Shown: positions 1 through 64,000 of the stretch, piece by piece
Layout of the letters: every line of letters starts with the position of its first letter
How positions within the stretch are numbered: the first letter of the stretch is position 1
Source of the DNA: Bacteroidota bacterium
Lineage (GTDB): Bacteria > Bacteroidota > Bacteroidia > B-17B0 > Aurantibacillaceae
Length of the DNA: 64,000 nucleotides
Reading direction: 5' to 3'
Assembly: GCA_021156365.1 (NCBI GenBank)
Contig: JAJNDK010000006.1
Coordinates: forward strand, 186,001-250,000
Position numbers and translations under genes: made by a program
The notes under the pieces: model-generated
The model's input: the letters and a program-made list of their open reading frames with translations, nothing else
Told to the model about the DNA's origin: nothing
The model's database searches: none

Positions 1-1320
1 AATTCTATTGTGAAATTTTTCTCGTATTTCAGAAACCAGGAAAGGAATCACTCCGGCTTTCTGGCATTTATTTGTATAATAGCAGGTATCGGTTTTCTGG
101 TCATAACCGCGTTGCTGTTTATTTTTAAGCCTTTTGTAGTAGGTCATTACATCGAGAAATCTCCGCTCTTCGTGGATTATTATTACTGGCTGATCCCGAT
201 GTGTGCAGCCAATCTGATGTTCCTGGCCCTGGATAGTCTGTTGAAATCCATGTACAAAAATGTGATCACTACCTTTTCGTATGAGATCGTTTTACGCTTA
301 TTGTTCACCGGTTTGATCCTGGTGTATGGAGCCGGGATCATTTCGTTTGGTTTATTCATGGCGCTCAATGTGCTTACCTATTTTATTCCGAACCTGATCC
401 TTTTTGTATACCTCGTCAAAACCGGGGTGGTGCAGCGGGTGGTTCCGAAGATCCGGATCCAGAAGAGGTTCAAGAAGATAATCCTGAACTTTAGTTTTTT
501 CAGCTCTTTGAATACAGTAGGCGGCATTTTTGTAGCGAGCATCGATAGCCTGATGATCTCGAAGTACCTGAGCCTCCAGCTAACGGGTATTTATACAACG
601 CTGATCTTTAGCATGGGAGCGCTTCAGATCCCTTACCGCTCCATCGTTCGGATTGCGGTGCCGCTTGTGGTTAAGTTCTGGAAGAATAAGGATATGGTGG
701 AAATGGAGAGCTTGTATAAAAAAATAAGCACCGTTAATTTAGTGATCGGTATTTATATCTACGCGACCGCTTTTTTATGCAGGGAAGAGCTATTGACTTT
801 TTTTCCAAAGGAAGTCAGACTGGGCATTGATATTATCGGGATCTTAGGCCTTGGATATTTGTTCGATATGTATTTCGGGCTGAATGGGATCATATTCATT
901 ACTTCGAAGAAATACAGGTTTGACAGTGTGTTTACCCTGCTGATGATCCTCCTCGTATTTATCCTGAATATTATTCTGATTCCTTTGTATGGCATTGTGG
1001 GTTCGGCAATCGCGACGCTGGCTGCCATTCTCAGCTATAACCTTGCGAGGATGATCTATGTATGGATTGCTTATAAAATACATCCTTTCGAAAAAAAGCA
1101 GCTAAGTATAGCCCTGATAGGTGCTGTTGTCGTCCTTGGCATTCAGTATTTATTTCCATCGGATCTTAACAGGTGGACTCTGCTTGTCGCCAAACCTTTT
1201 GTAATGGGGGTATTGTTCCTGCTGCCGGTATATATATTAAGGCTTTCGAGCGATTTTTCAGATTATATCGACGCTGTTTTTCTGAAGATCTTTAAATTGC
1301 TCGGGCTTAAGAAAAGTTGA
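1..1320 (+). CDS. Polysaccharide/lipid-linked oligosaccharide flippase, 5'-truncated
   Basis: An integral membrane protein of the Wzx/MATE-like flippase superfamily, which moves lipid-linked sugar units across the inner membrane. The reading frame is open to the first base of the window. The GTG at position 10 is only the first in-window start-like codon, so the real start lies upstream. About 436 residues are visible, with roughly ten hydrophobic segments and Lys/Arg-rich cytoplasmic loops. The first visible residues (FFSYFRN followed by His) resemble the end of the second helix of Bacteroidota flippases, so perhaps 60 residues are missing. The family is called from overall pattern; substrate unknown. 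It is followed by a separate promoter for fahA. Confidence 0.8.
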   Translation, partial: NSIVKFFSYFRNQERNHSGFLAFICIIAGIGFLVITALLFIFKPFVVGHYIEKSPLFVDYYYWLIPMCAANLMFLALDSLLKSMYKNVITTFSYEIVLRLLFTGLILVYGAGIISFGLFMALNVLTYFIPNLILFVYLVKTGVVQRVVPKIRIQKRFKKIILNFSFFSSLNTVGGIFVASIDSLMISKYLSLQLTGIYTTLIFSMGALQIPYRSIVRIAVPLVVKFWKNKDMVEMESLYKKISTVNLVIGIYIYATAFLCREELLTFFPKEVRLGIDIIGILGLGYLFDMYFGLNGIIFITSKKYRFDSVFTLLMILLVFILNIILIPLYGIVGSAIATLAAILSYNLARMIYVWIAYKIHPFEKKQLSIALIGAVVVLGIQYLFPSDLNRWTLLVAKPFVMGVLFLLPVYILRLSSDFSDYIDAVFLKIFKLLGLKKS

Positions 1321-1345
1321 TAGAAGACAAATAGGCCGCCAAAAC

Positions 1346-1376
1346 TTGCTTATCCTCGCTTCTTTGTCTAATTTTG
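1346..1376 (+). promoter_or_regulatory. Bacteroidota-type promoter for fahA
   Basis: TTG at 1346-1348, a 20-nt spacer, and a perfect TAATTTTG (-7 box TAnnTTTG) at 1369-1376. Transcription would start near 1381, which excludes the TTG at 1374 as the start of the next gene and supports the ATG at 1401. Confidence 0.8.
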
Positions 1377-1400
1377 GGCTTCTCAATTTCAATAAACAAT

Positions 1401-2657
1401 ATGGCAACAAGATCTTCCTGGATACAATACGCAGCTGATTGCGACTTCAGTATTTATAATATTCCGTTTGGAGTGTATGCGGATGCGGACACAAGGCATC
1501 ATGCCTGTAGTGCGATCGGTGACCAGGTCATTGATCTCTATGAGTTGTGCCACCATGGATATTTCGGAATCCTGAACCTGGATAGCTCACTTTTTAAACA
1601 CGAGTTCCTCAACGAATTTATTGCATTGGGTAAAGAAGTTACCAATCCGGTACGGAACAGGATCATCGAGCTGTTCTCCGCAGGAAATACAGAGCTACAG
1701 AACAATCCCGTGCATTGCAAAACGATCCTGAAAAAACAGGCAGATGTCCGGATGCTGTTGCCTGTTCATATAGGCGATTATACCGATTTTTATTCGAGCA
1801 TCGATCATGCAACCAATGTGGGGACCATGTTCAGGGATCCGGCCAATGCACTGTTGCCCAATTGGAAACATTTGCCGGTAGGATACCATGGAAGAGCTTC
1901 TTCTATCTGTGTTTCCGGGCATTCCTTTCATCGTCCGAAAGGACAGCAAAAACCACCTGATGCCGAGCTGCCGGTATTTGGTCCCTGCAAGCTACTGGAC
2001 TTTGAGTTGGAAACCGCTTTTGTGATCGGAAAGAAAACAGAGATGGGCGAAAGTGTTTCTACGGCGAAAGCGGATGATCATATTTTCGGGATGTTGCTCT
2101 TCAACGATTGGAGCGCCCGCGATATTCAAACCTGGGAATATGTTCCACTGGGACCTTTCCTCGCAAAGAATTTCGCATCCACTGTTTCTCCGTGGATCGT
2201 TACACTGGAGGCGCTGGAGCCATTCCGTACCAAAGGATACGTGCAGGAGCCAAAGGTATTGCCTTACCTGCAATACACAGGCGACAAAAATCTTGATATC
2301 AAACTGGAAATGTTTATCCAGCCGGAAAAAGCGGAGCCGACTAAAATATGCACGTCCAATTACAAATATATGTATTGGACCATGGAACAACAGCTGGCAC
2401 ATCACACGGTGAACGGTTGTAATCTCAATGTAGGTGATCTGATGGGCAGTGGAACGATCAGCGGACCGCAACCACATGAATACGGATCGATGCTCGAGCT
2501 CACCTGGAAAGGCACTAAACCCATGAAAATGAGTGACGGAAGCGAGCGTAAGTTCATCAACGATAACGACACGGTCATCATCAAAGGCTGGTGCGAAAAA
2601 GACGGTGTACGTGTAGGTTTTGGTGAATGCAGTGCGAAAGCCTTGCCTGCCCTGTAA
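1401..2657 (+). CDS. fahA: Fumarylacetoacetase
   Basis: Hydrolyses fumarylacetoacetate to fumarate and acetoacetate, the last step of tyrosine/homogentisate degradation, in the cytoplasm. The 418 residues match the usual full length near 420. It has the N-terminal FAH barrel, then the catalytic hydrolase domain with YTDFYSSIDHATNVG around residues 127-141 (metal Asp and catalytic His136), HLPVGYHGRASS, the ELE metal motif and FNDWSARDIQ, ending in GSGTISGP and GFGEC. The ATG at 1401 is chosen because a strong promoter ends at 1376, inside the nine-codon TTG-started extension. The following PLP enzyme starts 3 nt after the stop, so the two are probably co-transcribed. Confidence 0.95.
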   Translation: MATRSSWIQYAADCDFSIYNIPFGVYADADTRHHACSAIGDQVIDLYELCHHGYFGILNLDSSLFKHEFLNEFIALGKEVTNPVRNRIIELFSAGNTELQNNPVHCKTILKKQADVRMLLPVHIGDYTDFYSSIDHATNVGTMFRDPANALLPNWKHLPVGYHGRASSICVSGHSFHRPKGQQKPPDAELPVFGPCKLLDFELETAFVIGKKTEMGESVSTAKADDHIFGMLLFNDWSARDIQTWEYVPLGPFLAKNFASTVSPWIVTLEALEPFRTKGYVQEPKVLPYLQYTGDKNLDIKLEMFIQPEKAEPTKICTSNYKYMYWTMEQQLAHHTVNGCNLNVGDLMGSGTISGPQPHEYGSMLELTWKGTKPMKMSDGSERKFINDNDTVIIKGWCEKDGVRVGFGECSAKALPAL

Positions 2658-2660
2658 CTC

Positions 2661-3542
2661 GTGGATCTGCTGGAAAAAATAAATGATCAGCTCTTTACCG
2701 ATAAGCAGCTGCAGGTATTTGTGCTGCGGCTTGATAAATTACATCCGCTTACCGGGGGCAATAAACATTTCAAACTGAAGTACAATTTCCAAGAAGCAAA
2801 AGAACAGAATTATTCTTGTATACTTAGTTTTGGCGGCGCCTATTCCAATCATATTGCTGCACTTGCTGCGGCAGCAAAAGCAGAAGGTTTAAGATCGGTA
2901 GGCGTTATCAGGGGCGATGAGCTGAGGGATGATGCAAACCCGACTTTGAAAGCTGCTGCTGCCAATGGAATGCAGTTTCTTTTTGAAACACGGGAGGGAT
3001 ACCGCGATAAATACTCCCCGAAATTCATAGATACACTTAAAAATAATTACGGTGATTTTTTTATGGTTCCGGAAGGTGGTTCCAACGCACATGCGGTAAA
3101 AGGTTGTATGGAAATAAAGGACCTGATACCCATTCCTTTTGATCATGTGATTCTTGCCTGCGGAACGGGCTGTACGATTGCAGGCCTTGCACTTTCACTG
3201 GAAGCGCAGCAGGAGGCAATTGGGATTCCGGTTCTGAAGGGTGCGGAGTTTTTGGAACAGGACATCCGGCAGCTTCAGCTGGAGTATTCGGAAACATACA
3301 ATGACAAAATTCTTTTAAAAATGCCCCGGCTGATCCATGCGTATCATTTTGGTGGTTATGCAAAATCCACGAAAGCGCTGGAGGATTTCAAAAACAATTT
3401 TGAACAGACTACACAGATCCCGCTGGATAAGATCTATACGGTAAAAACTTTTTTCGCTTTATACGACCTGGCCGCAAAGGATCATTTTCCGCCCGGAAAA
3501 ACAATTGTAATTATACATACCGGCGGCTTGCAGGGAAATTAA
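2661..3542 (+). CDS. PLP-dependent deaminase, ACC deaminase/D-cysteine desulfhydrase family
   Basis: A fold-type II PLP enzyme of 293 residues. The PLP lysine is K35 in TGGNKHFK, followed by SFGGAYSNH, a typical substrate-binding loop, and by a Gly-rich phosphate-binding stretch (ACGTGCTIAG). The family includes 1-aminocyclopropane-1-carboxylate deaminase and D-cysteine desulfhydrase. Most bacterial members outside true ACC-deaminase clades act on D-cysteine, but the sequence alone does not settle the substrate. Translation starts at a GTG only 3 nt after fahA, so coupling is likely. A hairpin terminator follows at once. Confidence 0.85.
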   Translation: MDLLEKINDQLFTDKQLQVFVLRLDKLHPLTGGNKHFKLKYNFQEAKEQNYSCILSFGGAYSNHIAALAAAAKAEGLRSVGVIRGDELRDDANPTLKAAAANGMQFLFETREGYRDKYSPKFIDTLKNNYGDFFMVPEGGSNAHAVKGCMEIKDLIPIPFDHVILACGTGCTIAGLALSLEAQQEAIGIPVLKGAEFLEQDIRQLQLEYSETYNDKILLKMPRLIHAYHFGGYAKSTKALEDFKNNFEQTTQIPLDKIYTVKTFFALYDLAAKDHFPPGKTIVIIHTGGLQGN

Positions 3543-3554
3543 ATTACAATAAAA

Positions 3555-3587
3555 AAAACCGTTCCAGGGTAGGAGCGGTTTTGGTTT
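3555..3587 (+). terminator. Rho-independent terminator after the deaminase gene
   Basis: An 11-bp stem, AAAACCGTTCC at 3555-3565 against GGAGCGGTTTT at 3572-3582, with one G-U pair and a six-base loop, flanked by A and T runs. It lies 12 nt after the stop codon. The rest of the convergent gap to 3816 shows nothing I can name. Confidence 0.8.
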
Positions 3588-3816
3588 AGTTAGTCAATTG
3601 TTTAGCTTTTTACTTTTCTGAATCAGTAGACTTTAACACTGAATCAAAAGTAGATATTGTTTTAATAAGGTGGCAGTGTTATTTAGTTACTTATGTAACA
3701 ATTTTGAAAAAACAGAGTTATATACTATTGTTTTTCAAAATCTTAACCGCTTACTGGATTTTTAGCACAAGTGGGGCAGTGGTAGAAAAATGAGGATTAA
3801 GGAATTGCCGGAAGAA

Positions 3817-4575
3817 TTATAACAAACGTAAAAGCTCGTTCATTTCGATCTTTTTCCTTCTGCTCACTTCGTATTTCATATTATTATTCAATGTTATTGT
3901 ACATTGATCGCCTTTTGTATAATTCAAAATATAATTCAGGTTTACGATGGCGCTGCGGTTTATTCTCCAGAAATTTTTGTACTCGGCAATGAATTCTTCA
4001 AAGTCTTTCAGTATCCTCGAGGTAACGTATTTTTGACCATCGGAAGTATAGATATCCGAGTAATTATTAGCCGCTTCGATGCATACGATCTGGTTGGTAT
4101 CTATAAATATGACTTTATTGCGGTCGTGAACAGCGATCTTTTTTTCAATGGCTGTGTGATCCATGTTGTGAAGTAAATTGAGAATAATGTTTGTTGGCTC
4201 CTGCGGTGCACTTTTCTTATTCCTTACTTTTTCAACAGCCGATACCAATTCACTTACTTCAACCGGTTTTAGCAGATAGTCGATAGCGCTGAATTTAAAT
4301 GCATTGATGGCATATTTATCATAGCTCGTAACAAAGACCACATCAAAATCGACGGTTTCGAATTTTCTCAGCAGGTCAAAGCCCGAACTACCGGGCATTT
4401 GTATGTCCAGGAGAATAAAATCAGGATTATGCGTTTTTATTTTAGCATAGGCCTCTGTCACATTTTCAGCTTCGTCGAGAATAACCACATCCGAACACCT
4501 CGTGTTCAGAAGCTCACGGAGAACTATTCTTCCTGATGGCTCGTCGTCGATCAGGATGCAGCTAAGTTTATTCAT
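3817..4575 (-). CDS. LytTR-family response regulator
   Basis: A two-component response regulator of 252 residues. The N-terminal receiver domain (about 1-120) has acidic D10/D11, phospho-acceptor D57 (LLDIQMPG) and the switch lysine in LLKP. The C-terminal LytTR DNA-binding domain (about 145-250) includes IEAANNYSDIY and FWRINRSAIVN. LytTR proteins bind paired direct repeats upstream of their targets. Its start overlaps the 3' end of the sensor kinase gene by 8 bp, so the two are translationally coupled and almost certainly form a cognate pair. No target site is evident in the neighbouring intergenic regions. Confidence 0.93.
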   Translation of the reverse strand: MNKLSCILIDDEPSGRIVLRELLNTRCSDVVILDEAENVTEAYAKIKTHNPDFILLDIQMPGSSGFDLLRKFETVDFDVVFVTSYDKYAINAFKFSAIDYLLKPVEVSELVSAVEKVRNKKSAPQEPTNIILNLLHNMDHTAIEKKIAVHDRNKVIFIDTNQIVCIEAANNYSDIYTSDGQKYVTSRILKDFEEFIAEYKNFWRINRSAIVNLNYILNYTKGDQCTITLNNNMKYEVSRRKKIEMNELLRLL

Positions 4576-7573
4576 GTTTGTAGATTTGTGGAATGGTAAT
4601 TTTAACTATCGTTCCTTTTATCGTATTTTCTTCGTCGGTAACATCTTCGATTTCAACGGAAGCGCTCACCGAATCATTCATCAGGTTCAGGAGCTCTACC
4701 CTTTTTTTGTTCAACCCGAGAGCTTTCGACTTATGGTTTTGATTTCTTGATTTTCCTGCTTCTGTGCGTCCTACACCATTGTCTTCGATACTGATCCGGA
4801 GGTTGGAGTCTTTCATAACTATTTCTACTCTCAACCTTCCATCACGCGTTTTCTTCAGGTTCATAATGCCGTGCCAGATCGCATTCTCAATATAGGGCTG
4901 GAGCAGGAGGGAGGGCAGATAAACAGAGTTCGTACGTATTTCTTCGTCATATACAATTTCATACGTAAAAAAACCTTCATACCGCATTTGCTCCATCTGG
5001 ATATAAAGGTTTGCAATTTCAAGCTCTTCTTCGAGTGTAATAAGCGCATCATCCGAATAATTCAGCACCAACCGGATCAGCTTACTGAATTTTGCAAGGT
5101 AATCATAGGCGTCGTTGGTTTTATTGGTGAGTATATACCGCTGAATAGAATTTATACAATTAAAAATGAAATGAGGGTTCATTTGTGCTTTTAATGCAGA
5201 CATCTGGTATTCCGTCAGTAACTTATCTATGCGTGTCTTTTCCTCTGCCTTTTTCTTTATTCTTTTTGAGATCAGGGCAACGATAAGAACGATCAGCGAG
5301 ATCCCCATCAGGATCATAAAAATAACAAAGGGCCACTTTTGCCAGAAAGGGTATTCAATGCTTATCTGAAGGGTGTTAATATCAGACAGGGTTTTGTTGT
5401 TTTCGTCCACCACCGAAACCTGCAGCTGAAAATTGCCCGGAGGAAGCTTCGTCAAAAGGATCTCGGGATTATCCAGGTAATGGATCATTTCATCGTATCC
5501 GAGTACCTTATAGGCCAGCCTGACCGAATTTTCGGCACTGTTATAATCAAGGATATCATATTTTACCTGTATGGTATTTTCATTGTAATCCAGTGACAAG
5601 CTTTCCTTTGGAATTTGCTGTATTTCACTATCATTTACTTTTACCGAGTTCAGATAAACCGGAACGCGGAATTTGTGCGAAAAAGGAGTACTTGTAAGCG
5701 GGAATTTGCATACTGCGGTTTTTGTGCAGGCCACCAACTCTTTACCGGTTCCTGTAATTTTAAAAAATTCTCCTTCCGGCAAACCGAATTCCTTTGTAAA
5801 CCATTGTGGTATCCAGGTATTGTTCTGTTGCCTTAATTTGAGCAGTCCTATATTAGTGGCCACCCAGATATTGGCCATCTTGTCTTCGTATATGTCATTA
5901 AAATCCAGTTCTGCGGATCCGAAATTTAAGCCCACGTGACTCAGGTTTTCCGTTTTGCCCTTCTCATACTTATAGAGTCCCGCATTTTTGGTAATGATCC
6001 AAAAACGATCTTTCGAATCGATGATTACTTTTATCATGTTTTTGAAAGAAGCTGTTTTCGTAAGCTTAAAACGTAAGTCATCTCGTTTGGAATAAGTGTC
6101 CTCCAGCTTGTAGATAATATCATGAGAATATATAAATATCGCATCCGATGAATCTACTACCATACCCCGGATATTTGAATCCATCTTAAGGATAAAAGCA
6201 TGAAAACGGTCATTGACAATTTCGCAAAAACAAGTATAGTGACAGCCAAAAAGCTTACCGTTTTTCAATTTGATCAGCTGAACCAAACTTCCTGAGACCG
6301 TATTGGAACCAAAATACCCGAGACCTGTGTTCGTAGATAAATTATAAGAGTACCTTAGCATTTCCTGTTTCCCGGCGATCATCCACTTATTTTCAATGAA
6401 TAATACATCGCTTATGTAAAGTTTTCTGGGACTGGTTCCAATAGAATCTGCTTTGTTTTCTATAAACCGGATAAGATCGCCATTGTTTTTAAAGAGGAAT
6501 ATAGAATCGTTCACACACTTCACTAAAAAAGGTCTTTTGTTCTTTTCCAGGCTGTTTTCGTAGATCAGGTTCATCTTTTTGTTCCTACAGCAGAAGACAC
6601 CGTTTTCTACGGTAGTGCACCAGATATTACCTTCCGTGTCTTCAACGATGTCGCTAACGGAAACTCCCTCCAGCGCTTTCAAAGGTTGTTTATGCACATC
6701 GCTTGCGTTAGGATAATAAAGCAGGCCAACGGAACGCAATCCCAGCCACAGACCATTGTTTTTATCCATGCACATGCAAAGGATGTCGGCTCCGACATTT
6801 ATAGTAGATTCCGTCAAATCTTTTTTTAGTACGACCAAAAAATCACCGCCGGTAATCAGAAGGTCGCCGGCATTATTGCGTAGCGTAAGTATCCGATGCC
6901 GTATGTTTTGTAGCTCTGTTTTTGTTATGGTGTATAGTTTTTCTGTAGTTCCTGTATTCAGCGCTATATCAAACTTTTTGGTGGATTTAACTGCAATGTA
7001 TGGCTTGCCATACCCAAAAGTCGAAATTGGATGCAGAGCCAAATCGTAGCCATGGTAACTCCTTATTTCACAATCTATGTCTTTCAGATCGGAGCCAAAT
7101 TCTTTCATCCGGTCTTCCGAGAGATGTACTTCGTACGTATAAGCACGCGTAGAAATAAGCATGGAGGTATCTCCAACGAAGTTTAACGAATTGACAAGCA
7201 ATTGCACTTGATTCAGCCGTTTTGAAAATTGCCGGCTTACCGGTATTTCAACAAAGCTTCCATTGCTGTATTTGAGGATCCGGTTCTTGGAAGTGATCAC
7301 CCAGATGGTTCCCTTTCGGTCCTCTTTTATGGCATAGCAGGCTCCCTCCGGAATGCCCTCTTTTGCCCTGAATGTTTTCAGCTCCCGGCCATTATACCTG
7401 CATACACCTGCTTCGGTACAAAACCAGATGTACCCCGATTTGTCCTGCATGATCTTGTAGGTTTCGGACGATGGCAGGTCCTTTAAATTATCAGGTTTTT
7501 CAAAAATTAACTCCTGCGCCAACATCGCCGGCAGGTACAGGAAGAAGAATAAACAGATATATATCCTGTTCAT
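4568..7573 (-). CDS. Two-component sensor histidine kinase with periplasmic beta-propeller and Y_Y_Y domain
   Basis: A 1001-residue membrane sensor. The signal peptide (1-19, ending at AQE) is followed by two-component-regulator propeller blades (about 25-640; for example DKSGYIWFCTEAGVCRY and EDTEGNIWCTTVENGV), a Y_Y_Y-like Ig domain (about 660-750), one transmembrane helix (about 760-782) and a LytS/YehU-type kinase core. The phospho-acceptor is H801 in QMNPHFIFNCINS; the ATP-binding N box is ENAIWH (N897) and DNGVG starts at D931. Unlike the hybrid sensors that regulate polysaccharide loci it carries no receiver or AraC domain; the output is the overlapping LytTR regulator. The ligand is unknown and no susC/susD genes are nearby. 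A TAAATTTG sequence lies immediately upstream at 7575-7582. Confidence 0.93.
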   Translation of the reverse strand: MNRIYICLFFFLYLPAMLAQELIFEKPDNLKDLPSSETYKIMQDKSGYIWFCTEAGVCRYNGRELKTFRAKEGIPEGACYAIKEDRKGTIWVITSKNRILKYSNGSFVEIPVSRQFSKRLNQVQLLVNSLNFVGDTSMLISTRAYTYEVHLSEDRMKEFGSDLKDIDCEIRSYHGYDLALHPISTFGYGKPYIAVKSTKKFDIALNTGTTEKLYTITKTELQNIRHRILTLRNNAGDLLITGGDFLVVLKKDLTESTINVGADILCMCMDKNNGLWLGLRSVGLLYYPNASDVHKQPLKALEGVSVSDIVEDTEGNIWCTTVENGVFCCRNKKMNLIYENSLEKNKRPFLVKCVNDSIFLFKNNGDLIRFIENKADSIGTSPRKLYISDVLFIENKWMIAGKQEMLRYSYNLSTNTGLGYFGSNTVSGSLVQLIKLKNGKLFGCHYTCFCEIVNDRFHAFILKMDSNIRGMVVDSSDAIFIYSHDIIYKLEDTYSKRDDLRFKLTKTASFKNMIKVIIDSKDRFWIITKNAGLYKYEKGKTENLSHVGLNFGSAELDFNDIYEDKMANIWVATNIGLLKLRQQNNTWIPQWFTKEFGLPEGEFFKITGTGKELVACTKTAVCKFPLTSTPFSHKFRVPVYLNSVKVNDSEIQQIPKESLSLDYNENTIQVKYDILDYNSAENSVRLAYKVLGYDEMIHYLDNPEILLTKLPPGNFQLQVSVVDENNKTLSDINTLQISIEYPFWQKWPFVIFMILMGISLIVLIVALISKRIKKKAEEKTRIDKLLTEYQMSALKAQMNPHFIFNCINSIQRYILTNKTNDAYDYLAKFSKLIRLVLNYSDDALITLEEELEIANLYIQMEQMRYEGFFTYEIVYDEEIRTNSVYLPSLLLQPYIENAIWHGIMNLKKTRDGRLRVEIVMKDSNLRISIEDNGVGRTEAGKSRNQNHKSKALGLNKKRVELLNLMNDSVSASVEIEDVTDEENTIKGTIVKITIPQIYKHE

Positions 7574-7867
7574 ACAAATTTAATTTTCCTCTAAAAGTAA
7601 TGACATTCCTGAAACCCCTGCCTTCTTGTGACAAAAACTTAGTAAGCGGAGTTGGAAAGCGGTAAACCACATTTATTCAGGTTCCGGGAATTTATTTTAT
7701 TTTTTAAAAACCGAGTTGTTTTTATAGGTTAAAAAAAGCAGGTAAAGCTCCATATACCCAAAAAAACAGATACGTTCACACCGTCAAAGACACCTGTGGT
7801 AAAAAAAAATTTCACTAATTGGGCAAAAATTTGTTCCTTTAATAGTTGAATTTAATACTATCAGAAT

Positions 7868-8875
7868 ATGAGCGAAGAAACGACTTTGGAAAACACCGGC
7901 GCAGAACAAAATGAAAACGCGGTCACACAAACCAAACAAGTATCAGAACAAAAGGAAGAGCATGGGGGGCATGGACACCATGGTCATAAAGAAGAAAAGT
8001 TCGATATGAAAATGTGGATCAAAGATTCCATCACCATCATTATCGGAGTATTGTTCGCTGTTGTTGGCCTTGAGTTTTTTATCGTTCCCAATCATTTGTT
8101 GGATGGAGGGGTAACGGGTATTTCACTGCTCATATCGGGGATTACCAAGATGGACGTTTCTATTTTCATCTTTGTGATCAATCTTCCTTTTATTTTTATG
8201 GGCTACAAGCAGATAGGAAAGCTGTTTGCATTGAAAACCTTTTTAGCCATTATTACCCTATCGGTTATCATTCTCGTTCTGCACTCTTATCATCCAAAGC
8301 CTATAACCCAGGATAAGTTACTTATCGCAGTTTTTGGCGGTATCTTTTTGGGTGCAGGTATTGGTTTTGCAATGCGCGGAGGATGTGTGCTTGACGGAAC
8401 GGAGGTATTGGCCCTTTGGCTGACCCGTAAAGCAAGTTTACAGGTAGGTGAGATCATTCTTATTCTTAATGTATTAATATTTGCCGTAGCGGCTGTCCTC
8501 AATGGAATTGAAACTGCTTTGTATTCCATACTTGTGTTTATGGCCGCCTCCAAGACCATTGAATTCCTTACCAATGGTCTCGAGGAGTATACGGGTGTTA
8601 CCATTATTTCAGAAAAAAGCCATGAGCTGCGCAAAGCGATCATTGCCCAGTTGGGCCGTGGTGTTACCATTTACAGTGGTAAACGTGGATTGCGCGGTAA
8701 AAAGGCACAATTGAGCGGCTTAAACGAAAGAGAGATTATTTATACAGTGGTAACAAAATTAGAGCTTACCAAAGTTCGTAATATCATTGATGAGATCGAC
8801 CCTACATCTTTTGTTACCACACAAAGTATCAGTAGTGTAAAAGGAGGTATGGTGAAAGAAAGGAAATTGCATTAA
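7868..8875 (+). CDS. YitT-family membrane protein (DUF161/DUF2179) with His-rich N-terminus
   Basis: A 335-residue inner-membrane protein. About 50 charged N-terminal residues include a His-rich patch (HGGHGHHGHKEEK). Five to six hydrophobic helices follow (about 55-235) with the YitT signatures GLEFFIVPNHLLDGGVTG and FGGIFLGAGIGFAMRGGCVLDGTE (each quoted only in part). The C-terminal DUF2179 domain (about 245-325) contains RGVTIYSGKRG. The biochemical role of the family is unsettled. The His-rich extension suggests divalent metal binding (inference). It is divergent from the sensor kinase and followed by its own terminator. Confidence 0.9.
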   Translation: MSEETTLENTGAEQNENAVTQTKQVSEQKEEHGGHGHHGHKEEKFDMKMWIKDSITIIIGVLFAVVGLEFFIVPNHLLDGGVTGISLLISGITKMDVSIFIFVINLPFIFMGYKQIGKLFALKTFLAIITLSVIILVLHSYHPKPITQDKLLIAVFGGIFLGAGIGFAMRGGCVLDGTEVLALWLTRKASLQVGEIILILNVLIFAVAAVLNGIETALYSILVFMAASKTIEFLTNGLEEYTGVTIISEKSHELRKAIIAQLGRGVTIYSGKRGLRGKKAQLSGLNEREIIYTVVTKLELTKVRNIIDEIDPTSFVTTQSISSVKGGMVKERKLH

Positions 8876-8896
8876 TTTTCTAAGCATTAATTGGAG

Positions 8897-8932
8897 AGTC
8901 CTGATCGGTTGTAAGCCTTTCAGGGCTTTTTG
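8897..8932 (+). terminator. Terminator after the YitT-family gene
   Basis: The stem AGTCCTGA (8897-8904) pairs with TCAGGGCT (8920-8927) including one G-U pair, followed by a T run. The remaining sequence up to 9131 contains no supported gene. Confidence 0.75.
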
Positions 8933-9131
8933 TTTAAATAACCACCTGCGGAGATGCAAAGAAAGGCTGACAGCTATTTTGGGAATCCACAGAAAAAATA
9001 ATCCCTGTAAGCGATCATAAAAAGGAAATGCTTCCGAAGCCTCGGTTTTCATCGGTTTTTATCGCAAAATCATCTAAATTACTGCCGAAATTGAAGAATT
9101 ATTGCTTACTTAGCGTTATTAATCGGCTGTT

Positions 9132-10211
9132 GTGATAAAATTTATCTTTAAAAAGATTTTTGAAGGATTCCTTGTTCTCTTTGGCGTAGTTACCGTTATT
9201 TTTTTTCTATTCAACGTTCTTCCCGGCGATCCTGCTACTGTGATGCTGGGGCAGCGCGCCAATAAAGACGCGATAGAAGCCATTAACAAAGACCTGGGAA
9301 GGGATAAGCCGCTCGTTACCCAGTACTTCATGTATCTTAATGATCTTTCCCCCATTTCTTTTCACAATGCGGATGATAAATCGAGCGCATATTATCTTGA
9401 TAGCAGCAAATACAGCTACCAGCAATTACTCGCGATCGGTGAAGGTGATGTGATCGTTGCCAAAGTGCCCTATCTGCGGCGTTCCTATATCACCAAGCGG
9501 AAAGTGTCGGAAGTGATAACGGATACCCTGCCCGAAACGGCTGTACTGGCGCTCAGCTCGATCATTGTGGCATCTATTTTCGGGATCTTCCTTGGGATCG
9601 TTGCCGCTGTAAAAAAAGATACCTTCTTCGACCGCCTCGCCCTCGTGCTTTCTGCGCTTGGCATGTCGGCACCTGCTTTTTTCGTAGCCATTATTATTTC
9701 CTGGCTGTTCGGGTATGTCCTGGCCGATTATACTGGCCTCAGTCCGATCGGTAGTCTCTATGAAGATGATGTGTGGCAGGGCGAAATGCTTTCGCTGAAA
9801 AATCTTATCCTTCCTACGATCACCATGGGAATGCGTCCCCTGGCAGTAATTGTGCAGCTGACCCGAAGCTCCTTACTGGATGTATTGTCGCAGGATTATA
9901 TCCGTACGGCACGAGCTAAAGGTTTGTCCTATTACAAAGTACTGGTGAAACATGCATTGAAAAATGCTCTGAACCCTGTAGTAACAGCTATTTCGGGTTG
10001 GTTTGCAGGTTTGATGGCCGGTGCGGTTCTCGTAGAAAAGATCTTCAGCTGGAAAGGTATCGGCTATGAGGTGTTCACGGCGCTGGAAAAAAATGACCTG
10101 CCTCTCGTAATGGGCTCCACTGTAGTATTTGCGTTGTTCTTTGTCTTCATCAATATACTCGTGGATATCACCTATGGTATTCTTGATCCACGTGTACGAA
10201 GGGCAAAATAA
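9132..10211 (+). CDS. ABC transporter permease, DppB/OppB type
   Basis: A 359-residue inner-membrane permease of the oligopeptide/dipeptide/nickel class. The N-terminus (LFGVVTVIFFLFNVLPGDPA) is the conserved first helix. The EAA loop that docks the ATPase is near residues 255-285 (DYIRTARAKGLSYYKVLVKHA in part), and the protein ends in the typical DPRVR. Between helices 1 and 2 lies an extended periplasmic segment (about residues 60-135) longer than in enteric DppB. The start is GTG. No ATPase, second permease or binding-protein gene is adjacent, so partners must lie elsewhere. Substrate not predictable; peptides are most likely. Confidence 0.9.
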   Translation: MIKFIFKKIFEGFLVLFGVVTVIFFLFNVLPGDPATVMLGQRANKDAIEAINKDLGRDKPLVTQYFMYLNDLSPISFHNADDKSSAYYLDSSKYSYQQLLAIGEGDVIVAKVPYLRRSYITKRKVSEVITDTLPETAVLALSSIIVASIFGIFLGIVAAVKKDTFFDRLALVLSALGMSAPAFFVAIIISWLFGYVLADYTGLSPIGSLYEDDVWQGEMLSLKNLILPTITMGMRPLAVIVQLTRSSLLDVLSQDYIRTARAKGLSYYKVLVKHALKNALNPVVTAISGWFAGLMAGAVLVEKIFSWKGIGYEVFTALEKNDLPLVMGSTVVFALFFVFINILVDITYGILDPRVRRAK

Positions 10212-10225
10212 AGAAGGTGGATGGT

Positions 10226-10256
10226 TTTGCTTCCTTTCGGGATTCTTGTAAATTTA
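10226..10256 (+). promoter_or_regulatory. Promoter of the serine hydrolase gene, abutting its start codon
   Basis: TTTG at 10226-10229, a 19-nt spacer, and TAAATTTA (7 of 8 matches to TAnnTTTG) at 10249-10256. Only 4 nt separate the -7 box from the ATG at 10261, which predicts a leaderless mRNA. Confidence 0.65.
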
Positions 10257-10260
10257 TCGG

Positions 10261-11778
10261 ATGAAATCAATACTAATAAGTGGCTTATTATTTGGGATCC
10301 TTGCATCTGCATCGGCCCAACCGGTGTTTGTAAAAGACAGCCTGGATATTTACGTGAACCGTGAAATGAACCGCTGGAACATTCCGGCTGTTGCAGTGGC
10401 GATCGTAAAAGACGGAAAGATCGTGGCCTGCAAAGGATACGGAACCACCGAAAGCAATGGTGCCAAAAAAGTGGATGAAAATACCCTGTTCCAGATTGCA
10501 TCCAATTCCAAGGCTTTTACGGGTACTGCTTTGGCAATGCTGGATGCAAGGAAGAAAATTTCGCTGGATGACAAAGCGACCAAATGGCTGCCTTATTTTT
10601 CACTGAAAGATCCGTATGCATCGAAAGAAGCAACTGTACGTGATCTGCTTTGTCACCGCATCGGATTTCAGACCTTTCAAAGCGATTTCCTTAATTGGAA
10701 CTGCAATCTTACCCGCAAAGAAATTATTGAAGGCATGAAGAATGTAACGCCCATGTATTCGTTCCGTTCCCGCTGGGGATACAGTAATTCGGCTTTCCTG
10801 GCAGCAGGTGAAGTGATCAAAGCAGCTACGGATACTACCTGGGATGATTTTGTGAAATACAATTTTTTCAACCCGCTAAACATGACGCGCAGCAGTACCT
10901 ACAACAGCGAAATTGTGAAGGACAAAAATGCTGCCGTGCCTTATACGATCCTGAAGAACAAGCTGACCAAACTGAGTTACGCAAATGTGGACAACCTTGG
11001 TCCTGCAGCCTCCATCAATTCCTGTGTGAAGGATATGAGCAACTGGTTGATGTGCCAGCTGGATTCCGGGAAATTCAATGGCAAACGGGTGATCCCTTAC
11101 GAAGCGATCCGGACTACCCGCACACCGCATACCATTGCAGGTCGCGGGGGCAACAATCCCGATTTTCCGAGCAACCATTTCAACCTGTATGGCCTGGGCT
11201 GGGGTATAAAAGATTATTTTGGAAAAGCCATGTACGAGCATACCGGCGGTGCTGATGGTTTTGTAACCTCTGTGTGCCTGTTTCCGGAAGAAAAACTTGG
11301 GATCGTAGTGCTCACCAATACTGATGTGAACGGATTGTTTCTTGCCCTGCGTGAGCAGATCATGCTTGCCTATTTTAATCAGCCTTATGTAAACCTAAGC
11401 GCTGCCGATTACAAAGGATATGAGGAAGGAAACAAACAGGCAAATGAACAGATTGCCGAATGGGAAAAAAAGACGAGTACGAAAAACAATGAATTGGTCT
11501 CCGCTGCCGACCTTGTGGGAACCTACATAAATGAAGTTTATGGAGAGGTGCAGATCGTACGGATGGGTTCGACCTTTGCCCTGAAATTCTCTCATCATCC
11601 TCAGGCAACAGGAGAGCTGAACTATATGAGTGACGATACATTTATGTGCACTTATACCTATGCCACCTGGGGGATCCAGCTGTTAAAAGTAAAGGTAGAA
11701 AACGGAACAGTGAAGTCGCTTATCGTGAAAGTGAATGATTTTGTGGATTACCAGAGTTATGAGTTTGTGAAGAAATAA
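10261..11778 (+). CDS. Secreted serine hydrolase, class C beta-lactamase/PBP-like fold
   Basis: A 505-residue exported protein with a signal peptide (1-20, ending ASAQP). The beta-lactamase-family domain (about 25-375) carries the SxxK nucleophile motif (SNSK), the YxN motif (YSN in RWGYSNSAF) and HTG in place of KTG (EHTGGADG). A C-terminal domain (about 410-505) resembles DUF3471. The family includes D-aminopeptidases, esterases and penicillin-binding-like peptidases; true beta-lactamase activity should not be assumed. It is preceded by a canonical promoter, stands alone and is convergent with the GWxTD gene. Confidence 0.88.
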   Translation: MKSILISGLLFGILASASAQPVFVKDSLDIYVNREMNRWNIPAVAVAIVKDGKIVACKGYGTTESNGAKKVDENTLFQIASNSKAFTGTALAMLDARKKISLDDKATKWLPYFSLKDPYASKEATVRDLLCHRIGFQTFQSDFLNWNCNLTRKEIIEGMKNVTPMYSFRSRWGYSNSAFLAAGEVIKAATDTTWDDFVKYNFFNPLNMTRSSTYNSEIVKDKNAAVPYTILKNKLTKLSYANVDNLGPAASINSCVKDMSNWLMCQLDSGKFNGKRVIPYEAIRTTRTPHTIAGRGGNNPDFPSNHFNLYGLGWGIKDYFGKAMYEHTGGADGFVTSVCLFPEEKLGIVVLTNTDVNGLFLALREQIMLAYFNQPYVNLSAADYKGYEEGNKQANEQIAEWEKKTSTKNNELVSAADLVGTYINEVYGEVQIVRMGSTFALKFSHHPQATGELNYMSDDTFMCTYTYATWGIQLLKVKVENGTVKSLIVKVNDFVDYQSYEFVKK

Positions 11779-11813
11779 GCGGATTTTTTATCTCTGCATT
11801 TTTTCTGTTAGCA

Positions 11814-11836
11814 GATAATTATTCGAATTAATTATC
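11814..11836. repeat. Palindrome at the junction of convergent genes
   Basis: GATAATTA (11814-11821) and TAATTATC (11829-11836) form a perfect 8-bp inverted repeat around TTCGAAT, overlapping the stop codon and last codons of the GWxTD gene. It may act as a weak bidirectional terminator, though no strong T run follows. Confidence 0.4.
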
Positions 11837-13183
11837 CATATACACTCTTCCTTCTCTCCAGGCATCCACTGCTAAATACCAGGGATCTTTGAAATAGGTA
11901 TCGCGGCTCATTAAATAATCATTATCCGAATACATGTTGTTTATCCGGTTGAACTCAAAACGCAGTGCTCCCGGTGAGCCCGTATTGCCATAGGTCCAGA
12001 TCTCCTGTCCTTCGCTCTGGTATACATACTGGGGCGGCCCGAAAATGATATAGATCATTCCCCTGTCCGTTCTCCAGCCTTCTTTCCAGGAAGAGAATTT
12101 AGTGTTGGCATCCTGCACCCGTCCGTAGTATTTTTTTATCAGGCTTTTTGCCCGGTCCCTGTTGCCGCCGATCCCGATCCAGAATTTTTCGATCGCTTCC
12201 TGTTTATTGGTAGCGCTCACGAGGTCCGAGTATTCTTCTTTGCTGGTAATAAAACGGATACTTTCTATCATCTGGTAATGCGAAGTTACCTTTGGGAAAT
12301 CTTCGTTCACTCCGTATATGGTACATCCGTTTTTATCGCTGCTGTCGGCACTTAGAAAATAAATTCCCTGCTTATCCATGTTCAATACAAACCAATTGTC
12401 CATTGTTTTGTTCAGTGCAAACACCGTATCGTAGCGGATGTTCAGGGGAGGAATCTCCTTCAGGCTGAAAGGCGGAGGAGGCAACAGGTTGTCGGTTTGT
12501 TTGTAATGCACGTACAGAACGCGGTTGGCTATGCGCTGATTACTCAATACAATGGTTCTGGCACCGTTGATATAGGATGAATAGATGAGCGAGCTGTCGG
12601 TGTTTTTCAGCAGGTAGTTTTGTGCATTCAAACGGGAGAGTTTGTTGATGGCAAGCTCCGATTTATTATAAGCTTTCCGGTTGATGTCCCTGAGCTCCAG
12701 CTCCAGGTATGCTTTTGTACCCTGATACACACAAATAGTTTTGCTGCCGGTGATCATTCCTTTTTTCACTACTGCCTGCCGGTCTTTGATAACAAGGGTG
12801 GAAGTATCGCTGAATTGTTTGGAGCTGACAGATAGCTGAAGCTTATAGAATAACCTCAGCTCTGCAGTAAATAAACTGTCATCCGGGTTTTTTTTGTAAA
12901 CCAGTTCTTTGTTATCGATCGTATAATACAGGCGGGATACAGAATCGTTTTCATGGCAGATCACATAACTAACGTCAATATCGATATTGTTCTGCTTATA
13001 CAGGTTTTCGTTCTTTCTTGCACCGGGTGTACTTGTTTTGCAGGAGATAAGAACACATAAAGTAAAAAAGCACAAAAGTCGCAGGGGAGATTTTAACCAT
13101 CGCGAGGCTTCGCGATGGCATTGAAGGACATATAAGAGAAATGCCCCGGTCTTAAATACTCTTATATGCTTTATATGGTTCAA
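11828..13183 (-). CDS. GWxTD domain-containing lipoprotein
   Basis: A 451-codon frame whose C-terminal third holds the GWxTD signature (KEGWRTDRGMIYIIFGPP) and ends in DPWYLAVDAWREGRVY, typical of this Bacteroidota-specific family of unknown function. A lipobox (LISC) follows a hydrophobic stretch, so the mature protein is probably a lipoprotein beginning at that Cys (near codon 48). The start is uncertain: the first in-frame codon is TTG at 13183, there is no ATG before the lipobox, and a perfect hairpin lies inside the presumed leader (13097-13118). A shorter start at a TTG near the hydrophobic core would give a very short signal peptide without positive charge. It lies 58 nt downstream of pheT on the same strand. 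Confidence 0.85.
   Translation of the reverse strand: MNHIKHIRVFKTGAFLLYVLQCHREASRWLKSPLRLLCFFTLCVLISCKTSTPGARKNENLYKQNNIDIDVSYVICHENDSVSRLYYTIDNKELVYKKNPDDSLFTAELRLFYKLQLSVSSKQFSDTSTLVIKDRQAVVKKGMITGSKTICVYQGTKAYLELELRDINRKAYNKSELAINKLSRLNAQNYLLKNTDSSLIYSSYINGARTIVLSNQRIANRVLYVHYKQTDNLLPPPPFSLKEIPPLNIRYDTVFALNKTMDNWFVLNMDKQGIYFLSADSSDKNGCTIYGVNEDFPKVTSHYQMIESIRFITSKEEYSDLVSATNKQEAIEKFWIGIGGNRDRAKSLIKKYYGRVQDANTKFSSWKEGWRTDRGMIYIIFGPPQYVYQSEGQEIWTYGNTGSPGALRFEFNRINNMYSDNDYLMSRDTYFKDPWYLAVDAWREGRVYMDN
13097..13118. repeat. Perfect hairpin in the GWxTD gene leader
   Basis: CCATCGCGA (13097-13105) and TCGCGATGG (13110-13118) form a perfect GC-rich 9-bp stem with a GGCT loop. It sits between pheT and the lipobox of the downstream gene, so it is either translated in the signal-peptide region or part of an untranslated leader. 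Confidence 0.6.
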
Positions 13184-13241
13184 ACAAAAAGAATTTTAAT
13201 TTACCATAATTTCAATGTTTCGACTGTATCCCCGGGGAAAC

Positions 13242-15674
13242 CTATCCTCGTAGCTCTGCGCCCAATTGCTCCGTATAATTTTTGATCAGCTTATCCATTG
13301 TTTTCGTGATCTCTTTTTCGTTCAGGGTGTTCTGTTCATCCTGGAAGATAAAGCTAACGGCATAGGATTTTTTATTGCCTAATTTCTCTCCTTCGTATAC
13401 ATCGAACAAATTGATCTCTTTCAGCAGTTTCCGTTCTGTTTTCAGTGCAATTTCTTTCACCTGCTCGTACTTCACCGATTTGTCCAGTACCAGAGCAAGA
13501 TCCCTGCGAACACTCGGGAATTTCGGAACTTCTTTGTAATTCAGCTTATCGGGATTGATGAGCTTGAACAACACTTCGGTATAGATTTCCGCGCAATATA
13601 CATCCTGTGAAACGTCTGTTTGTTTCAATGCAGTTTTGGCAACCTTGCCAATCGTGCAAAGTTTCTTGTTATTGATAGTATAAGTAATGCCGTAACTCAA
13701 CTGCTCTGTCTGCATTTCCTCCAGTGTGTAGCCCGAAACAGCAAAACGCTGCAAGAGCTTTTCCACGATTGATTTCAGGGTGAACAGGTCGGCAAGGCTG
13801 TTTTGCCCGTATGCATTTTCCCGGAAGCGTTTCCCGGTAACAAACAAAGCGATCTGTTTTTGCTCCGTGTATTGAAATTCCTTTTCCGTGTTCCTGTGAT
13901 AGGTTCTCCCGATCTCGTAAAGCTTCAGGTCTGCCTGTTTACGATTCACATTCCAGGCAATAGCTTCCAGTCCGCTGTACAGGAGGGTAGGACGCATCAG
14001 TCCCAGGTCGCTGCTCAATGGATTCAGCATATGTACCAGCGTGTTTTTATCTGTATCCGGGAAATAAGATTCTTTGGTAAGTGATGTGGACATGATCTCC
14101 GTGAAGCCATTAGCCGTAAGGTAATCGGCAATGATCTCCTCCGTTTTGTACAAGTCTTTTTTCTCCGTGAATGAAACCGAGAAAGTTGTTTTTTCGGAGA
14201 CAGGGATGTTGTTATATCCGTATACACGCATTACTTCTTCCGTAACATCTGCCTCGCGTACTACATCTGATTTACGGGCCGGCACACTAAGCAGGAGAGC
14301 ATCATTCCCTTCCGAAACAATGGCGATCCCCAACGAACGTAAAATAGTTTTTACAGTTGCGGTTTCGATCTCTTTTCCGATCAAACGATTAGCGCTCGCA
14401 AAAGAGAAAGCGACCTTTGCAGGCTCAATTGGAGTGGGGTAGAGGTCAGTCACTTCGCTGCTGATGGTTCCTCCGGCGATCTCCAGGATCAGGTTGGTAG
14501 CCCTGTTAAGTGCATTTACAGTCATTTCAGGATCGGTGCCCCGCTCAAAACGGAAAGAGGCATCGGTTTTCAGACCATGCAATTTCGAAGATCTGCGAAT
14601 GCTTGCCGGATTGAAATAAGCCGCTTCGAGAAAAATGGAACTGGTAGAGCTGCTTACACCGGAATGCAAACCGCCAAACACACCGGCGATACACATCGGT
14701 GAGGTGGCATCACACACCATCAGGTCGCTGGCAATTAATTTTCGTTCTGTCTCATCAAGGGTAACGAATAGCTCGCCTTCTTTTGCATTTCGCACAACGA
14801 TCGTATCGCCTTTTATTTTTGACGCATCATACGCATGCAGGGGCTGCCCCAATTCGTGGATTACAAAGTTGGTAACATCTACTATATTGTTGATCGGTCG
14901 TACACCGATCGATTTCAGTGCATTTTTCAGCCAGTCCGGAGAATCTTTTACAGCAATGCCGCTGATACACACACCTGAGAAGCGCGGACACAGTGCAGCA
15001 TCTTCTACCTTCACTTCTATCTTCATCTTTCCGTCGTTTGCCGGCAGGTGTTTGATGCCTGTTAGAGAGGCCGCGTATTTTTCTTCATTCAGTTTGCAAT
15101 TCAATACGGCAGCAAGATCTATTGCCACGCCATAATGCGATGCTGCATCACCCCTGTTGGGAGTAAGCCCGATCTCAAACACATGGTCTGTCGTAATTTT
15201 AAAGTAATCTGCAGCCGGCATACCTACAGCCGTTTCCGGTTCCAGCACCATAATTCCGGCATGGCTTTCTCCGAAGCCGATCTCATCTTCCGCACAAAGC
15301 ATCCCCTCGCTCAATGCACCGCGTATCTTCGATTTTTTTATTTCAAAAGGATCACCGCTTGTCGGATACAGCATAGTACCTATTGTTGCCACGATTACTT
15401 TCTGACCGGCAGCCACGTTCGGAGCGCCACACACAATGCTCAGCAATTCGCCGCTCCCGATATTTACTTTGGTAAGGCTTAGTTTATCTGCATCCGGATG
15501 TTTTTCCTTTTCCACCACTTCGCCTACCACCAGGCCTTTTAATCCACCCTTCAGACTTTCAAACGTTTCTATGCTTTCTACTTCCAGTCCGCAGGCAGTT
15601 AAATGCTCCGATACTTCTTCGGGGCTAAGGTCCATGTTTATAAGCGTTTTCAGCCAGTTATAGGAGATCTTCAT
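13242..15674 (-). CDS. pheT: Phenylalanine--tRNA ligase beta subunit
   Basis: The beta subunit of the heterotetrameric (alpha2beta2) PheRS, 810 residues, full length. It begins with MKISYNWLKTLI, then has an OB-fold tRNA-binding domain (about 40-155), the B3/B4 editing domain (about 210-390; FRFERGTDPE), B5 (about 405-475), the catalytic-like core (about 480-690) and the C-terminal FDX-ACB anticodon-binding domain (about 715-810; KFPSVRRDLALVLD). pheS is not in the window, so the two subunit genes are unlinked here. A TATTTTTG box on the minus strand (15709-15702) is a plausible -7 element with a leader of about 25 nt. Confidence 0.97.
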   Translation of the reverse strand: MKISYNWLKTLINMDLSPEEVSEHLTACGLEVESIETFESLKGGLKGLVVGEVVEKEKHPDADKLSLTKVNIGSGELLSIVCGAPNVAAGQKVIVATIGTMLYPTSGDPFEIKKSKIRGALSEGMLCAEDEIGFGESHAGIMVLEPETAVGMPAADYFKITTDHVFEIGLTPNRGDAASHYGVAIDLAAVLNCKLNEEKYAASLTGIKHLPANDGKMKIEVKVEDAALCPRFSGVCISGIAVKDSPDWLKNALKSIGVRPINNIVDVTNFVIHELGQPLHAYDASKIKGDTIVVRNAKEGELFVTLDETERKLIASDLMVCDATSPMCIAGVFGGLHSGVSSSTSSIFLEAAYFNPASIRRSSKLHGLKTDASFRFERGTDPEMTVNALNRATNLILEIAGGTISSEVTDLYPTPIEPAKVAFSFASANRLIGKEIETATVKTILRSLGIAIVSEGNDALLLSVPARKSDVVREADVTEEVMRVYGYNNIPVSEKTTFSVSFTEKKDLYKTEEIIADYLTANGFTEIMSTSLTKESYFPDTDKNTLVHMLNPLSSDLGLMRPTLLYSGLEAIAWNVNRKQADLKLYEIGRTYHRNTEKEFQYTEQKQIALFVTGKRFRENAYGQNSLADLFTLKSIVEKLLQRFAVSGYTLEEMQTEQLSYGITYTINNKKLCTIGKVAKTALKQTDVSQDVYCAEIYTEVLFKLINPDKLNYKEVPKFPSVRRDLALVLDKSVKYEQVKEIALKTERKLLKEINLFDVYEGEKLGNKKSYAVSFIFQDEQNTLNEKEITKTMDKLIKNYTEQLGAELRG

Positions 15675-15768
15675 ACAATGAAAATTTAAACAACGAATTT
15701 ACAAAAATAATCAGGGTGTCGCAGTAAATGAAGGATAATTTCTGTGCAGGAAGCTTTGGATGCAGGGA

Positions 15769-17130
15769 TTAATCGATGCGTGTATACCAGAGTTTTAGTT
15801 TGGCGGGATAGGCAGCATTGTTTTTTCCACCTAACACAACTCTTGCCGGATTGGCCTGGTGCTGGAAAAGACGCATCGAATAGTTCAGGTTGGTATAATC
15901 GCCATTCGCTATTTTCTGTGCGCTGAAACCTATCGGGAAACTGAACTGGGAATTGTTGCTGTCATAAAACCCCCAGTTGCCACTCAGGTTTGAATTCTGA
16001 TCGATTGAAAGCGGGAAGAGCGTTCCGTTGTCATACAATCCTTCCAGCGCCATTCGTCCGGGCACAAAATATTTGTTGCTGTTATAGTACGTAGAACTTT
16101 TATCCACCTTAAAAACAACTTCCGCGCGGTTCACTGCAATTTTTCCGGAATCACTGAAATGCTTCAGATACGGGAAGACGATCTTTATTTTGCTGTTCCC
16201 CATTCCCTGGATGAACACATTGGTAGCGCCTGTGCTGGTATTGCCGTTGAGCTGTTGTGCGTATGCCGGATCTATATTGGTGCGGTCGTAATCGTAGTGA
16301 TTAAAACGGGTAGTTCCATACAGGCTGAGATCAAGTGTGGTAGCAGTTGCTAAATTCGTTCCCTTGTGGTAGTATATGGTTAGCCTTGAAAGAGGATTGG
16401 TAAGATCGAAATAACCGATGACCCCAAAATCATTACTGCCTACAGCTGTATGTTTGGTAGTGATGCACAATCCTTTGAAGGCATTACGTAATGCGGTTGT
16501 GTTTGCCAGTTTGGAGGTATCGTCCATGAATTCCTGTCCCACTTCGTTTTTCAGACGTATGCGCAGGTGCGGCGCCTTTTTGTCGTCGCCGTCATACGTA
16601 TCCGTAACGGCATCTATTTTACTCGTTTTGCCGGTTCCGAAATACGTAAGGTCATTCAATGAATCGTGTGCGATCCGCGAATAGGAATAATAGGCAGAGT
16701 CGTAGTAAATGGATTCCGTGAGGCGGTATACATTGAAATTCAGCGCATCGTCCTTGTCGCCATACCAGGCATTTTTTTCATAGGCAAGAGAAAGAACAAC
16801 CGAATCCAGCTTGGGCTCGGAGCCAAAACCGATGCCTATTCTGTTATTAGGATTGGAAAGGTTGACGTAAATGGAAGCGTCGGTACGTCCGAACACAGGA
16901 TCGGCAATGGTTCCTATGAGGTTTGAAATGTTGCCGATGTAGCTTTCGTCAGTACGCAGGCTGTCATCTGTAACGGTGTAACAGATCACGGTGGCGGTGT
17001 CGCAATACGTAGCACCGAGAATATCTCCTTCCGGCAGTATATCACGCCCGATATCCGAATTTGATTTTTTGCACGAAGCGGTAAAAAACGCGAGGGCAAT
17101 GAATATACTATAGATGCTTGTTCGTATCAC
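15769..17130 (-). CDS. DUF4270 family lipoprotein
   Basis: A 453-residue exported lipoprotein. The signal peptide MIRTSIYSIFIALAFFTASC ends at the lipobox Cys. The early motif SDIGRDILPEGD and a long beta-rich body with repeated DSVVLSL and RAEVVFKVD-type strands are typical of DUF4270, a Bacteroidota family usually encoded next to glycogen synthase and panC, as here. Function unknown. The start is GTG, with a TATTTTTG box 4 nt upstream, so the transcript may be leaderless. It lies downstream of the glycogen synthase gene but behind a strong hairpin terminator, which suggests an independent transcript. Confidence 0.88.
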   Translation of the reverse strand: MIRTSIYSIFIALAFFTASCKKSNSDIGRDILPEGDILGATYCDTATVICYTVTDDSLRTDESYIGNISNLIGTIADPVFGRTDASIYVNLSNPNNRIGIGFGSEPKLDSVVLSLAYEKNAWYGDKDDALNFNVYRLTESIYYDSAYYSYSRIAHDSLNDLTYFGTGKTSKIDAVTDTYDGDDKKAPHLRIRLKNEVGQEFMDDTSKLANTTALRNAFKGLCITTKHTAVGSNDFGVIGYFDLTNPLSRLTIYYHKGTNLATATTLDLSLYGTTRFNHYDYDRTNIDPAYAQQLNGNTSTGATNVFIQGMGNSKIKIVFPYLKHFSDSGKIAVNRAEVVFKVDKSSTYYNSNKYFVPGRMALEGLYDNGTLFPLSIDQNSNLSGNWGFYDSNNSQFSFPIGFSAQKIANGDYTNLNYSMRLFQHQANPARVVLGGKNNAAYPAKLKLWYTRID

Positions 17131-17134
17131 AGCG

Positions 17135-17142
17135 CAAAAATA
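17135..17142 (-). promoter_or_regulatory. Candidate -7 box of the DUF4270 gene
   Basis: TATTTTTG on the minus strand, ending 4 nt before the GTG start. No TTTG is found at the normal -33 distance, so the call rests on the -7 box and its position only. Confidence 0.4.
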
Positions 17143-17144
17143 AA

Positions 17145-17194
17145 AAAGTTTAACACGTTATTGAGTTTTTAAAATCAAAAAGGTGTTAAACTTT
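17145..17194 (-). terminator. Terminator after glycogen synthase
   Basis: A 12-bp perfect stem, AAAGTTTAACAC (17145-17156) against GTGTTAAACTTT (17183-17194), with a 26-nt loop. On the minus strand it runs directly into a T-rich stretch, giving a rho-independent terminator between the glycogen synthase and DUF4270 genes. Confidence 0.75.
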
Positions 17195-17222
17195 AATAAT
17201 AAACGTAAGTATAATGAAAATA

Positions 17223-18053
17223 TTATTCAGCTAGTTCTTCTACGCCTTCCAACACTGCGTTGTAGAACTCGGAATAAGCATCCATGTATTCTTCAGGAGA
17301 TTTGTAGCCCAAAGCCAGTTTACCTGACTTTTTCACATATTTCTGAATTTCAGGGTTCGGATTTTCTGTTGCGAAGATCACTCCGTCTGCATTGTCGATA
17401 GCCAGCTTGGTAAGGTTTACGAAGCTTGGATCGCTTGCCACGTGTTTCACGTCTTTTGCAGAAATGCCTTCGATTGGAATTTTGGAGGCGAACTCTTTGT
17501 CCAGGGATCCGTCGAAACCGTCGTCGTATATGGAATATACGATCTTCGTGTCGGCGAACAATGGATTATCAGCAAATGCTTTTTTAATATAGATCGGCAT
17601 CAAACCGGTGAACCAGCCATGGCAGTGGATAATATCCGGTGCCCAGCCTAATTTCTTAACGGTTTCAATAACTCCGCGGTTAAAGAAGATAGAACGCTCA
17701 TCATTATCGTCGAAATACTTGTTTTTTGCATCCTTCAGCGTTTGCTTACGGGAGAAGAAGTCTTCATTGTCGATAAAATAAACCTGCATACGTGCAGATT
17801 GGATGGAGGCTACCTTAATGATCAGCGGATGATCGTTGTCATTAATGATCATGTTCATACCACTCAGGCGAATAACTTCGTGCAGCTGATTCCGGCGCTC
17901 GTTGATGCAACCGTATTTTGGCATAAAAGTTCTGATTTCGCGACCTCTCTCCTGAATTCCTTGCGGCAGATACCTACCGATGGTGCTCATGTGTGATTCC
18001 TCAAGATATGGCGTGATTTCCTGAGAAACGAATAAAACTCTGGCTTTCTTCAT
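17223..18053 (-). CDS. Glycogen/starch synthase, single N-terminal GT5 domain
   Basis: A 276-residue protein similar to the N-terminal ADP-glucose glycogen synthase domain: ARVLFVSQEITPYLEE at the start, then APDIIHCHGWFTGLMP near residues 140-155. It stops where the C-terminal Rossmann domain that binds the sugar nucleotide in normal GlgA (about 480 residues) would begin. Short forms like this are common in Bacteroidota, so this is a lineage form rather than a fresh truncation. Whether it synthesises glycogen alone is unclear. It has a canonical promoter and is divergent from panC. Confidence 0.88.
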   Translation of the reverse strand: MKKARVLFVSQEITPYLEESHMSTIGRYLPQGIQERGREIRTFMPKYGCINERRNQLHEVIRLSGMNMIINDNDHPLIIKVASIQSARMQVYFIDNEDFFSRKQTLKDAKNKYFDDNDERSIFFNRGVIETVKKLGWAPDIIHCHGWFTGLMPIYIKKAFADNPLFADTKIVYSIYDDGFDGSLDKEFASKIPIEGISAKDVKHVASDPSFVNLTKLAIDNADGVIFATENPNPEIQKYVKKSGKLALGYKSPEEYMDAYSEFYNAVLEGVEELAE

Positions 18054-18108
18054 AGATTGTGTTTGGCGTTGTTTGGTAGTATAAAGACTTGTTTTGTAAA
18101 AAGCAATA

Positions 18109-18140
18109 CAAAAATAAGCAAAAAAAAACGAATTTTCAAA
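18109..18140 (-). promoter_or_regulatory. Promoter of the glycogen synthase gene
   Basis: On the minus strand: TTTG (18140-18137), a 20-nt spacer, TATTTTTG (18116-18109). This is a perfect match to the Bacteroidota consensus. The predicted leader is about 50 nt. Confidence 0.8.
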
Positions 18141-18188
18141 GTCTTTCTGTTAGTTTTACGTTTTAGTAACCATTATTGCGCATTTTTC

Positions 18189-19019
18189 ATGCATGTTTTC
18201 GGGCATATTAGCGATCTGCAGGGCTTCTTATCCGCCCAAAACAAAATCATTGGCTTCGTGCCTACGATGGGAGCCTTGCATACAGGGCATGTTTCCCTTA
18301 TAAAGGAAGCCAAAGCTCAAAGTGGCCTGGTCGTATGCAGCATATTCGTAAATCCTACCCAATTCAACGATAAAAAGGATCTGGAGCGTTATCCCCGCAC
18401 TTTTGAGGCTGATGCCGCGCTTTTGCGTGAAGCGGGCTGTGATGTCTTATTTGCACCTTCTGTGGAAGAAATGTACCCGGAAGTGGATACCCGGAAGTTT
18501 GATTTCGGGTTTCTGGACCGAACCCTCGATGGCGCTTTCCGGCCCGGACATTTTAATGGGGTGGCACAGATCGTAAGCAAGCTCTTCGAAGCCGTAAAGC
18601 CTCATAAAGCCTTTTTCGGGCAAAAGGATTATCAGCAGGTATTGGTGGTGAAAGAGCTCGTAAAACAGCTGAAAATGCAAGTGGAGATCATTCCCTGCCC
18701 GATCCTGCGGGATCCTGATGGTCTGGCGATGAGCAGCAGGAACGTGCTACTGACGAAAGAAGAACGGGAGCAGGCTGCTGCCATTCCGAAGCTTATGCAG
18801 GAAGCGAAAGCTATGTTCAATGGAAGAAATGCGGCGGAAGTAAAAAAGCATGTAGAAAACAGAATTGCATCCATTCCTCTTTTTAAGCCGGATTATTTTG
18901 AGATCCGCAATGCAGAAGACCTTAGTGAATTCGATCCGGCCAAAGACAGGCAGGCTATTGCCCTGATAGCTGTGTTTTGCGGGAGGATACGGCTGATCGA
19001 TAATCTTTTATTGCAATAG
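18189..19019 (+). CDS. panC: Pantothenate synthetase (pantoate--beta-alanine ligase)
   Basis: Joins pantoate and beta-alanine using ATP to make pantothenate, the vitamin B5 precursor of coenzyme A. The 276 residues carry all family motifs: FVPTMGALHTGHVSLI with the HxGH nucleotide site, NPTQF, RPGHFNGVA, FGQKDYQQ and the KMSKS-like SSRNVLLT. The frame opens 44 codons earlier, but that extension is low-complexity and overlaps the divergent promoter of glycogen synthase, so the ATG at 18189 is preferred. panD is not adjacent. Confidence 0.95.
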   Translation: MHVFGHISDLQGFLSAQNKIIGFVPTMGALHTGHVSLIKEAKAQSGLVVCSIFVNPTQFNDKKDLERYPRTFEADAALLREAGCDVLFAPSVEEMYPEVDTRKFDFGFLDRTLDGAFRPGHFNGVAQIVSKLFEAVKPHKAFFGQKDYQQVLVVKELVKQLKMQVEIIPCPILRDPDGLAMSSRNVLLTKEEREQAAAIPKLMQEAKAMFNGRNAAEVKKHVENRIASIPLFKPDYFEIRNAEDLSEFDPAKDRQAIALIAVFCGRIRLIDNLLLQ

Positions 19020-19033
19020 GAACATATACAAAC

Positions 19034-19070
19034 AAAAAAGCCCATCTGTTATTACAAATGGGTAGTTTTT
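19034..19070. terminator. Bidirectional terminator between panC and the micro-lipoprotein operon
   Basis: CCCATCTGT (19041-19049) pairs with ACAAATGGG (19054-19062) with one mismatch and a four-base loop. An A run precedes and a T run follows, so it can act on both strands between the convergent units. Confidence 0.75.
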
Positions 19071-19103
19071 GCGTTCGTTAAAATCTAAATCCTGAGAGAT
19101 TCT

Positions 19104-19226
19104 TTAGATCCTTTTAGTGGTGCTTTTCACAGGAGCTTTACCATAAGCAGGACATTTTTCACCGTGTTTACAGGAAGCGCCCATTGTTAAAACCGCTGCG
19201 ATTGCTAATATAATTACCTTTTTCAT
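19104..19226 (-). CDS. Micro-lipoprotein A (40 residues, CPAYGKA motif)
   Basis: A 40-residue protein: Lys-rich start (MKKV), hydrophobic core, lipobox MGASC at residues 15-19, then a mature part of only 22 residues that begins CKHGEKCPAYGKAP and ends in basic residues. It is shorter than common gene-finder limits. It lies 36 nt downstream of a paralogous small lipoprotein with the same PAYGKA core, on the same strand, which argues strongly that both are real genes. The role is unknown. If lipidated, the two mature cysteines leave one free thiol in CPAYG. Confidence 0.75.
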   Translation of the reverse strand: MKKVIILAIAAVLTMGASCKHGEKCPAYGKAPVKSTTKRI

Positions 19227-19262
19227 ACTATTTTTTAATGATTATGATGATTGATTAATTTC

Positions 19263-19370
19263 TTATCGGGATGCTTTACCGTATGCCGGGCAAGGCTCGT
19301 GCGTTTTGCATGATGTGGAAACTGTTGCGATAGCTATTGCTATTACTAAAAGTGTTATTACCTTGCGCAT
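19263..19370 (-). CDS. Micro-lipoprotein B (35 residues, CPAYGKA motif)
   Basis: A 35-residue protein starting MRKVITLLVIAIAIATVSTSC: signal peptide with lipobox VSTSC (Cys21), then the 15-residue mature tail CKTHEPCPAYGKASR. It is paralogous to the 40-residue gene downstream (shared lipobox position, one or two residues before CPAYGKA). A perfect promoter lies upstream with a leader of about 27 nt, so this gene leads a two-gene operon. No function is assigned. Confidence 0.75.
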   Translation of the reverse strand: MRKVITLLVIAIAIATVSTSCKTHEPCPAYGKASR

Positions 19371-19402
19371 ACTTCTTGTTGTTTTAGGTTAATGATTTGA
19401 AG

Positions 19403-19433
19403 CAAAAATAGACGAATTAATTGTTTGTACAAA
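19403..19433 (-). promoter_or_regulatory. Promoter of the micro-lipoprotein operon
   Basis: On the minus strand: TTTG (19433-19430), a 19-nt spacer, TATTTTTG (19410-19403). Both boxes are perfect. The start codon at 19370 lies about 32 nt after the -7 box. Confidence 0.8.
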
Positions 19434-19483
19434 TTTTTCTTCTCTATTTTTATAACTTTTTTTGCAATCAAAAGATACAATAA

Positions 19484-20161
19484 ATGGACCAAAGTTCTGT
19501 AAAGATAGATCCAAGCTGGCTGACGGTGCTGGAAGACGAATTCAAAAAGCCTTATTTTGCTTCGCTTAAATCCTTTTTGGAGGAAGAACGGACAAAAGGC
19601 CGGATATTTCCTCCGGGTAACCGGATATTTGCCGCCTTTAATTATACACCTTTTGATAAAGTAAAAGCAGTGATCATCGGGCAGGATCCATACCATGGTT
19701 TCGGTCAGGCGAACGGCCTTTGTTTTTCTGTTGCCGACGGGATCCGCAAGCCGCCTTCCCTTGTCAATATCTTTAAAGAGATCCAGGACGACTTGGGCAT
19801 CCCGGTGCCGGAATCAGGAAACCTGGAAAAATGGGCAGAACAAGGTGTTTTACTGCTTAATGCTACCCTCACTGTACGGGAAGGAGCGGCAGGCTCGCAC
19901 CAGGGAAAAGGTTGGGAGCAGTTTACCGATACGGTTATAAAAACAGTCTCCGATCAAAAGGAAGGTGTTGTATTCCTGCTTTGGGGAAATTATGCAAAAG
20001 CCAAGGAAGCTTTGATCGATGGTAATAAACACACCGTGCTTTCTGCTCCGCATCCTTCACCGCTGGCAAGAGGCGGTTTTTTCGGCTGCAAACATTTTTC
20101 CCGAACCAATGCGATCCTCGAAAAGGAAGGAAAAAAACCGATCAACTGGAGCACTGTCTGA
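19484..20161 (+). CDS. ung: Uracil-DNA glycosylase, family 1
   Basis: Removes uracil from DNA in base-excision repair. The 225 residues are the normal length. Motifs: VIIGQDPYHGFGQANGLCFS (water-activating Asp in GQDPYH), the uracil-stacking Phe, NATLTVREGAAGSH (uracil-recognising Asn), and the DNA-intercalating loop APHPSPLA with the catalytic His. It is divergent from the micro-lipoprotein operon and upstream of groES but on a separate transcript. Confidence 0.96.
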   Translation: MDQSSVKIDPSWLTVLEDEFKKPYFASLKSFLEEERTKGRIFPPGNRIFAAFNYTPFDKVKAVIIGQDPYHGFGQANGLCFSVADGIRKPPSLVNIFKEIQDDLGIPVPESGNLEKWAEQGVLLLNATLTVREGAAGSHQGKGWEQFTDTVIKTVSDQKEGVVFLLWGNYAKAKEALIDGNKHTVLSAPHPSPLARGGFFGCKHFSRTNAILEKEGKKPINWSTV

Positions 20162-20242
20162 TCCGCCTGAGGAATTTTCGTCAGGAATGACGGGATTTAC
20201 TATTTAGTTGCCATTCTGACGCTCAAACTGCCATTTCTTTTA

Positions 20243-20250
20243 TAAATTTG
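20243..20250 (+). promoter_or_regulatory. -7 box of the groES-groEL operon
   Basis: A perfect TAAATTTG. No convincing TTTG lies 19-21 nt upstream, and no CIRCE-type inverted repeat is present. The predicted leader is about 78 nt. Confidence 0.5.
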
Positions 20251-20267
20251 TCGCGCAAAAGCAAAAA

Positions 20268-20301
20268 GGCTTGCTGGCACAGTTTGTGACTTCCGCAAGC
20301 C
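20268..20301 (+). other. Hairpin in the groES leader
   Basis: GGCTTGC (20268-20274) and GCAAGCC (20295-20301) form a perfect 7-bp stem in the predicted 5' leader of groES. It may stabilise the mRNA or modulate translation; it does not cover the start codon at 20334. Confidence 0.4.
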
Positions 20302-20333
20302 ACAACGTTTAACCTTTAAAAAATAAATTCATA

Positions 20334-20618
20334 ATGGCAAAAGCTAATGTAAACATTAAGCCCCTGGCAGATAGAGTGCTTGTAGAAGCAGCTCAGGCTG
20401 AAACAAAAACCGCAGGTGGGATCATTATCCCTGATACAGCAAAAGAAAAACCGCAAAAGGGAAAAGTAATTGCAGTTGGAACAGGTAAAAAAGACGAGCC
20501 GCTTACGGTGAAAGTCGGAGATACCGTTCTTTATGGCAAATACTCAGGTACCGAGCTGATGATCGATGGCAAGGAATACCTTATTATGAAAGAAAGCGAT
20601 ATTTACGCAATCGTATAA
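20334..20618 (+). CDS. groS: Co-chaperonin GroES
   Basis: The 10-kDa lid of the GroEL chamber, 94 residues. Typical sequence: N-terminal [11 protein letters not shown], the mobile-loop region [22 protein letters not shown] that contacts GroEL, and the C-terminal strand [15 protein letters not shown]. It is the first gene of the groESL operon. The 105-nt gap to groEL contains a dispersed inverted repeat rather than the short spacer usual for this operon. Confidence 0.97.
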
Positions 20619-20647
20619 TATTTCAGGTTTCGCGTTGCGGGTTTCAA

Positions 20648-20690
20648 GTTTTGGGTTCCCGGCTAACGACAGTGTTTTAAAACCCGAAAC
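20648..20690. repeat. Dispersed GTTTCGGGTT-type inverted repeat between groES and groEL
   Basis: GTTTTGGGTT (20648-20657) pairs with AACCCGAAAC (20681-20690) with one G-U pair, and outer AAACC/GGTTT segments extend it. Related units occur at 38957 and 61852-61927. Confidence 0.6.
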
Positions 20691-20711
20691 ATCAAACCAG
20701 AAACTTTTTAA

Positions 20712-22364
<1,653 letters not shown>

Positions 22365-22386
22365 TATCATTTTCCTATAAACTAAG

Positions 22387-22420
22387 AGCCCCGTTTTTCG
22401 AAAGAAAGGCGGGGCTTTTT
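22387..22420 (+). terminator. Terminator after groEL
   Basis: AGCCCCG (22387-22393) pairs with CGGGGCT (22410-22416) and is followed by a T run. It separates groEL from the convergent NTF2-like gene. Confidence 0.85.
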
Positions 22421-22442
22421 AATTTGCCTGTTGTGTCAGGTA

Positions 22443-22907
22443 TTATTTCCTCTCCATATACTTCTTCAAATTCCCCATCGCATTTTCCTGCACTTTATTT
22501 TTCAGGAAAGAAGTACCACCTAACAGCCATCCCCTGAAACCGAATGCCTGCTTCGACCAACGCTTAAAATCGAATACATCGGTGTGCTTTATGATCTTTC
22601 CGTTGTCTATTTCAAAAGTGGCTTTAATACGGTTCTCTACATGCCGTCCCGTTGCAGAGAAGGTATAGTTTGCCACCCATTCGGCGCTGCCACCTGTTGA
22701 GCTTGACTGCACATTCTTAAATTCCAGTGTCATGTCTTTCCCGCGCAGGATCAGCATTTCCCACATAGCACGTACCTGCTTTGCATCCAGGTTGGTAAAT
22801 ACAGGATCACTGAAAACTGCAGTATCTGCATACAATTGCTGCATGGCCCTGAAATCTTTTTTTTGGAAGGCAGTGTAAAAGCGGGTGATGACTTCGTCGT
22901 TATTCAT
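22443..22907 (-). CDS. NTF2-like (SnoaL-type) protein
   Basis: A 154-residue cytoplasmic protein with the NTF2-like/SnoaL fold: helical start (VITRFYTAFQKKDFRAMQQLY), the conserved DPVF after the second helix, and the strand pair NRIKATFEIDNGKIIKHTDVFDF. Members include small isomerases and many uncharacterised proteins; no substrate can be inferred. It lies 72 nt downstream of dnaN on the same strand and may be co-transcribed. Confidence 0.8.
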   Translation of the reverse strand: MNNDEVITRFYTAFQKKDFRAMQQLYADTAVFSDPVFTNLDAKQVRAMWEMLILRGKDMTLEFKNVQSSSTGGSAEWVANYTFSATGRHVENRIKATFEIDNGKIIKHTDVFDFKRWSKQAFGFRGWLLGGTSFLKNKVQENAMGNLKKYMERK

Positions 22908-22979
22908 GGTAGGTTGATTTTATTCAAACAAAAAATGCGGCTGTTACACCGCACTTTCAATATGATTTTTAATGGATCT

Positions 22980-24101
22980 TTAGTTGTTGAGCATCACCGG
23001 CATTACCAGCATCAGCACTTCTTCCGAAGCATTTTCTTTTTTGGTTGGTGTAATGATCCCCGCACGGTTCGGAGCGCTCATCTCAATGTTGATCTCATCG
23101 CTTTCGATATTGGTCAGCATATCCAACAGGAACTTGGAGTTGAAACCGATCTCGATATCTTCGCCTACATACGTACATACAAGACGCTCGTGCGCTTCAT
23201 TTGCGAAATCGATATCCTCGGCGCTGATGTTCAGCTGGCTGCCTGCAATTTTAAAACGTACCTGGTGGGTAGCTTTATTGGAGTAGATACTCACACGTTT
23301 CAGGGCACCGATCAAAGAAGTACGGTCCACGGTCATTTTATTCGGGTTCACCTTCGGGATCACCGCTTCGTAGTTCGGGTATTTTCCATCGATCAGGCGG
23401 CAAACCAGTGTAGTGGTGCCGAATGTGAAAGAAGCGTTCGTTTTGTTGTATTCTACGTTCACTGCATCGTCCAGTCCGGACATCAGGTTTTTCAATAGAT
23501 TCAGGGGTTTTTTAGGCAGGATGAAAGCAGAAGCCGTGGCAGATTTGGCATCCGTACGGCGGTATTTCACCAGTTTGTGTGCATCTGTGGCCACAAACAG
23601 CGTGTCTGATTCGGAGAACTGGCAGAAAACACCGCTCATTACAGGGCGAAGGTCGTCATTACCGGTTGCAAAAAGCGTTTTGTTGATGGCAGTAGCGATC
23701 ACATCCGTTTTGATCACAATGGATGCAGAGCCTTCCAGCTTGGGAACACGCGGGAATTCATCACCGTTATGTCCTGTGAGCTTGTATTCTCCGTTATCCG
23801 TGCTGATCTTGATCCCGTGAACCTTTGTGTCGATACTGAACGTAAGCGGCTGTTCCGGAAAGTTGCTGAGTGTTTCAATAAGCGGGCGCGCAGGAATAGC
23901 AATGCTTCCGGCATCTTTTGATTCTACTTTAACCGCTGTGGTTATCGTAGTTTCCATATCGGAAGCGTGTATGATGATCTGTCCGGGAACGATCTCAAAC
24001 AGGAAGTTTTCGAGGATAGGTAGGGTGTTATTGCTGCTCAACACACCGCTGATCGATTTTAAATGTTTCAGCAGGGTAGTGGTAGATACTATAAAGTTCA
24101 T
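22980..24101 (-). CDS. dnaN: DNA polymerase III subunit beta (sliding clamp)
   Basis: The ring-shaped processivity clamp, 373 residues. It has the usual three tandem clamp domains of about 120 residues (starting near 1, 125 and 250), begins with NFIVSTTTLLKHLKSISGVL, and ends in the conserved VLMLVMPVMLNN that contributes to the partner-binding cleft. A TAACTTTG box (minus strand, 24134-24127) may give it its own promoter. It lies downstream of gldF-gldG and the DUF4340 gene, away from dnaA. Confidence 0.97.
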   Translation of the reverse strand: MNFIVSTTTLLKHLKSISGVLSSNNTLPILENFLFEIVPGQIIIHASDMETTITTAVKVESKDAGSIAIPARPLIETLSNFPEQPLTFSIDTKVHGIKISTDNGEYKLTGHNGDEFPRVPKLEGSASIVIKTDVIATAINKTLFATGNDDLRPVMSGVFCQFSESDTLFVATDAHKLVKYRRTDAKSATASAFILPKKPLNLLKNLMSGLDDAVNVEYNKTNASFTFGTTTLVCRLIDGKYPNYEAVIPKVNPNKMTVDRTSLIGALKRVSIYSNKATHQVRFKIAGSQLNISAEDIDFANEAHERLVCTYVGEDIEIGFNSKFLLDMLTNIESDEINIEMSAPNRAGIITPTKKENASEEVLMLVMPVMLNN

Positions 24102-24179
24102 ATCATCATCGATTTTTAAGTCCGAACAAAGTTAATTTTTATGCCCTGTCCGGGGCCTCCTCAATGATATAGTTTTAAA

Positions 24180-25223
24180 CTATTTTTTAACAAAAGCGGG
24201 ATGCATAAAGTAGTCCCGGGACTGGATCAGCTTGCCGAACATCAGGTATTGCACCACCCCGAATTCCTGGTCGTTGCTGAACAGCATGTAGGCAAAATTC
24301 GGATCCTTCATCAGTTTTACACCCAATGTTTCATCTACTTCGTCCGTTAGCGGTTTTTTGTTGAATAATTTCATTTTTTGAACCAGGCCGTTCTTCAGCG
24401 TGATCGTAATAACCGTAAAGGGCTGCGAACGTTTTACCGAATCTATTTCGGTGTCGCTTTTTCCGGTCAGATATGTGTCTACATCAAGGTTGCAGCAGTA
24501 GGTAAGGTACTGTTTGATGGCAAAAGTATCCGGATTGGCGATAGCTTTTTTGTTGAGGTCGGTCAGGATGAATTTATTTACACCCAATACCTCGATGATA
24601 AAGGATGAATCGGGCATACCGGTATGCTCCACCCTCACTGTGAAAATTTCGGGTGGTGTGGTTGCAATGATGGCATTGCTTTTCCAATCGTTGTAATTTG
24701 TGAAAAAGCGGGTGTTTAAAAAGCCTTCAAATCCTGGAATATATGTCACATATGCCTGTTCATGCTTGTCATCGCTCTCCGTATCGCCCAGTACCATATA
24801 GGTTCCGAGGTGATCGGGGGTGGTTGTGCCTATATACCAAACCCGTATTTTTTTGTCACCCGCGTAAAATTCCACTCTTTTTCCTATCGTGGCAATGGAC
24901 TGGATCACTGTATTCATGGCCTTTTCAGACGCAGGATATTTTACATGGATCTGTTTCAGTGTATACAAAAGAAGGTCAACATTTTTTTCCCGGGCAGGGA
25001 ATTTTCCGTTCACTGTCCAGATCTTATTTTCCTTGCGCTCAAGAATAGCTTCCTGGCCGTTCTTTTCAAGGATCCGGATCTTTGTGATGCTGGCAGTATC
25101 ATTATAGCTAAAAGTGGCAGATTCGCTATCCAGCGTGGATCTCTTCGCTTTTTTTACAAGTGTGTAGGCAGTTACTCCTACGAGTATGAGCACAATAACG
25201 TATAAGCCTGTTTTTTTCTTCAT
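24180..25223 (-). CDS. DUF4340 domain-containing membrane-anchored protein
   Basis: A 347-residue protein with one N-terminal hydrophobic segment (about 5-22), probably a membrane anchor with the rest periplasmic. The body contains the DUF4340 pattern of KIRILEKNGQEAILERKENKIW (in part) followed by an FPAREKNVDLLLYTLKQI stretch. It sits 16 nt downstream of gldG. The gldFG-DUF4340 order suggests a role with the Gld ABC transporter, but this is inference. Confidence 0.8.
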   Translation of the reverse strand: MKKKTGLYVIVLILVGVTAYTLVKKAKRSTLDSESATFSYNDTASITKIRILEKNGQEAILERKENKIWTVNGKFPAREKNVDLLLYTLKQIHVKYPASEKAMNTVIQSIATIGKRVEFYAGDKKIRVWYIGTTTPDHLGTYMVLGDTESDDKHEQAYVTYIPGFEGFLNTRFFTNYNDWKSNAIIATTPPEIFTVRVEHTGMPDSSFIIEVLGVNKFILTDLNKKAIANPDTFAIKQYLTYCCNLDVDTYLTGKSDTEIDSVKRSQPFTVITITLKNGLVQKMKLFNKKPLTDEVDETLGVKLMKDPNFAYMLFSNDQEFGVVQYLMFGKLIQSRDYFMHPAFVKK

Positions 25224-25239
25224 GACAATTTTTTTGGTT

Positions 25240-26934
25240 TTAATACCTGGAAGTATACCTGCGTTTTCTCAGGCGGAACAGGATGATTCCCAGGACCGCA
25301 ATGGAAAGGATCGGAACAGAGACATTGATCAGCTTCCATTTTCCCGATTCATTTTTCAGTTTTTTCTTATCAAGGATCCGGAGCTTTACTTCGCGGGTTC
25401 TCAGGTCGAGCAGGGTAGAACCTTCGCAGAGATAATTGACGCAATTCAGAACAAATGTTTTATTGGCAAATGTTTGTTTCATGTACCGGTCGAAGCCAAG
25501 CGGGAATGGGGTCATAGTAGCTCCCTGGATATCATTGCGGAGGACATCACCATCGGCAACAATGATCACTGCGCTGTTAACATTGGCTTGCCCTGTAAAT
25601 CCGATGGCTGTATCGGAAGAGATGGAGATCGGGATCCGGTGATCATACACGGATTTGAACTTACCTTCCAGCAGAACGGCAACCGGCTGCGGTCCTTTTT
25701 TGAAAAGCTCATCTTTTGGTTTCATCATAGCTGCGGCCAGTGTGATCCGTGCAGGCGTGTTTTGAATGCGAGTGTTCCTGGATGTGCTTAGCAACACGGT
25801 TTTCCGGATGCCCTTTGAGCTGATGGTGTCGATGTTGCTGACAAATTCGAATTTGATGGAGCCCAGGTTACTTACGATCGGATGTTCCTTGCCTGCCAGC
25901 ACCAGCGGGTTGTAATACCAGGGCGACATCTGGAAATCAGGCGCACCTTTGAAACCACGGTTGATCGGGATGTATGAACAGTTGTAATCGTTCAGCAGGT
26001 TGTAATTGATCCGAGCGCCATAGCTGAAAAGCATGTCGTCCAGGTTTTTGGACAATGACAGTCCGAGGGTGTATCCTTTTGCTTTCAGGGTATCCATATC
26101 GGTATACACCTGGTCGATGCAAAACAAGGCCCTTCCGCCTTTCAGAATGAACTGATCGATAATGAATTTATCCTTTTCATCAATGGCGCTGTCGGGTTTT
26201 GCAACAATGATGGCGCGATATGGCTGCAAAGCTTTCAGTCGGTGATTAATGTTCACATAATCGATCTCGTAATATTCACTCAGCGCATCATAGATGTCGG
26301 CTGTTTGCATGGTATCCAGTTCGTGATGTCCCTGGATAAAAGCAATACGCGGTTTTACGACGCGCTGCAGCTTTTTGATCGCATTGCTCAATTCGTACTC
26401 CAGTCCCGATACGGAATTGTTCACGCATTCTTCGGGCGGGATCCCCTGTTGCTGGCGGAAGATCTGCCACACGGCTTCCCTGCCTTTATAGGTAACGATA
26501 GCACCCGGAAAAATAACCTGCGATTTATTCCCGCTTTCACTCTTGATATTCAGCTCGGTCGGAATGATGCCTTTCTGGTAGAGATCACGCTGTATCTTCT
26601 CCAGCTCGCCTTTGTTGGCTTCATCATAAATATTGATGAATTCGTAATTAAAATCGTTTTTTGCATAGGCCCTGAACTCGTCCAGCATCTCCTTTGTTTC
26701 GTTCTGCAGGCGGGTGAATGCAGGGTTGAATTCTCCTTCGAGGTATATTTTGATATACAAACCATCATCGAGGTCTTTGATCAGGTCGATCGTTTTGGAA
26801 TTGAGTGTATACCGTTTCTCTGTTGTAAGATCGAAACGCTTAAAAAAATACGTGCTGATAAAGTTCACCATGATTATAACGGCGATAACCAGTACCAGTG
26901 TTGTTATATCTTTTGTTTTTTGATTCGATGCCAT
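25240..26934 (-). CDS. gldG: Gliding-motility ABC transporter auxiliary protein GldG
   Basis: A 564-residue membrane protein with an N-terminal transmembrane helix (about 10-28), a large periplasmic ABC-transporter-auxiliary region (about 35-520; HHELDTMQTADIYDALSEYY, KPDSAIDEKDKFIIDQFI in part) and a C-terminal helix (about 535-555) followed by a basic tail. With GldA and GldF it forms an ABC transporter required for gliding in Flavobacterium. Its ATG overlaps the stop of gldF by one base (TAATG), so coupling fixes the start at 26934 rather than the GTG two codons upstream. gldA is not in the window. Confidence 0.92.
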   Translation of the reverse strand: MASNQKTKDITTLVLVIAVIIMVNFISTYFFKRFDLTTEKRYTLNSKTIDLIKDLDDGLYIKIYLEGEFNPAFTRLQNETKEMLDEFRAYAKNDFNYEFINIYDEANKGELEKIQRDLYQKGIIPTELNIKSESGNKSQVIFPGAIVTYKGREAVWQIFRQQQGIPPEECVNNSVSGLEYELSNAIKKLQRVVKPRIAFIQGHHELDTMQTADIYDALSEYYEIDYVNINHRLKALQPYRAIIVAKPDSAIDEKDKFIIDQFILKGGRALFCIDQVYTDMDTLKAKGYTLGLSLSKNLDDMLFSYGARINYNLLNDYNCSYIPINRGFKGAPDFQMSPWYYNPLVLAGKEHPIVSNLGSIKFEFVSNIDTISSKGIRKTVLLSTSRNTRIQNTPARITLAAAMMKPKDELFKKGPQPVAVLLEGKFKSVYDHRIPISISSDTAIGFTGQANVNSAVIIVADGDVLRNDIQGATMTPFPLGFDRYMKQTFANKTFVLNCVNYLCEGSTLLDLRTREVKLRILDKKKLKNESGKWKLINVSVPILSIAVLGIILFRLRKRRYTSRY

Positions 26935-27692
26935 TACCACTTCCTTTTTTCTAAAACCAGCTTGGTCAGTAAAACAAAAACAGCAATGAGGCTGATAAAA
27001 TAGATCAGGTCTCTTGTGTCGAGCACTCCACGGCTCATAGAGAGATAATGTGCATTGATCCCTAACTTGATGATCATCGCATCCAGGCCACCGAATAAAC
27101 CTGCATTGCCAAGGAAATCAAAGCCGAAATAGCAGAGGTAGCAGAGCGCCATCGACAGGATAAAAGCGATCACCTGGTTCTCGGAAACGGAAGATGCAAA
27201 AATACCGATAGAGAGAAAACCTGCGCCTAAAAAAGTCAGACCGATATAGGAACCCCACATACCACCTGTATCCACTTCGGAAAGTGCTGTCCCGTGCATA
27301 TCACGCGGAACCAGTTGTGTCACTGTATAATAGTATAACAGTGTTGGCAATAAGCTGATCAGCAACAACACTACTCCTGCAAAATATTTGGCAAGGATTA
27401 TCTGCAGATCGCTGAGCGGGCGGGTGAAGAGCAATTCGATGGTACCCGATTTTTTTTCTTCCGAAAAGCTGCGCATTGTGATCGCCGGGATCAGGAACAG
27501 ATACACCCAGGGTGCAATGCTGAACAGGGGATCGATATTGGCATACTGGTTCTCCAGGATATTGAGCCCGGTGGTTTCCGTACCGATGATCCACAGGAAC
27601 AAGCCAATGAGGGACAGGAATACAATAATAGCTACATACCCCACAAGGGATGTTAGAAAATTCCGTATTTCTCTGATAAATAGCGTGTACAT
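26934..27692 (-). CDS. gldF: Gliding-motility ABC transporter permease GldF
   Basis: A 252-residue ABC-2 type permease with six predicted helices and the conserved loop TMRSFSEEKKSGTIELLFTRPLSD (quoted in part) between the second and third. Partner of GldG and of a GldA ATPase encoded elsewhere. First gene of the gldF-gldG-DUF4340-dnaN series. A TATTTTTG box on the minus strand (27723-27716) is a candidate -7 element; no good -33 match. In species without visible gliding these genes persist, so motility cannot be concluded. Confidence 0.93.
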   Translation of the reverse strand: MYTLFIREIRNFLTSLVGYVAIIVFLSLIGLFLWIIGTETTGLNILENQYANIDPLFSIAPWVYLFLIPAITMRSFSEEKKSGTIELLFTRPLSDLQIILAKYFAGVVLLLISLLPTLLYYYTVTQLVPRDMHGTALSEVDTGGMWGSYIGLTFLGAGFLSIGIFASSVSENQVIAFILSMALCYLCYFGFDFLGNAGLFGGLDAMIIKLGINAHYLSMSRGVLDTRDLIYFISLIAVFVLLTKLVLEKRKW

Positions 27693-27802
27693 GCGTCTTC
27701 GACCCTAAAAGTGCACAAAAATAACAAAATTAAGGCATGTTTTTTTGTAAATGGCAGCTTTGAATTAACAAGTGGTTGTGATTAGTGAAAGAGAGGTCTC
27801 TT

Positions 27803-28738
27803 TTACATCATATTTCCCCGCTTAGCCAGGTAGGCTTTTAGTATGGTATCGAAGCCCTCGTTGATGTTTGCCTCAATAAGATCAATGCGATACTGGGCGC
27901 ATTTCAGCTTCAGGTCTTCGTAAAAGGCAGCCATTTTGGTCAGGTACTGTTGTCTTACGTCGGTCGGATTCACCTTCAGCTCCTGCCCGGTTTCCATATC
28001 AACGAAGCGATACGGCCGGTTTTCGAAATCAAAGTCGATCTCCTTTTGTTTATCGGTAACGTGGAAAAGGACTACCTCGTGCTTCTTGTGTCTCAGGTGC
28101 TGCAAAGCCGAGAACAGGTATTCGGTATCCGTGCCGGTTTCGAACATATCACTGAAAAGAACCACTAATGAGCGTTTGTGGATCGTTTCGGCTATCTGGT
28201 GCAGTGCTTCTGCAATGTTCGTATCTCTCCGGTTTTCGGGCTGATGATGCTCTAAAAGCTTTTCCAGCTCACTGTAGAGCATTTTATGATGAACAGTGCT
28301 CGAGCGGGCATTGAAATGGGTTTTTACCTCATTGTCAAAAATGCTCAGGCCTACTGCATCGCGTTGTTTTTTCAGCAATTCGATCAGAGCCGCTGCACAT
28401 TTGATGGAAAATACGATCTTGTTTTCCTGGTCTTTCAGGTCGGTACCTTCCAGGAAAGGGAAATACATGGAAGAAGAAGAATCGATCACTATCTGGCAGC
28501 GAAGGTTGGTTTCTTCTTCATAGCGTTTCACAAATAATTTATCGCTGCGGGCAAACAGTTTCCAGTCCATATGCCGGGTCGACTCACCTTTGTTGTAAAG
28601 CCGGTGTTCGGCAAATTCTACCGAAAATCCATGGAAAGGGCTTTTGTGAAGGCCTGTAATGAACCCTTCCACCACTTGCTTGGCAAGTAGCTCGAGCCCT
28701 GAAAACTGGCGGATCCGTTGTTCGTGAAATATGCTCAT
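27803..28738 (-). CDS. DUF58 domain-containing protein
   Basis: A 311-residue cytoplasmic protein: basic N-terminal part, then the DUF58 signature HRLYNKGESTRHMDWKLFARSDKLFVK (in part) and a von Willebrand A-like region with the MIDAS motif DSSSSM near residues 95-100. DUF58 proteins usually work with MoxR AAA ATPases in protein-complex assembly, but no moxR or batA-type gene adjoins it here. It lies 64 nt downstream of trxA behind a hairpin terminator, so it relies on read-through or an unseen promoter. Confidence 0.9.
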   Translation of the reverse strand: MSIFHEQRIRQFSGLELLAKQVVEGFITGLHKSPFHGFSVEFAEHRLYNKGESTRHMDWKLFARSDKLFVKRYEEETNLRCQIVIDSSSSMYFPFLEGTDLKDQENKIVFSIKCAAALIELLKKQRDAVGLSIFDNEVKTHFNARSSTVHHKMLYSELEKLLEHHQPENRRDTNIAEALHQIAETIHKRSLVVLFSDMFETGTDTEYLFSALQHLRHKKHEVVLFHVTDKQKEIDFDFENRPYRFVDMETGQELKVNPTDVRQQYLTKMAAFYEDLKLKCAQYRIDLIEANINEGFDTILKAYLAKRGNMM

Positions 28739-28746
28739 AAATGAAA

Positions 28747-28784
28747 AAAGGCTGTCTCCCGATGCTTTGGGTAAAACAGCCTTT
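28747..28784 (-). terminator. Terminator after trxA
   Basis: AAAGGCTGT (28747-28755) and ACAGCCTTT (28776-28784) form a perfect 9-bp stem. On the minus strand it ends in a run of six T, 9 nt before the DUF58 start. Confidence 0.8.
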
Positions 28785-28801
28785 ATGAAGTTTTTATCGG
28801 A

Positions 28802-29119
28802 TTAAAGGTGTGCCTGAAGCTTTGCAACCAATGCTGCTTTCGGAACTGCGCCTACTTGTTTGTCAACGATCTCCCCGTTTTTGAAGATCAATAAAGTAGG
28901 GATGTTACGGATCCCGTAGTTCTGAGAGATCGCAGAATTATGATCCACGTTCACTTTACCTACAACTGCCTGCCCGGCAAAATCTTTGGATATTTCTTCT
29001 ACGATCGGTCCAACCATTCTGCATGGTCCGCACCATTCTGCCCAAAAATCTACTAATACAGGTTTATCTGATTTAAGTACCAATTCCTCAAAATTGCTAT
29101 CTGTTATTTCAAGTGCCAT
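28802..29119 (-). CDS. trxA: Thioredoxin
   Basis: A small thiol-disulphide reductant, 105 residues. It has VLVDFWAEWCGPCRMVGPIVEE with the catalytic WCGPC (Cys 31/34 region), the cis-proline segment YGIRNIPTLLIFKNGE, and no signal peptide, so it is cytoplasmic. Single gene followed by a terminator. Confidence 0.97.
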   Translation of the reverse strand: MALEITDSNFEELVLKSDKPVLVDFWAEWCGPCRMVGPIVEEISKDFAGQAVVGKVNVDHNSAISQNYGIRNIPTLLIFKNGEIVDKQVGAVPKAALVAKLQAHL

Positions 29120-29214
29120 AATTATTTGTGTTTTTTAAAGGATTAAAAATTTTATAAATATACTTCGTATTCCCCTCTTATCAATCATTAAACCAATTAA
29201 AACTTTCTGACAAA

Positions 29215-29244
29215 TTGGCTTTTGGTGTTAAAAAATTAAAATTG
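29215..29244 (+). promoter_or_regulatory. Candidate promoter of the 3-hydroxybutyrate dehydrogenase gene
   Basis: TTG (29215-29217), a 19-nt spacer, and TAAAATTG (7 of 8 matches) at 29237-29244. The predicted leader is about 45 nt. Confidence 0.5.
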
Positions 29245-29293
29245 TATCATTACAGCTATATTAAAAAACCTCTTTAAAAAATTTAAATTCACT

Positions 29294-30064
29294 ATGACAC
29301 GTACAGTACTTATTACCGGAAGCACCAGCGGAATCGGCCTGGGCATCGCAATTGAATTTGCCAAAGAAAAATACAATATCGTTTTCAACGGGCTGGAACC
29401 AAACGGACCTGAAATAGCAGCAGACATAGCAAAACAATATGGCATACAAAGCCTGTTTTTCCCTGCCAATATGCTAAAGCCTGAGGAGCTGAAAGACATG
29501 GTGAATAAATCGACAGAGAAATTCGGGAAAATAGATGTTTTGGTATGTAATGCAGGTATCCAATTCGTTTCTCCTATCGATGAATTTCCGGAAGAAAAAT
29601 GGAACGCTATTATGGGCATCAATCTTTCTTCTGCATTTCATTTGAGCAAGGCGGTATGGCCAAAAATGAAAGAACAGAAATTCGGCAGGATCATCAACAT
29701 CGCTTCGGCACATGGATTGGTGGCATCGGAATTCAAATCGGCGTATGTGGCTGCCAAGCACGGAGTAGTGGGACTTACAAAAGTATTAGGACTGGAAGGC
29801 GCTCCGTTCAACATTACTGCAAATGCCATCTGCCCCGGTTATGTGAAAACGCCTTTAGTGGACAAACAAATTGCTGATCAGGCAAAAGCACACAACATGA
29901 GCGAAACGGATGTGGTAAACAAAGTAATGCTGTACAAACAGGCGGTGAAAGAATTTGTACCTGTGGAAACTTTGGGTAAACTGGCTGTATTCCTTGCATC
30001 TGATGGCGCACAAACGATCACCGGTACAGCAATGCCTGTGGATGGCGGTTGGAATGCGCAATAA
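29294..30064 (+). CDS. bdhA: 3-hydroxybutyrate dehydrogenase (SDR family)
   Basis: Interconverts 3-hydroxybutyrate and acetoacetate with NAD. The 256 residues form a classical short-chain dehydrogenase: cofactor motif TGSTSGIG (residues 8-15), NAG near 88, and the catalytic Ser plus YVAAK. The end PVDGGWNAQ and the insertion with NKVMLYKQAVKEFV are characteristic of BdhA within the SDR family. Acetoacetate also arises from the fumarylacetoacetase encoded near the start of the window, though the genes are not linked. A strong bidirectional terminator follows. Confidence 0.88.
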   Translation: MTRTVLITGSTSGIGLGIAIEFAKEKYNIVFNGLEPNGPEIAADIAKQYGIQSLFFPANMLKPEELKDMVNKSTEKFGKIDVLVCNAGIQFVSPIDEFPEEKWNAIMGINLSSAFHLSKAVWPKMKEQKFGRIINIASAHGLVASEFKSAYVAAKHGVVGLTKVLGLEGAPFNITANAICPGYVKTPLVDKQIADQAKAHNMSETDVVNKVMLYKQAVKEFVPVETLGKLAVFLASDGAQTITGTAMPVDGGWNAQ

Positions 30065-30085
30065 AGAGAAAGAGATTTTAATAAG

Positions 30086-30113
30086 AAAGGCGCTGATATT
30101 ATTCAGCGCCTTT
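30086..30113. terminator. Bidirectional terminator
   Basis: AAAGGCGCTGA (30086-30096) and TCAGCGCCTTT (30103-30113) form a perfect 11-bp stem with a six-base loop, with A and T runs on its flanks. It serves bdhA and the convergent 77-residue gene. Confidence 0.9.
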
Positions 30114-30115
30114 TT

Positions 30116-30349
30116 TTATTTCGTGCTTTCCTGCAATTGCAGGTACATCTCATTAAAACGCTTCCTCACGTTTTCTATAAAAGCATCATTGACGATCTCT
30201 TTTATATGCTCCAGTCCTTTTACCTGCTCCGTCGTAAATTTGAAGGCCTGCTCCATAGGGCCGGCCTCAAATTTTACGATGTATTTTTCATTCATCTGAA
30301 AAACAGATATGCTGATAGAAGGGTGAGGTATGCTTGCAATGATCCGCAT
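30116..30349 (-). CDS. Conserved small protein of unknown function (77 residues)
   Basis: A soluble 77-residue protein: MRIIASIPHPSISISVFQMN, then KYIVKFEAGPMEQAFKF and a helical C-terminal half rich in Glu and Asn. I recall similar stand-alone proteins of about 75 residues in other Bacteroidota, but no function is assigned. It begins 4 nt after the stop of the giant repeat protein gene and ends at the shared terminator, so it is the last gene of that operon and may be translationally coupled. Confidence 0.7.
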   Translation of the reverse strand: MRIIASIPHPSISISVFQMNEKYIVKFEAGPMEQAFKFTTEQVKGLEHIKEIVNDAFIENVRKRFNEMYLQLQESTK

Positions 30350-30353
30350 TGTT

Positions 30354-33300
30354 CTACTGAGGTTTTATGGTTCTCGGTGCAGGACCGCTTGGCTCTCCAA
30401 CTTTTGGTTCCGTTTTCGTTTCTTCTTTTGGTTTGGTTTCCTCTTTTTTAGGTTGGATCACACGCGGTGAATTCGTTTGTGGCGTGGTCGTTGGTTCCGT
30501 CGCTTTCGGAGCCGTGGTTGTTGTCGTAGCCGGTGTCACCTTCGGTTGTTGAGTTGTAGGCGTTATCGTTTGCGTTTTAGGTGGCTCTACCTTCGGAGTC
30601 GTAATGATCTTTGGAGTGGTAGTGTTTCCCGGTTTGCTTCCGGTAGAACATGGCCCCTGCGAATCGCCGTGTGCCTGGTGTGCAGGCCATGCGCTTGTAG
30701 GGATCTGTATTTGCTGCGGATTGCTGGTGTTGCCCGGAGGATAGTGACAAATGGTGATCATCGGATCGTTGTTATTATTATTTCCGTTTCCATTCCCATT
30801 TCCTCCATTGTTATTTCCTCCGCTATTGGTAGCGCAACTACCCTGGTAATCGCCATGTGCCTGGTGAGTAGCCCAGTCGCTGGTAGGTATCTGGATCGTT
30901 TGCGGCGTACTATTAGGACCGTTCGGGTAATGGCAGATGGTGATGAGATCCGTAGTTGCATTCTCTCTCGGCGGTTCCTCGTATTTGAATGTTACTGTTT
31001 TCGAATCATTTCCGCCTGCATTGGTAGCACTTACCGTAAATGTAGTATAGGTATTCGTTAGGGTATAGCTGAAAGCAAATGCCAGCGTATTCGGATTGTA
31101 AGTGAATGGGATCGTTCCACCGTTATCGGAAACAACGTTGATCTCGCTGGAAGAAGAAACATTCTGTATCGTAGCAGTAACACTGATCTCTTTCTTATTG
31201 GTCTTGAAAGGGCTTTCCGTTGGTTTGATGATCGTGATGGAAGGAGCAGGAGGCATTTTCCGGAAGATCGCTACCGTTTTACTATCCGATCCTGCAGTGT
31301 TGGTACCGGTGATAACAACCGTATTGTTCCCGTAATTCAGGTTGGCATCGAAACTTACATTGCCGTTATTGTACATAAAAGTAGTAACGGATGCCCCGTT
31401 CACGGTAATGGATACCTGTGATGACATGGTAATGAACGTAATATTGGCAGTCACTGTTTGTGTACTGTTTCCGGTAGTACCGTTGTTAGAGGTAATAGTA
31501 ACAACCGGTTTAGGGGAGAGGTTGCCAGGATTGGAAATTCCACCCAGCTTGTTGTAAACGATCGTTACTGTTTTGCTGTCGTATCCCGCTGCATTCGTTC
31601 CTGTGATCGTAACCGTATTATTGCCGATGTTCAGATTGGCATTCAGGGTTACTGTTCCATTGTTGAAAGTGAAATTGGTTGTTGCAGTTCCGTTCACCTG
31701 CACGTTTACCTGTGATGCAGTAAATACATTGGTTACAGTTGCCACAATATTTTGTACGGCTAAACCGGTGGTTGAATTGACTGTAGAAGGTGTAATGAAG
31801 GTTACTACCGGTTTGTCAATACCTGTTTCTGCCTGTCTTGGTTTGGTATAGTCAATATACGCTGTTTTGGTATCGCTGCCTGCAGCATTGGTACCGGTAA
31901 TTTTAACCGTATTATTGCCTAATGTGAGGTTAGCTGTGAAAGCCACATTCCCATTAGCGAAGGTAAAGTTAGTGACCGGCGCATTGTTCACCAGCACATT
32001 CACCTGTGTAGCGTTGATCACATTGGTCACCGTTGCAGTAATTGGCTGTGTAGACAGCATAGTAGTGGTAATCCCGTTTCCAGCTGGAGTAGTGATGGTT
32101 ACTACCGGCTTATCGATGCCGGCATTCACACTGGTTTTGTTATACTGGATACTGATCGTTTTGCTGTCTGTTCCCGCAGCATTTGTTCCTGTTACCGTTA
32201 CCGTGTTATTACCAATATTCAGATTGGCAGTGAAACTTACATTGCCATTGCTGAAGCTAAAGTTCGGTACAGCAATTCCGTTCACCGTTACATTTACCTG
32301 AGTAGCATTGATCACGTTGGTCACATTGGCAAGTACCTGCTGTGTAGCGGTGTTTACAGTTGAATTAACGGTAGATGGTGTGGTTATAATAACAACAGGT
32401 TTCTCAATACCTGTATTCACTGCAGTTTTGTTGTACAGGATAGTTACTGTTTTACTGTCAGAACCTGCCGTATTTGTTCCTGTAATGGCTACGGTATTGT
32501 TTCCTAAATTCAGGTTGGCAGTGAGATTTACATTTCCATTGCTGAAGCTGAAATTACCTGTAGCTACACCATTCACCAGCACACTTACCTGTGATGCATT
32601 GATCACATTGGTCACCGTTGCAGTGATGTTTTGAGATACACTGGTCACCGTTGAATTTGTTGTGCCCGGATTGGTTATCGTAACAACCGGTTTGTCGATG
32701 CCGGCATTCACACTTGTTTTATTATAAAGGATGGTCACTGTTTTACTGTCAGAACCAGCAGCGTTCGTTCCGGTGATCGTTACTGTATTGTTACCTATAT
32801 TCAAATTCGCCGTGAAATTTACAGTACCGTTATTGAAGCTGAAATTACCTGTAGCCATACCATTCACCAGCACACTCACCTGCGATGCATTGATCACATT
32901 GGTTACGGTTGCAGTAATGGTTTGAGCAGCATTGGCTACTGCTGAATTTTGGGTATTAGGTGTGGTGATCGTAACTACAGGCTTGTTAATGCCCGCATTC
33001 ACAGCCGATTTGTTGTAGGTTATAGATACTGTTTTACTGTCGGAGCCTGCTGTATTTGTTCCTGTTACAGTTACAGTGTTGTTCCCCAGATTCAGGTTGG
33101 CTGTTAATGTTACTGCACCGTTATTATAGCTAAAGCTGCTCGTCGGAACTCCGTTGATCAATACAGCCGCCTGTGAGGCACTCGTAATGTTGGTAATGGT
33201 AGCTACAATGGCCTGGCTCGGCACCAGTGTGGTAGTGTTTGCGCTACCCGGATTGGTGATCGTAACAACAGGTTTTGGTAATAGGGTAGCCGTACCGAGC

Positions 33301-36290
33301 TTTTTCATGAAGGTCATCACAACAGTCTTGCTATCGCTTCCGCCGCTGTTCGTTCCTTTGATCGTATAGGTATTACTCCCCGATGCAAGCGTAACACTGA
33401 AAGTCACAATATGTGTTACATTATCGTAAGTGAACGGAACAGCTGTAGCCCCCGATGTGATATTAATATCAGAAGCTGTATTTACATTCAGTACTTCGGC
33501 TGTAACCGTATACGTTTGTGTAGGTGAAAGGAAAGGAGAAACCTGTGGGTTCAGTACGGTTACGATCGGTAATAATACTGTCGGCTGTGTAAAGCGCTCT
33601 ATAACCTGTGTTTTACTGTCGCTGCCTCCCTGGTTCGAAACGGCAATGGTAATGATATTGCTTCCAAGGTTCAGATTTACCGGCACTTCTACTTCTTTGG
33701 TAATTGTATTGAATGTAAAGTTAGAAGCGGCACCGTTTACACTTACTGTTACTTCTGCCTGTGAGTTGACATTAACAGTAGTCGCTTTCACCAGGAACTG
33801 TGCATCGGAAGTGATCAAAGGGTTGCTGGCTGGATTCACAATGGTTACGGAAGGTTTTGGAATTGCAGTAACAGGAACAGAGTAGTTGATCGTTAATGAC
33901 TTGGTATCACTGCCTGCCTGATTGGTCGCCGTGATCACAAAGGTATTGGCTCCCTGGTTCAGGTTCGGGGAGAACATGATCTGCTGCGCCGCGGCGTTGT
34001 GTGTAAAAGGAACTGTCACATTGTTGCCATCGGTAATTGTTATCGTTTTCGAGGTGTTCACATTCAGGATCTGTGCAAGTACATTTCCGGGTGTAACACT
34101 TGTAGCGAACGGATTTACGCCCGGATTCAGTATAGTGATCACAGGTTTTGCCATCGCTGCATCTTTACGCTCGATCGTCTGGGTTTTGCTGTCGTTGCCA
34201 AAATTATTTGCCGCGGATATTTTAACCGTATTCATTCCTACATTCAGTGTTACAGGAATAGTTACCGTTTGATTGCTGGTATTATACGTGAAAGGAACAA
34301 TCGCATTGTTGACCAGCACGGAAATATTGCTTTGATCGGCTACATTGGCAACCGTTGCAATAACGTTGGCAGAAGCAGAATTGCTTGCACTCGGATTCAC
34401 GCCCGGGTTGATGATCGTTACAAGTGGTGGGGAGCCCGCTTCTTTGTAATTGATCGTAGCTGTTTTTGTATCAGAGCCTGCATTGTTCGTTCCGGTTACA
34501 ACAACCGTATTCGAGCCTGTGTTCAGGTTGGTTGTGAAATTCACAAAACCATACTGGTTGAAGGTGAAATTCGTTACCGGCATTCCGTTGAACTGAATAT
34601 TTACCTGGTTAGCAGAACTTACGTTTGATACATGTGCCGTTACATAAAACACCGGGTTAATGGATTGGAACGGAGAAGAAGAAGGATTATTAAAAGAAAC
34701 CACCGGTTTTTGTTCGGCAGGAGGAATGATAACAGGTGTGGTCGGGTTCACCGGATTGTAGGTTACAAATACCTGTTGTGCATCGTTCCCGGCTGTGTTA
34801 TATGCACTCACAATAACGGCGTTATTGCCCTGGATCAACGGCGCTACAAAACTTACCGAACCATTGTACGGATTGAAATTAAAGTTGGTGATAGCATATC
34901 CGTTGGCCGAAATAGCGATGTTGGAGCTTCCGGATACATTTGCCACAGATGCATTCACGTTTACGGAAGGAGAGCTTGTAATGTAATTGTTAGAAGGATA
35001 AGTGATCAGAACTTTTGGCGGGAGTTCCTGTATTTGTGTTGGATTGGTAACTACCGGGTTTTGCGGATTCGCATAATTAATGGTTAATGATTCATTGTCC
35101 TGTCCTGCCGGGCTACTTGCCACAATGTTCACCTGGTTAGCTCCCGGAGCGAGATATGTTTCAAACGAGAAAGATCCGTTGTTCGGATTAAAGCTGAATC
35201 CATTGGCAGGAGCAGAACCGTTAATGGTTATGTTCAGCTGATTGGCAGAATTGATGTATTGCGCTACACCTGTAACCTGTTGTGTCGGGTTGGTAGTAGT
35301 GTGTGGATTAGCGGAGGGAGAATAGATGGAAATGATAGGTTTAGGCTGGTTGTTAGCGGTTGTATAGGTATTCGGGTCCGTTTGAACCGTTGTTGTATTG
35401 GTAGTGGTTGTGTTCGGGTTGGTGTTGTAGGAACCACGTGCCCTGCCCCAGATAGTAAAGATCAGATTGGCAGCCGTATAATGATAAATATCGTTTTTAA
35501 GTGGCTTCGGAGAAGAGGCTGCATATTGCTGCCCGTCCAGTGTATTCGTAAAAGGGAAAGAAACTTTGTGCTCTATTACAAAAGCAACATGTTTGCTGAA
35601 ACGGATCCCGACACCAATCCCGAGAGAAGGTGTAAAAACGAAGGAACCGTCTTTATTATTCCCGTCTGCATAGGTTTCGAAAGTAGCATTACCGCTGTTA
35701 TAGAACGATTTTACATTGGAAACAGACGGAGAGGCAGGCAATTTCGTGAAATCATAAACGTGGCTGGAATCATCCAGTGCATTGATACGGGTTTTGTATT
35801 TGGTGACACCAAGTCCGCCAAAAACATGGAAAATGAAACGGGTTCTTTTTTCCATTGCCGGAAAATTCAGCTTCAGCTCCAGGTCGCCCTCCGCAAGATG
35901 TGTGAAATAATTGTTGTAGAAATAGCCAGGGGTGCTGTCGTATCTTACAATGCTGTTGTGTGTACCATTGAGAGCCTGGTTGAATTCCAGTGCGTCGTTC
36001 TTGGTATTGTCATATCCCGTGCTGTTACCACTGAGGTAGCGAAATCCGAGTGAGAACCCGAGTGGTGCATCTTCCCTGCGGTTGAGGATGCGTTCGATAT
36101 TAAAACCACCGGCTAAGCCTGCATAATTTTTTTTAAGGTCGCTGGTCTGCCAGGTTCCACCTCCGTTGAGGCCCAACCGCCATTTCGGGTATTTGTCGGA
36201 GCTCAGGTACGTACTCTGGGAAAATCCCTGGAAAAGTGTTCCGAAAATAAATAAAAGGTTAAGAATAGTGCGGGTAGAAATTGTTCTCAT
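30354..36290 (-). CDS. Giant cell-surface protein: N-terminal beta-barrel-like domain, about 15 Ig-like repeats, two Cys/His motifs, Pro/Thr tail
   Basis: A 1978-residue exported protein. Order: signal peptide (1-24, ending GFSQ); outer-membrane barrel-like domain (about 30-285) with Gly/aromatic strands such as LGLNGGGTW and SLGIGVGIRF; about 15 tandem Ig-like repeats of 90-100 residues (about 315-1770), each beginning KPVVTI.NP and ending NNTV.ITGTN.AGSDSKTV; two copies of a CHYPxG...HGDxxGxC motif (about 1783-1818 and 1845-1880) joined by an Asn/Gly linker; then a Pro/Thr/Lys-rich tail. No type IX sorting domain is present, which fits anchoring by the barrel. The ATG at 36290 is preferred over a TTG 21 nt upstream because the signal peptide then starts normally. 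The number of strands in the barrel and the ligand are not known. Confidence 0.85.
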   Translation of the reverse strand: MRTISTRTILNLLFIFGTLFQGFSQSTYLSSDKYPKWRLGLNGGGTWQTSDLKKNYAGLAGGFNIERILNRREDAPLGFSLGFRYLSGNSTGYDNTKNDALEFNQALNGTHNSIVRYDSTPGYFYNNYFTHLAEGDLELKLNFPAMEKRTRFIFHVFGGLGVTKYKTRINALDDSSHVYDFTKLPASPSVSNVKSFYNSGNATFETYADGNNKDGSFVFTPSLGIGVGIRFSKHVAFVIEHKVSFPFTNTLDGQQYAASSPKPLKNDIYHYTAANLIFTIWGRARGSYNTNPNTTTTNTTTVQTDPNTYTTANNQPKPIISIYSPSANPHTTTNPTQQVTGVAQYINSANQLNITINGSAPANGFSFNPNNGSFSFETYLAPGANQVNIVASSPAGQDNESLTINYANPQNPVVTNPTQIQELPPKVLITYPSNNYITSSPSVNVNASVANVSGSSNIAISANGYAITNFNFNPYNGSVSFVAPLIQGNNAVIVSAYNTAGNDAQQVFVTYNPVNPTTPVIIPPAEQKPVVSFNNPSSSPFQSINPVFYVTAHVSNVSSANQVNIQFNGMPVTNFTFNQYGFVNFTTNLNTGSNTVVVTGTNNAGSDTKTATINYKEAGSPPLVTIINPGVNPSASNSASANVIATVANVADQSNISVLVNNAIVPFTYNTSNQTVTIPVTLNVGMNTVKISAANNFGNDSKTQTIERKDAAMAKPVITILNPGVNPFATSVTPGNVLAQILNVNTSKTITITDGNNVTVPFTHNAAAQQIMFSPNLNQGANTFVITATNQAGSDTKSLTINYSVPVTAIPKPSVTIVNPASNPLITSDAQFLVKATTVNVNSQAEVTVSVNGAASNFTFNTITKEVEVPVNLNLGSNIITIAVSNQGGSDSKTQVIERFTQPTVLLPIVTVLNPQVSPFLSPTQTYTVTAEVLNVNTASDINITSGATAVPFTYDNVTHIVTFSVTLASGSNTYTIKGTNSGGSDSKTVVMTFMKKLGTATLLPKPVVTITNPGSANTTTLVPSQAIVATITNITSASQAAVLINGVPTSSFSYNNGAVTLTANLNLGNNTVTVTGTNTAGSDSKTVSITYNKSAVNAGINKPVVTITTPNTQNSAVANAAQTITATVTNVINASQVSVLVNGMATGNFSFNNGTVNFTANLNIGNNTVTITGTNAAGSDSKTVTILYNKTSVNAGIDKPVVTITNPGTTNSTVTSVSQNITATVTNVINASQVSVLVNGVATGNFSFSNGNVNLTANLNLGNNTVAITGTNTAGSDSKTVTILYNKTAVNTGIEKPVVIITTPSTVNSTVNTATQQVLANVTNVINATQVNVTVNGIAVPNFSFSNGNVSFTANLNIGNNTVTVTGTNAAGTDSKTISIQYNKTSVNAGIDKPVVTITTPAGNGITTTMLSTQPITATVTNVINATQVNVLVNNAPVTNFTFANGNVAFTANLTLGNNTVKITGTNAAGSDTKTAYIDYTKPRQAETGIDKPVVTFITPSTVNSTTGLAVQNIVATVTNVFTASQVNVQVNGTATTNFTFNNGTVTLNANLNIGNNTVTITGTNAAGYDSKTVTIVYNKLGGISNPGNLSPKPVVTITSNNGTTGNSTQTVTANITFITMSSQVSITVNGASVTTFMYNNGNVSFDANLNYGNNTVVITGTNTAGSDSKTVAIFRKMPPAPSITIIKPTESPFKTNKKEISVTATIQNVSSSSEINVVSDNGGTIPFTYNPNTLAFAFSYTLTNTYTTFTVSATNAGGNDSKTVTFKYEEPPRENATTDLITICHYPNGPNSTPQTIQIPTSDWATHQAHGDYQGSCATNSGGNNNGGNGNGNGNNNNNDPMITICHYPPGNTSNPQQIQIPTSAWPAHQAHGDSQGPCSTGSKPGNTTTPKIITTPKVEPPKTQTITPTTQQPKVTPATTTTTAPKATEPTTTPQTNSPRVIQPKKEETKPKEETKTEPKVGEPSGPAPRTIKPQ
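30975..35345 (-). repeat. Tandem array of about 15 Ig-like coding repeats
   Basis: Repeats of about 270-300 bp encode the Ig-like modules of the giant surface protein. The six repeats at about 31520-33280 are the most alike: consecutive copies are 97 residues (291 bp) long with long shared stretches, for example VTNVINASQVSVLVNG in two adjacent copies. Outer repeats are more diverged. The same periodicity produces a ladder of spurious open frames on the other strand. Confidence 0.85.
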
Positions 36291-36403
36291 GATAAAGCGT
36301 TTGGTCGGCAAATTACATAATTTGTGCCAAAAATAAACAATTTGGTGATACCCGCCCAGGTATTGCCGATTAAAGGGGCGATACCTGCACTTTTTGCAAA
36401 TAA

Positions 36404-36437
36404 AAAAAGGATTTCCCTAAGCAGAAAATCCTTTTTT
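36404..36437. terminator. Terminator after the universal stress protein gene
   Basis: AAAAAGGATTT (36403-36413) pairs with AAATCCTTTTT (36426-36436), giving a stem with an A run and T run on its flanks. It lies between the stress-protein gene and the giant gene on the same strand. Confidence 0.75.
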
Positions 36438-36491
36438 ATGAGTTCATAAGGTCTTTGATCCGGCAGGTGTTTTGGCTGCCTGAAGATGTAA

Positions 36492-37379
36492 TTACCAGAG
36501 CCCGCCCATGGAGAACGATTCCTGTTCTTCATGTGATTCCGGTTTGAAACAAAGCACCGGGATTTTAGAGTCATTGATCAGCTGATGGGCGTAGTTGCCT
36601 AATAAAATAGAAGCTGCTGCACGTTGATCGCTCATGATAGAGATCAGGTCTGCTTTTACTTTATTTGCATATTTAATGGTTTGGGCTGCAGGATCGCTCG
36701 ATGTAACGATCTTGCTGGTAACAGCCAGGTTGCTTTTTCCTGCCAGCTTTTCGATCTGTCCGAGGATCACCTCAAGGTTGTGCTTATAGTTTTCTTCGTT
36801 TTTTCCCAAAATTCCGAGTACATGGATCCTTGACGCGAATTTTTCTGCGAATTTGAGCGTTGGAAGTACTTTTTGACGGGTATGGCTCGAAGAGTCGATA
36901 GGAATAACAATATCTCCGTACCCTATCTTGGCTGTGTTGGCTCTTACTGTAATTACCGGGCAATGAGATTTGGTCAGTACGCGGTATGCATTGCTACCTA
37001 ACAGGAGGCTGCTGTCCGAATCACCACCCTGTGTTCCCATTACGATCAGGCCTGCTTTATTCTCATCTGCTATATCCACGATCTCGGAAGTGACACTTCC
37101 CATGGAAACAAGCGGTGTAACTTTTATACCGTATTCTTTGCGGATATCTTTTGCAAGGGTTTCCAGTTTTTCAGAAATAAACTTGGTTACTACGCTAAGA
37201 TCTTTCAGCTTGAATGCCGGAAGGAAAATATCGACCAGGTCGCTTTTTTTCTGAACGTTCAGCAGTATCAGCTCACCTTTATTCAGGCGCGCAATAAAAG
37301 CCCCGTGTTTAATTGCTTTCAAAGAAGTTTTTGAAAAATCTACGGGGATTACAATTTTGGAGGCGTTAAACTTGATCAT
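36492..37379 (-). CDS. Universal stress protein, tandem UspA domains
   Basis: A 295-residue cytoplasmic protein made of two UspA domains (about 7-150 and 155-285). The first has the classic start KIVIPVDFSKTSLKAIKHG and the nucleotide-binding tail GTQGGDSDSSLLLGSNAYRV; the second starts DIVIPIDSSSHTRQK and ends less conserved (SDQRAAASILLGNYAHQLI in part). ATP binding is likely for the first domain. Exact role unknown. It is a single gene with a terminator. Confidence 0.92.
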   Translation of the reverse strand: MIKFNASKIVIPVDFSKTSLKAIKHGAFIARLNKGELILLNVQKKSDLVDIFLPAFKLKDLSVVTKFISEKLETLAKDIRKEYGIKVTPLVSMGSVTSEIVDIADENKAGLIVMGTQGGDSDSSLLLGSNAYRVLTKSHCPVITVRANTAKIGYGDIVIPIDSSSHTRQKVLPTLKFAEKFASRIHVLGILGKNEENYKHNLEVILGQIEKLAGKSNLAVTSKIVTSSDPAAQTIKYANKVKADLISIMSDQRAAASILLGNYAHQLINDSKIPVLCFKPESHEEQESFSMGGLW

Positions 37380-37438
37380 AAGGTTGTTATTTTGAGTACA
37401 AGGTATATATTATTTTGAAATAGCAAAACACCCCTAAT

Positions 37439-37918
37439 CTATTTTTTAGGTTTCAGTTTATTATAATCCCGCTGCTCTACCATCGTTCCAAGGCTGTCAT
37501 AAAAAGTCCAAACACTGTCGGCATCGTCCATTCTGTAATGCCCGCTGTACATCAGCTGGCCGTTGGGATGGTATACATTCGATTCGCCGTCCATTTTATT
37601 GTTTCTGAAAAAGGCTTCACTCCACAGCTTTCCATCGGGAAAAAAATACATCCATTTACCGTTCTTTTTACCGAAACGGAAGGCGCCCCGCACCTTGATC
37701 ACACCACTCGGGTATTTTTCAAAATAATCGCCGGAGTATGTACTGTCAGGTGGTTCAAAAACCCCGATCGCGTCTGAGGTTTTGTTGTCCCGATAGCTAT
37801 CGGGATCTTTTTTCAGGCTGTCTGTTGGAGCTTTTATATCCGAAATATCTTTCTGATCGGATTTGCAGGCGTGGAAAGCCACAGCAATCATAATACTTAG
37901 TATACTGATAATTTTCAT
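37439..37918 (-). CDS. YwqK/MORN-repeat lipoprotein
   Basis: A 159-residue lipoprotein (lipobox AFHAC at residues 14-18). After a variable linker come three MORN-like units: GDYFEKYPSGVIKVRGAF, NGKWMYFFPDGKLWSEAFF and DGESNVYHPNGQLMYSGHY. Databases often call these YwqK-family antitoxins, but no toxin is adjacent and that label should not be trusted. The linker contains PDSYRD, encoded by an 18-bp palindromic repeat. The ATG at 37918 lies 3 nt after the stop of the polyprenyl synthase gene, so they form an operon; a GTG one codon upstream is also possible. Confidence 0.82.
   Translation of the reverse strand: MKIISILSIMIAVAFHACKSDQKDISDIKAPTDSLKKDPDSYRDNKTSDAIGVFEPPDSTYSGDYFEKYPSGVIKVRGAFRFGKKNGKWMYFFPDGKLWSEAFFRNNKMDGESNVYHPNGQLMYSGHYRMDDADSVWTFYDSLGTMVEQRDYNKLKPKK
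37788..37805. repeat. 18-bp palindrome TCCCGATAGCTATCGGGA inside a coding sequence
   Basis: A perfect 18-bp palindrome located in frame within the linker of the YwqK-like lipoprotein gene. An identical copy lies in the intergenic region at 63196-63213. Confidence 0.85.
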
Positions 37919-37921
37919 CAC

Positions 37922-38896
37922 TTATTTTTTTCTGTTCGTTGTATAAATAACCAATTCTCTTAATGCTTCTTTTGCCTCTGAGGCCGGAAATCCTTCTAAG
38001 ATCACCAATGCCTTGTCTTTGTATTCGTGCATGCGTTTTTCCGCATATTTGATCCCGCCTTTTTCAAATACAAAGTTGACCACTTCCGCTACTTTTTTAG
38101 GATTGTCGTTGTGGTTTTTTACGATATTGATGATCCTGCGCTTTTCTGCAACTGAAGACTGGTTCAGCGCGTAGATCAGCGGCAGTGTCATTTTCTTTTC
38201 TTTGATGTCGATGCCGGTTGGTTTACCGATATCATCGCTGCTTCCAAAGTCAAAAAGATCATCCTTGATCTGGAAAGCAATACCGGTGAGGGTTCCGAAT
38301 GTACTCATCTGTTCGATCTGTTGTTTGTCGTCGGTAACCGATGCGGCACCGGCAGCACAGCAGGCTGCGATCAATGTGGCTGTTTTCTGGCGGATGATAT
38401 CGAAATAGATCTCTTCGGAAATATCCAGTTTCCGGGCTTTTTCGATCTGCAGGAGCTCACCTTCACTCATTTCGCGAACGGCTTTACTGACGATCTTCAG
38501 CAAATGAAAATCATCGTTGTCGAGTGAAAGCAACAGACCTCGTGAAAGCAGGTAATCACCGATCAGTACAGAGATCTTATTTTTCCAGAGGGCGTTGATG
38601 GAGAAAAAACCTCTGCGCTCGTTGCTGTCATCTACCACATCGTCGTGCACGAGTGTAGCTGTATGAAGCAATTCGATGAGTGCGGCAGCACGGTAAGTAG
38701 ATTCATTTACGTTTCCCACAGCTTTGGCAGCCAGGAAAACGAACATAGGACGTAATTGTTTGCCTTTCCGTTTTACAATGTAAGCGGTGATCTTTTCGAG
38801 TAGCGGAACACTGCTTCGCATGGACTCACGAAACTTACTCTCAAAAATTTCAATATTTTCGGCAATAGGAGCCTTTATTTTATCTACTTGCGACAA
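37922..38896 (-). CDS. Trans-polyprenyl diphosphate synthase
   Basis: Makes a long-chain isoprenyl diphosphate for the menaquinone side chain. The 324 residues carry both Asp-rich motifs: LVHDDVVDDSNERRG (first DDxxD) and FQIKDDLFDFGSSDDIG (second). Small or bulky residues upstream of the first motif set chain length, which I cannot read reliably. The frame is closed upstream by a stop and the only suitable start is TTG at 38896 (MSQVDKIKAPI). It is followed by the MORN lipoprotein gene in the same operon. Confidence 0.92.
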   Translation of the reverse strand: MSQVDKIKAPIAENIEIFESKFRESMRSSVPLLEKITAYIVKRKGKQLRPMFVFLAAKAVGNVNESTYRAAALIELLHTATLVHDDVVDDSNERRGFFSINALWKNKISVLIGDYLLSRGLLLSLDNDDFHLLKIVSKAVREMSEGELLQIEKARKLDISEEIYFDIIRQKTATLIAACCAAGAASVTDDKQQIEQMSTFGTLTGIAFQIKDDLFDFGSSDDIGKPTGIDIKEKKMTLPLIYALNQSSVAEKRRIINIVKNHNDNPKKVAEVVNFVFEKGGIKYAEKRMHEYKDKALVILEGFPASEAKEALRELVIYTTNRKK

Positions 38897-39035
38897 GTTG
38901 CTGGTTCAAAATAATCCGCCGAAAGATACTAAAATTTCAGGTTCGGGTTTGTTTGTTTCGGGTTTGTTTTAAGCAGATCCGGCATTTTATCCGGGAAGTA
39001 AACCGGAAACCTGTCGCGAAGCCTCACGCTAATAA

Positions 39036-40361
39036 TTAATTTGCTGTTTTTTTCGAAACCGAAAGGCTGCCAATGGTCACTATGTACTCGGTGTAGTCTT
39101 TATCCTCGCTCTCGATCTTTTTGGCGTCCGAACGCTGATTACCCAGTTTTTTCAAGCCTTTACCGATCAATGCCAATACATCGAATCCTTTTACCTTTTT
39201 CGTTGGAGGGTTCTCCGCTTTGGTTTCAGCATCCTCTTCACCCCAGGCTGCCTTGTTTATTTGTTGTGCCACATATTGTCCGGGGCCTGGCTTTGTATCT
39301 TTTGCTGCCAGGTTCTGTGCGGCAGGATCAGGATCCGATTCGCTCTCAGTATATGGATTGAGGGCGATCAGGCTTCGGGGTTCCACCGGAGCATTGTACT
39401 TGTTTTCAGGTCTGTTCGTATGGTTCCTGGAGTTCATGGTGTCAACAGGCGGAACAGTATTGTTGGTTACGCTTAGGCGTGATTGCGGAACCTTGTTATC
39501 CGGCTGCAGCTGATCTTTTTGAATTATCTGCTGTTTTATTGTTTTATGAATGCCGGGAGAAGAAGCGATCTGCGTATTCTGCAGAATATCATTGGAAGGA
39601 TCGGTAGCCTGTTTTTTGAGCGGGCGGATCTTTTTCAGTGCTATGGAACCATCGGAAGGGAGACTGTTCTCTTTTCCGGATGTTCTGAGCAGCCAGAAAA
39701 GCCCGAACAGGAGTACGATGGATGCAGCAATGGAAAGTGTACTGCGGTAAGAGAACAAGCTCACTACTTTTGCTTCGCGTTTCAGTGACTTTTTATCCGG
39801 GAAAACGACCGAAGTATCGGCTTTCAGACGTGTTTTTTCATAGCTTTCCAAATGGAAGCGTGCTGTTTCATCAGAAGCGAGCACAGCTTCAAAAGCGGTA
39901 CGTTCCTCCGGACTCATTTGTCCTTCGATATAAGCAATGAAAGCATCTTCAGCTATTGCCGGTTTTTTTAGCTGCATTTTTGCAGGATACACCCTGTTTT
40001 CCTGGCTTAGGATCGTTTTTCGATAATCGGCCAGAAGTTTTTGACGCTCCGGGCTGGCAGCGATCTCGTTTTCAAACTCTGCTTTCTCCGGGCCGGACAG
40101 TTGTCCCTCCAGGTAGGCCACTATATTTTCTTCGATCTCTTCCGGAATATGTTTCAATGACTGTTTGTCGCTGAAACTAAGTCCTTCCGTCTCCGGCATA
40201 TCTGTATGTATGGAAATGCTGTCAAATTCAATGAGATCGGGCTTCAGTTCCGGGTGTTTTTCCAGGAAAGCAAACAAAGCCATAGTAGCTGCTTCATCCA
40301 GGTTTCCCTCGATGTGGTCCAGCCAGAACGCTTCATAATTATGTTTGCCTATTTTTTCCAT
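39036..40361 (-). CDS. Membrane anti-sigma-like protein with three zinc-finger-like repeats
   Basis: A 441-residue protein starting 2 nt after the sigma factor gene. Three related N-terminal units contain (I/V)xYIEGxLxxxExxxFExxL patterns: about 12-45 (FWLDHIEGNLDEAA), 78-112 (VAYLEGQLSGPEKAEFE) and 137-172 (IAYIEGQMSPEERTAFE). One transmembrane helix follows (about 207-226), then a low-complexity periplasmic region. Anti-sigma factors usually hold their sigma through such an N-terminal domain, but here the zinc-binding HxxxCxxC is absent. The triplication is unusual. The pairing is inferred from gene order and topology. Confidence 0.8.
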   Translation of the reverse strand: MEKIGKHNYEAFWLDHIEGNLDEAATMALFAFLEKHPELKPDLIEFDSISIHTDMPETEGLSFSDKQSLKHIPEEIEENIVAYLEGQLSGPEKAEFENEIAASPERQKLLADYRKTILSQENRVYPAKMQLKKPAIAEDAFIAYIEGQMSPEERTAFEAVLASDETARFHLESYEKTRLKADTSVVFPDKKSLKREAKVVSLFSYRSTLSIAASIVLLFGLFWLLRTSGKENSLPSDGSIALKKIRPLKKQATDPSNDILQNTQIASSPGIHKTIKQQIIQKDQLQPDNKVPQSRLSVTNNTVPPVDTMNSRNHTNRPENKYNAPVEPRSLIALNPYTESESDPDPAAQNLAAKDTKPGPGQYVAQQINKAAWGEEDAETKAENPPTKKVKGFDVLALIGKGLKKLGNQRSDAKKIESEDKDYTEYIVTIGSLSVSKKTAN

Positions 40362-40363
40362 TT

Positions 40364-40849
40364 TTATACCAGTACTTCTGCCTTGCCAATGTAATTCTTT
40401 AAAAACTGTCTTGCCCTGAAAATATACACTTTTACCTGGCTTTCACTCAGGCCGGTAATTTCCCCTATCTCCTTGTATTCATATCCTTCATAATCCCTGA
40501 GCAGGATAACTGCTTTCTGGTCTTCCGGGAGTTTATCCACAGCTTCATTCAGGATCTGCTTCAGATCGTTGTATTGTTTGCTATGCGAATGCAGGTCTTC
40601 GTACCCGTCATTCCAGACCTGTTTTTTCTTTTCGCGCCGGATAAAATCGATCATCGTGCGATAGCCGGTAGTGAACATATACGATTTGGCATTGCTGCTT
40701 TCGACCTCACTCACCTTCAGCCACAGTTTTTCGTAAGTGTCCTGCACGATGTCTTTGGCAATATCCTTATCCCGCACCGTTTTTAAGATAAAACGATACA
40801 GGTTATCCGCATATTGATCCACACAGGTATTAAATTCGGCTACGGTCAT
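40364..40849 (-). CDS. RNA polymerase sigma factor, ECF subfamily
   Basis: A 161-residue ECF sigma. Region 2 (about 8-75) includes KDIAKDIVQDTYEKLW and a -10 recognition helix ending FIRREKKK; region 4 (about 100-155) has LPEDQKAVILLRDYEGYEYKEI (in part) and the HTH GLSESQVKVYIFRAR. It directs transcription of an unknown regulon, probably under control of the downstream membrane protein. A weak candidate promoter (TTTG at 40954-40951, 18 nt, TGATTTTG at 40932-40925, minus strand) lies upstream, giving a leader of about 70 nt. Confidence 0.93.
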   Translation of the reverse strand: MTVAEFNTCVDQYADNLYRFILKTVRDKDIAKDIVQDTYEKLWLKVSEVESSNAKSYMFTTGYRTMIDFIRREKKKQVWNDGYEDLHSHSKQYNDLKQILNEAVDKLPEDQKAVILLRDYEGYEYKEIGEITGLSESQVKVYIFRARQFLKNYIGKAEVLV

Positions 40850-41168
40850 TCAGAGAGATTCAGTCATAAGACGAGCGGTGTCTCCGTAAAGTTACACAAA
40901 AGGCGTAAAAAAACGTATGAATAGCAAAATCAGGCAGTTAAATACGAAAACAAATAGTGCCCAAAAGCGCATTTCCCGGTTCCTGCTGATTTTTGTAGCT
41001 TCATCGTTGAAATATTCCCCTTCATACATTTTTTGTCAAAATTGGGAAAAAAACTATGATGATAGATGAATTTTTCTTATATCTTTACGTTATAGGTGTA
41101 GTTAAAACAGGTTTATTAGAACCCTTATATAATAAGTACCAGGAAATTATTTAAATTTTAAAAAAGAC
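40850..41168. other. Divergent intergenic region between the sigma factor and recQ
   Basis: 319 bp without a supported gene. It holds the weak candidate promoter of the sigma gene and, on the plus strand, a TATCTTTA (41080-41087; 7 of 8 matches) about 80 nt before recQ. No self-regulatory repeat for the ECF sigma is obvious. Confidence 0.5.
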
Positions 41169-43379
41169 ATGAGCTCAATGATTGCATCCCCACTCCAGGA
41201 AACCCTTCAGAAATTTTTCGGGTTCGATTCCTTTAAAGGAAACCAAGAGAAGATCATTAACAGCATTTTAGACGGTCAGGACACTTTTGTTATAATGCCA
41301 ACCGGCGGTGGTAAATCACTCTGCTACCAGTTGCCTGCATTATTAAGTGAAGGCACGGCTATTGTTGTTTCTCCTTTGATCGCATTAATGAAAAACCAGG
41401 TGGATGCTATCCGCGGATTCAGCAATGAAGATGGTATCGCGCATTTCCTTAACTCTTCATTGAACAAGAGCGAAACGACCAAAGTGAAGAAGGATGTATT
41501 GAGCGGAAAAACCAAACTATTATATGTAGCGCCGGAGACTTTAACAAAAGAAGAGAACGTAAAGTTCTTCTCCGAATTCAAGATCTCTTTTTATGCTATT
41601 GACGAAGCGCATTGTATTTCCGAATGGGGACATGATTTCCGCCCGGAATACCGTCGTCTGCGTCCGATCATGGATAAAGTGGGTAAGGCCCCGGTGATGG
41701 CACTTACGGCTACAGCTACTCCTAAAGTGCAGGTAGATATCCAAAAGAACTTAGGGATGCAAAAAGCCGTATTATATAAATCTTCTTTTAACAGGGGTAA
41801 CTTGTATTACGAAGTGCGCCCGAAAACCAATGTTATTAAAGAGATCATTAAATATGTAAAACAAAATGCGGGCAAATCGGGTATTGTTTATTGCCTGAGC
41901 CGCAAAAAAGTGGAAGAGATCGCTGAGGTACTTCGTGTGAACGGTATCCGTGCGCAGGCATACCATGCCGGTCTGGACGCAAAAGAACGCGCTAAAACCC
42001 AGGATGGTTTCCTCATGGAAGATGTGGATGTGATCGTGGCTACTATCGCTTTCGGTATGGGTATCGATAAGCCGGATGTACGTTATGTGATCCATCATGA
42101 TATTCCTAAATCCCTCGAAAGCTATTACCAGGAAACAGGACGTGCAGGCCGCGACGGAGCAGAAGGAAACTGTGTTACTTTCTATAGCTACGATGATGTG
42201 GTGAAATTTGAGAAATTCATGAAGAGCAAACCGGTAGCAGAACAGGAGATCGGTAAACAATTGTTGAATGAAACTGTTTCATTTGCCGAAAACTCTACCT
42301 GCCGTCGCAAATTCTTATTGCATTACTTCGGTGAAGAATACAATGAAAAGAACTGTAATGGTATGTGCGACAATTGCCGCAATCCGAAGCAGATGTTCGA
42401 TGGCAAGGAAGATATCACTATGGCTATCGAAGCAGTGCTGGAAGTAAAAGAACGCCACAAAACAAAAGATGTGGTAAATGCAATGCTTGGATTGTTAACC
42501 GCTACAGGAAAAACATACAAACACAACGAGCTGGAGTTTTTCGGTAAAGGCGAAGAAGAAGGAAAAGACGAAAAATACTGGAATGCAGTGATCCGTCAGG
42601 GTCTTGTGAACGGTTTGCTCGCAAAAGATATTGAGAATTACGGTTTATTGAAAACCACCGAAAAAGGAAAAAAATTCCTCGACGATCCATATACCATTAT
42701 GCTCACGCGTGATCACGACTTCCAGGGAACGGATAAGGTTGATGACGATGATATATCAATGGGTGGAGGAAAAGGTTCCGGAGCTGCCGATCAAACATTG
42801 TTCGCATTATTGAAGGATGAAGTGAAGAAGATCGCGAAAATAAAAAAACTGCCGCCGTATGTGGTGTTCCAGGAAACCTCTCTCGAAGAAATGTCGATCC
42901 AGTACCCTATCAGCATGGACGAGCTTACACGTATAACAGGTGTGGGAAGCGGAAAAGCAACAAAATTCGGTTCTACTATGATCGCATTGATCAAAAAATA
43001 TGTAGAAGAAAACGAGATCGAGCGTCCGCAGGATATGCTGGTGAAATCGGTGGTGAATAAATCCGGTTTAAAAGTATACATCATTCAGAGCGTAGATCGG
43101 AAAGTTGGTTTGGAAAGTATTGCCAAAGGAAAACAAATTTCCATGAGCGACCTGTTGAATGAGATTGAAACGATCGTTCTGTCCGGAACAAAGATGAATA
43201 TCAATTATTACATTGATGAGATGATGGATCCGGAAAAACAGGAAGAGGTATACGAATATTTCAAAGAAAGTGAAAGTGATTCAGTTCAGGCTGCGTTAAA
43301 AGAATTAGGTGAGGATGACTACAGTGAAGAAGAAGTACGCTTGATGCGTATTAAATTCCTTAGCGAATTCGGTAATTAA
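41169..43379 (+). CDS. recQ: ATP-dependent DNA helicase RecQ
   Basis: A 3'-5' DNA helicase for recombination repair, 736 residues. Superfamily 2 motifs: Walker A MPTGGGKSLCYQLPA, DEAH box YAIDEAHCISEWGHDFRPEY, TATATP, motif VI QETGRAGRDG. The RQC zinc site (CRRKFLLHYFGEEYNEKNCNG in part, then CDNC) lies near residues 375-400, with the winged helix after it and an HRDC domain about 535-615. The C-terminal 120 residues resemble an HTH_40-type extension seen in longer RecQ proteins. Single gene with its own terminator. Confidence 0.96.
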   Translation: MSSMIASPLQETLQKFFGFDSFKGNQEKIINSILDGQDTFVIMPTGGGKSLCYQLPALLSEGTAIVVSPLIALMKNQVDAIRGFSNEDGIAHFLNSSLNKSETTKVKKDVLSGKTKLLYVAPETLTKEENVKFFSEFKISFYAIDEAHCISEWGHDFRPEYRRLRPIMDKVGKAPVMALTATATPKVQVDIQKNLGMQKAVLYKSSFNRGNLYYEVRPKTNVIKEIIKYVKQNAGKSGIVYCLSRKKVEEIAEVLRVNGIRAQAYHAGLDAKERAKTQDGFLMEDVDVIVATIAFGMGIDKPDVRYVIHHDIPKSLESYYQETGRAGRDGAEGNCVTFYSYDDVVKFEKFMKSKPVAEQEIGKQLLNETVSFAENSTCRRKFLLHYFGEEYNEKNCNGMCDNCRNPKQMFDGKEDITMAIEAVLEVKERHKTKDVVNAMLGLLTATGKTYKHNELEFFGKGEEEGKDEKYWNAVIRQGLVNGLLAKDIENYGLLKTTEKGKKFLDDPYTIMLTRDHDFQGTDKVDDDDISMGGGKGSGAADQTLFALLKDEVKKIAKIKKLPPYVVFQETSLEEMSIQYPISMDELTRITGVGSGKATKFGSTMIALIKKYVEENEIERPQDMLVKSVVNKSGLKVYIIQSVDRKVGLESIAKGKQISMSDLLNEIETIVLSGTKMNINYYIDEMMDPEKQEEVYEYFKESESDSVQAALKELGEDDYSEEEVRLMRIKFLSEFGN

Positions 43380-43399
43380 GCTTGTAATGTATAAAAGCG

Positions 43400-43431
43400 A
43401 CCCTGATGGTAATGTCCGTCAGGGTTTTTTT
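43400..43431 (+). terminator. Terminator after recQ
   Basis: ACCCTGA (43400-43406) and TCAGGGT (43419-43425), extended by GG/CC across a bulge and followed by a T run, 20 nt after the recQ stop. Confidence 0.85.
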
Positions 43432-43474
43432 ATGTCCGGGATTTTCTGAAAATATTGTTGGTGTTTTAAAAAAT

Positions 43475-43620
43475 ATATGTCGCTCCTACGGAGTTATGTT
43501 TTTAGCTGGCCAGCCGCGGATTACACAGATTTCGAGGATAGTAACTTGTTTGAATTAAATTAATACGGATGATGAACAACATATTTATAAAACGAAAATT
43601 AATACGGATCTGTTTACAGA
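43475..43620. repeat. Degenerate dispersed intergenic repeat
   Basis: Contains a small palindrome-like CTCCTACGGAG, a TTAGCTGGCC stretch followed by GCGGATTACACAG, and a 14-bp direct repeat AAATTAATACGGAT at 43557-43570 and 43596-43609. The TTAGCTGGCC..CG.GGATT part recurs at 63168-63195. Confidence 0.5.
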
Positions 43621-43668
43621 CAGCGGGCTATTATAGGAATTTGTACATTTGACCTAATAAACCGTTTT

Positions 43669-44301
43669 ATGAAAAAACAATTTCTTTTATTTTTTTCGAT
43701 GTTCTTTCTTGTCATCGGCATCTTTTTTATTCCAGGCTGTTATCTCGGAAAAAACATCGACAAGCCGGTGAGCGTGTATATCGACTATTCCTCCATGAAT
43801 GCGCAACTGAATGTTGCCTCCGTAGAACAGCGCTATATCAATTACCGTACGATCGATGACTACAAAACTGAATTCATCAACGGTTTGACGAATGAAACAA
43901 CCTATCAGAAAAATGTAACGATCGTTCAGCAATTGCCGGCAGATTACACACTCAGAATAACGTATTTTGAAGTGGCGGAAAGCGAAATAAAAGAAACGGT
44001 GAACGACGAAAAGTCGCCTTATAACGGGCAGTCTTATATGCTTACTGCTGTAAATACCAAAGCCACATTTGACATACAGCAGAACGGGAAGAACCTGGAC
44101 AGTTATACTGCCTATGCCGATAGATCGGAGAAACTGAAGAATAACCAGAGCCTGGGACAAATGATCATCGGTGCCAACAAGGATAACACTGTGTACCGCG
44201 AAAAGCTTTTGCAGGATGATATCTGCATGGATCTGTCGGGGAAATGCGGCCGGCGTACATGGAACCTGTTTACACAGAAGCTGGTGAAGAAGATGAAATG
44301 A
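43669..44301 (+). CDS. Lipoprotein of unknown function
   Basis: A 210-residue exported lipoprotein with a long hydrophobic signal sequence and lipobox FIPGC (Cys24). The mature part is beta-rich and moderately charged, with YTLRITYFEVAESEIKETV and a Cys pair near the end (DDICMDLSGKCG). I do not recognise the family. A perfect TACATTTG -7 box at 43644-43651 lies just upstream, with a short leader. It may have a hairpin after it but no clear terminator. Confidence 0.75.
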   Translation: MKKQFLLFFSMFFLVIGIFFIPGCYLGKNIDKPVSVYIDYSSMNAQLNVASVEQRYINYRTIDDYKTEFINGLTNETTYQKNVTIVQQLPADYTLRITYFEVAESEIKETVNDEKSPYNGQSYMLTAVNTKATFDIQQNGKNLDSYTAYADRSEKLKNNQSLGQMIIGANKDNTVYREKLLQDDICMDLSGKCGRRTWNLFTQKLVKKMK

Positions 44302-44378
44302 TGGAGGATTTTCACCAAGTTCGAAATGCAATACACCCTTAAAATCCGTTCACTGACCAATTAGATAGTTTAAGGGAG

Positions 44379-44414
44379 GTGCTTTGATCTAATTTAGATC
44401 ATGATTAAAGCGCC
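44379..44414. repeat. Inverted repeat upstream of the SBBP gene cluster
   Basis: The core GATCTAATTTAGATC (44386-44400) is a perfect 7-bp palindrome around one T. Outer GGTGCTTT (44378-44385) and AAAGCGCC (44407-44414) pair with one G-U. It ends 5 nt before the first start codon of the cluster, so it could be an operator or an mRNA hairpin over the ribosome-binding region. Confidence 0.5.
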
Positions 44415-44419
44415 GAACT

Positions 44420-47059
44420 ATGAATAAAAAGATACCCTTTCCGTTTTTTTGCAGCCTTCTCTTCGTACTGTTTTGCTCCGGTACCGGATTCTCACAGACT
44501 CCCGGAACCCTGTGGGCCCATAACGCAGGTGCAGAAGGAAAAAGTATAGCGGCCGATGCTGCCGGTAATGTTTATACCACCGGCTTTTATAACGGTACAC
44601 ACGATTTCGATCAGGGACCGGATAGTTTAAAATATACTTCTGTGAATAACAGCAGTGATATTTTTATTCAAAAGCTGGATGCTTCCGGGAACCTTGTATG
44701 GGCAAAGTCACTGGGAGGAAAATATACCGACAACGGGAATTCCATCGCAGTGGATGCTTCCGGTAACGTTTATATCGCCGGATTTTTTTATGATACACTG
44801 GATGCGGATCCTGGCACCAATGTACTGCAATACATATCAAAAGGAGGAAAGGATATACTCATCCAGAAATACGATGCTTCCGGAAACCTGCTTTGGGCCG
44901 ATCAGTTCGGGGAAACGGGAGATGATGAGGCAAAAGGAATTACCGTTGATGGTTCCGGTAATGTATATGTAACAGGTGCTTATTATGACACCGTGGATTT
45001 TGACCCCGGAGCTGCAGTAGCCAATCTTGCTCCCACAGGTGCAGGTGATGTATTTGTTTTAAAACTAACTGCTTCCGGCGCGTATTCATGGGCTAAAACA
45101 GTGGGAGGAAATTATTTAGGAGTTGTTACTGATGTTGGGTTTGCTATTGCTCTGGATGGTACCGGCAATGTATATGTAACGGGTTCTTTTTTAGGTGCAG
45201 GAGATTTTAATCCGGGCACAGGAACGGCTACGCTTACCTCTGCCGGCAACGCAGATGTTTTTGTGCTCAAGCTTACATCAGCAGGTGTTTACTCCTGGGC
45301 AAGAAGAATAGGAGCGGCCAATTATGAGGAAAGCTCGGCTATTGCGATAGATGGATCTTCCAATGTACTCGTAACCGGATATTTTGTCGGGACCGTGGAT
45401 TTTGACCCTTCCGGTTCCACAGCGAATCTTAGTTCTTTGCAAACCAATTATAAAGACGCTTTTGTATGGAAGCTGACTTCTGCAGGTAATTATTCATGGG
45501 CCAGAAGATCCGGCAGTACTTCAACCGCGCAGGACGGAGGAAACGGAATCGCAACCGATGCATCCGGAAATGTATATGTGACCGGAGGTTTTGGTTTCAA
45601 TAGTACCAACACAGATGTTTATATCCAGAAATGGAATTCGGCCGGCACCCTGCAATGGGATGAAAACATCGCTACCAGTTCTACTTCGTCGAGAGGAAAT
45701 GCTATTGCTTATAGAAATGCCGCTATTTATGTTACGGGATATTTCAGTAATTCCTTTTCAGGTACGGATGATTTTCACCCGGGTACCTATGTAATGTCTT
45801 TGTCTCCTTCCAACGGGAATGGTTTTGTTGTGAAGATGAAGGAGTGTACTGCTACCAGCAATGTGGTCATTGCTTCTTTCTGTACCGGCGGCACGTATAC
45901 TTTTGGCAATCAAACGCTGACTACGATCGGATCGTACACCGGACAGTTCCTTACTACTAACGGTTGTGATTCTACAGTTACCCTGCATTTAGTGATCGAA
46001 AATCCTTTACCTGTTGTTACGGCCAATGCTTCAGTCGATTCGGCATGCGGAGGCCAGTCGGTGATCTTCACAGGTGGAGGTGCGAATACCTATACCTGGT
46101 CGGATGGGATCACGGATGGCGTACCGCATCCGGTTTCTGCAACACAAACCTACACAGTTACAGGTGTCGATACCAACAATTGTCAGGCAACAGCGGTAGT
46201 CGATGTATTGGTCGTTCCGCCTCATGTGCAGGAGATCTGTGTGGTAACAGTTGATTCTGCCCTTGCCGATCACACTATTATTATCTGGGAAAAGCCAATG
46301 GATCTTTCCGGCATCGATAGCTTTTTTGTGTATCGTGAGATCACACTGAACAACTACCAGAAAGTGGGAGCTGTTCACAAAGATTCCTTAAGTGAGTTCC
46401 ATGATTTTGGAGCTAATCCCAACTCAACGAATTATAAATACAAGATCGCAACGCTCGATACCTGCGGAAATACAGGCACCTATGGTTTGTATCATAATAC
46501 GATCCAATTGCAGTATTTCAGTTCGGGCAATTTCCAGTGGACCAATTACGAGATCGAAAGTTTGCCGAACCCGGTTGCTTCGTATAATTTTTACCGCGAC
46601 GATAATTCCACCGGTAATTTTCAATTACTGCAGATCATTCCCGGTGGTAATAACAGTTATACCGATGTGAACTATGCTACGTATCCGAATGCCAGCTACC
46701 GGGTAGATGTGAACTGGGCGGTCGCTCATTTCTGTGCACCAACAAGGGGAGCGATCAATACTTCCCGATCCAATATCAAATCGCCTTCTTCTGCAATTGG
46801 CCTGCATACAAACACTGCCACGTATGTAACCATTTATCCGCAACCAGCCAAAGATGCGATCAACATTGAATTTGATAAAACAAGAACGGAAGTAAACATC
46901 TCTGTATATGACAATCTTGGAAAATTAGTACTGGATTTAAAAAGCACAAATACAAAAATAGAAACGATCGATATTTCCGGGTTGGCAGAAGGAATGTATT
47001 GGCTGAAGCTGGTATCGGACACTGAGATCATGACGAAAAAAATTGCAATTGTAAAATAA
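44420..47059 (+). CDS. SBBP-repeat surface protein with type IX sorting domain, copy 1
   Basis: An 879-residue secreted protein. Signal peptide (1-25, ending GFSQ); a beta-propeller of SBBP repeats (about 30-475) built on the unit D(A/G)SGNVYVTGxFxGTxDFDPG and closing with VKMKEC; a Cys-containing linker plus Ig/PKD-like module (about 480-610); fibronectin III-like segment (about 615-790) that includes PTRGAINTSRSNIKSPSS; and a Por secretion C-terminal sorting domain (about 800-879; IYPQPAKDAINIE to KKIAIVK). The sorting domain directs export through the type IX system and cell-surface attachment. First of three tandem paralogues; the next gene starts 1 nt after its stop. Confidence 0.9.
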   Translation: MNKKIPFPFFCSLLFVLFCSGTGFSQTPGTLWAHNAGAEGKSIAADAAGNVYTTGFYNGTHDFDQGPDSLKYTSVNNSSDIFIQKLDASGNLVWAKSLGGKYTDNGNSIAVDASGNVYIAGFFYDTLDADPGTNVLQYISKGGKDILIQKYDASGNLLWADQFGETGDDEAKGITVDGSGNVYVTGAYYDTVDFDPGAAVANLAPTGAGDVFVLKLTASGAYSWAKTVGGNYLGVVTDVGFAIALDGTGNVYVTGSFLGAGDFNPGTGTATLTSAGNADVFVLKLTSAGVYSWARRIGAANYEESSAIAIDGSSNVLVTGYFVGTVDFDPSGSTANLSSLQTNYKDAFVWKLTSAGNYSWARRSGSTSTAQDGGNGIATDASGNVYVTGGFGFNSTNTDVYIQKWNSAGTLQWDENIATSSTSSRGNAIAYRNAAIYVTGYFSNSFSGTDDFHPGTYVMSLSPSNGNGFVVKMKECTATSNVVIASFCTGGTYTFGNQTLTTIGSYTGQFLTTNGCDSTVTLHLVIENPLPVVTANASVDSACGGQSVIFTGGGANTYTWSDGITDGVPHPVSATQTYTVTGVDTNNCQATAVVDVLVVPPHVQEICVVTVDSALADHTIIIWEKPMDLSGIDSFFVYREITLNNYQKVGAVHKDSLSEFHDFGANPNSTNYKYKIATLDTCGNTGTYGLYHNTIQLQYFSSGNFQWTNYEIESLPNPVASYNFYRDDNSTGNFQLLQIIPGGNNSYTDVNYATYPNASYRVDVNWAVAHFCAPTRGAINTSRSNIKSPSSAIGLHTNTATYVTIYPQPAKDAINIEFDKTRTEVNISVYDNLGKLVLDLKSTNTKIETIDISGLAEGMYWLKLVSDTEIMTKKIAIVK

Positions 47060-47060
47060 A

Positions 47061-49733
47061 ATGAATATGAAAAATTTTAAGAACAAAATAGGTCTGCTGG
47101 CCGGAATTGCTTTTGCAGGAATAAGCATGGCCCAGGATATTGGTTTCGAATGGGTACGCTCAGTGGGTGGTTCGGGTGCCAATAACAGCCAGGCATATGC
47201 TGTGGTCACAGATGCTGCGGGCAATGTTTATACAACGGGCAGTTTCGAAGGAGTGAATGATTTTAATCCCGGTACTACCACCAATTTCCTTTCTTCTGCC
47301 GGAGGTACCGATGTGTTCATTCAAAAAATGGATGCAGCAGGAAATTATCTGTGGGCGAAAAAGATCGGGGGCACGGGGGCTGATGCCGGAAGTTCTATTG
47401 CCCTGGATGCATCGGGTAATGTATGTATTACCGGTAGTTTTTCGGGAACAGTGGATCTGGATCCGGGTACCGGTTCACAAGCGGTTACCTCTGCAGGTTC
47501 TACAGATATATTTGTTTTGATATTAGATGCTTCCGGGAATTTTGTGCGGGCATACAACTATGGAGGCACGGGAAGTGACTTAGGTAAAACTATCAGCACG
47601 GATGGGAGTGGAAATGTATATGTAAGCGGCGATTTTAATGCTACGGTTGATTTTGATCCGACAGCAGGTACTTCCAATTACACTTCACTCGGGTCTTCAG
47701 ATATGTTTTTTCAAAAGATAGATGCAACGGGAGCTGTAATGTGGACCAAACAGATCGGGGGAACAGGAGCTGAATCCTGTTACACATTAAAAAGTGATGC
47801 CTCCGGAAACATTGCTGCCAGTGGCTTTTTTAGGAACACGGTCGATTTTGATCCGGATGGAGGAATACAAAACCATATCTCAGTAGGTAATTCTGATATT
47901 TTCATTTTACGTCTTAATTCTTCCGGAGCCTACGTGTGGGCAAAAGCAGCAGGCGGAACCAGCAATGAAATAGGAAAAGCCATCACGTTTGATAACTCAG
48001 GGAATGTACTGATCACAGGAACCTTTAACCAGACCGTGGATTTTGATCCGGGTGCAGGAACGTTTAATCTCACGGCTACCGGCGGCGGATTTGATATGTT
48101 TATCCAGAAGCTGGATGCGGCGGGGAATTTTATCTGGGCAGGAGCAGTGTATGGCTCGAGTGATGACAATCCATTAGGCATTTGCGTATATCCGGATAAT
48201 AAAATACTGATCGGCGGAGAATACAGGGGCACAACGGACTTCGACCCGGGTGCGGGTACCTTTACGCTGGGAACAGGATTGGCTGCCGGGTTTATTCTGA
48301 AGCTCGATTCCACTGGTGTATTCAATTGGGTGAAAGCGATCACGACCAATGGAAATATCGGGATCATCAGCTCGATCACTCTTCATTCTTCCGGAACCAT
48401 CTATACCGCCGGATATTTCAGCGATAACATCGTTGGGAACGGACCGGACTTCAATCCCGGTAATGCAGTGAACATGGTTTCTACAACAGGCAACAACGAC
48501 ATTTTTGTATTGAAGCTTAAGCCTTGTACAGCTTATACTCTCAGCATGAATGATTCGATCTGTAGCGGACAGACCTATACATTCGGTGCGCAGAGTTTAA
48601 CTACTGCCGGCACGTATACGGAAACATTTATTACCACCACGGGTTGCGACAGTGTGGTAACACTCAACTTATCGGTAAATTCTTTGCCGGTGGTTATCGC
48701 TTCTTCTACGTATTCTGTTACCTGTCCTAATCAGGAGATCATGCTTACAGGCGCAGGCGCTCATTCCTATTCCTGGACGGGTGGTGTAACCGACAGTATT
48801 CCTTTTTCAATCACTGTTTCTTCTTCGTATACTGTTACAGGAACAGATACAATGACCGGCTGTTCCAACACGGCCGCTGTCAGCGTCACTATAGAAGATC
48901 CGTATGGACAAACGCTCTGCGTGGTAACGGTTGATTCTCTGACAGCCAATCATAATGTGGTGGTCTGGGAAAAGCCTGCATCATTGGGAAGCATAGACAG
49001 TTTTTATATTTACCGCGAGATCACGACCAACACCTACCAGCAGATAGCTGTGGTGCACAGAGATTCGCTCAGTGAGTATCATGATATCGCTGCGGATCCG
49101 AATGCAACCAATTACAAATACAAAGTAACCACAAAAGATACCTGTGGTAACGAAAGCCCGATGAGTCTGTATCATAATTCGATCCACCTGCAGTATTTCG
49201 GATCAGGCAATTTTCAGTGGACAGCTTATGAGATCGAAAGTACGGGCAATCAGGTGGCTTCCTATAATTTTTACAGGGATGACAATGCAAGCGGGAATTT
49301 TGTGCTACTGCAGGTAATACCGGGTGGTAACACTTCTTTCTCCGATGTGAATTACGCTTCTTTCCCTTTAGCTCGTTATCGTGTAGATGTGAATTGGCTG
49401 AACGGAACGATCTGTACACCGACTCGCGGAGCGATCAACACTTCACGTTCCAATATCAAATCGCCTTCATCTGCGATCGGATTGCAGGCTCCATTGAATG
49501 AGCACGCGGTGAAAATATATCCGCAGCCTGCAGCAGAAATGCTGATCGTGGAAACAGCTGAACCAGTGAAGCAGGTAGAATTGACCGACTGCCTGGGCAG
49601 GGTAGTGCTTACACAAACAGAGCTGGGAACGAAGAGATCGGTCATCGATGTTTCCATGCTGGCAAGCGGAATGTATATGCTGAATGTGACATCGGCAGGA
49701 GGGAAGTACAGCAAAAAGATAGTGATCGAATAG
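47061..49733 (+). CDS. SBBP-repeat surface protein with type IX sorting domain, copy 2
   Basis: An 890-residue paralogue with the same architecture: signal peptide (ending SMAQ), SBBP propeller (about 25-480), Ig/PKD-like module with SYTVTGTDTMTGC, fibronectin III-like segment containing the near-invariant CTPTRGAINTSRSNIKSPSS, and a sorting domain (IYPQPAAEMLIVE to YSKKIVIE). It starts 1 nt after copy 1 (TAAAATG), so it is translationally coupled; an alternative ATG lies two codons further in. Copies differ mostly in propeller loops and agree in the module before the sorting domain. Confidence 0.9.
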   Translation: MNMKNFKNKIGLLAGIAFAGISMAQDIGFEWVRSVGGSGANNSQAYAVVTDAAGNVYTTGSFEGVNDFNPGTTTNFLSSAGGTDVFIQKMDAAGNYLWAKKIGGTGADAGSSIALDASGNVCITGSFSGTVDLDPGTGSQAVTSAGSTDIFVLILDASGNFVRAYNYGGTGSDLGKTISTDGSGNVYVSGDFNATVDFDPTAGTSNYTSLGSSDMFFQKIDATGAVMWTKQIGGTGAESCYTLKSDASGNIAASGFFRNTVDFDPDGGIQNHISVGNSDIFILRLNSSGAYVWAKAAGGTSNEIGKAITFDNSGNVLITGTFNQTVDFDPGAGTFNLTATGGGFDMFIQKLDAAGNFIWAGAVYGSSDDNPLGICVYPDNKILIGGEYRGTTDFDPGAGTFTLGTGLAAGFILKLDSTGVFNWVKAITTNGNIGIISSITLHSSGTIYTAGYFSDNIVGNGPDFNPGNAVNMVSTTGNNDIFVLKLKPCTAYTLSMNDSICSGQTYTFGAQSLTTAGTYTETFITTTGCDSVVTLNLSVNSLPVVIASSTYSVTCPNQEIMLTGAGAHSYSWTGGVTDSIPFSITVSSSYTVTGTDTMTGCSNTAAVSVTIEDPYGQTLCVVTVDSLTANHNVVVWEKPASLGSIDSFYIYREITTNTYQQIAVVHRDSLSEYHDIAADPNATNYKYKVTTKDTCGNESPMSLYHNSIHLQYFGSGNFQWTAYEIESTGNQVASYNFYRDDNASGNFVLLQVIPGGNTSFSDVNYASFPLARYRVDVNWLNGTICTPTRGAINTSRSNIKSPSSAIGLQAPLNEHAVKIYPQPAAEMLIVETAEPVKQVELTDCLGRVVLTQTELGTKRSVIDVSMLASGMYMLNVTSAGGKYSKKIVIE

Positions 49734-49769
49734 TAGAATTTGAATTTTCAGTAAATCAAAATACAGGGT

Positions 49770-52412
49770 ATGAAAAAAATTATCAGTTGCGGAATGCTCT
49801 TTTTATCGGTACAGCTTTTATTGGCACAGAATGCAAGTTTCGACTGGGCCAAACGAATTGGAGGTACTACTGCCGATAAAGGGAATGCTATTGTATCGGA
49901 TGCCAGTGGCAATGTATATACGATCGGCTCTTTTGAAGGCGCTATTGATTTTAATCCGGGGCCTGGAGCTGCGGTGTTGATCTCCAATGGAAATGCCGAT
50001 GTGTTTGTAGAAAAACTGGATGCATCCGGAAATTTTGCCTGGGTGAAACGGATCGGTGGAACCGGTGCGGATTACGGAAATTCTATCGCCATAGACGGCA
50101 ACGGGGATCTGTACATCATTGGCTCGGTGATCGGGACAGTGGATATGGATCCGGGAACAGCAGTGCTGAACTATACATCAGCGGGCGAAGATGTTTTTAT
50201 TGAAAAGCTGGATGCCGCCGGAAACCTGATCTGGGTAAAGGAGATCGGAGGAAGCGGCTATGAATATGCAAGTAAGATAAAAACGGATGCAGCCAATAAT
50301 ATTTATTTTTCCGGGCAGATCAATTCCGTAACTGATTTTGATCCGGGTGCAGGCGCAGCTCTTCTTACTCCTGTGTTATCTACGGATGGCTTCTTTGCAA
50401 AATGGGATGCAGCCGGAAATTATATGTGGGCTAAACAACTTTCTGTCGACCAGTCTTATTTACGTGCTCCTTTTATGGATGTGGATGCAGCCGGAAATGT
50501 TTATGCAACCGGAAATTTCAGAAATTCGGTAGATCTCGATCCGGGTGCAGGTATGAGCAATTTTACGAGCAATGGCATGGAAGATTATTATGCACTGAAG
50601 CTGGATGCTTCCGGAACACTGCTATGGGCACACACGTTTGGCGGAACAAGTATTGATTTCGGAAATTCGATCGCAGCCGATGGAAGCGGCAATGCATATA
50701 TAACCGGAACTTTTTCAGGAAGTATAGATTTTGATCCGGGTGCAGCTACTAATGATCTGATCGGTGGTCTTGCGGATGTGTTCATTCAGAAACTGGATGC
50801 CGCCGGAGATTATGTGTGGGCAAAACAGATCACCGGCACGGGATATAACGATGTGGGTTATATTACAATTGATGCCACAGGAAATCCTTTGCTGACAGGC
50901 GCATATGACGGAACAAGCGACTTCGATCCGGATCCTTCCACCGATCATTACCTCACTGTTTCAGGCTTCAAGGATATTTATATAGAAAAGCTGGATGCAA
51001 TGGGAAATTTTTCCTGGGTAAAAACAGTGAATGGAACAAGCAATGCAATAGGGCTGGGTTTATACGGCGATGCATCGGGTAATATATATGCTACCGGTTA
51101 CTTTTCCGCCACCGGTGATTTTGATCCGGGAGCTGACAGTGCAGAGATCACAGCTGTCGGAAGTCAGGATGCTTTTATCCTAAAACTGAAAGCTTGCACA
51201 CCTTACAATCTCACTGCGTCAAGGACTTTGTGCACAGGAGAGAATTATGTCTTCGGTTCACAAACCCTCAATACAGTCGGAACGTATACGGAAACATTCA
51301 TTTCAACTGCAGGTTGTGACAGTATGGTTACGCTGACGATCACTGCTATCGTTCCGCTTCCGGTAGTGACTGCGAATGTGTCGCAGCAAAACGTATGTCC
51401 GAACCAGGCTGTTGTTTTTACGGGCAGCGGAGCTTCTTCCTATGTATGGTCCGGTGGCGTGACGGATGGAGTTCCTCACAATGTGGGAGCCACCACTACA
51501 TATACTGTAACAGGAACAGATGCAAGCGCATGTTCCAATACGGCAAGTGTGACGGTAATAGCAGTGCAGGCTCCTGTTCAGCAGGTATGTGTGGTAACGG
51601 TTGATTCAGCCCTTGCAAATCACACCGTCATTGTATGGGAAAAACCATCCGATCTGGGCGGCATTGATAGTTTTTATCTTTACCGGGAGATCACGCTGAA
51701 CAACTACCAGCGGATCGCAGCTATCCATAAAGACTCCCTGAGTGAATGCCATGATATGACTGCGAATCCAAACAGCACGAATTACAAATACAAATTGTCG
51801 ACGCTTGATACCTGCGGGAACGAAGGAGTGAAGGGCCTTTTTCACAACACGATCCATTTGCAGTATTTCGGGCTGGGGAATTTCCAGTGGACCAATTACC
51901 TGATAGAAAATACGGCGAACCCGGTGGCATCCTATAATTTTTACCGCGATGATAATTCCACGGGTGTCTTTAATCTTTTGCAGGTGCTGCCCGGAAATAA
52001 CAATTCATTCACGGATGTGAATTATGCTTCGTTCCCGAATGCAAGTTATCGGGTGGATGTGAGCTGGCAGTCTTCGATGATTTGTACGCCTACACGTGGT
52101 GCGATCAATACCTCGCGTTCCAATATCAAATCGCCTTCTTCGACAATAGGTTTGCAAACAGCGTTGAACGACAGGTCAGTGAAGATCTATCCGCAGCCTG
52201 CAAATGACAGATTATATATTGAAACAGACAAACAATTCAAAACACTGGGTGTGGAACTTACAGATGCTTTGGGCCATCAGCTGATAAAGCAGGAATATGC
52301 AAACAGCGGAAGTACGGACCTGGATATCTCAGCAATTGCTGCAGGTGTATACACATTAAAAGTAAAATTTGAAGGAGGAAGTATACTTAAAAAGATCGTG
52401 GTGACGAAATAG
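49770..52412 (+). CDS. SBBP-repeat surface protein with type IX sorting domain, copy 3
   Basis: An 880-residue third paralogue: signal peptide (ending LLAQ), SBBP propeller (about 25-480), linker with CTPYNLTASRTLCTGENY, Ig/PKD-like module, fibronectin III-like segment with CTPTRGAINTSRSNIKSPSS and a sorting domain (IYPQPANDRLYIE to LKKIVVTK). It follows copy 2 by 36 nt without a terminator, so the three genes likely form one operon that ends at the strong hairpin at 52423-52476. Confidence 0.9.
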   Translation: MKKIISCGMLFLSVQLLLAQNASFDWAKRIGGTTADKGNAIVSDASGNVYTIGSFEGAIDFNPGPGAAVLISNGNADVFVEKLDASGNFAWVKRIGGTGADYGNSIAIDGNGDLYIIGSVIGTVDMDPGTAVLNYTSAGEDVFIEKLDAAGNLIWVKEIGGSGYEYASKIKTDAANNIYFSGQINSVTDFDPGAGAALLTPVLSTDGFFAKWDAAGNYMWAKQLSVDQSYLRAPFMDVDAAGNVYATGNFRNSVDLDPGAGMSNFTSNGMEDYYALKLDASGTLLWAHTFGGTSIDFGNSIAADGSGNAYITGTFSGSIDFDPGAATNDLIGGLADVFIQKLDAAGDYVWAKQITGTGYNDVGYITIDATGNPLLTGAYDGTSDFDPDPSTDHYLTVSGFKDIYIEKLDAMGNFSWVKTVNGTSNAIGLGLYGDASGNIYATGYFSATGDFDPGADSAEITAVGSQDAFILKLKACTPYNLTASRTLCTGENYVFGSQTLNTVGTYTETFISTAGCDSMVTLTITAIVPLPVVTANVSQQNVCPNQAVVFTGSGASSYVWSGGVTDGVPHNVGATTTYTVTGTDASACSNTASVTVIAVQAPVQQVCVVTVDSALANHTVIVWEKPSDLGGIDSFYLYREITLNNYQRIAAIHKDSLSECHDMTANPNSTNYKYKLSTLDTCGNEGVKGLFHNTIHLQYFGLGNFQWTNYLIENTANPVASYNFYRDDNSTGVFNLLQVLPGNNNSFTDVNYASFPNASYRVDVSWQSSMICTPTRGAINTSRSNIKSPSSTIGLQTALNDRSVKIYPQPANDRLYIETDKQFKTLGVELTDALGHQLIKQEYANSGSTDLDISAIAAGVYTLKVKFEGGSILKKIVVTK

Positions 52413-52422
52413 ATCATCAATT

Positions 52423-52476
52423 AAAAAAGCCGTCCCCTCTTCGTCAAGCTCGGAATGACAAGGGGACGGCTTTTTT
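52423..52476. terminator. Strong bidirectional terminator after the SBBP cluster
   Basis: A perfect 16-bp stem: AAAAAAGCCGTCCCCT (52423-52438) against AGGGGACGGCTTTTTT (52461-52476), with a 22-nt loop. It separates the SBBP operon from the convergent lamin-tail gene. Confidence 0.92.
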
Positions 52477-52508
52477 GCATGTTTAGTAAGGATGGGGTAT
52501 TTGTAAAA

Positions 52509-54386
52509 TTATTTTCCGCTCACGATTAGTTTCACCTGGCGAACTCCGCTGTTACTTACCATTTCGCAGAAATATACACCATTGCTGATGTTTCCTGCCG
52601 GAGTCCAGGTAAGAGTGGTTTGTCCTTCGTTTAAGTTGCCATCAAACAGTATGGATACGGTTTTACCGGTCATATCCTTCACAGATACTTTTGTAGCGCC
52701 TGCCACAGCAGTATTCACCTGGATATTCACCTGTGTGTTGAAAGGATTAGGGAAAGCCGACAGGTTATATGCTTTGTCACCGATCTTTTCACCTGCAATG
52801 CCTGTCATTTTTCTTTCTCCACCACCGCAATCTTCAAGAACTACTACGGTTACAAGACCTATACTGGAGCAGCCATTAAAATATTCGCCGGTGAGTGAGT
52901 AAGTAGTGGTAGTAGCCGGAGCTGCTTTTACTATTATACCTGTAGAAGGCACAGTGCCAGGCGCCCATGAATAGCTTCCGTTCATTGTGTGAGCCCCCAG
53001 ATCCGACACATTGTCCTGCGGAAAAAGATCCCATTCGGTTGTAAGTGTAGTGAAGCCACCTGGTCCGGACAGAGCTGGATTTACAGTGATACCGGAATAA
53101 ACAGATAATTTTCTGCGCAACGTGTGATCAACTGTAGAGTAGCCACCTGTTCCTGACCAGGCAGATCCCGGATTCTGGCCGATCACTCCAAAAATATCCA
53201 CGTACACATCTTCTGAAATTTTGTACAATGCCAATGCATCATTGCCGTTGTGCTGTACATCGGAATCATCTGTTGCTGAACCTGTATACAGGGTAGCATC
53301 CGGGTTGCTTAATACAAGTACTGCCCCATCGGCTAAAATACCTGAAAGCGAAATCTCAAAACTGGGAATAGAAGCTCCATTGTGAAAAGCCTGGTAACGA
53401 TAGTCGGAGAGATCAATGTTTATCCCGGTTCCGTTATAGATCTCAATATATTTTTCAAGGCTGCTTCCTTCCACATATTCCGAAAAAATAAGGTCGGTTG
53501 TAAACGACCTGCCAGTGAGTGTAACGGAGTCTCCCGGGCATATTGTATCAGTTGAAGCGCTTGCACTCGGTGTTGGGATTGGGTAAACTAGTACTCTTGT
53601 TGCAGCAGAAGTTGCGTTGCAACCTGAAGTTGTCACCTGCACTGAAAAAGTTCCGGAAGAGGAAACATTGATCGACTGTGTGGTTTCCCCGGTCGACCAC
53701 AAATAGCCGTCTCCGGAGTTAGCAGTCAGGTTAACACTGCCGCCGGCGCATAAAGTAGTAGGACCGTCAGGTGTAATATCAGCCAGACAGCTGCCACCGG
53801 ACAATATAACATCATCAAGGCGATACTGAGCTGAGCTGCCGGTGGTGGCGAAACGAATGCGCAGGTTAGCTGCAGAAGGAATAGTACCAACAGCTGTACG
53901 CAGATACCAGTGAGAAGTTCCCGATCCGGTTGGTAAAGCAGTGAAGGAGAGTGGGGTATAGTTAACTCCATCGGTGCTCACGGAGACTGCAAAATCAGAT
54001 CCGCTGGAAGCATTGGTGCTTTTACGGATTCCGAATGAGAGCGATAAACCGGTTAGCGAGGAAGTATTAATACCTTCGATCTGGAAAAAACGTCCGGATG
54101 TGGTAAAAAAAATGTTTCCTGCACCCGATGCACCTGTGTACCCGGTGGAAGCATCTGTTGTACGTACATCAGCCGTTCCGGTCATTGTGAAAACGTCATT
54201 GTCAAATCCATTGTTCGTTTCATGCGTAGAGATGCTTGTTGTCGATGAAACCGTTCCCATCGATTCATTAAAGCTTTGCGCAAAGGGGGTAAACGCAAGC
54301 AATGAAAACATAAGTGTTCCAAACAAGGAAGCTTTTCTTGTACGTTTCGCATTCATGCTGTTCGTACTGTTTACTGTTTTTTTCAT
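52509..54386 (-). CDS. Lamin-tail-domain secreted protein with type IX sorting domain
   Basis: A 625-residue exported protein. The signal peptide (about 1-38, ending PFAQS) is preceded by a polar stretch. Then come a beta-sandwich region (about 40-205), a PKD/Ig-like module (SINVSSSGTFSVQVTTSGC), a lamin tail domain (about 300-470; LIFSEYVEGSSLEKYIEIYN, DGAVLVLSNPDA, DVYVDIFGVIGQ), a second short Ig-like piece and the Por C-terminal sorting domain (about 545-625; AFPNPFNTQVNIQV to VRQVKLIVSG). Lamin tail domains of this kind occur with secreted nucleases and surface proteins, but no nuclease domain is present. A perfect TAGTTTTG box lies upstream (minus strand, 54438-54431). Confidence 0.88.
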   Translation of the reverse strand: MKKTVNSTNSMNAKRTRKASLFGTLMFSLLAFTPFAQSFNESMGTVSSTTSISTHETNNGFDNDVFTMTGTADVRTTDASTGYTGASGAGNIFFTTSGRFFQIEGINTSSLTGLSLSFGIRKSTNASSGSDFAVSVSTDGVNYTPLSFTALPTGSGTSHWYLRTAVGTIPSAANLRIRFATTGSSAQYRLDDVILSGGSCLADITPDGPTTLCAGGSVNLTANSGDGYLWSTGETTQSINVSSSGTFSVQVTTSGCNATSAATRVLVYPIPTPSASASTDTICPGDSVTLTGRSFTTDLIFSEYVEGSSLEKYIEIYNGTGINIDLSDYRYQAFHNGASIPSFEISLSGILADGAVLVLSNPDATLYTGSATDDSDVQHNGNDALALYKISEDVYVDIFGVIGQNPGSAWSGTGGYSTVDHTLRRKLSVYSGITVNPALSGPGGFTTLTTEWDLFPQDNVSDLGAHTMNGSYSWAPGTVPSTGIIVKAAPATTTTYSLTGEYFNGCSSIGLVTVVVLEDCGGGERKMTGIAGEKIGDKAYNLSAFPNPFNTQVNIQVNTAVAGATKVSVKDMTGKTVSILFDGNLNEGQTTLTWTPAGNISNGVYFCEMVSNSGVRQVKLIVSGK

Positions 54387-54838
54387 TTTTAATAAGGATT
54401 AAATTTTTACCGGAATTATTTCCGGCAGAACAAAACTATGTCCGCATCCGGAAGATGTCCTGAAGGAAAAGTTACCAGATGCTTATAAAATCAGATGCGT
54501 ATTGTAATTTTAAAAACAATAAGTCAACGAAAAATTAAAATTTTACCACGATAAATATCTGCCTGGTCAGGTAAATATGTTCCGTAACTGGTTGATTGCT
54601 TGTTGATACCTGTGTTAATTCCGATGAGGGTCTTGTAAATAAAGATTGGGGAAGGATTTTCGCAGTTTAACTTTCTTAAATTGAGAAATTTTCGGCATGA
54701 TTTTTTTCAGGACAATTAAAATTGAAAAATCAGATGTTACGGAAGCGAAAAAACTATCTTTTTCGGAATACTCTTCCCCTTCTTCATTGAAAAAAGTAAA
54801 TAAATATGCAGAGGAGAACATGTTGACGGAAAAATTGT
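54387..54838. other. Intergenic region without a supported gene
   Basis: 452 bp, AT-rich. It contains the -7 box (54431-54438) and a 6-bp hairpin CCGGAA/TTCCGG (54410-54425) in the leader of the lamin-tail gene. Short open frames on both strands (for example 35 codons at 54697-54804 on the plus strand) lack signal peptides, motifs or a clear ribosome-binding context, so none is called. Confidence 0.5.
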
Positions 54839-55765
54839 CTAATTGATCCTCCCCGCCAGCAAAAACATCACTGCCATTCTCACAGCCACGCCGTTCTCCA
54901 CTTGTTCGAGGATGATGGACTGATCGCTGTCGGCTACTTCGCTGCTGATCTCGATACCTCTGTTGATAGGCCCGGGATGCATGATGAGAATTTTTTTCGA
55001 AAGGGATTGAAGCAGGTTCATGTCGAGGCCATACAGCATGGTGTATTCACGAAGAGAAGGAAAGAATTTGATGTCCTGTCTTTCTAACTGGATCCGGAGC
55101 ATATTGGCCACATCGCACCATTCCAGTGCTTTGCGTAAATTCAATTCTACTTTCACACCCAGGCTTTCAATGTGCTTTGGGATCAACGTTTGCGGTCCGC
55201 ATACCATTACTTCCGCGCCTAATTTCTGAAGGCAGAAAATATTGGAAAGGGCTACGCGCGAGTGAAGGATATCTCCAACGATAACAACTTTTTTTCCTTT
55301 CAGATTGCCTAACTTATCCTGTATGGAGAATGCATCTAACAGGGCTTGTGTAGGATGTTCGTGCGCACCGTCGCCTGCATTGATGATTTTTGCTTTTACT
55401 TTTTTTGCAAGGAATACCGCAGCGCCCGGGCTCGAATGGCGCATGACCACCATGTCCACTTTCATCGCAAGGATGTTGTTTACGGTATCCACTAATGTTT
55501 CACCTTTTTTTACGGAAGAGGAAGAAGCGGCGAAATTGACAACATCTGCCGAAAGGCGCTTTTGTGCGAGCTCGAAGGAAAGCTTGGTGCGTGTGGAGTT
55601 TTCGAAGAAAAGATTGGCAACCGTAATATCACGCAGGGAAGGAACTTTTTTGATGGGACGATTGATCACCTCCTTGAAATTTTTTGCAGTATCCAAAATA
55701 AGCTCAATATCTGCTTTGGTAATGTATTTTATGCCGAGAAGATGATTTACACTTAAGCTGCTCAT
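54839..55765 (-). CDS. pyrB: Aspartate carbamoyltransferase catalytic subunit
   Basis: Condenses carbamoyl phosphate and aspartate, the committed step of pyrimidine synthesis. The 308 residues are standard length. Motifs: FENSTRTKLSFE (carbamoyl phosphate loop), SVKKGETLVDTVNNI (the 80s-loop Ser/Lys), AGDGAHEHPTQALLD, and the final HPGPINRGIEIS. No pyrI regulatory subunit is adjacent. It starts 9 nt after pyrR, so the two form an operon. Confidence 0.97.
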   Translation of the reverse strand: MSSLSVNHLLGIKYITKADIELILDTAKNFKEVINRPIKKVPSLRDITVANLFFENSTRTKLSFELAQKRLSADVVNFAASSSSVKKGETLVDTVNNILAMKVDMVVMRHSSPGAAVFLAKKVKAKIINAGDGAHEHPTQALLDAFSIQDKLGNLKGKKVVIVGDILHSRVALSNIFCLQKLGAEVMVCGPQTLIPKHIESLGVKVELNLRKALEWCDVANMLRIQLERQDIKFFPSLREYTMLYGLDMNLLQSLSKKILIMHPGPINRGIEISSEVADSDQSIILEQVENGVAVRMAVMFLLAGRIN

Positions 55766-55774
55766 TGATATGGT

Positions 55775-56314
55775 TTAGTCTTTATCAGTTAATAATGTTA
55801 CCCTGTCTTTTCCTTCTGTTTCCTGCCATTCCACTTTCACTTTCTGCGATTCGATGGAATCTATTGTTTTACCAATGTATTTGGCTTGTATTGGCAGATG
55901 CCTGCTGAAGCGTCTGTCGATCAGCACGAGCAGTTCCACATCCTTTGGTCTTCCGAATGCAAGCATGGCATCCAGTCCTGCCCGGATCGTGCGCCCGGTG
56001 AACAGCACATCATCTATCAGCACCACATTTTGCTCTTCTATGATAAAATCGATATTGGTTTTGTTCGGGATCAGTTCTTTTCTCCTGAAATCATCGCGGA
56101 AAAAGGTAGTGTCCAGCTCACCCAGCTTTATGTTCTTATTTTTCAGGATAGCACACAATTTTTGGTGGATGCGTTTAGACAGGTAGATACCGCGGGGCTG
56201 AAGACCAATGATTACACTATTTTGAAATTGATCGTGAACTTCTATCAGTTGGTGGCACAATCGGGTGATGGTAACTTCCAGCTGCTCGCCTTCTAAAATG
56301 ATTTTTGGCTTCAT
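55775..56314 (-). CDS. pyrR: PyrR-type phosphoribosyltransferase / pyrimidine regulator
   Basis: A 179-residue type I phosphoribosyltransferase with the PRPP loop NVVLIDDVLFTGRTIRAGLD (near residues 95-114) and the family's QPRGIYLSKRI and VLIDRRFSRHLPIQAKYIGK stretches. In Bacillus PyrR binds pyr mRNA and causes attenuation and also has weak uracil phosphoribosyltransferase activity. I see no clear PyrR-binding anti-antiterminator upstream, so regulation by RNA binding is not shown here. A TATTTTTG box (minus strand, 56342-56335) lies 20 nt before the start. Divergent from the dihydroorotase gene. Confidence 0.92.
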   Translation of the reverse strand: MKPKIILEGEQLEVTITRLCHQLIEVHDQFQNSVIIGLQPRGIYLSKRIHQKLCAILKNKNIKLGELDTTFFRDDFRRKELIPNKTNIDFIIEEQNVVLIDDVLFTGRTIRAGLDAMLAFGRPKDVELLVLIDRRFSRHLPIQAKYIGKTIDSIESQKVKVEWQETEGKDRVTLLTDKD

Positions 56315-56401
56315 TACGTAGGAATTGCAGGAAACAAAAATAAGATTAAAAACCGAACTAAAGCCCCGGTTCCTCCAAATTATAAAAATGTTATCAATAA
56401 A

Positions 56402-56432
56402 TTGCTGAACAGGCGCTAAAACTCTATTTTTG
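56402..56432 (+). promoter_or_regulatory. Promoter of the dihydroorotase gene
   Basis: TTG (56402-56404), a 20-nt spacer, and a perfect TATTTTTG (56425-56432). The -7 box overlaps the TTG at 56430 that opens the longest frame, so that TTG cannot be the start and the ATG at 56451 is used. Confidence 0.85.
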
Positions 56433-56450
56433 GAATTGAAAGCAAGCCAT

Positions 56451-57788
56451 ATGCCTGATTATCTTATAAAACAAGCCACGCTGGTCAATGAGAACGAGAT
56501 CTTTGTAGCGGATGTACTGATCGAGAACGAACGTATCTCACGTATAGAGACAGAGATCGATGATGTTAAAGATGCCGTAGTGATCGATGCCAAAGGTATG
56601 TATCTCCTGCCTGGTGCTATCGATGACCAGGTCCATTTCAGGGAACCGGGTCTCACTCACAAAGGCGAGATCTATACGGAAGCCAAGGCGGCTGTGGCAG
56701 GCGGCATTACTTCTTTCATGGAAATGCCCAATACCAACCCACAGACCACTACGCTCGACGAGCTGAACAAAAAATACAAACGCGCATCCGAATGTTCGCT
56801 TGCCAATTACTCCTTCTATATGGGCACCACCAATGGTAACCTTGATGAGATCCGGAAAGTTGATTTCAGAGAGGTTTGCGGACTGAAGATCTTTATGGGC
56901 TCTTCCACTGGCGATATGCTGGTGGACAACCGGGAAGTGCTGGAAAAGATATTTTCTTCCGTTAAAACACTTATCGCCACGCACTGCGAGGACGATCCGA
57001 TGGTGAAAGAGAACCAGCAACGCATAGTGGAAGAATACGGAGAAGAGATCGATGCTTCTTTTCACCCGATCATCCGCAACGAAGATGTATGTTACCGTTC
57101 TTCAAGGATGGCGGTAGAGCTTGCTAAAAAATACAACACGCGCCTGCATATCCTTCACATTTCCACGGCAAAGGAACTTTCTTTGTTTACCAATAAGATC
57201 CCGCTGAAAGACAAACGAATCACGGCAGAAGCCTGTGTGCACCATATGTGGTTCAGCGATGAGGAATATAAAACAAAGGGCAATCTTATCAAATGGAACC
57301 CGGCAGTAAAAACGCTGTACGACCGCGATAAGATCCTCGAAGCAGTGGCTGACGGCACAATCGACGTGATCGCTACCGACCATGCACCGCATACGATCGA
57401 TGAGAAATCACAAGTCTACCTGAAAGCTCCAAGCGGAGGCCCGCTGGTGCAGCATGCCGTGATCGCTATGATAGATCTGTATAAACAGGGTAAGATCTCC
57501 CTCGGGACCATTGTTCAGCGAATGAGCCATAATGTAGCCGAGCTTTTTGAGATAAAGGACAGGGGCTATATCCGTGAAGGGTATTTTGCCGATCTGGTGC
57601 TGATCGATATGAAGACAGGGACAAAAGTCACGAAAGAGAATATCCTCTATAAATGCGGATGGTCGCCTTTCGAAGGGCATACCTTTGGCTCGAAGGTGCT
57701 GAAAACCTTTGTGAACGGGCGCCTGGTATTTGACAATGGAAAGTTCGATGAATCAGGCTATGGAAAACGCCTAACGTTTAATCGATGA
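56451..57788 (+). CDS. pyrC: Dihydroorotase
   Basis: Cyclises carbamoyl aspartate to dihydroorotate, the third pyrimidine step. The 445 residues belong to the amidohydrolase superfamily, class I type. Metal-site motifs: DDQVHFREPG, the GLKIFMGSST stretch, ATHCED, LHILHIS and the catalytic VIATDHAPH. The C-terminal return to the beta-sandwich is YIREGYFADLVLID and FEGHTFGSKVLKTFVNG. The long frame starts seven codons earlier, but the promoter position sets the start at 56451. Divergent from pyrR-pyrB, so three pyrimidine genes cluster here. Confidence 0.94.
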   Translation: MPDYLIKQATLVNENEIFVADVLIENERISRIETEIDDVKDAVVIDAKGMYLLPGAIDDQVHFREPGLTHKGEIYTEAKAAVAGGITSFMEMPNTNPQTTTLDELNKKYKRASECSLANYSFYMGTTNGNLDEIRKVDFREVCGLKIFMGSSTGDMLVDNREVLEKIFSSVKTLIATHCEDDPMVKENQQRIVEEYGEEIDASFHPIIRNEDVCYRSSRMAVELAKKYNTRLHILHISTAKELSLFTNKIPLKDKRITAEACVHHMWFSDEEYKTKGNLIKWNPAVKTLYDRDKILEAVADGTIDVIATDHAPHTIDEKSQVYLKAPSGGPLVQHAVIAMIDLYKQGKISLGTIVQRMSHNVAELFEIKDRGYIREGYFADLVLIDMKTGTKVTKENILYKCGWSPFEGHTFGSKVLKTFVNGRLVFDNGKFDESGYGKRLTFNR

Positions 57789-57832
57789 AAAATGGTACAT
57801 GATTTGTTTACAATAAGTTAAAATTTTGAAAT

Positions 57833-57862
57833 TTTGCCATCTTGGATAATTAATTAAATTTG
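57833..57862 (+). promoter_or_regulatory. Promoter of the Lys-rich secreted protein gene
   Basis: TTTG (57833-57836), an 18-nt spacer, and a perfect TAAATTTG (57855-57862). The start codon at 57881 leaves a leader of about 14 nt. Confidence 0.75.
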
Positions 57863-57880
57863 TAAAAACGGACAAAAAAC

Positions 57881-58345
57881 ATGACCCCCACCCATTTTAT
57901 CAAAACAGGCTTCCTTGTACTGGTTCTGACTGCATCAGTAGCATTTAAAGGAGATAAGGATAAATTGCATAAACGCGATTTTACCGTGCAGTTAACCGAA
58001 GGAAAAAAGCCAAAACCTTCGGATGATGAGGTTTCTTTTAAAGATGGCAAGATCTACTGCGGGGATGTATTGAACGAAAAAAACCCGGATCTCAGCTGGA
58101 TGCGTTATGAGATAAAAGTAGACTCGACTTACATCGAGGACGATGTGGAAAAAGAGTACATCGAGATCATCGCCACCAAAGAGCTGGAACGCGCGGATAT
58201 GTTCGAGGTAAAATGCGTAATAGATGACCACAATATTGAAGGCTCCATGCGTATCCACAAAAACAACAAGGATAAAAAGACCTTCTCCTTTACCGGGAAA
58301 GAAAAGCCGAAGAAAGAAAAGGAGAAGAAGAAAAAAGACGAATAA
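57881..58345 (+). CDS. Secreted protein of unknown function with Lys/Glu-rich tail
   Basis: A 154-residue protein with a weak signal peptide (about 1-22, FLVLVLTASVAFKG). The middle (about 30-125) is a mixed alpha/beta region with KDGKIYCGDVLNE and EYIEIIATKELERADMFEVKC, including two cysteines. The last 20 residues are almost entirely Lys, Glu and Pro. I do not recognise the family. It has a canonical promoter and a perfect terminator, so it is a single-gene transcript. Confidence 0.72.
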   Translation: MTPTHFIKTGFLVLVLTASVAFKGDKDKLHKRDFTVQLTEGKKPKPSDDEVSFKDGKIYCGDVLNEKNPDLSWMRYEIKVDSTYIEDDVEKEYIEIIATKELERADMFEVKCVIDDHNIEGSMRIHKNNKDKKTFSFTGKEKPKKEKEKKKKDE

Positions 58346-58381
58346 CAGGGGCTTGCCCGATCCCATTACTTAATAAATCAA

Positions 58382-58415
58382 AAATAATCTCCTTTTCCGG
58401 GAGATTATTTTTTTT
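58382..58415 (+). terminator. Terminator after the Lys-rich protein gene
   Basis: AAATAATCTCC (58382-58392) and GGAGATTATTT (58400-58410) form a perfect 11-bp stem followed by a long T run. Confidence 0.9.
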
Positions 58416-58442
58416 AAGGCTTTCGGATTCCAAAAAAATACA

Positions 58443-58450
58443 TACTTTTG
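58443..58450 (+). promoter_or_regulatory. -7 box of the SRP RNA gene
   Basis: A perfect TACTTTTG placed so that the first G of the SRP RNA terminal stem (58455) follows after 4 nt. TTTC at 58421-58424 is a poor -33 match at 18 nt. Confidence 0.65.
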
Positions 58451-58454
58451 TCGC

Positions 58455-58557
58455 GGGTAAGTCTTTCACGACCAGCTCCTGCTGAATCCCCCAGGCTGGG
58501 AACGGAGCAAGGGCAAGCGGTTGTAGCGGTGCGATGAAAGTAGCTTACCCTTTTTTT
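58455..58557 (+). ncRNA. ffs: Signal recognition particle RNA (4.5S type)
   Basis: A roughly 96-nt hairpin RNA. The terminal stem GGGTAAG (58455-58461) pairs with CTTACCC (58544-58550) and CTTTCA with TGAAAG further in. The apical part has the conserved SRP core CCCAGG..GGGAACGGAGCAAGGG that binds Ffh. Seven T follow the closing stem, so the RNA's own stem probably serves as terminator. Recognised from pattern memory of bacterial small SRP RNAs; Ffh is not encoded nearby. Confidence 0.88.
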
Positions 58558-58760
58558 ATGCCTTTTTTTTCGGGCGAATTTCCAAAAACCATACATTTTT
58601 AAATGCAGACACCGGTTTAATGAACCATATAAGGGTGGGAGCTAGGTAGAGCAGAAGAAAACTAAACAACAAACTCTATTCTACTTTCACATATAGCAGC
58701 ATAATAAACCCTTTGCGCACTCTGCGGGCATTCCTCCTCGTAAAATTTCAATTGGAGATT

Positions 58761-59621
58761 TTACTGAACAGTAACCGTATCAAAAGCAGGGCTGTATCCG
58801 CACCACAGGCCGATCACATTTTCCCCTGTTACATTCGATTCCACATTACTGGGAGCTGCAAAGGGATTGCCATTGCTGAGTATGCTGGCATCACGCGACC
58901 GCAGGAAACGGTATTCACGCATCCCGATATGACAGAATTTTACGACTACCACATCTCCTGTCTTAAAATAACCTCTTTCAACATTATTATCATCTTCGGC
59001 CTGTGAGTTCTCTATGGATCCACGGTCATAAGCAAAATCAAATTGTTTTCCTTCAACGAATTTATCTTCAAAAGCACTTCCGAAAGGTGCCAGGTAATCA
59101 TTGTCCTTTCCGATCCGCTTGGCATACCAGCGATACGCATCGCCCGATCCTGCAGGCTCGCTGAGCCGCGCCCACACAAAGCCTAATGAATCATTTCCTT
59201 CGTGTTTGTTCCAGAGACTGTCCAGCGAAACCGGATTCAGAAGTGTTGTTTGGGAAACATATGTTTTCCCGTTCAGTATAATGGTCAGGTAATAGGTTCT
59301 GCCGACAGCGCCGGTCATATGGAGTGCCTGGTAGTAATAACCGGCGGTAGGAAAAAGCTCTTTCAGCGTATCGGTGGTCAGTCCGTCACTTACTGTAACA
59401 AATGCGCCTTTCACAGCAAAATCTTCCAGGTTGTTCACATTATTGCTCCCGAAATAGGGGATGGTCCAGGAAAGCATCACCTGTGGGTTTCCGCCCGGTT
59501 CCACTTTGCCTTCCACCACCAGGTATTGTTTATACTCCGGCAGCTTTACATCCACATTTTTGGTACAGGAGAAAAAGAGCACTATCGAAGTAACAGAAAG
59601 TATGTATAGTAAAGCTTTCAA
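58761..59621 (-). CDS. DUF4249 family lipoprotein
   Basis: A 286-residue lipoprotein (lipobox LFFSC, Cys19). The mature part starts TKNVDVKLPEYKQYLVVEGKVEPGG, the typical opening of DUF4249, and is beta-rich throughout. These proteins are normally encoded beside a TonB-dependent receptor; none is visible here. The start codon is TTG; no ATG fits. A perfect TACATTTG box (minus strand, 59636-59629) lies 7 nt upstream, so the leader is extremely short. It is 46 nt downstream of nothing on its own strand except the hydrolase gene, which is separately promoted. Confidence 0.82.
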   Translation of the reverse strand: MKALLYILSVTSIVLFFSCTKNVDVKLPEYKQYLVVEGKVEPGGNPQVMLSWTIPYFGSNNVNNLEDFAVKGAFVTVSDGLTTDTLKELFPTAGYYYQALHMTGAVGRTYYLTIILNGKTYVSQTTLLNPVSLDSLWNKHEGNDSLGFVWARLSEPAGSGDAYRWYAKRIGKDNDYLAPFGSAFEDKFVEGKQFDFAYDRGSIENSQAEDDNNVERGYFKTGDVVVVKFCHIGMREYRFLRSRDASILSNGNPFAAPSNVESNVTGENVIGLWCGYSPAFDTVTVQ

Positions 59622-59667
59622 GACAGATCAAATGTACAAAAGGTTTTCGGTTTCTTGTTTCTTGTTT

Positions 59668-60438
59668 TTATTTTTTCAGAAACTCCATCACTGCATTGAA
59701 AAACGCTTCCGGCTGCTCAGCATGTACCCAGTGACCTGCATGGGGGATCGTTACCAGTTCATGATTCGGGAAACGGGCTGAAATGGCAGGCAGATCTGTA
59801 TTTTCGACATAATTTGATTTTTCTCCGCGTACAAACAAGGTTTTGATCTCTGAGCTTTTATTGGGAGCTTCCACCAGGATCTCATCGTATTTTTCGGTGA
59901 TCACTTTCAGATTGAAGCGCCAGTCCATTTGTTCGGTTCCACCGTCTTTCCAGTAAATGTTTTTGAGCAGGAACTGTTTAGTGCCAAAGTCGCTGATGTA
60001 TTGGGAAAGAATGGCTTCTGCTTCTTTCCTGCTTTTTACGGTATTAAAATCCACCGAATGCAGGGCTTTGATCACCTCATTATGGTGTCCGGCATAGGTA
60101 TTGGGTGAAATATCCGCTACGATCAGCCTGTCGGCCACATCCGGGTAATTGAGGGCGAAGAACATAGCTGCTTTTCCGCCCATCGAATGCCCGAGGACAA
60201 GCGGTTTTTCCAACTTTTCGGCTTTGATCAGCTCCATAAGGTCTTCGGCCATGGCATCGTAGTTCCATACATCGCTGTGTGGCGAAAGACCGTGGTTACG
60301 CAGATCGATGGCATAGGTGCTGAATCCCTGTTCCCCGAAACGTTTGGCCAGGGTATTCCAGTTATCGCTTTGCCCGAAAAGGCCGTGTAATATGAGTAAA
60401 GGCTGCCCTTCCCCGAATTTTCTGAACGCTAATTGCAT
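59668..60438 (-). CDS. Alpha/beta hydrolase (YbfF-like esterase)
   Basis: A 256-residue cytoplasmic hydrolase with the full fold: oxyanion HG in LLILHGLFGQSDNW, the LRNHGLSPHSD segment, nucleophile elbow GHSMGG (Ser near 95), acid residue near 205-210 (LFVRGEKSNYVE) and catalytic His in HAGHWVHAEQPEAF. Closest family in pattern is YbfF, an acyl-CoA/ester hydrolase. The frame continues 26 codons upstream, but a perfect promoter sits there, so the ATG at 60438 is taken as the start; the -7 box ends 4 nt before it. Confidence 0.9.
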   Translation of the reverse strand: MQLAFRKFGEGQPLLILHGLFGQSDNWNTLAKRFGEQGFSTYAIDLRNHGLSPHSDVWNYDAMAEDLMELIKAEKLEKPLVLGHSMGGKAAMFFALNYPDVADRLIVADISPNTYAGHHNEVIKALHSVDFNTVKSRKEAEAILSQYISDFGTKQFLLKNIYWKDGGTEQMDWRFNLKVITEKYDEILVEAPNKSSEIKTLFVRGEKSNYVENTDLPAISARFPNHELVTIPHAGHWVHAEQPEAFFNAVMEFLKK

Positions 60439-60442
60439 GGTG

Positions 60443-60476
60443 CAAAGATACCGAGGATTTCGCGCAAAGACGCAAA
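60443..60476 (-). promoter_or_regulatory. Promoter of the alpha/beta hydrolase gene
   Basis: On the minus strand: TTTG (60476-60473), a 22-nt spacer, a perfect TATCTTTG (60450-60443), then CACC and the ATG. The predicted transcript starts at the start codon. Confidence 0.65.
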
Positions 60477-60486
60477 GTGCGCAAAG
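60463..60486. repeat. Triple CGCAAAG repeat
   Basis: CGCAAAG at 60463, 60471 and 60480 (CTTTGCG on the minus strand), spaced 8-9 bp. A related CTTTGCG occurs at 58709-58715. One unit supplies the TTTG of the adjacent promoter. Confidence 0.5.
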
Positions 60487-60622
60487 ATTTATCTCTGAGA
60501 TCAGTTCCCCGTCCACGAATTATAAAGAAAATCCCGCGCTTAATCAATTCCCGGAAAAATCCCTTTGAAATCAACGAAGTTTGTCAAAAATTACGACATT
60601 TGTCCCCCAATTAAATGCTACC

Positions 60623-61849
60623 ATGAAAGCGCTTTTAAAAACCTTCATCCTGTTTGTAACACCGATCGCCATCGGGATGATCTCCTGCGGAAATGAAACA
60701 AAAACAGAAAAACAGGCAGTAACGAATACCGATACGATCCCGAAAAAAGATACGGTTGACGGATTTGTTGAAACAGCTGCAACATTTGTTCCCTGTGCCA
60801 ACGACTCGATGAAAGAACTGGCGATGATCATTTCCGGAAAAAATTATGAGGGAGCGAAAGTGCTTCCGAAGTTTTTTGCAAGCGCTGACTTTAAAGTTTT
60901 TGCAGAGAATTTCGATAAGAAATGGAACAGCTATGATACTTCGCGTATCAAACGCCTCGTAGAGTTCAGGGAAAAAGAACTGGTTCCGAATGTGGGCACG
61001 ACAAAAAAATTATTTTATCCATTTTCAGGTCCCGATATTCTCTACGGTTATACCTTCTTTCCGGAGGCAGATGAATATGTGATGCTGGGACTTGAGCCCG
61101 TAGGCACCCTGCCGATCTATGACGTGAAAAGTCAAAGCCCGGATTCGATGGATGCGTATTATAAAATGGTAAACAGCTCGTTGCTGGCTATTCTTAAGTA
61201 CAGCTTCTTCCGTACCAAAGCGATGAAGACGGACCTGAAAAACCAGGAGTTGGATGGCACGCTGCACCTGCTGTTCCTTTTTCTTACCCGTACTGGAAAT
61301 ACGATCTGTTCGGCAAAACCACTCTACATCGACACTACAGGAAGTCTCCAGTATGTTGCTTCCTTCCCGAAGCTGCAAGGCAAAAAATGCCTGAACAAAG
61401 GAATAGAGATCGTATTCAACTCACCGGACAACAAAACGAAAAAACTCTATTACTTCTCGCTGAATATTGCGGATGGCGCTGTAAAATCCAATAAGGGAAT
61501 GCTGGCTTACCTGAAAAACTTAGGGGAAGTGAACACTTACCTGAAAGGTGCTTCCTACCTGATGCATGAGACATATTTTAGTGTGATCCGTGATGCGATC
61601 CTCGAACACAGCCAGCATGTGATCCAGGATGATTCAGGAATTGCCTTTAAATATTTTGAGAAAAACGGGAGCTGGAATTATAAATTCTACGGAACGTATA
61701 CCCGCCCGATCCCTATGTTCTCGTATGCGTACCAGAAAGATCTTGATTCTATCTACAAAGCACAAGGATCGAAACCGATCGGCTTTGGCATCGGCTATAA
61801 CTTCAAGGATAAGAATTCGAATTTCATGATCGCGACGAAAACGAAATAA
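60623..61849 (+). CDS. Lipoprotein of unknown function (408 residues)
   Basis: A lipoprotein with signal peptide MKALLKTFILFVTPIAIGMI and lipobox MISC (Cys22), a Thr/Lys/Asp-rich linker, then a mixed alpha/beta domain (about 45-408) with LFYPFSGPDILYGYTFFPEADEY and VQ-free C-terminal half ending GIGYNFKDKNSNFMIATKTK. I do not recognise the family with certainty. The frame opens 14 codons upstream, but the ATG at 60623 is adjacent to the signal peptide. GACATTTG at 60595-60602 (7 of 8) is a possible -7 box. Confidence 0.78.
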   Translation: MKALLKTFILFVTPIAIGMISCGNETKTEKQAVTNTDTIPKKDTVDGFVETAATFVPCANDSMKELAMIISGKNYEGAKVLPKFFASADFKVFAENFDKKWNSYDTSRIKRLVEFREKELVPNVGTTKKLFYPFSGPDILYGYTFFPEADEYVMLGLEPVGTLPIYDVKSQSPDSMDAYYKMVNSSLLAILKYSFFRTKAMKTDLKNQELDGTLHLLFLFLTRTGNTICSAKPLYIDTTGSLQYVASFPKLQGKKCLNKGIEIVFNSPDNKTKKLYYFSLNIADGAVKSNKGMLAYLKNLGEVNTYLKGASYLMHETYFSVIRDAILEHSQHVIQDDSGIAFKYFEKNGSWNYKFYGTYTRPIPMFSYAYQKDLDSIYKAQGSKPIGFGIGYNFKDKNSNFMIATKTK

Positions 61850-61851
61850 TG

Positions 61852-61927
61852 TTTCGGGTTGCAGGTTAGAGGTTTCTGGTTTTCCCGGTATATTATGTTT
61901 ACAAGGAAAACAACAAGAAACCCGAAA
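61852..61927. repeat. GTTTCGGGTT-type inverted repeat between convergent genes
   Basis: TTTCGGGTT (61852-61860) pairs with AACCCGAAA (61919-61927); an inner GTTTTCC (61879-61885) pairs with GGAAAAC (61905-61911). Same unit as in the groES-groEL gap. It occupies the position of a bidirectional terminator. Confidence 0.6.
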
Positions 61928-61938
61928 TAATAAACCGT

Positions 61939-63096
61939 TTATTTTACCGCGTATTGCTTCACATCCTTATCTGTGATCGTCTTGTCGCAAAGAATAATTA
62001 ATCTTTCGATCACATTCCGGAACTCACGGATATTTCCGGTCCAGTTCACTGCCTGTAATGCTTTGATCGCTTCTTTGGTGAGCGTTTTCTTCGGCATTCC
62101 GTAATCGTTGCAGATCTGTGTGATGAAATGTTCAGCCAGTAAAGGGATATCGTCTGCACGGTCGTTCAGTGACGGAACATGTAGTACGATCACACTCAAA
62201 CGATGATACAGATCTTCTCTGAAATTCCCGTTTGCGATCTCTTTTTGCAGGTCTTTATTGGTAGCTGCAACAATACGCACATTCACTTTTATTTCTTTAT
62301 CGCCGCCTACACGGGTGATCTTGCTTTCCTGCAATGCACGTAATACTTTGGCCTGTGCGGAAAGACTCATATCGCCGATCTCGTCCATGAACAGGGTGCC
62401 GCCTTCTGCCAGCTCGAATTTTCCTTTACGTGTAGCAACTGCTGAGGTAAAGGCACCTTTCTCGTGTCCGAACAATTCACTTTCGATCAGCTCGGAAGGA
62501 ATAGCAGCACAATTCACTTCGATCAGGGGGCCATTGACGCGTGCACTGCTTTCATGGATATGACGTGCCACCAGTTCTTTCCCGCTTCCGTTGCTTCCTG
62601 TGATGAGCACACGTGCTTCGGTCGGAGCTACTTTCGCGATCATTTCTTTGATCTGTTCGATCGGTTTCGATTCCCCGATCATTTCGTATTGTTTGTTTAC
62701 TTTTTTCTTCAGGACTTTAGTTTCTGTTACCAGGCTGGTACGTTCGATCGCATTACGCACGGAAACCAGCAAGCGGTTCAGATCGATCGGTTTGGCCAGG
62801 AAATCGTAAGCACCTTTTTTTACAGCTTCCACAGCCGTTTCGATGGTACCGTGTCCGCTCATCATAACAATAGGCGAATCGATCTCCTGCTCGTTCAGCT
62901 TGTTCAGCAGCTCCATACCATCTAACTTCGGCATTTTGATGTCGCAAAGCAACAGGTCGTAGCTTTCGGCAGTAGCCATGGACAGGGCACTCATCCCGTC
63001 TTCTGCTTCATCTACTTTGTATTTTTCAAATTCGAGGATCTCACGCAGGGACTTGCGGATGCTTTTTTCGTCGTCTACTATTAATATTTTTGCCAT
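61939..63096 (-). CDS. NtrC-family response regulator lacking the Fis-type DNA-binding domain
   Basis: A 385-residue receiver plus sigma-54 activator protein. Receiver (about 1-120): D8/D9 and phospho-acceptor D52 in LLCDIKMPK. AAA+ domain (about 140-370): Walker A GSNGSGKE (167-174), the sigma-54-contacting loop reads GAFTSA (214-219) rather than GAFTGA, Walker B GGTLFMDEIGD, arginine-finger NFREDLYHRL, and the end NIREFRNVIERL. The protein stops at the end of the AAA+ lid where a Fis HTH would follow, so it cannot bind an enhancer by itself. A perfect TACATTTG box (minus strand, 63124-63117) precedes it. No partner kinase is adjacent. Confidence 0.92.
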   Translation of the reverse strand: MAKILIVDDEKSIRKSLREILEFEKYKVDEAEDGMSALSMATAESYDLLLCDIKMPKLDGMELLNKLNEQEIDSPIVMMSGHGTIETAVEAVKKGAYDFLAKPIDLNRLLVSVRNAIERTSLVTETKVLKKKVNKQYEMIGESKPIEQIKEMIAKVAPTEARVLITGSNGSGKELVARHIHESSARVNGPLIEVNCAAIPSELIESELFGHEKGAFTSAVATRKGKFELAEGGTLFMDEIGDMSLSAQAKVLRALQESKITRVGGDKEIKVNVRIVAATNKDLQKEIANGNFREDLYHRLSVIVLHVPSLNDRADDIPLLAEHFITQICNDYGMPKKTLTKEAIKALQAVNWTGNIREFRNVIERLIILCDKTITDKDVKQYAVK

Positions 63097-63164
63097 TGTT
63101 TGGTTCGCTTGCTATGCAAATGTAATTGAAAATTTCGATAGTATCGGCTGTAGAATTGGGATGG

Positions 63165-63305
63165 TGGTTTAGCTGGCCGGACGTGGATTTCGCAGTCCCG
63201 ATAGCTATCGGGATCGCGGATAAAAAGCAGTTGAAAATTTACGTGGATTATCCGTGGAATTCGCATAGTCTATTATCTGCGTCATCGGTAAAATCTGTGT
63301 TTGCA
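63165..63305. repeat. Degenerate dispersed intergenic repeat with an 18-bp palindrome
   Basis: TTAGCTGGCC followed by CGTGGATTTCGCAG resembles the element at 43500-43530. Then come TCCCGATAGCTATCGGGA (63196-63213, identical to 37788-37805), TACGTGGATTATCCGTGGA and ATCTGCGTCATCGG with AAAATCTGTG. No coding function. Confidence 0.55.
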
Positions 63306-63317
63306 TTTTTGATACTC

Positions 63318-63731
63318 CTATTCCCAGAGCTTACCACTCCTGTACACCGTGCCTTTGAACAGTGCCACAAGGCTTCCATCCTCTTTGGTAATTTTTACGT
63401 CGTAAATGCCCGTTTTGCCTGTTTTCACCAGCTCTACTGCTTCTGCCGTGAGGATATCGCCAACTTCCACACGTTTGATGTGGGAAATGGATGTCTCGAT
63501 GGAAACACTCTGTTCACCGCCGCTGTTGGATGCAAAAGCCAGCGCGCTGTCGGCAAAGGAATAGGTAATGCCTCCGTGTGCGATCCCGAAGCCATTGGTC
63601 ATTTCTTTGCGTACTGCCATTTGCAGTCTGCAATAGTTCAGACGGATCTCTTTCAGCTCAATGCCCAGCCATTTGCTGAAGGAATCGTTCGCCATCATTT
63701 GATTTTTTACAATGTCTTCGTGTTTTTCCAT
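63318..63731 (-). CDS. PaaI-type hotdog-fold thioesterase
   Basis: A 137-residue thioesterase with the hotdog-fold signature GFGIAHGGITYSFADSALAFA, where the Gly-Gly after His and the Asp of the helix form the active site. Members hydrolyse acyl- and aryl-CoA; PaaI itself acts on phenylacetyl-CoA-pathway intermediates, but no other paa gene is seen, so the substrate is open. It starts 3 nt after the stop of the truncated gene upstream, so the two are in an operon. Confidence 0.9.
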   Translation of the reverse strand: MEKHEDIVKNQMMANDSFSKWLGIELKEIRLNYCRLQMAVRKEMTNGFGIAHGGITYSFADSALAFASNSGGEQSVSIETSISHIKRVEVGDILTAEAVELVKTGKTGIYDVKITKEDGSLVALFKGTVYRSGKLWE

Positions 63732-63734
63732 GAC

Positions 63735-64000
63735 TTATTCGTTGCAGGTACACAGTACTTCTTTTGTGACCTTTGGTTTTTGATAATTGGGAAGCGTGGT
63801 TTCTTTCATATAGATAACCTGTAAAGAACGGATACGATTTTTGCTATGCTCACTGTTCCATTTCTTCAGCATGTAGTTGCACCAGGCAGGACGCATGTAG
63901 GAATAACTAACCATGATGTAATTTTCCCCGAACTTTCGCCAGCGATCATCTTCAATTTCGCTCAGTACATTCTCCGGCTTCTCATAACTAACGGAAGTTT
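63735..64000 (-). CDS. Unidentified protein, C-terminal part only
   Basis: The frame is open from the window edge to a TAA at 63735-63737, giving 88 codons of the C-terminus. It includes RWRKFGENYIMVSYSYMRPAW, then KKWNSEHSKNRIRSLQVIYM, and ends in KEVLCTCNE with a Cys-x-Cys pair. No hydrophobic segment is visible. The family is not recognised. It is the upstream neighbour of the PaaI-type thioesterase gene, 3 nt away. Confidence 0.65.
   Translation of the reverse strand, partial: TSVSYEKPENVLSEIEDDRWRKFGENYIMVSYSYMRPAWCNYMLKKWNSEHSKNRIRSLQVIYMKETTLPNYQKPKVTKEVLCTCNE

Follow-up and report, generated by a model that had tools for sequence, protein, structure and literature searches.

A predicted eight-stranded barrel carrying a long chain of Ig-like domains: a candidate accessory of type B CTD/PorP/PorE complexes in Bacteroidota

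Does a protein chain of about 60 nm lie inside the outer membrane, as the barrel at its root implies, or outside, as its length and composition suggest? This clear question is raised by a single open reading frame in a 64,000-nt stretch of DNA, hereafter called the window (Bacteroidota bacterium, assembly GCA_021156365.1, contig JAJNDK010000006.1, positions 186,001-250,000 of the forward strand). Based on the sequence of the window, an original prediction had described the encoded protein as a barrel-like domain followed by about 15 Ig-like repeats and a Cys/His-rich tail, and had suggested a surface stalk or adhesin with its own anchor, belonging to an undescribed surface system. The frame is the single match in its own 5.3 Mb genome, and its start, MRTI, is matched by the closest relative, L038 (Table 1).

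Table 1 Features of the barrel-Ig reading frame (residue numbers refer to the 1978-aa protein)
Feature	Positions in the window	Strand	Basis
Whole coding sequence, 1978 aa	30354..36290	(-)	open from ATG at 36290 to stop at 30354
Signal peptide, residues 1-24, ends FSQ|S	36219..36290	(-)	sequence; matching start in L038
Predicted 8-stranded outer-membrane barrel, residues 37-280	35451..36182	(-)	AlphaFold2, Foldseek, VIA; profile kinship with controls
Asn/Thr-rich linker, residues 281-316	35343..35450	(-)	mostly low model confidence; variable among relatives
15 Ig-like domains, residues 317-1773	30972..35342	(-)	own-repeat HMM, Pfam Cadherin-like, model of domain 15
Cys/His unit 1, residues 1786-1819	30834..30935	(-)	sequence pattern, model
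Asn/Gly linker separating the two Cys/His units, residues 1820-1847	30750..30833	(-)	sequence; low pLDDT
Cys/His unit 2, residues 1848-1881	30648..30749	(-)	sequence pattern, model
Pro/Thr/Lys-rich tail, residues 1882-1978, ends RTIKPQ	30357..30647	(-)	sequence; relatives' ends

The computed domain order bears out the predicted one; towards the C-terminal end there are two Cys/His units, with the Asn/Gly linker between them and the Pro/Thr/Lys tail behind. About 15 repeats had been expected, and an HMM built from the protein's own repeats finds 15 Ig-like domains (E 1.8e-17 to 6.2e-41), a result that is circular as the HMM stems from the same protein. Independent support is given by the Cadherin-like match of Pfam on the whole protein (6.8e-9, above cut-off) and by a model of domain 15 together with both Cys/His units (mean pLDDT 85.5), in which domain 15 adopts an Ig fold (VIA Z 9.0-10.9) resembling LdtMt2 domains, glucodextranase domain B and titin-type Ig domains. 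Further Pfam matches, Glucodextran_B (1.3e-4) and Laminin_G_2 (0.023), fall below cut-off, NCBIfam yields nothing credible (its sole hit, at 0.031, lies far under the cut-off), and a PDB sequence search with the whole protein gave no useful match. The OmpA domain PF00691 has no match at E up to 1. A type IX secretion system (T9SS) sorting domain, which the original prediction had not expected in this protein, is matched by neither the Pfam nor the NCBIfam models, even as the sorting-domain model TIGR04183 gives 150 scored matches in the same genome; T9SS cargo with a type A or type B CTD was rejected, the C-terminal sorting domain being unmatched. The order of domains had been called unusual, and indeed neither Pfam nor NCBIfam names a family with the order barrel, Ig, Cys/His. 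Judging by titles and abstract openings, none of the papers listed in searches on Ig or barrel members of T9SS complexes deals with this protein, and a literature search on adhesins of Crocinitomicaceae found nothing.

For the barrel, an AlphaFold2 model of residues 25-425 was computed from an alignment including 25 relatives (mean pLDDT 82.9 over these residues), and displays eight strands of transmembrane length followed by one Ig domain. OmpA is the top match in Foldseek, and in VIA the model aligns with the OprF barrel (Z 16.3, rmsd 2.5, 133/135 residues aligned) and with OmpA (Z 15.8, rmsd 2.4, 134 aligned), with OprF, PagL, OmpA and other small barrels tied within 1 Z unit. A PDB search with the barrel profile returned one hit only, a designed barrel at E 0.23. 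Hence, the N-terminal domain is predicted to be a transmembrane barrel and not a soluble non-barrel fold, which would give the protein an anchor of its own, as had been proposed. A free-standing inverse autotransporter was rejected on the strand count of eight in the model.

Profile comparisons place this barrel among known ones. At 1e-12, the barrel profile is matched in 15 of 395 genomes sampled from the phylum; three of these hold the Ig-type protein (the window's own, G055 and G095), and the other 12 encode 13 barrel proteins, with open frames 535-614 aa long, every one of which bears an OmpA domain after the barrel (11 above the Pfam cut-off and two, L088 and L089, below). Alignment of the Ig-type barrel with five barrel-OmpA proteins by hhalign gives E 8.5e-34 over 233 columns. 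At the same time, the T9SS PorG model NF052316 is matched by 18/24 family members at E up to 1 (best 1.1e-9), and hhalign of the barrel against PorG reaches 98.3% (E 2.4e-14), compared to 30% for a PorP control, whose 21 aligned columns fall on the signal peptide (E 5.5e-4), and less than 1% for reversed PorG and reversed OmpA-type controls. Going by these profiles, the barrel is related both to T9SS PorG and to barrels bearing an OmpA domain. That it is a true PorG was rejected: the window barrel scores only 24.6 bits against NF052316 (E 1.9e-5; cut-off 130), the genome match and the relatives examined are also under this cut-off, and a separate PorG above it is encoded in the same genome (G000:C19:99425). 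A stand-alone barrel copy of 265 aa was noted at L035:5023-5817 (+), directly before the barrel-Ig gene of that locus.

In 60 related genomes (the window's own included), the whole protein is matched in 23 and the barrel profile in 19 at about 1e-60 or better. These 19 include G022 (1.5e-60, split over contigs), G037 with the barrel alone was left out of the family, and G027, in which a lipobox replaces the barrel, was counted among the 41 genomes without it. Seven more loci stem from MAGs of Bacteroidota, Flavobacteriales and Fluviicola; one of these, L031, duplicates the contig of L038. Since relatives repeat the succession of signal peptide, barrel and Ig array, the architecture is more than chance, and on the strength of these matches the window protein is a member of a conserved Bacteroidota family. 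Ig domains range in number from 3 to 18 across 23 counted proteins, some of them ended by contig ends; L031, L006 (a fragment) and L049 (near-identical to L048) were left out of the counts of Ig domains and Cys/His units.

For an eight-stranded barrel behind a Sec signal peptide, both ends should lie in the periplasm, as established for OmpA. According to the available part of PMC12635249, F. johnsoniae PorG, predicted to be eight-stranded as well, has a periplasmic C-tail. With both barrel ends thus expected on the periplasmic side, and with an OmpA domain in the corresponding place of related barrel proteins, the Ig chain should start in the periplasm, and from this topology and these relatives we infer that it probably stays there. 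The original idea of the Ig chain as a surface stalk or adhesin consequently lacks support from the barrel, since eight predicted strands leave no pore through which the chain could pass. An outward route might resemble that of intimin-type inverse autotransporters or depend on a helper from the cluster. Also the missing T9SS sorting domain weighs against a surface location.

Other properties, however, favour exactly this rival, in which the barrel sits in the outer membrane, the chain is passed outward and the Cys/His units form an adhesin or metal-binding tip. As a rule, long Ig arrays are found outside the cell. An Ig domain is about 4 nm long, giving a chain of about 60 nm for 15 domains, and the normal periplasm is narrower than that. 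A chain of such length, strongly variable among relatives, is unlike a fixed-width spacer and counts against periplasmic placement. Additionally, only 6.6% of the residues in the Ig region are charged, close to the 5.5% of a giant CHU_C-bearing PKD protein of the same genome, an exported protein, and unlike the 26-28% of four PorE-like proteins, so the region looks extracellular in its low charge. One further protein, L111, carries a Cys/His unit together with a T9SS sorting domain.

An informative variant is found in G027, where a protein with Ig chain and IKPR tail (L055:7101-9323 (+)) has a lipobox, recognized by eye, in place of the barrel. It follows a PorP gene (PF11751) and a PD40 protein in which no OmpA domain was detected and which is not a PorE orthologue. 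The available part of PMC5080379 describes an acidic export motif that marks some Bacteroidetes surface lipoproteins; the G027 protein has RHHREVV after the Cys and so lacks an acidic motif, which speaks against surface exposure only as far as the motif, not established for this lineage, applies. Because of chain length, length variation and low charge, the surface stalk is kept as second best to a periplasmic accessory, and we consider it less likely than not. Either outcome would be of consequence: if periplasmic, the chain is an unusual giant periplasmic structure; if on the surface, a route past an eight-stranded barrel is needed.

The gene neighbourhood bears on what the protein might serve. 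In the window, a universal stress protein, a polyprenyl synthetase-like gene and a short-chain dehydrogenase (all by eye) are the neighbours, which suggest no function; the upstream ones are the same in the same-genus relative L038. Elsewhere in the window (44420-52412 (+)), three proteins of similar size (879, 890 and 880 aa) are encoded in tandem, each with a T9SS sorting domain as well as SBBP repeats above Pfam cut-offs. In many relatives, the cluster comprises a CHU_C (type B CTD) protein, PorP/SprF, a PorE-like protein and then the barrel-Ig gene, usually with a sugar nucleotidyl transferase downstream. Scans of the neighbours in L042 and L043 identified PF11751 (PorP_SprF) and an OmpA/TPR/PD40 protein in both, and PF13585 (CHU_C) in L042 only, where the PorE-like protein reaches 410 bits with T9SS_PorE (cut-off 600) and 457 bits with CHU_0125_OmpA (cut-off 620), under the cut-off in both cases.

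Among 12 genomes hand-picked from those with family hits, eight have PorP in the cluster, with a PorE-like gene between PorP and the barrel-Ig gene (the near-identical G009 and G015 both count among the eight); it is not in the cluster in G000, G002 and G052, and G021 is unjudgeable as the contig ends. The chance of a PorP that near was estimated at most 0.09 per genome, for which the binomial calculation, ignoring shared ancestry, gives 6e-7. Further linked cases are G011 (L040) and, for the PorE part only and at a contig end, G034, and further unlinked ones are L032, G055 (L054), G095 (L119) and G031 (L041, with only 2.7 kb upstream); in L033, L034, L039, L051 and L052 the upstream sequence is too short to judge. 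A divergent CHU_C-PorP pair lies upstream in three MAG loci (L035, L036 and L037). The PorPs of these three have two cysteines within the last 45 residues, just as the track-linked SprF has C-tail cysteines; seven PorPs inspected from the same-strand clusters end in SPR[YFT]L and have no C-tail cysteines.

Orthologues of PorE itself occur in 16/19 genomes with the barrel-Ig gene versus 20/41 without it (P = 0.011, uncorrected for ancestry). Presence was scored from a single match of at least 590 bits; G001 (446 bits), G002, where the match is split in two, and G034, where a contig end leaves it partial, were also taken as having the gene, whereas G017 (78% complete), G052 and G055 were scored absent. 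Given the 20 genomes with PorE and no barrel-Ig gene, PorE does not need the latter. Among the regions listed, the PorE-like gene stands directly before the sugar nucleotidyl transferase in L149, L153 and L155 (by eye), so that, as far as gene order tells, the barrel-Ig gene resembles an optional insertion in this cluster.

The same data could be read in another way, namely that the protein is a general OmpA-like envelope tether reaching the wall and that its PorP/PorE neighbourhood is a historical accident in some lineages. Outside the Ig family, related barrels come with an OmpA domain, and out of 14 extended loci, L112-L125 (13 barrel-OmpA and the Ig-type L119), only L118 shows PorP. In the window's own genus (G000, G002), the barrel-Ig gene lies outside such clusters, apart from the PorP/PorE genes; in the window's genome a PorE orthologue, PorP and a CHU_C protein of 2462 residues are found together on another contig. 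That PorE orthologues exist without the barrel-Ig gene fits a general tether as well. Nevertheless, we regard this as rather improbable, as PorP/SprF neighbours recur in two arrangements, the same-strand cluster and the divergent pair, PorE is enriched in the genomes with the gene at the significance given above (again uncorrected for ancestry), and the window protein has no OmpA domain.

The C-terminal Cys/His units add a further element. The protein has only four cysteines (residues 1786, 1819, 1848 and 1881), one at each end of a unit, and each unit is modelled as strand-strand-helix; the Foldseek and VIA lists for the combined model of domain 15 and the units are filled by Ig domain matches. 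Across 13 proteins, 75 Cys-framed units were collected with a pattern requiring a Cys pair at set spacing (other spacings would escape). Among these, 52 hold a full His3-Asp set, made up of one His behind the first Cys, two more towards the end of the unit and an Asp, 22 hold none of it and one a single His, all but one of the 23 incomplete units being from L034 and L035. In both loci (L034:331-3108 and L035:6031-11772 (+)), arrays of Cys-framed units without His and Asp are mixed with full units. This all-or-none behaviour of His and Asp, with both Cys kept (as the pattern demanded), suggests a disulfide of structural role next to a separate, putative metal site; the unit is thus probably a disulfide-held putative metal site, judged from its residue pattern. 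His-bearing units number from none to 11 per family member and, by inspection, many units tend to go with few Ig domains (L047: 4 Ig domains, 11 units; window protein: 15 and 2), with L042, L044 and L053 having no units.

The unit is not confined to the family. At 1e-6 it is present in 15/296 genomes of the phylum, the window's own included, and other architectures bearing it comprise prepilin-like proteins and lipoproteins (both by eye) as well as L111, an HYR protein whose T9SS sorting domain is above the Pfam cut-off. The prepilin-like proteins of L096, L097, L102-L104 and L106 (by eye; 462-469 aa) come from one other family of the phylum. No model covers the unit in Pfam (five proteins searched) or NCBIfam (four of them), a PDB search with its profile gave one hit only (E 5.2), and a literature search for the motif found nothing. 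It hence constitutes a small domain, unnamed in the Pfam and NCBIfam searches made here, that recurs in other Bacteroidota envelope proteins. Behind the units, several complete relatives end in a short basic motif such as IKPR, GRPR or LKPR.

Cysteines near the C-terminus and a PorG-related barrel could also point to a client of the moving GldJ/K/N track that resembles PorG and is disulfide-joined at its Cys-bearing end like SprF and PorG, for which use of periplasmic C-tail cysteines is reported in the available part of PMC12635249. All four cysteines of the window protein are indeed near its C-terminus. They occur in pairs, however, within folded units that lie about 1500 residues away from the barrel; units of this kind are absent from several relatives, the seven PorPs inspected from the same-strand clusters have no C-tail cysteines, and the genome keeps a PorG of its own. 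A track client is therefore very improbable.

Taken together, the preferred reading is an outer-membrane-anchored accessory of a type B CTD/PorP/PorE surface-anchoring complex, for which we put the likelihood just short of even. The original prediction had seen here a free-standing, undescribed surface system; with many relatives beside type B CTD, PorP and PorE-like genes, an accessory of a known system is likelier. Published work proposes that PorE-like, PorP-like and type B proteins form static complexes, some type B CTD proteins being static because PorE ties their PorP-like carriers to the wall (available parts of PMC9143113 and PMC12618676). As an accessory of this kind, the protein would be exported by Sec and its predicted PorG/OmpA-type eight-stranded barrel inserted in the outer membrane. 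By topology and relatives, the Ig chain, Cys/His units and tail would start and probably remain in the periplasm. Gene order suggests that the family was recruited to type B CTD/PorP-SprF/PorE-like clusters, where it probably stabilises or spaces a static complex, presumably in contact with PorP or PorE. In the weakest step, the Cys/His units, as probable disulfide-held His3-Asp metal sites, might bridge chains or bind the wall. The best reading is accordingly an envelope tether of varying length that serves static type B/PorP/PorE complexes as an accessory. More tentatively, and less likely than not, the protein may be a fourth, undescribed component of these complexes, made of a PorG-related barrel, a giant periplasmic Ig chain of variable length and a tip of a new class of disulfide-held His3-Asp metal domains exchangeable for Ig domains in evolution. 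The way in which type B CTD proteins, PorP-like carriers and PorE are joined at the surface of Bacteroidota is so far a matter of proposal, and a conserved extra gene in their clusters offers a direct target for studying such complexes.

Compared with known systems, the nearest folds to Ig domain 15 include LdtMt2 Ig domains and glucodextranase domain B, with which only the Ig domain is shared. Intimin/invasin inverse autotransporters likewise have an N-terminal barrel followed by an Ig chain. The intimin barrel, however, has 12 strands, whereas the window barrel is predicted to have eight, has no Pfam match of that kind and continues into a disordered Asn/Thr linker. With OmpA/OprF-type proteins, the predicted eight-stranded N-terminal barrel is shared, but 15 Ig domains and Cys/His units take the place of the C-terminal OmpA domain. 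T9SS PorG (NF052316, PF19573) belongs to a related eight-stranded barrel lineage, yet the window barrel lies far under its cut-off, is followed by about 1700 residues and has no short cysteine-bearing tail directly behind it. As to type B CTD-PorP/SprF-PorE complexes, the available parts of PMC9143113 and PMC12618676 do not mention a barrel-Ig-type component, and it is in or beside the gene clusters of precisely these complexes that many barrel-Ig relatives are encoded.
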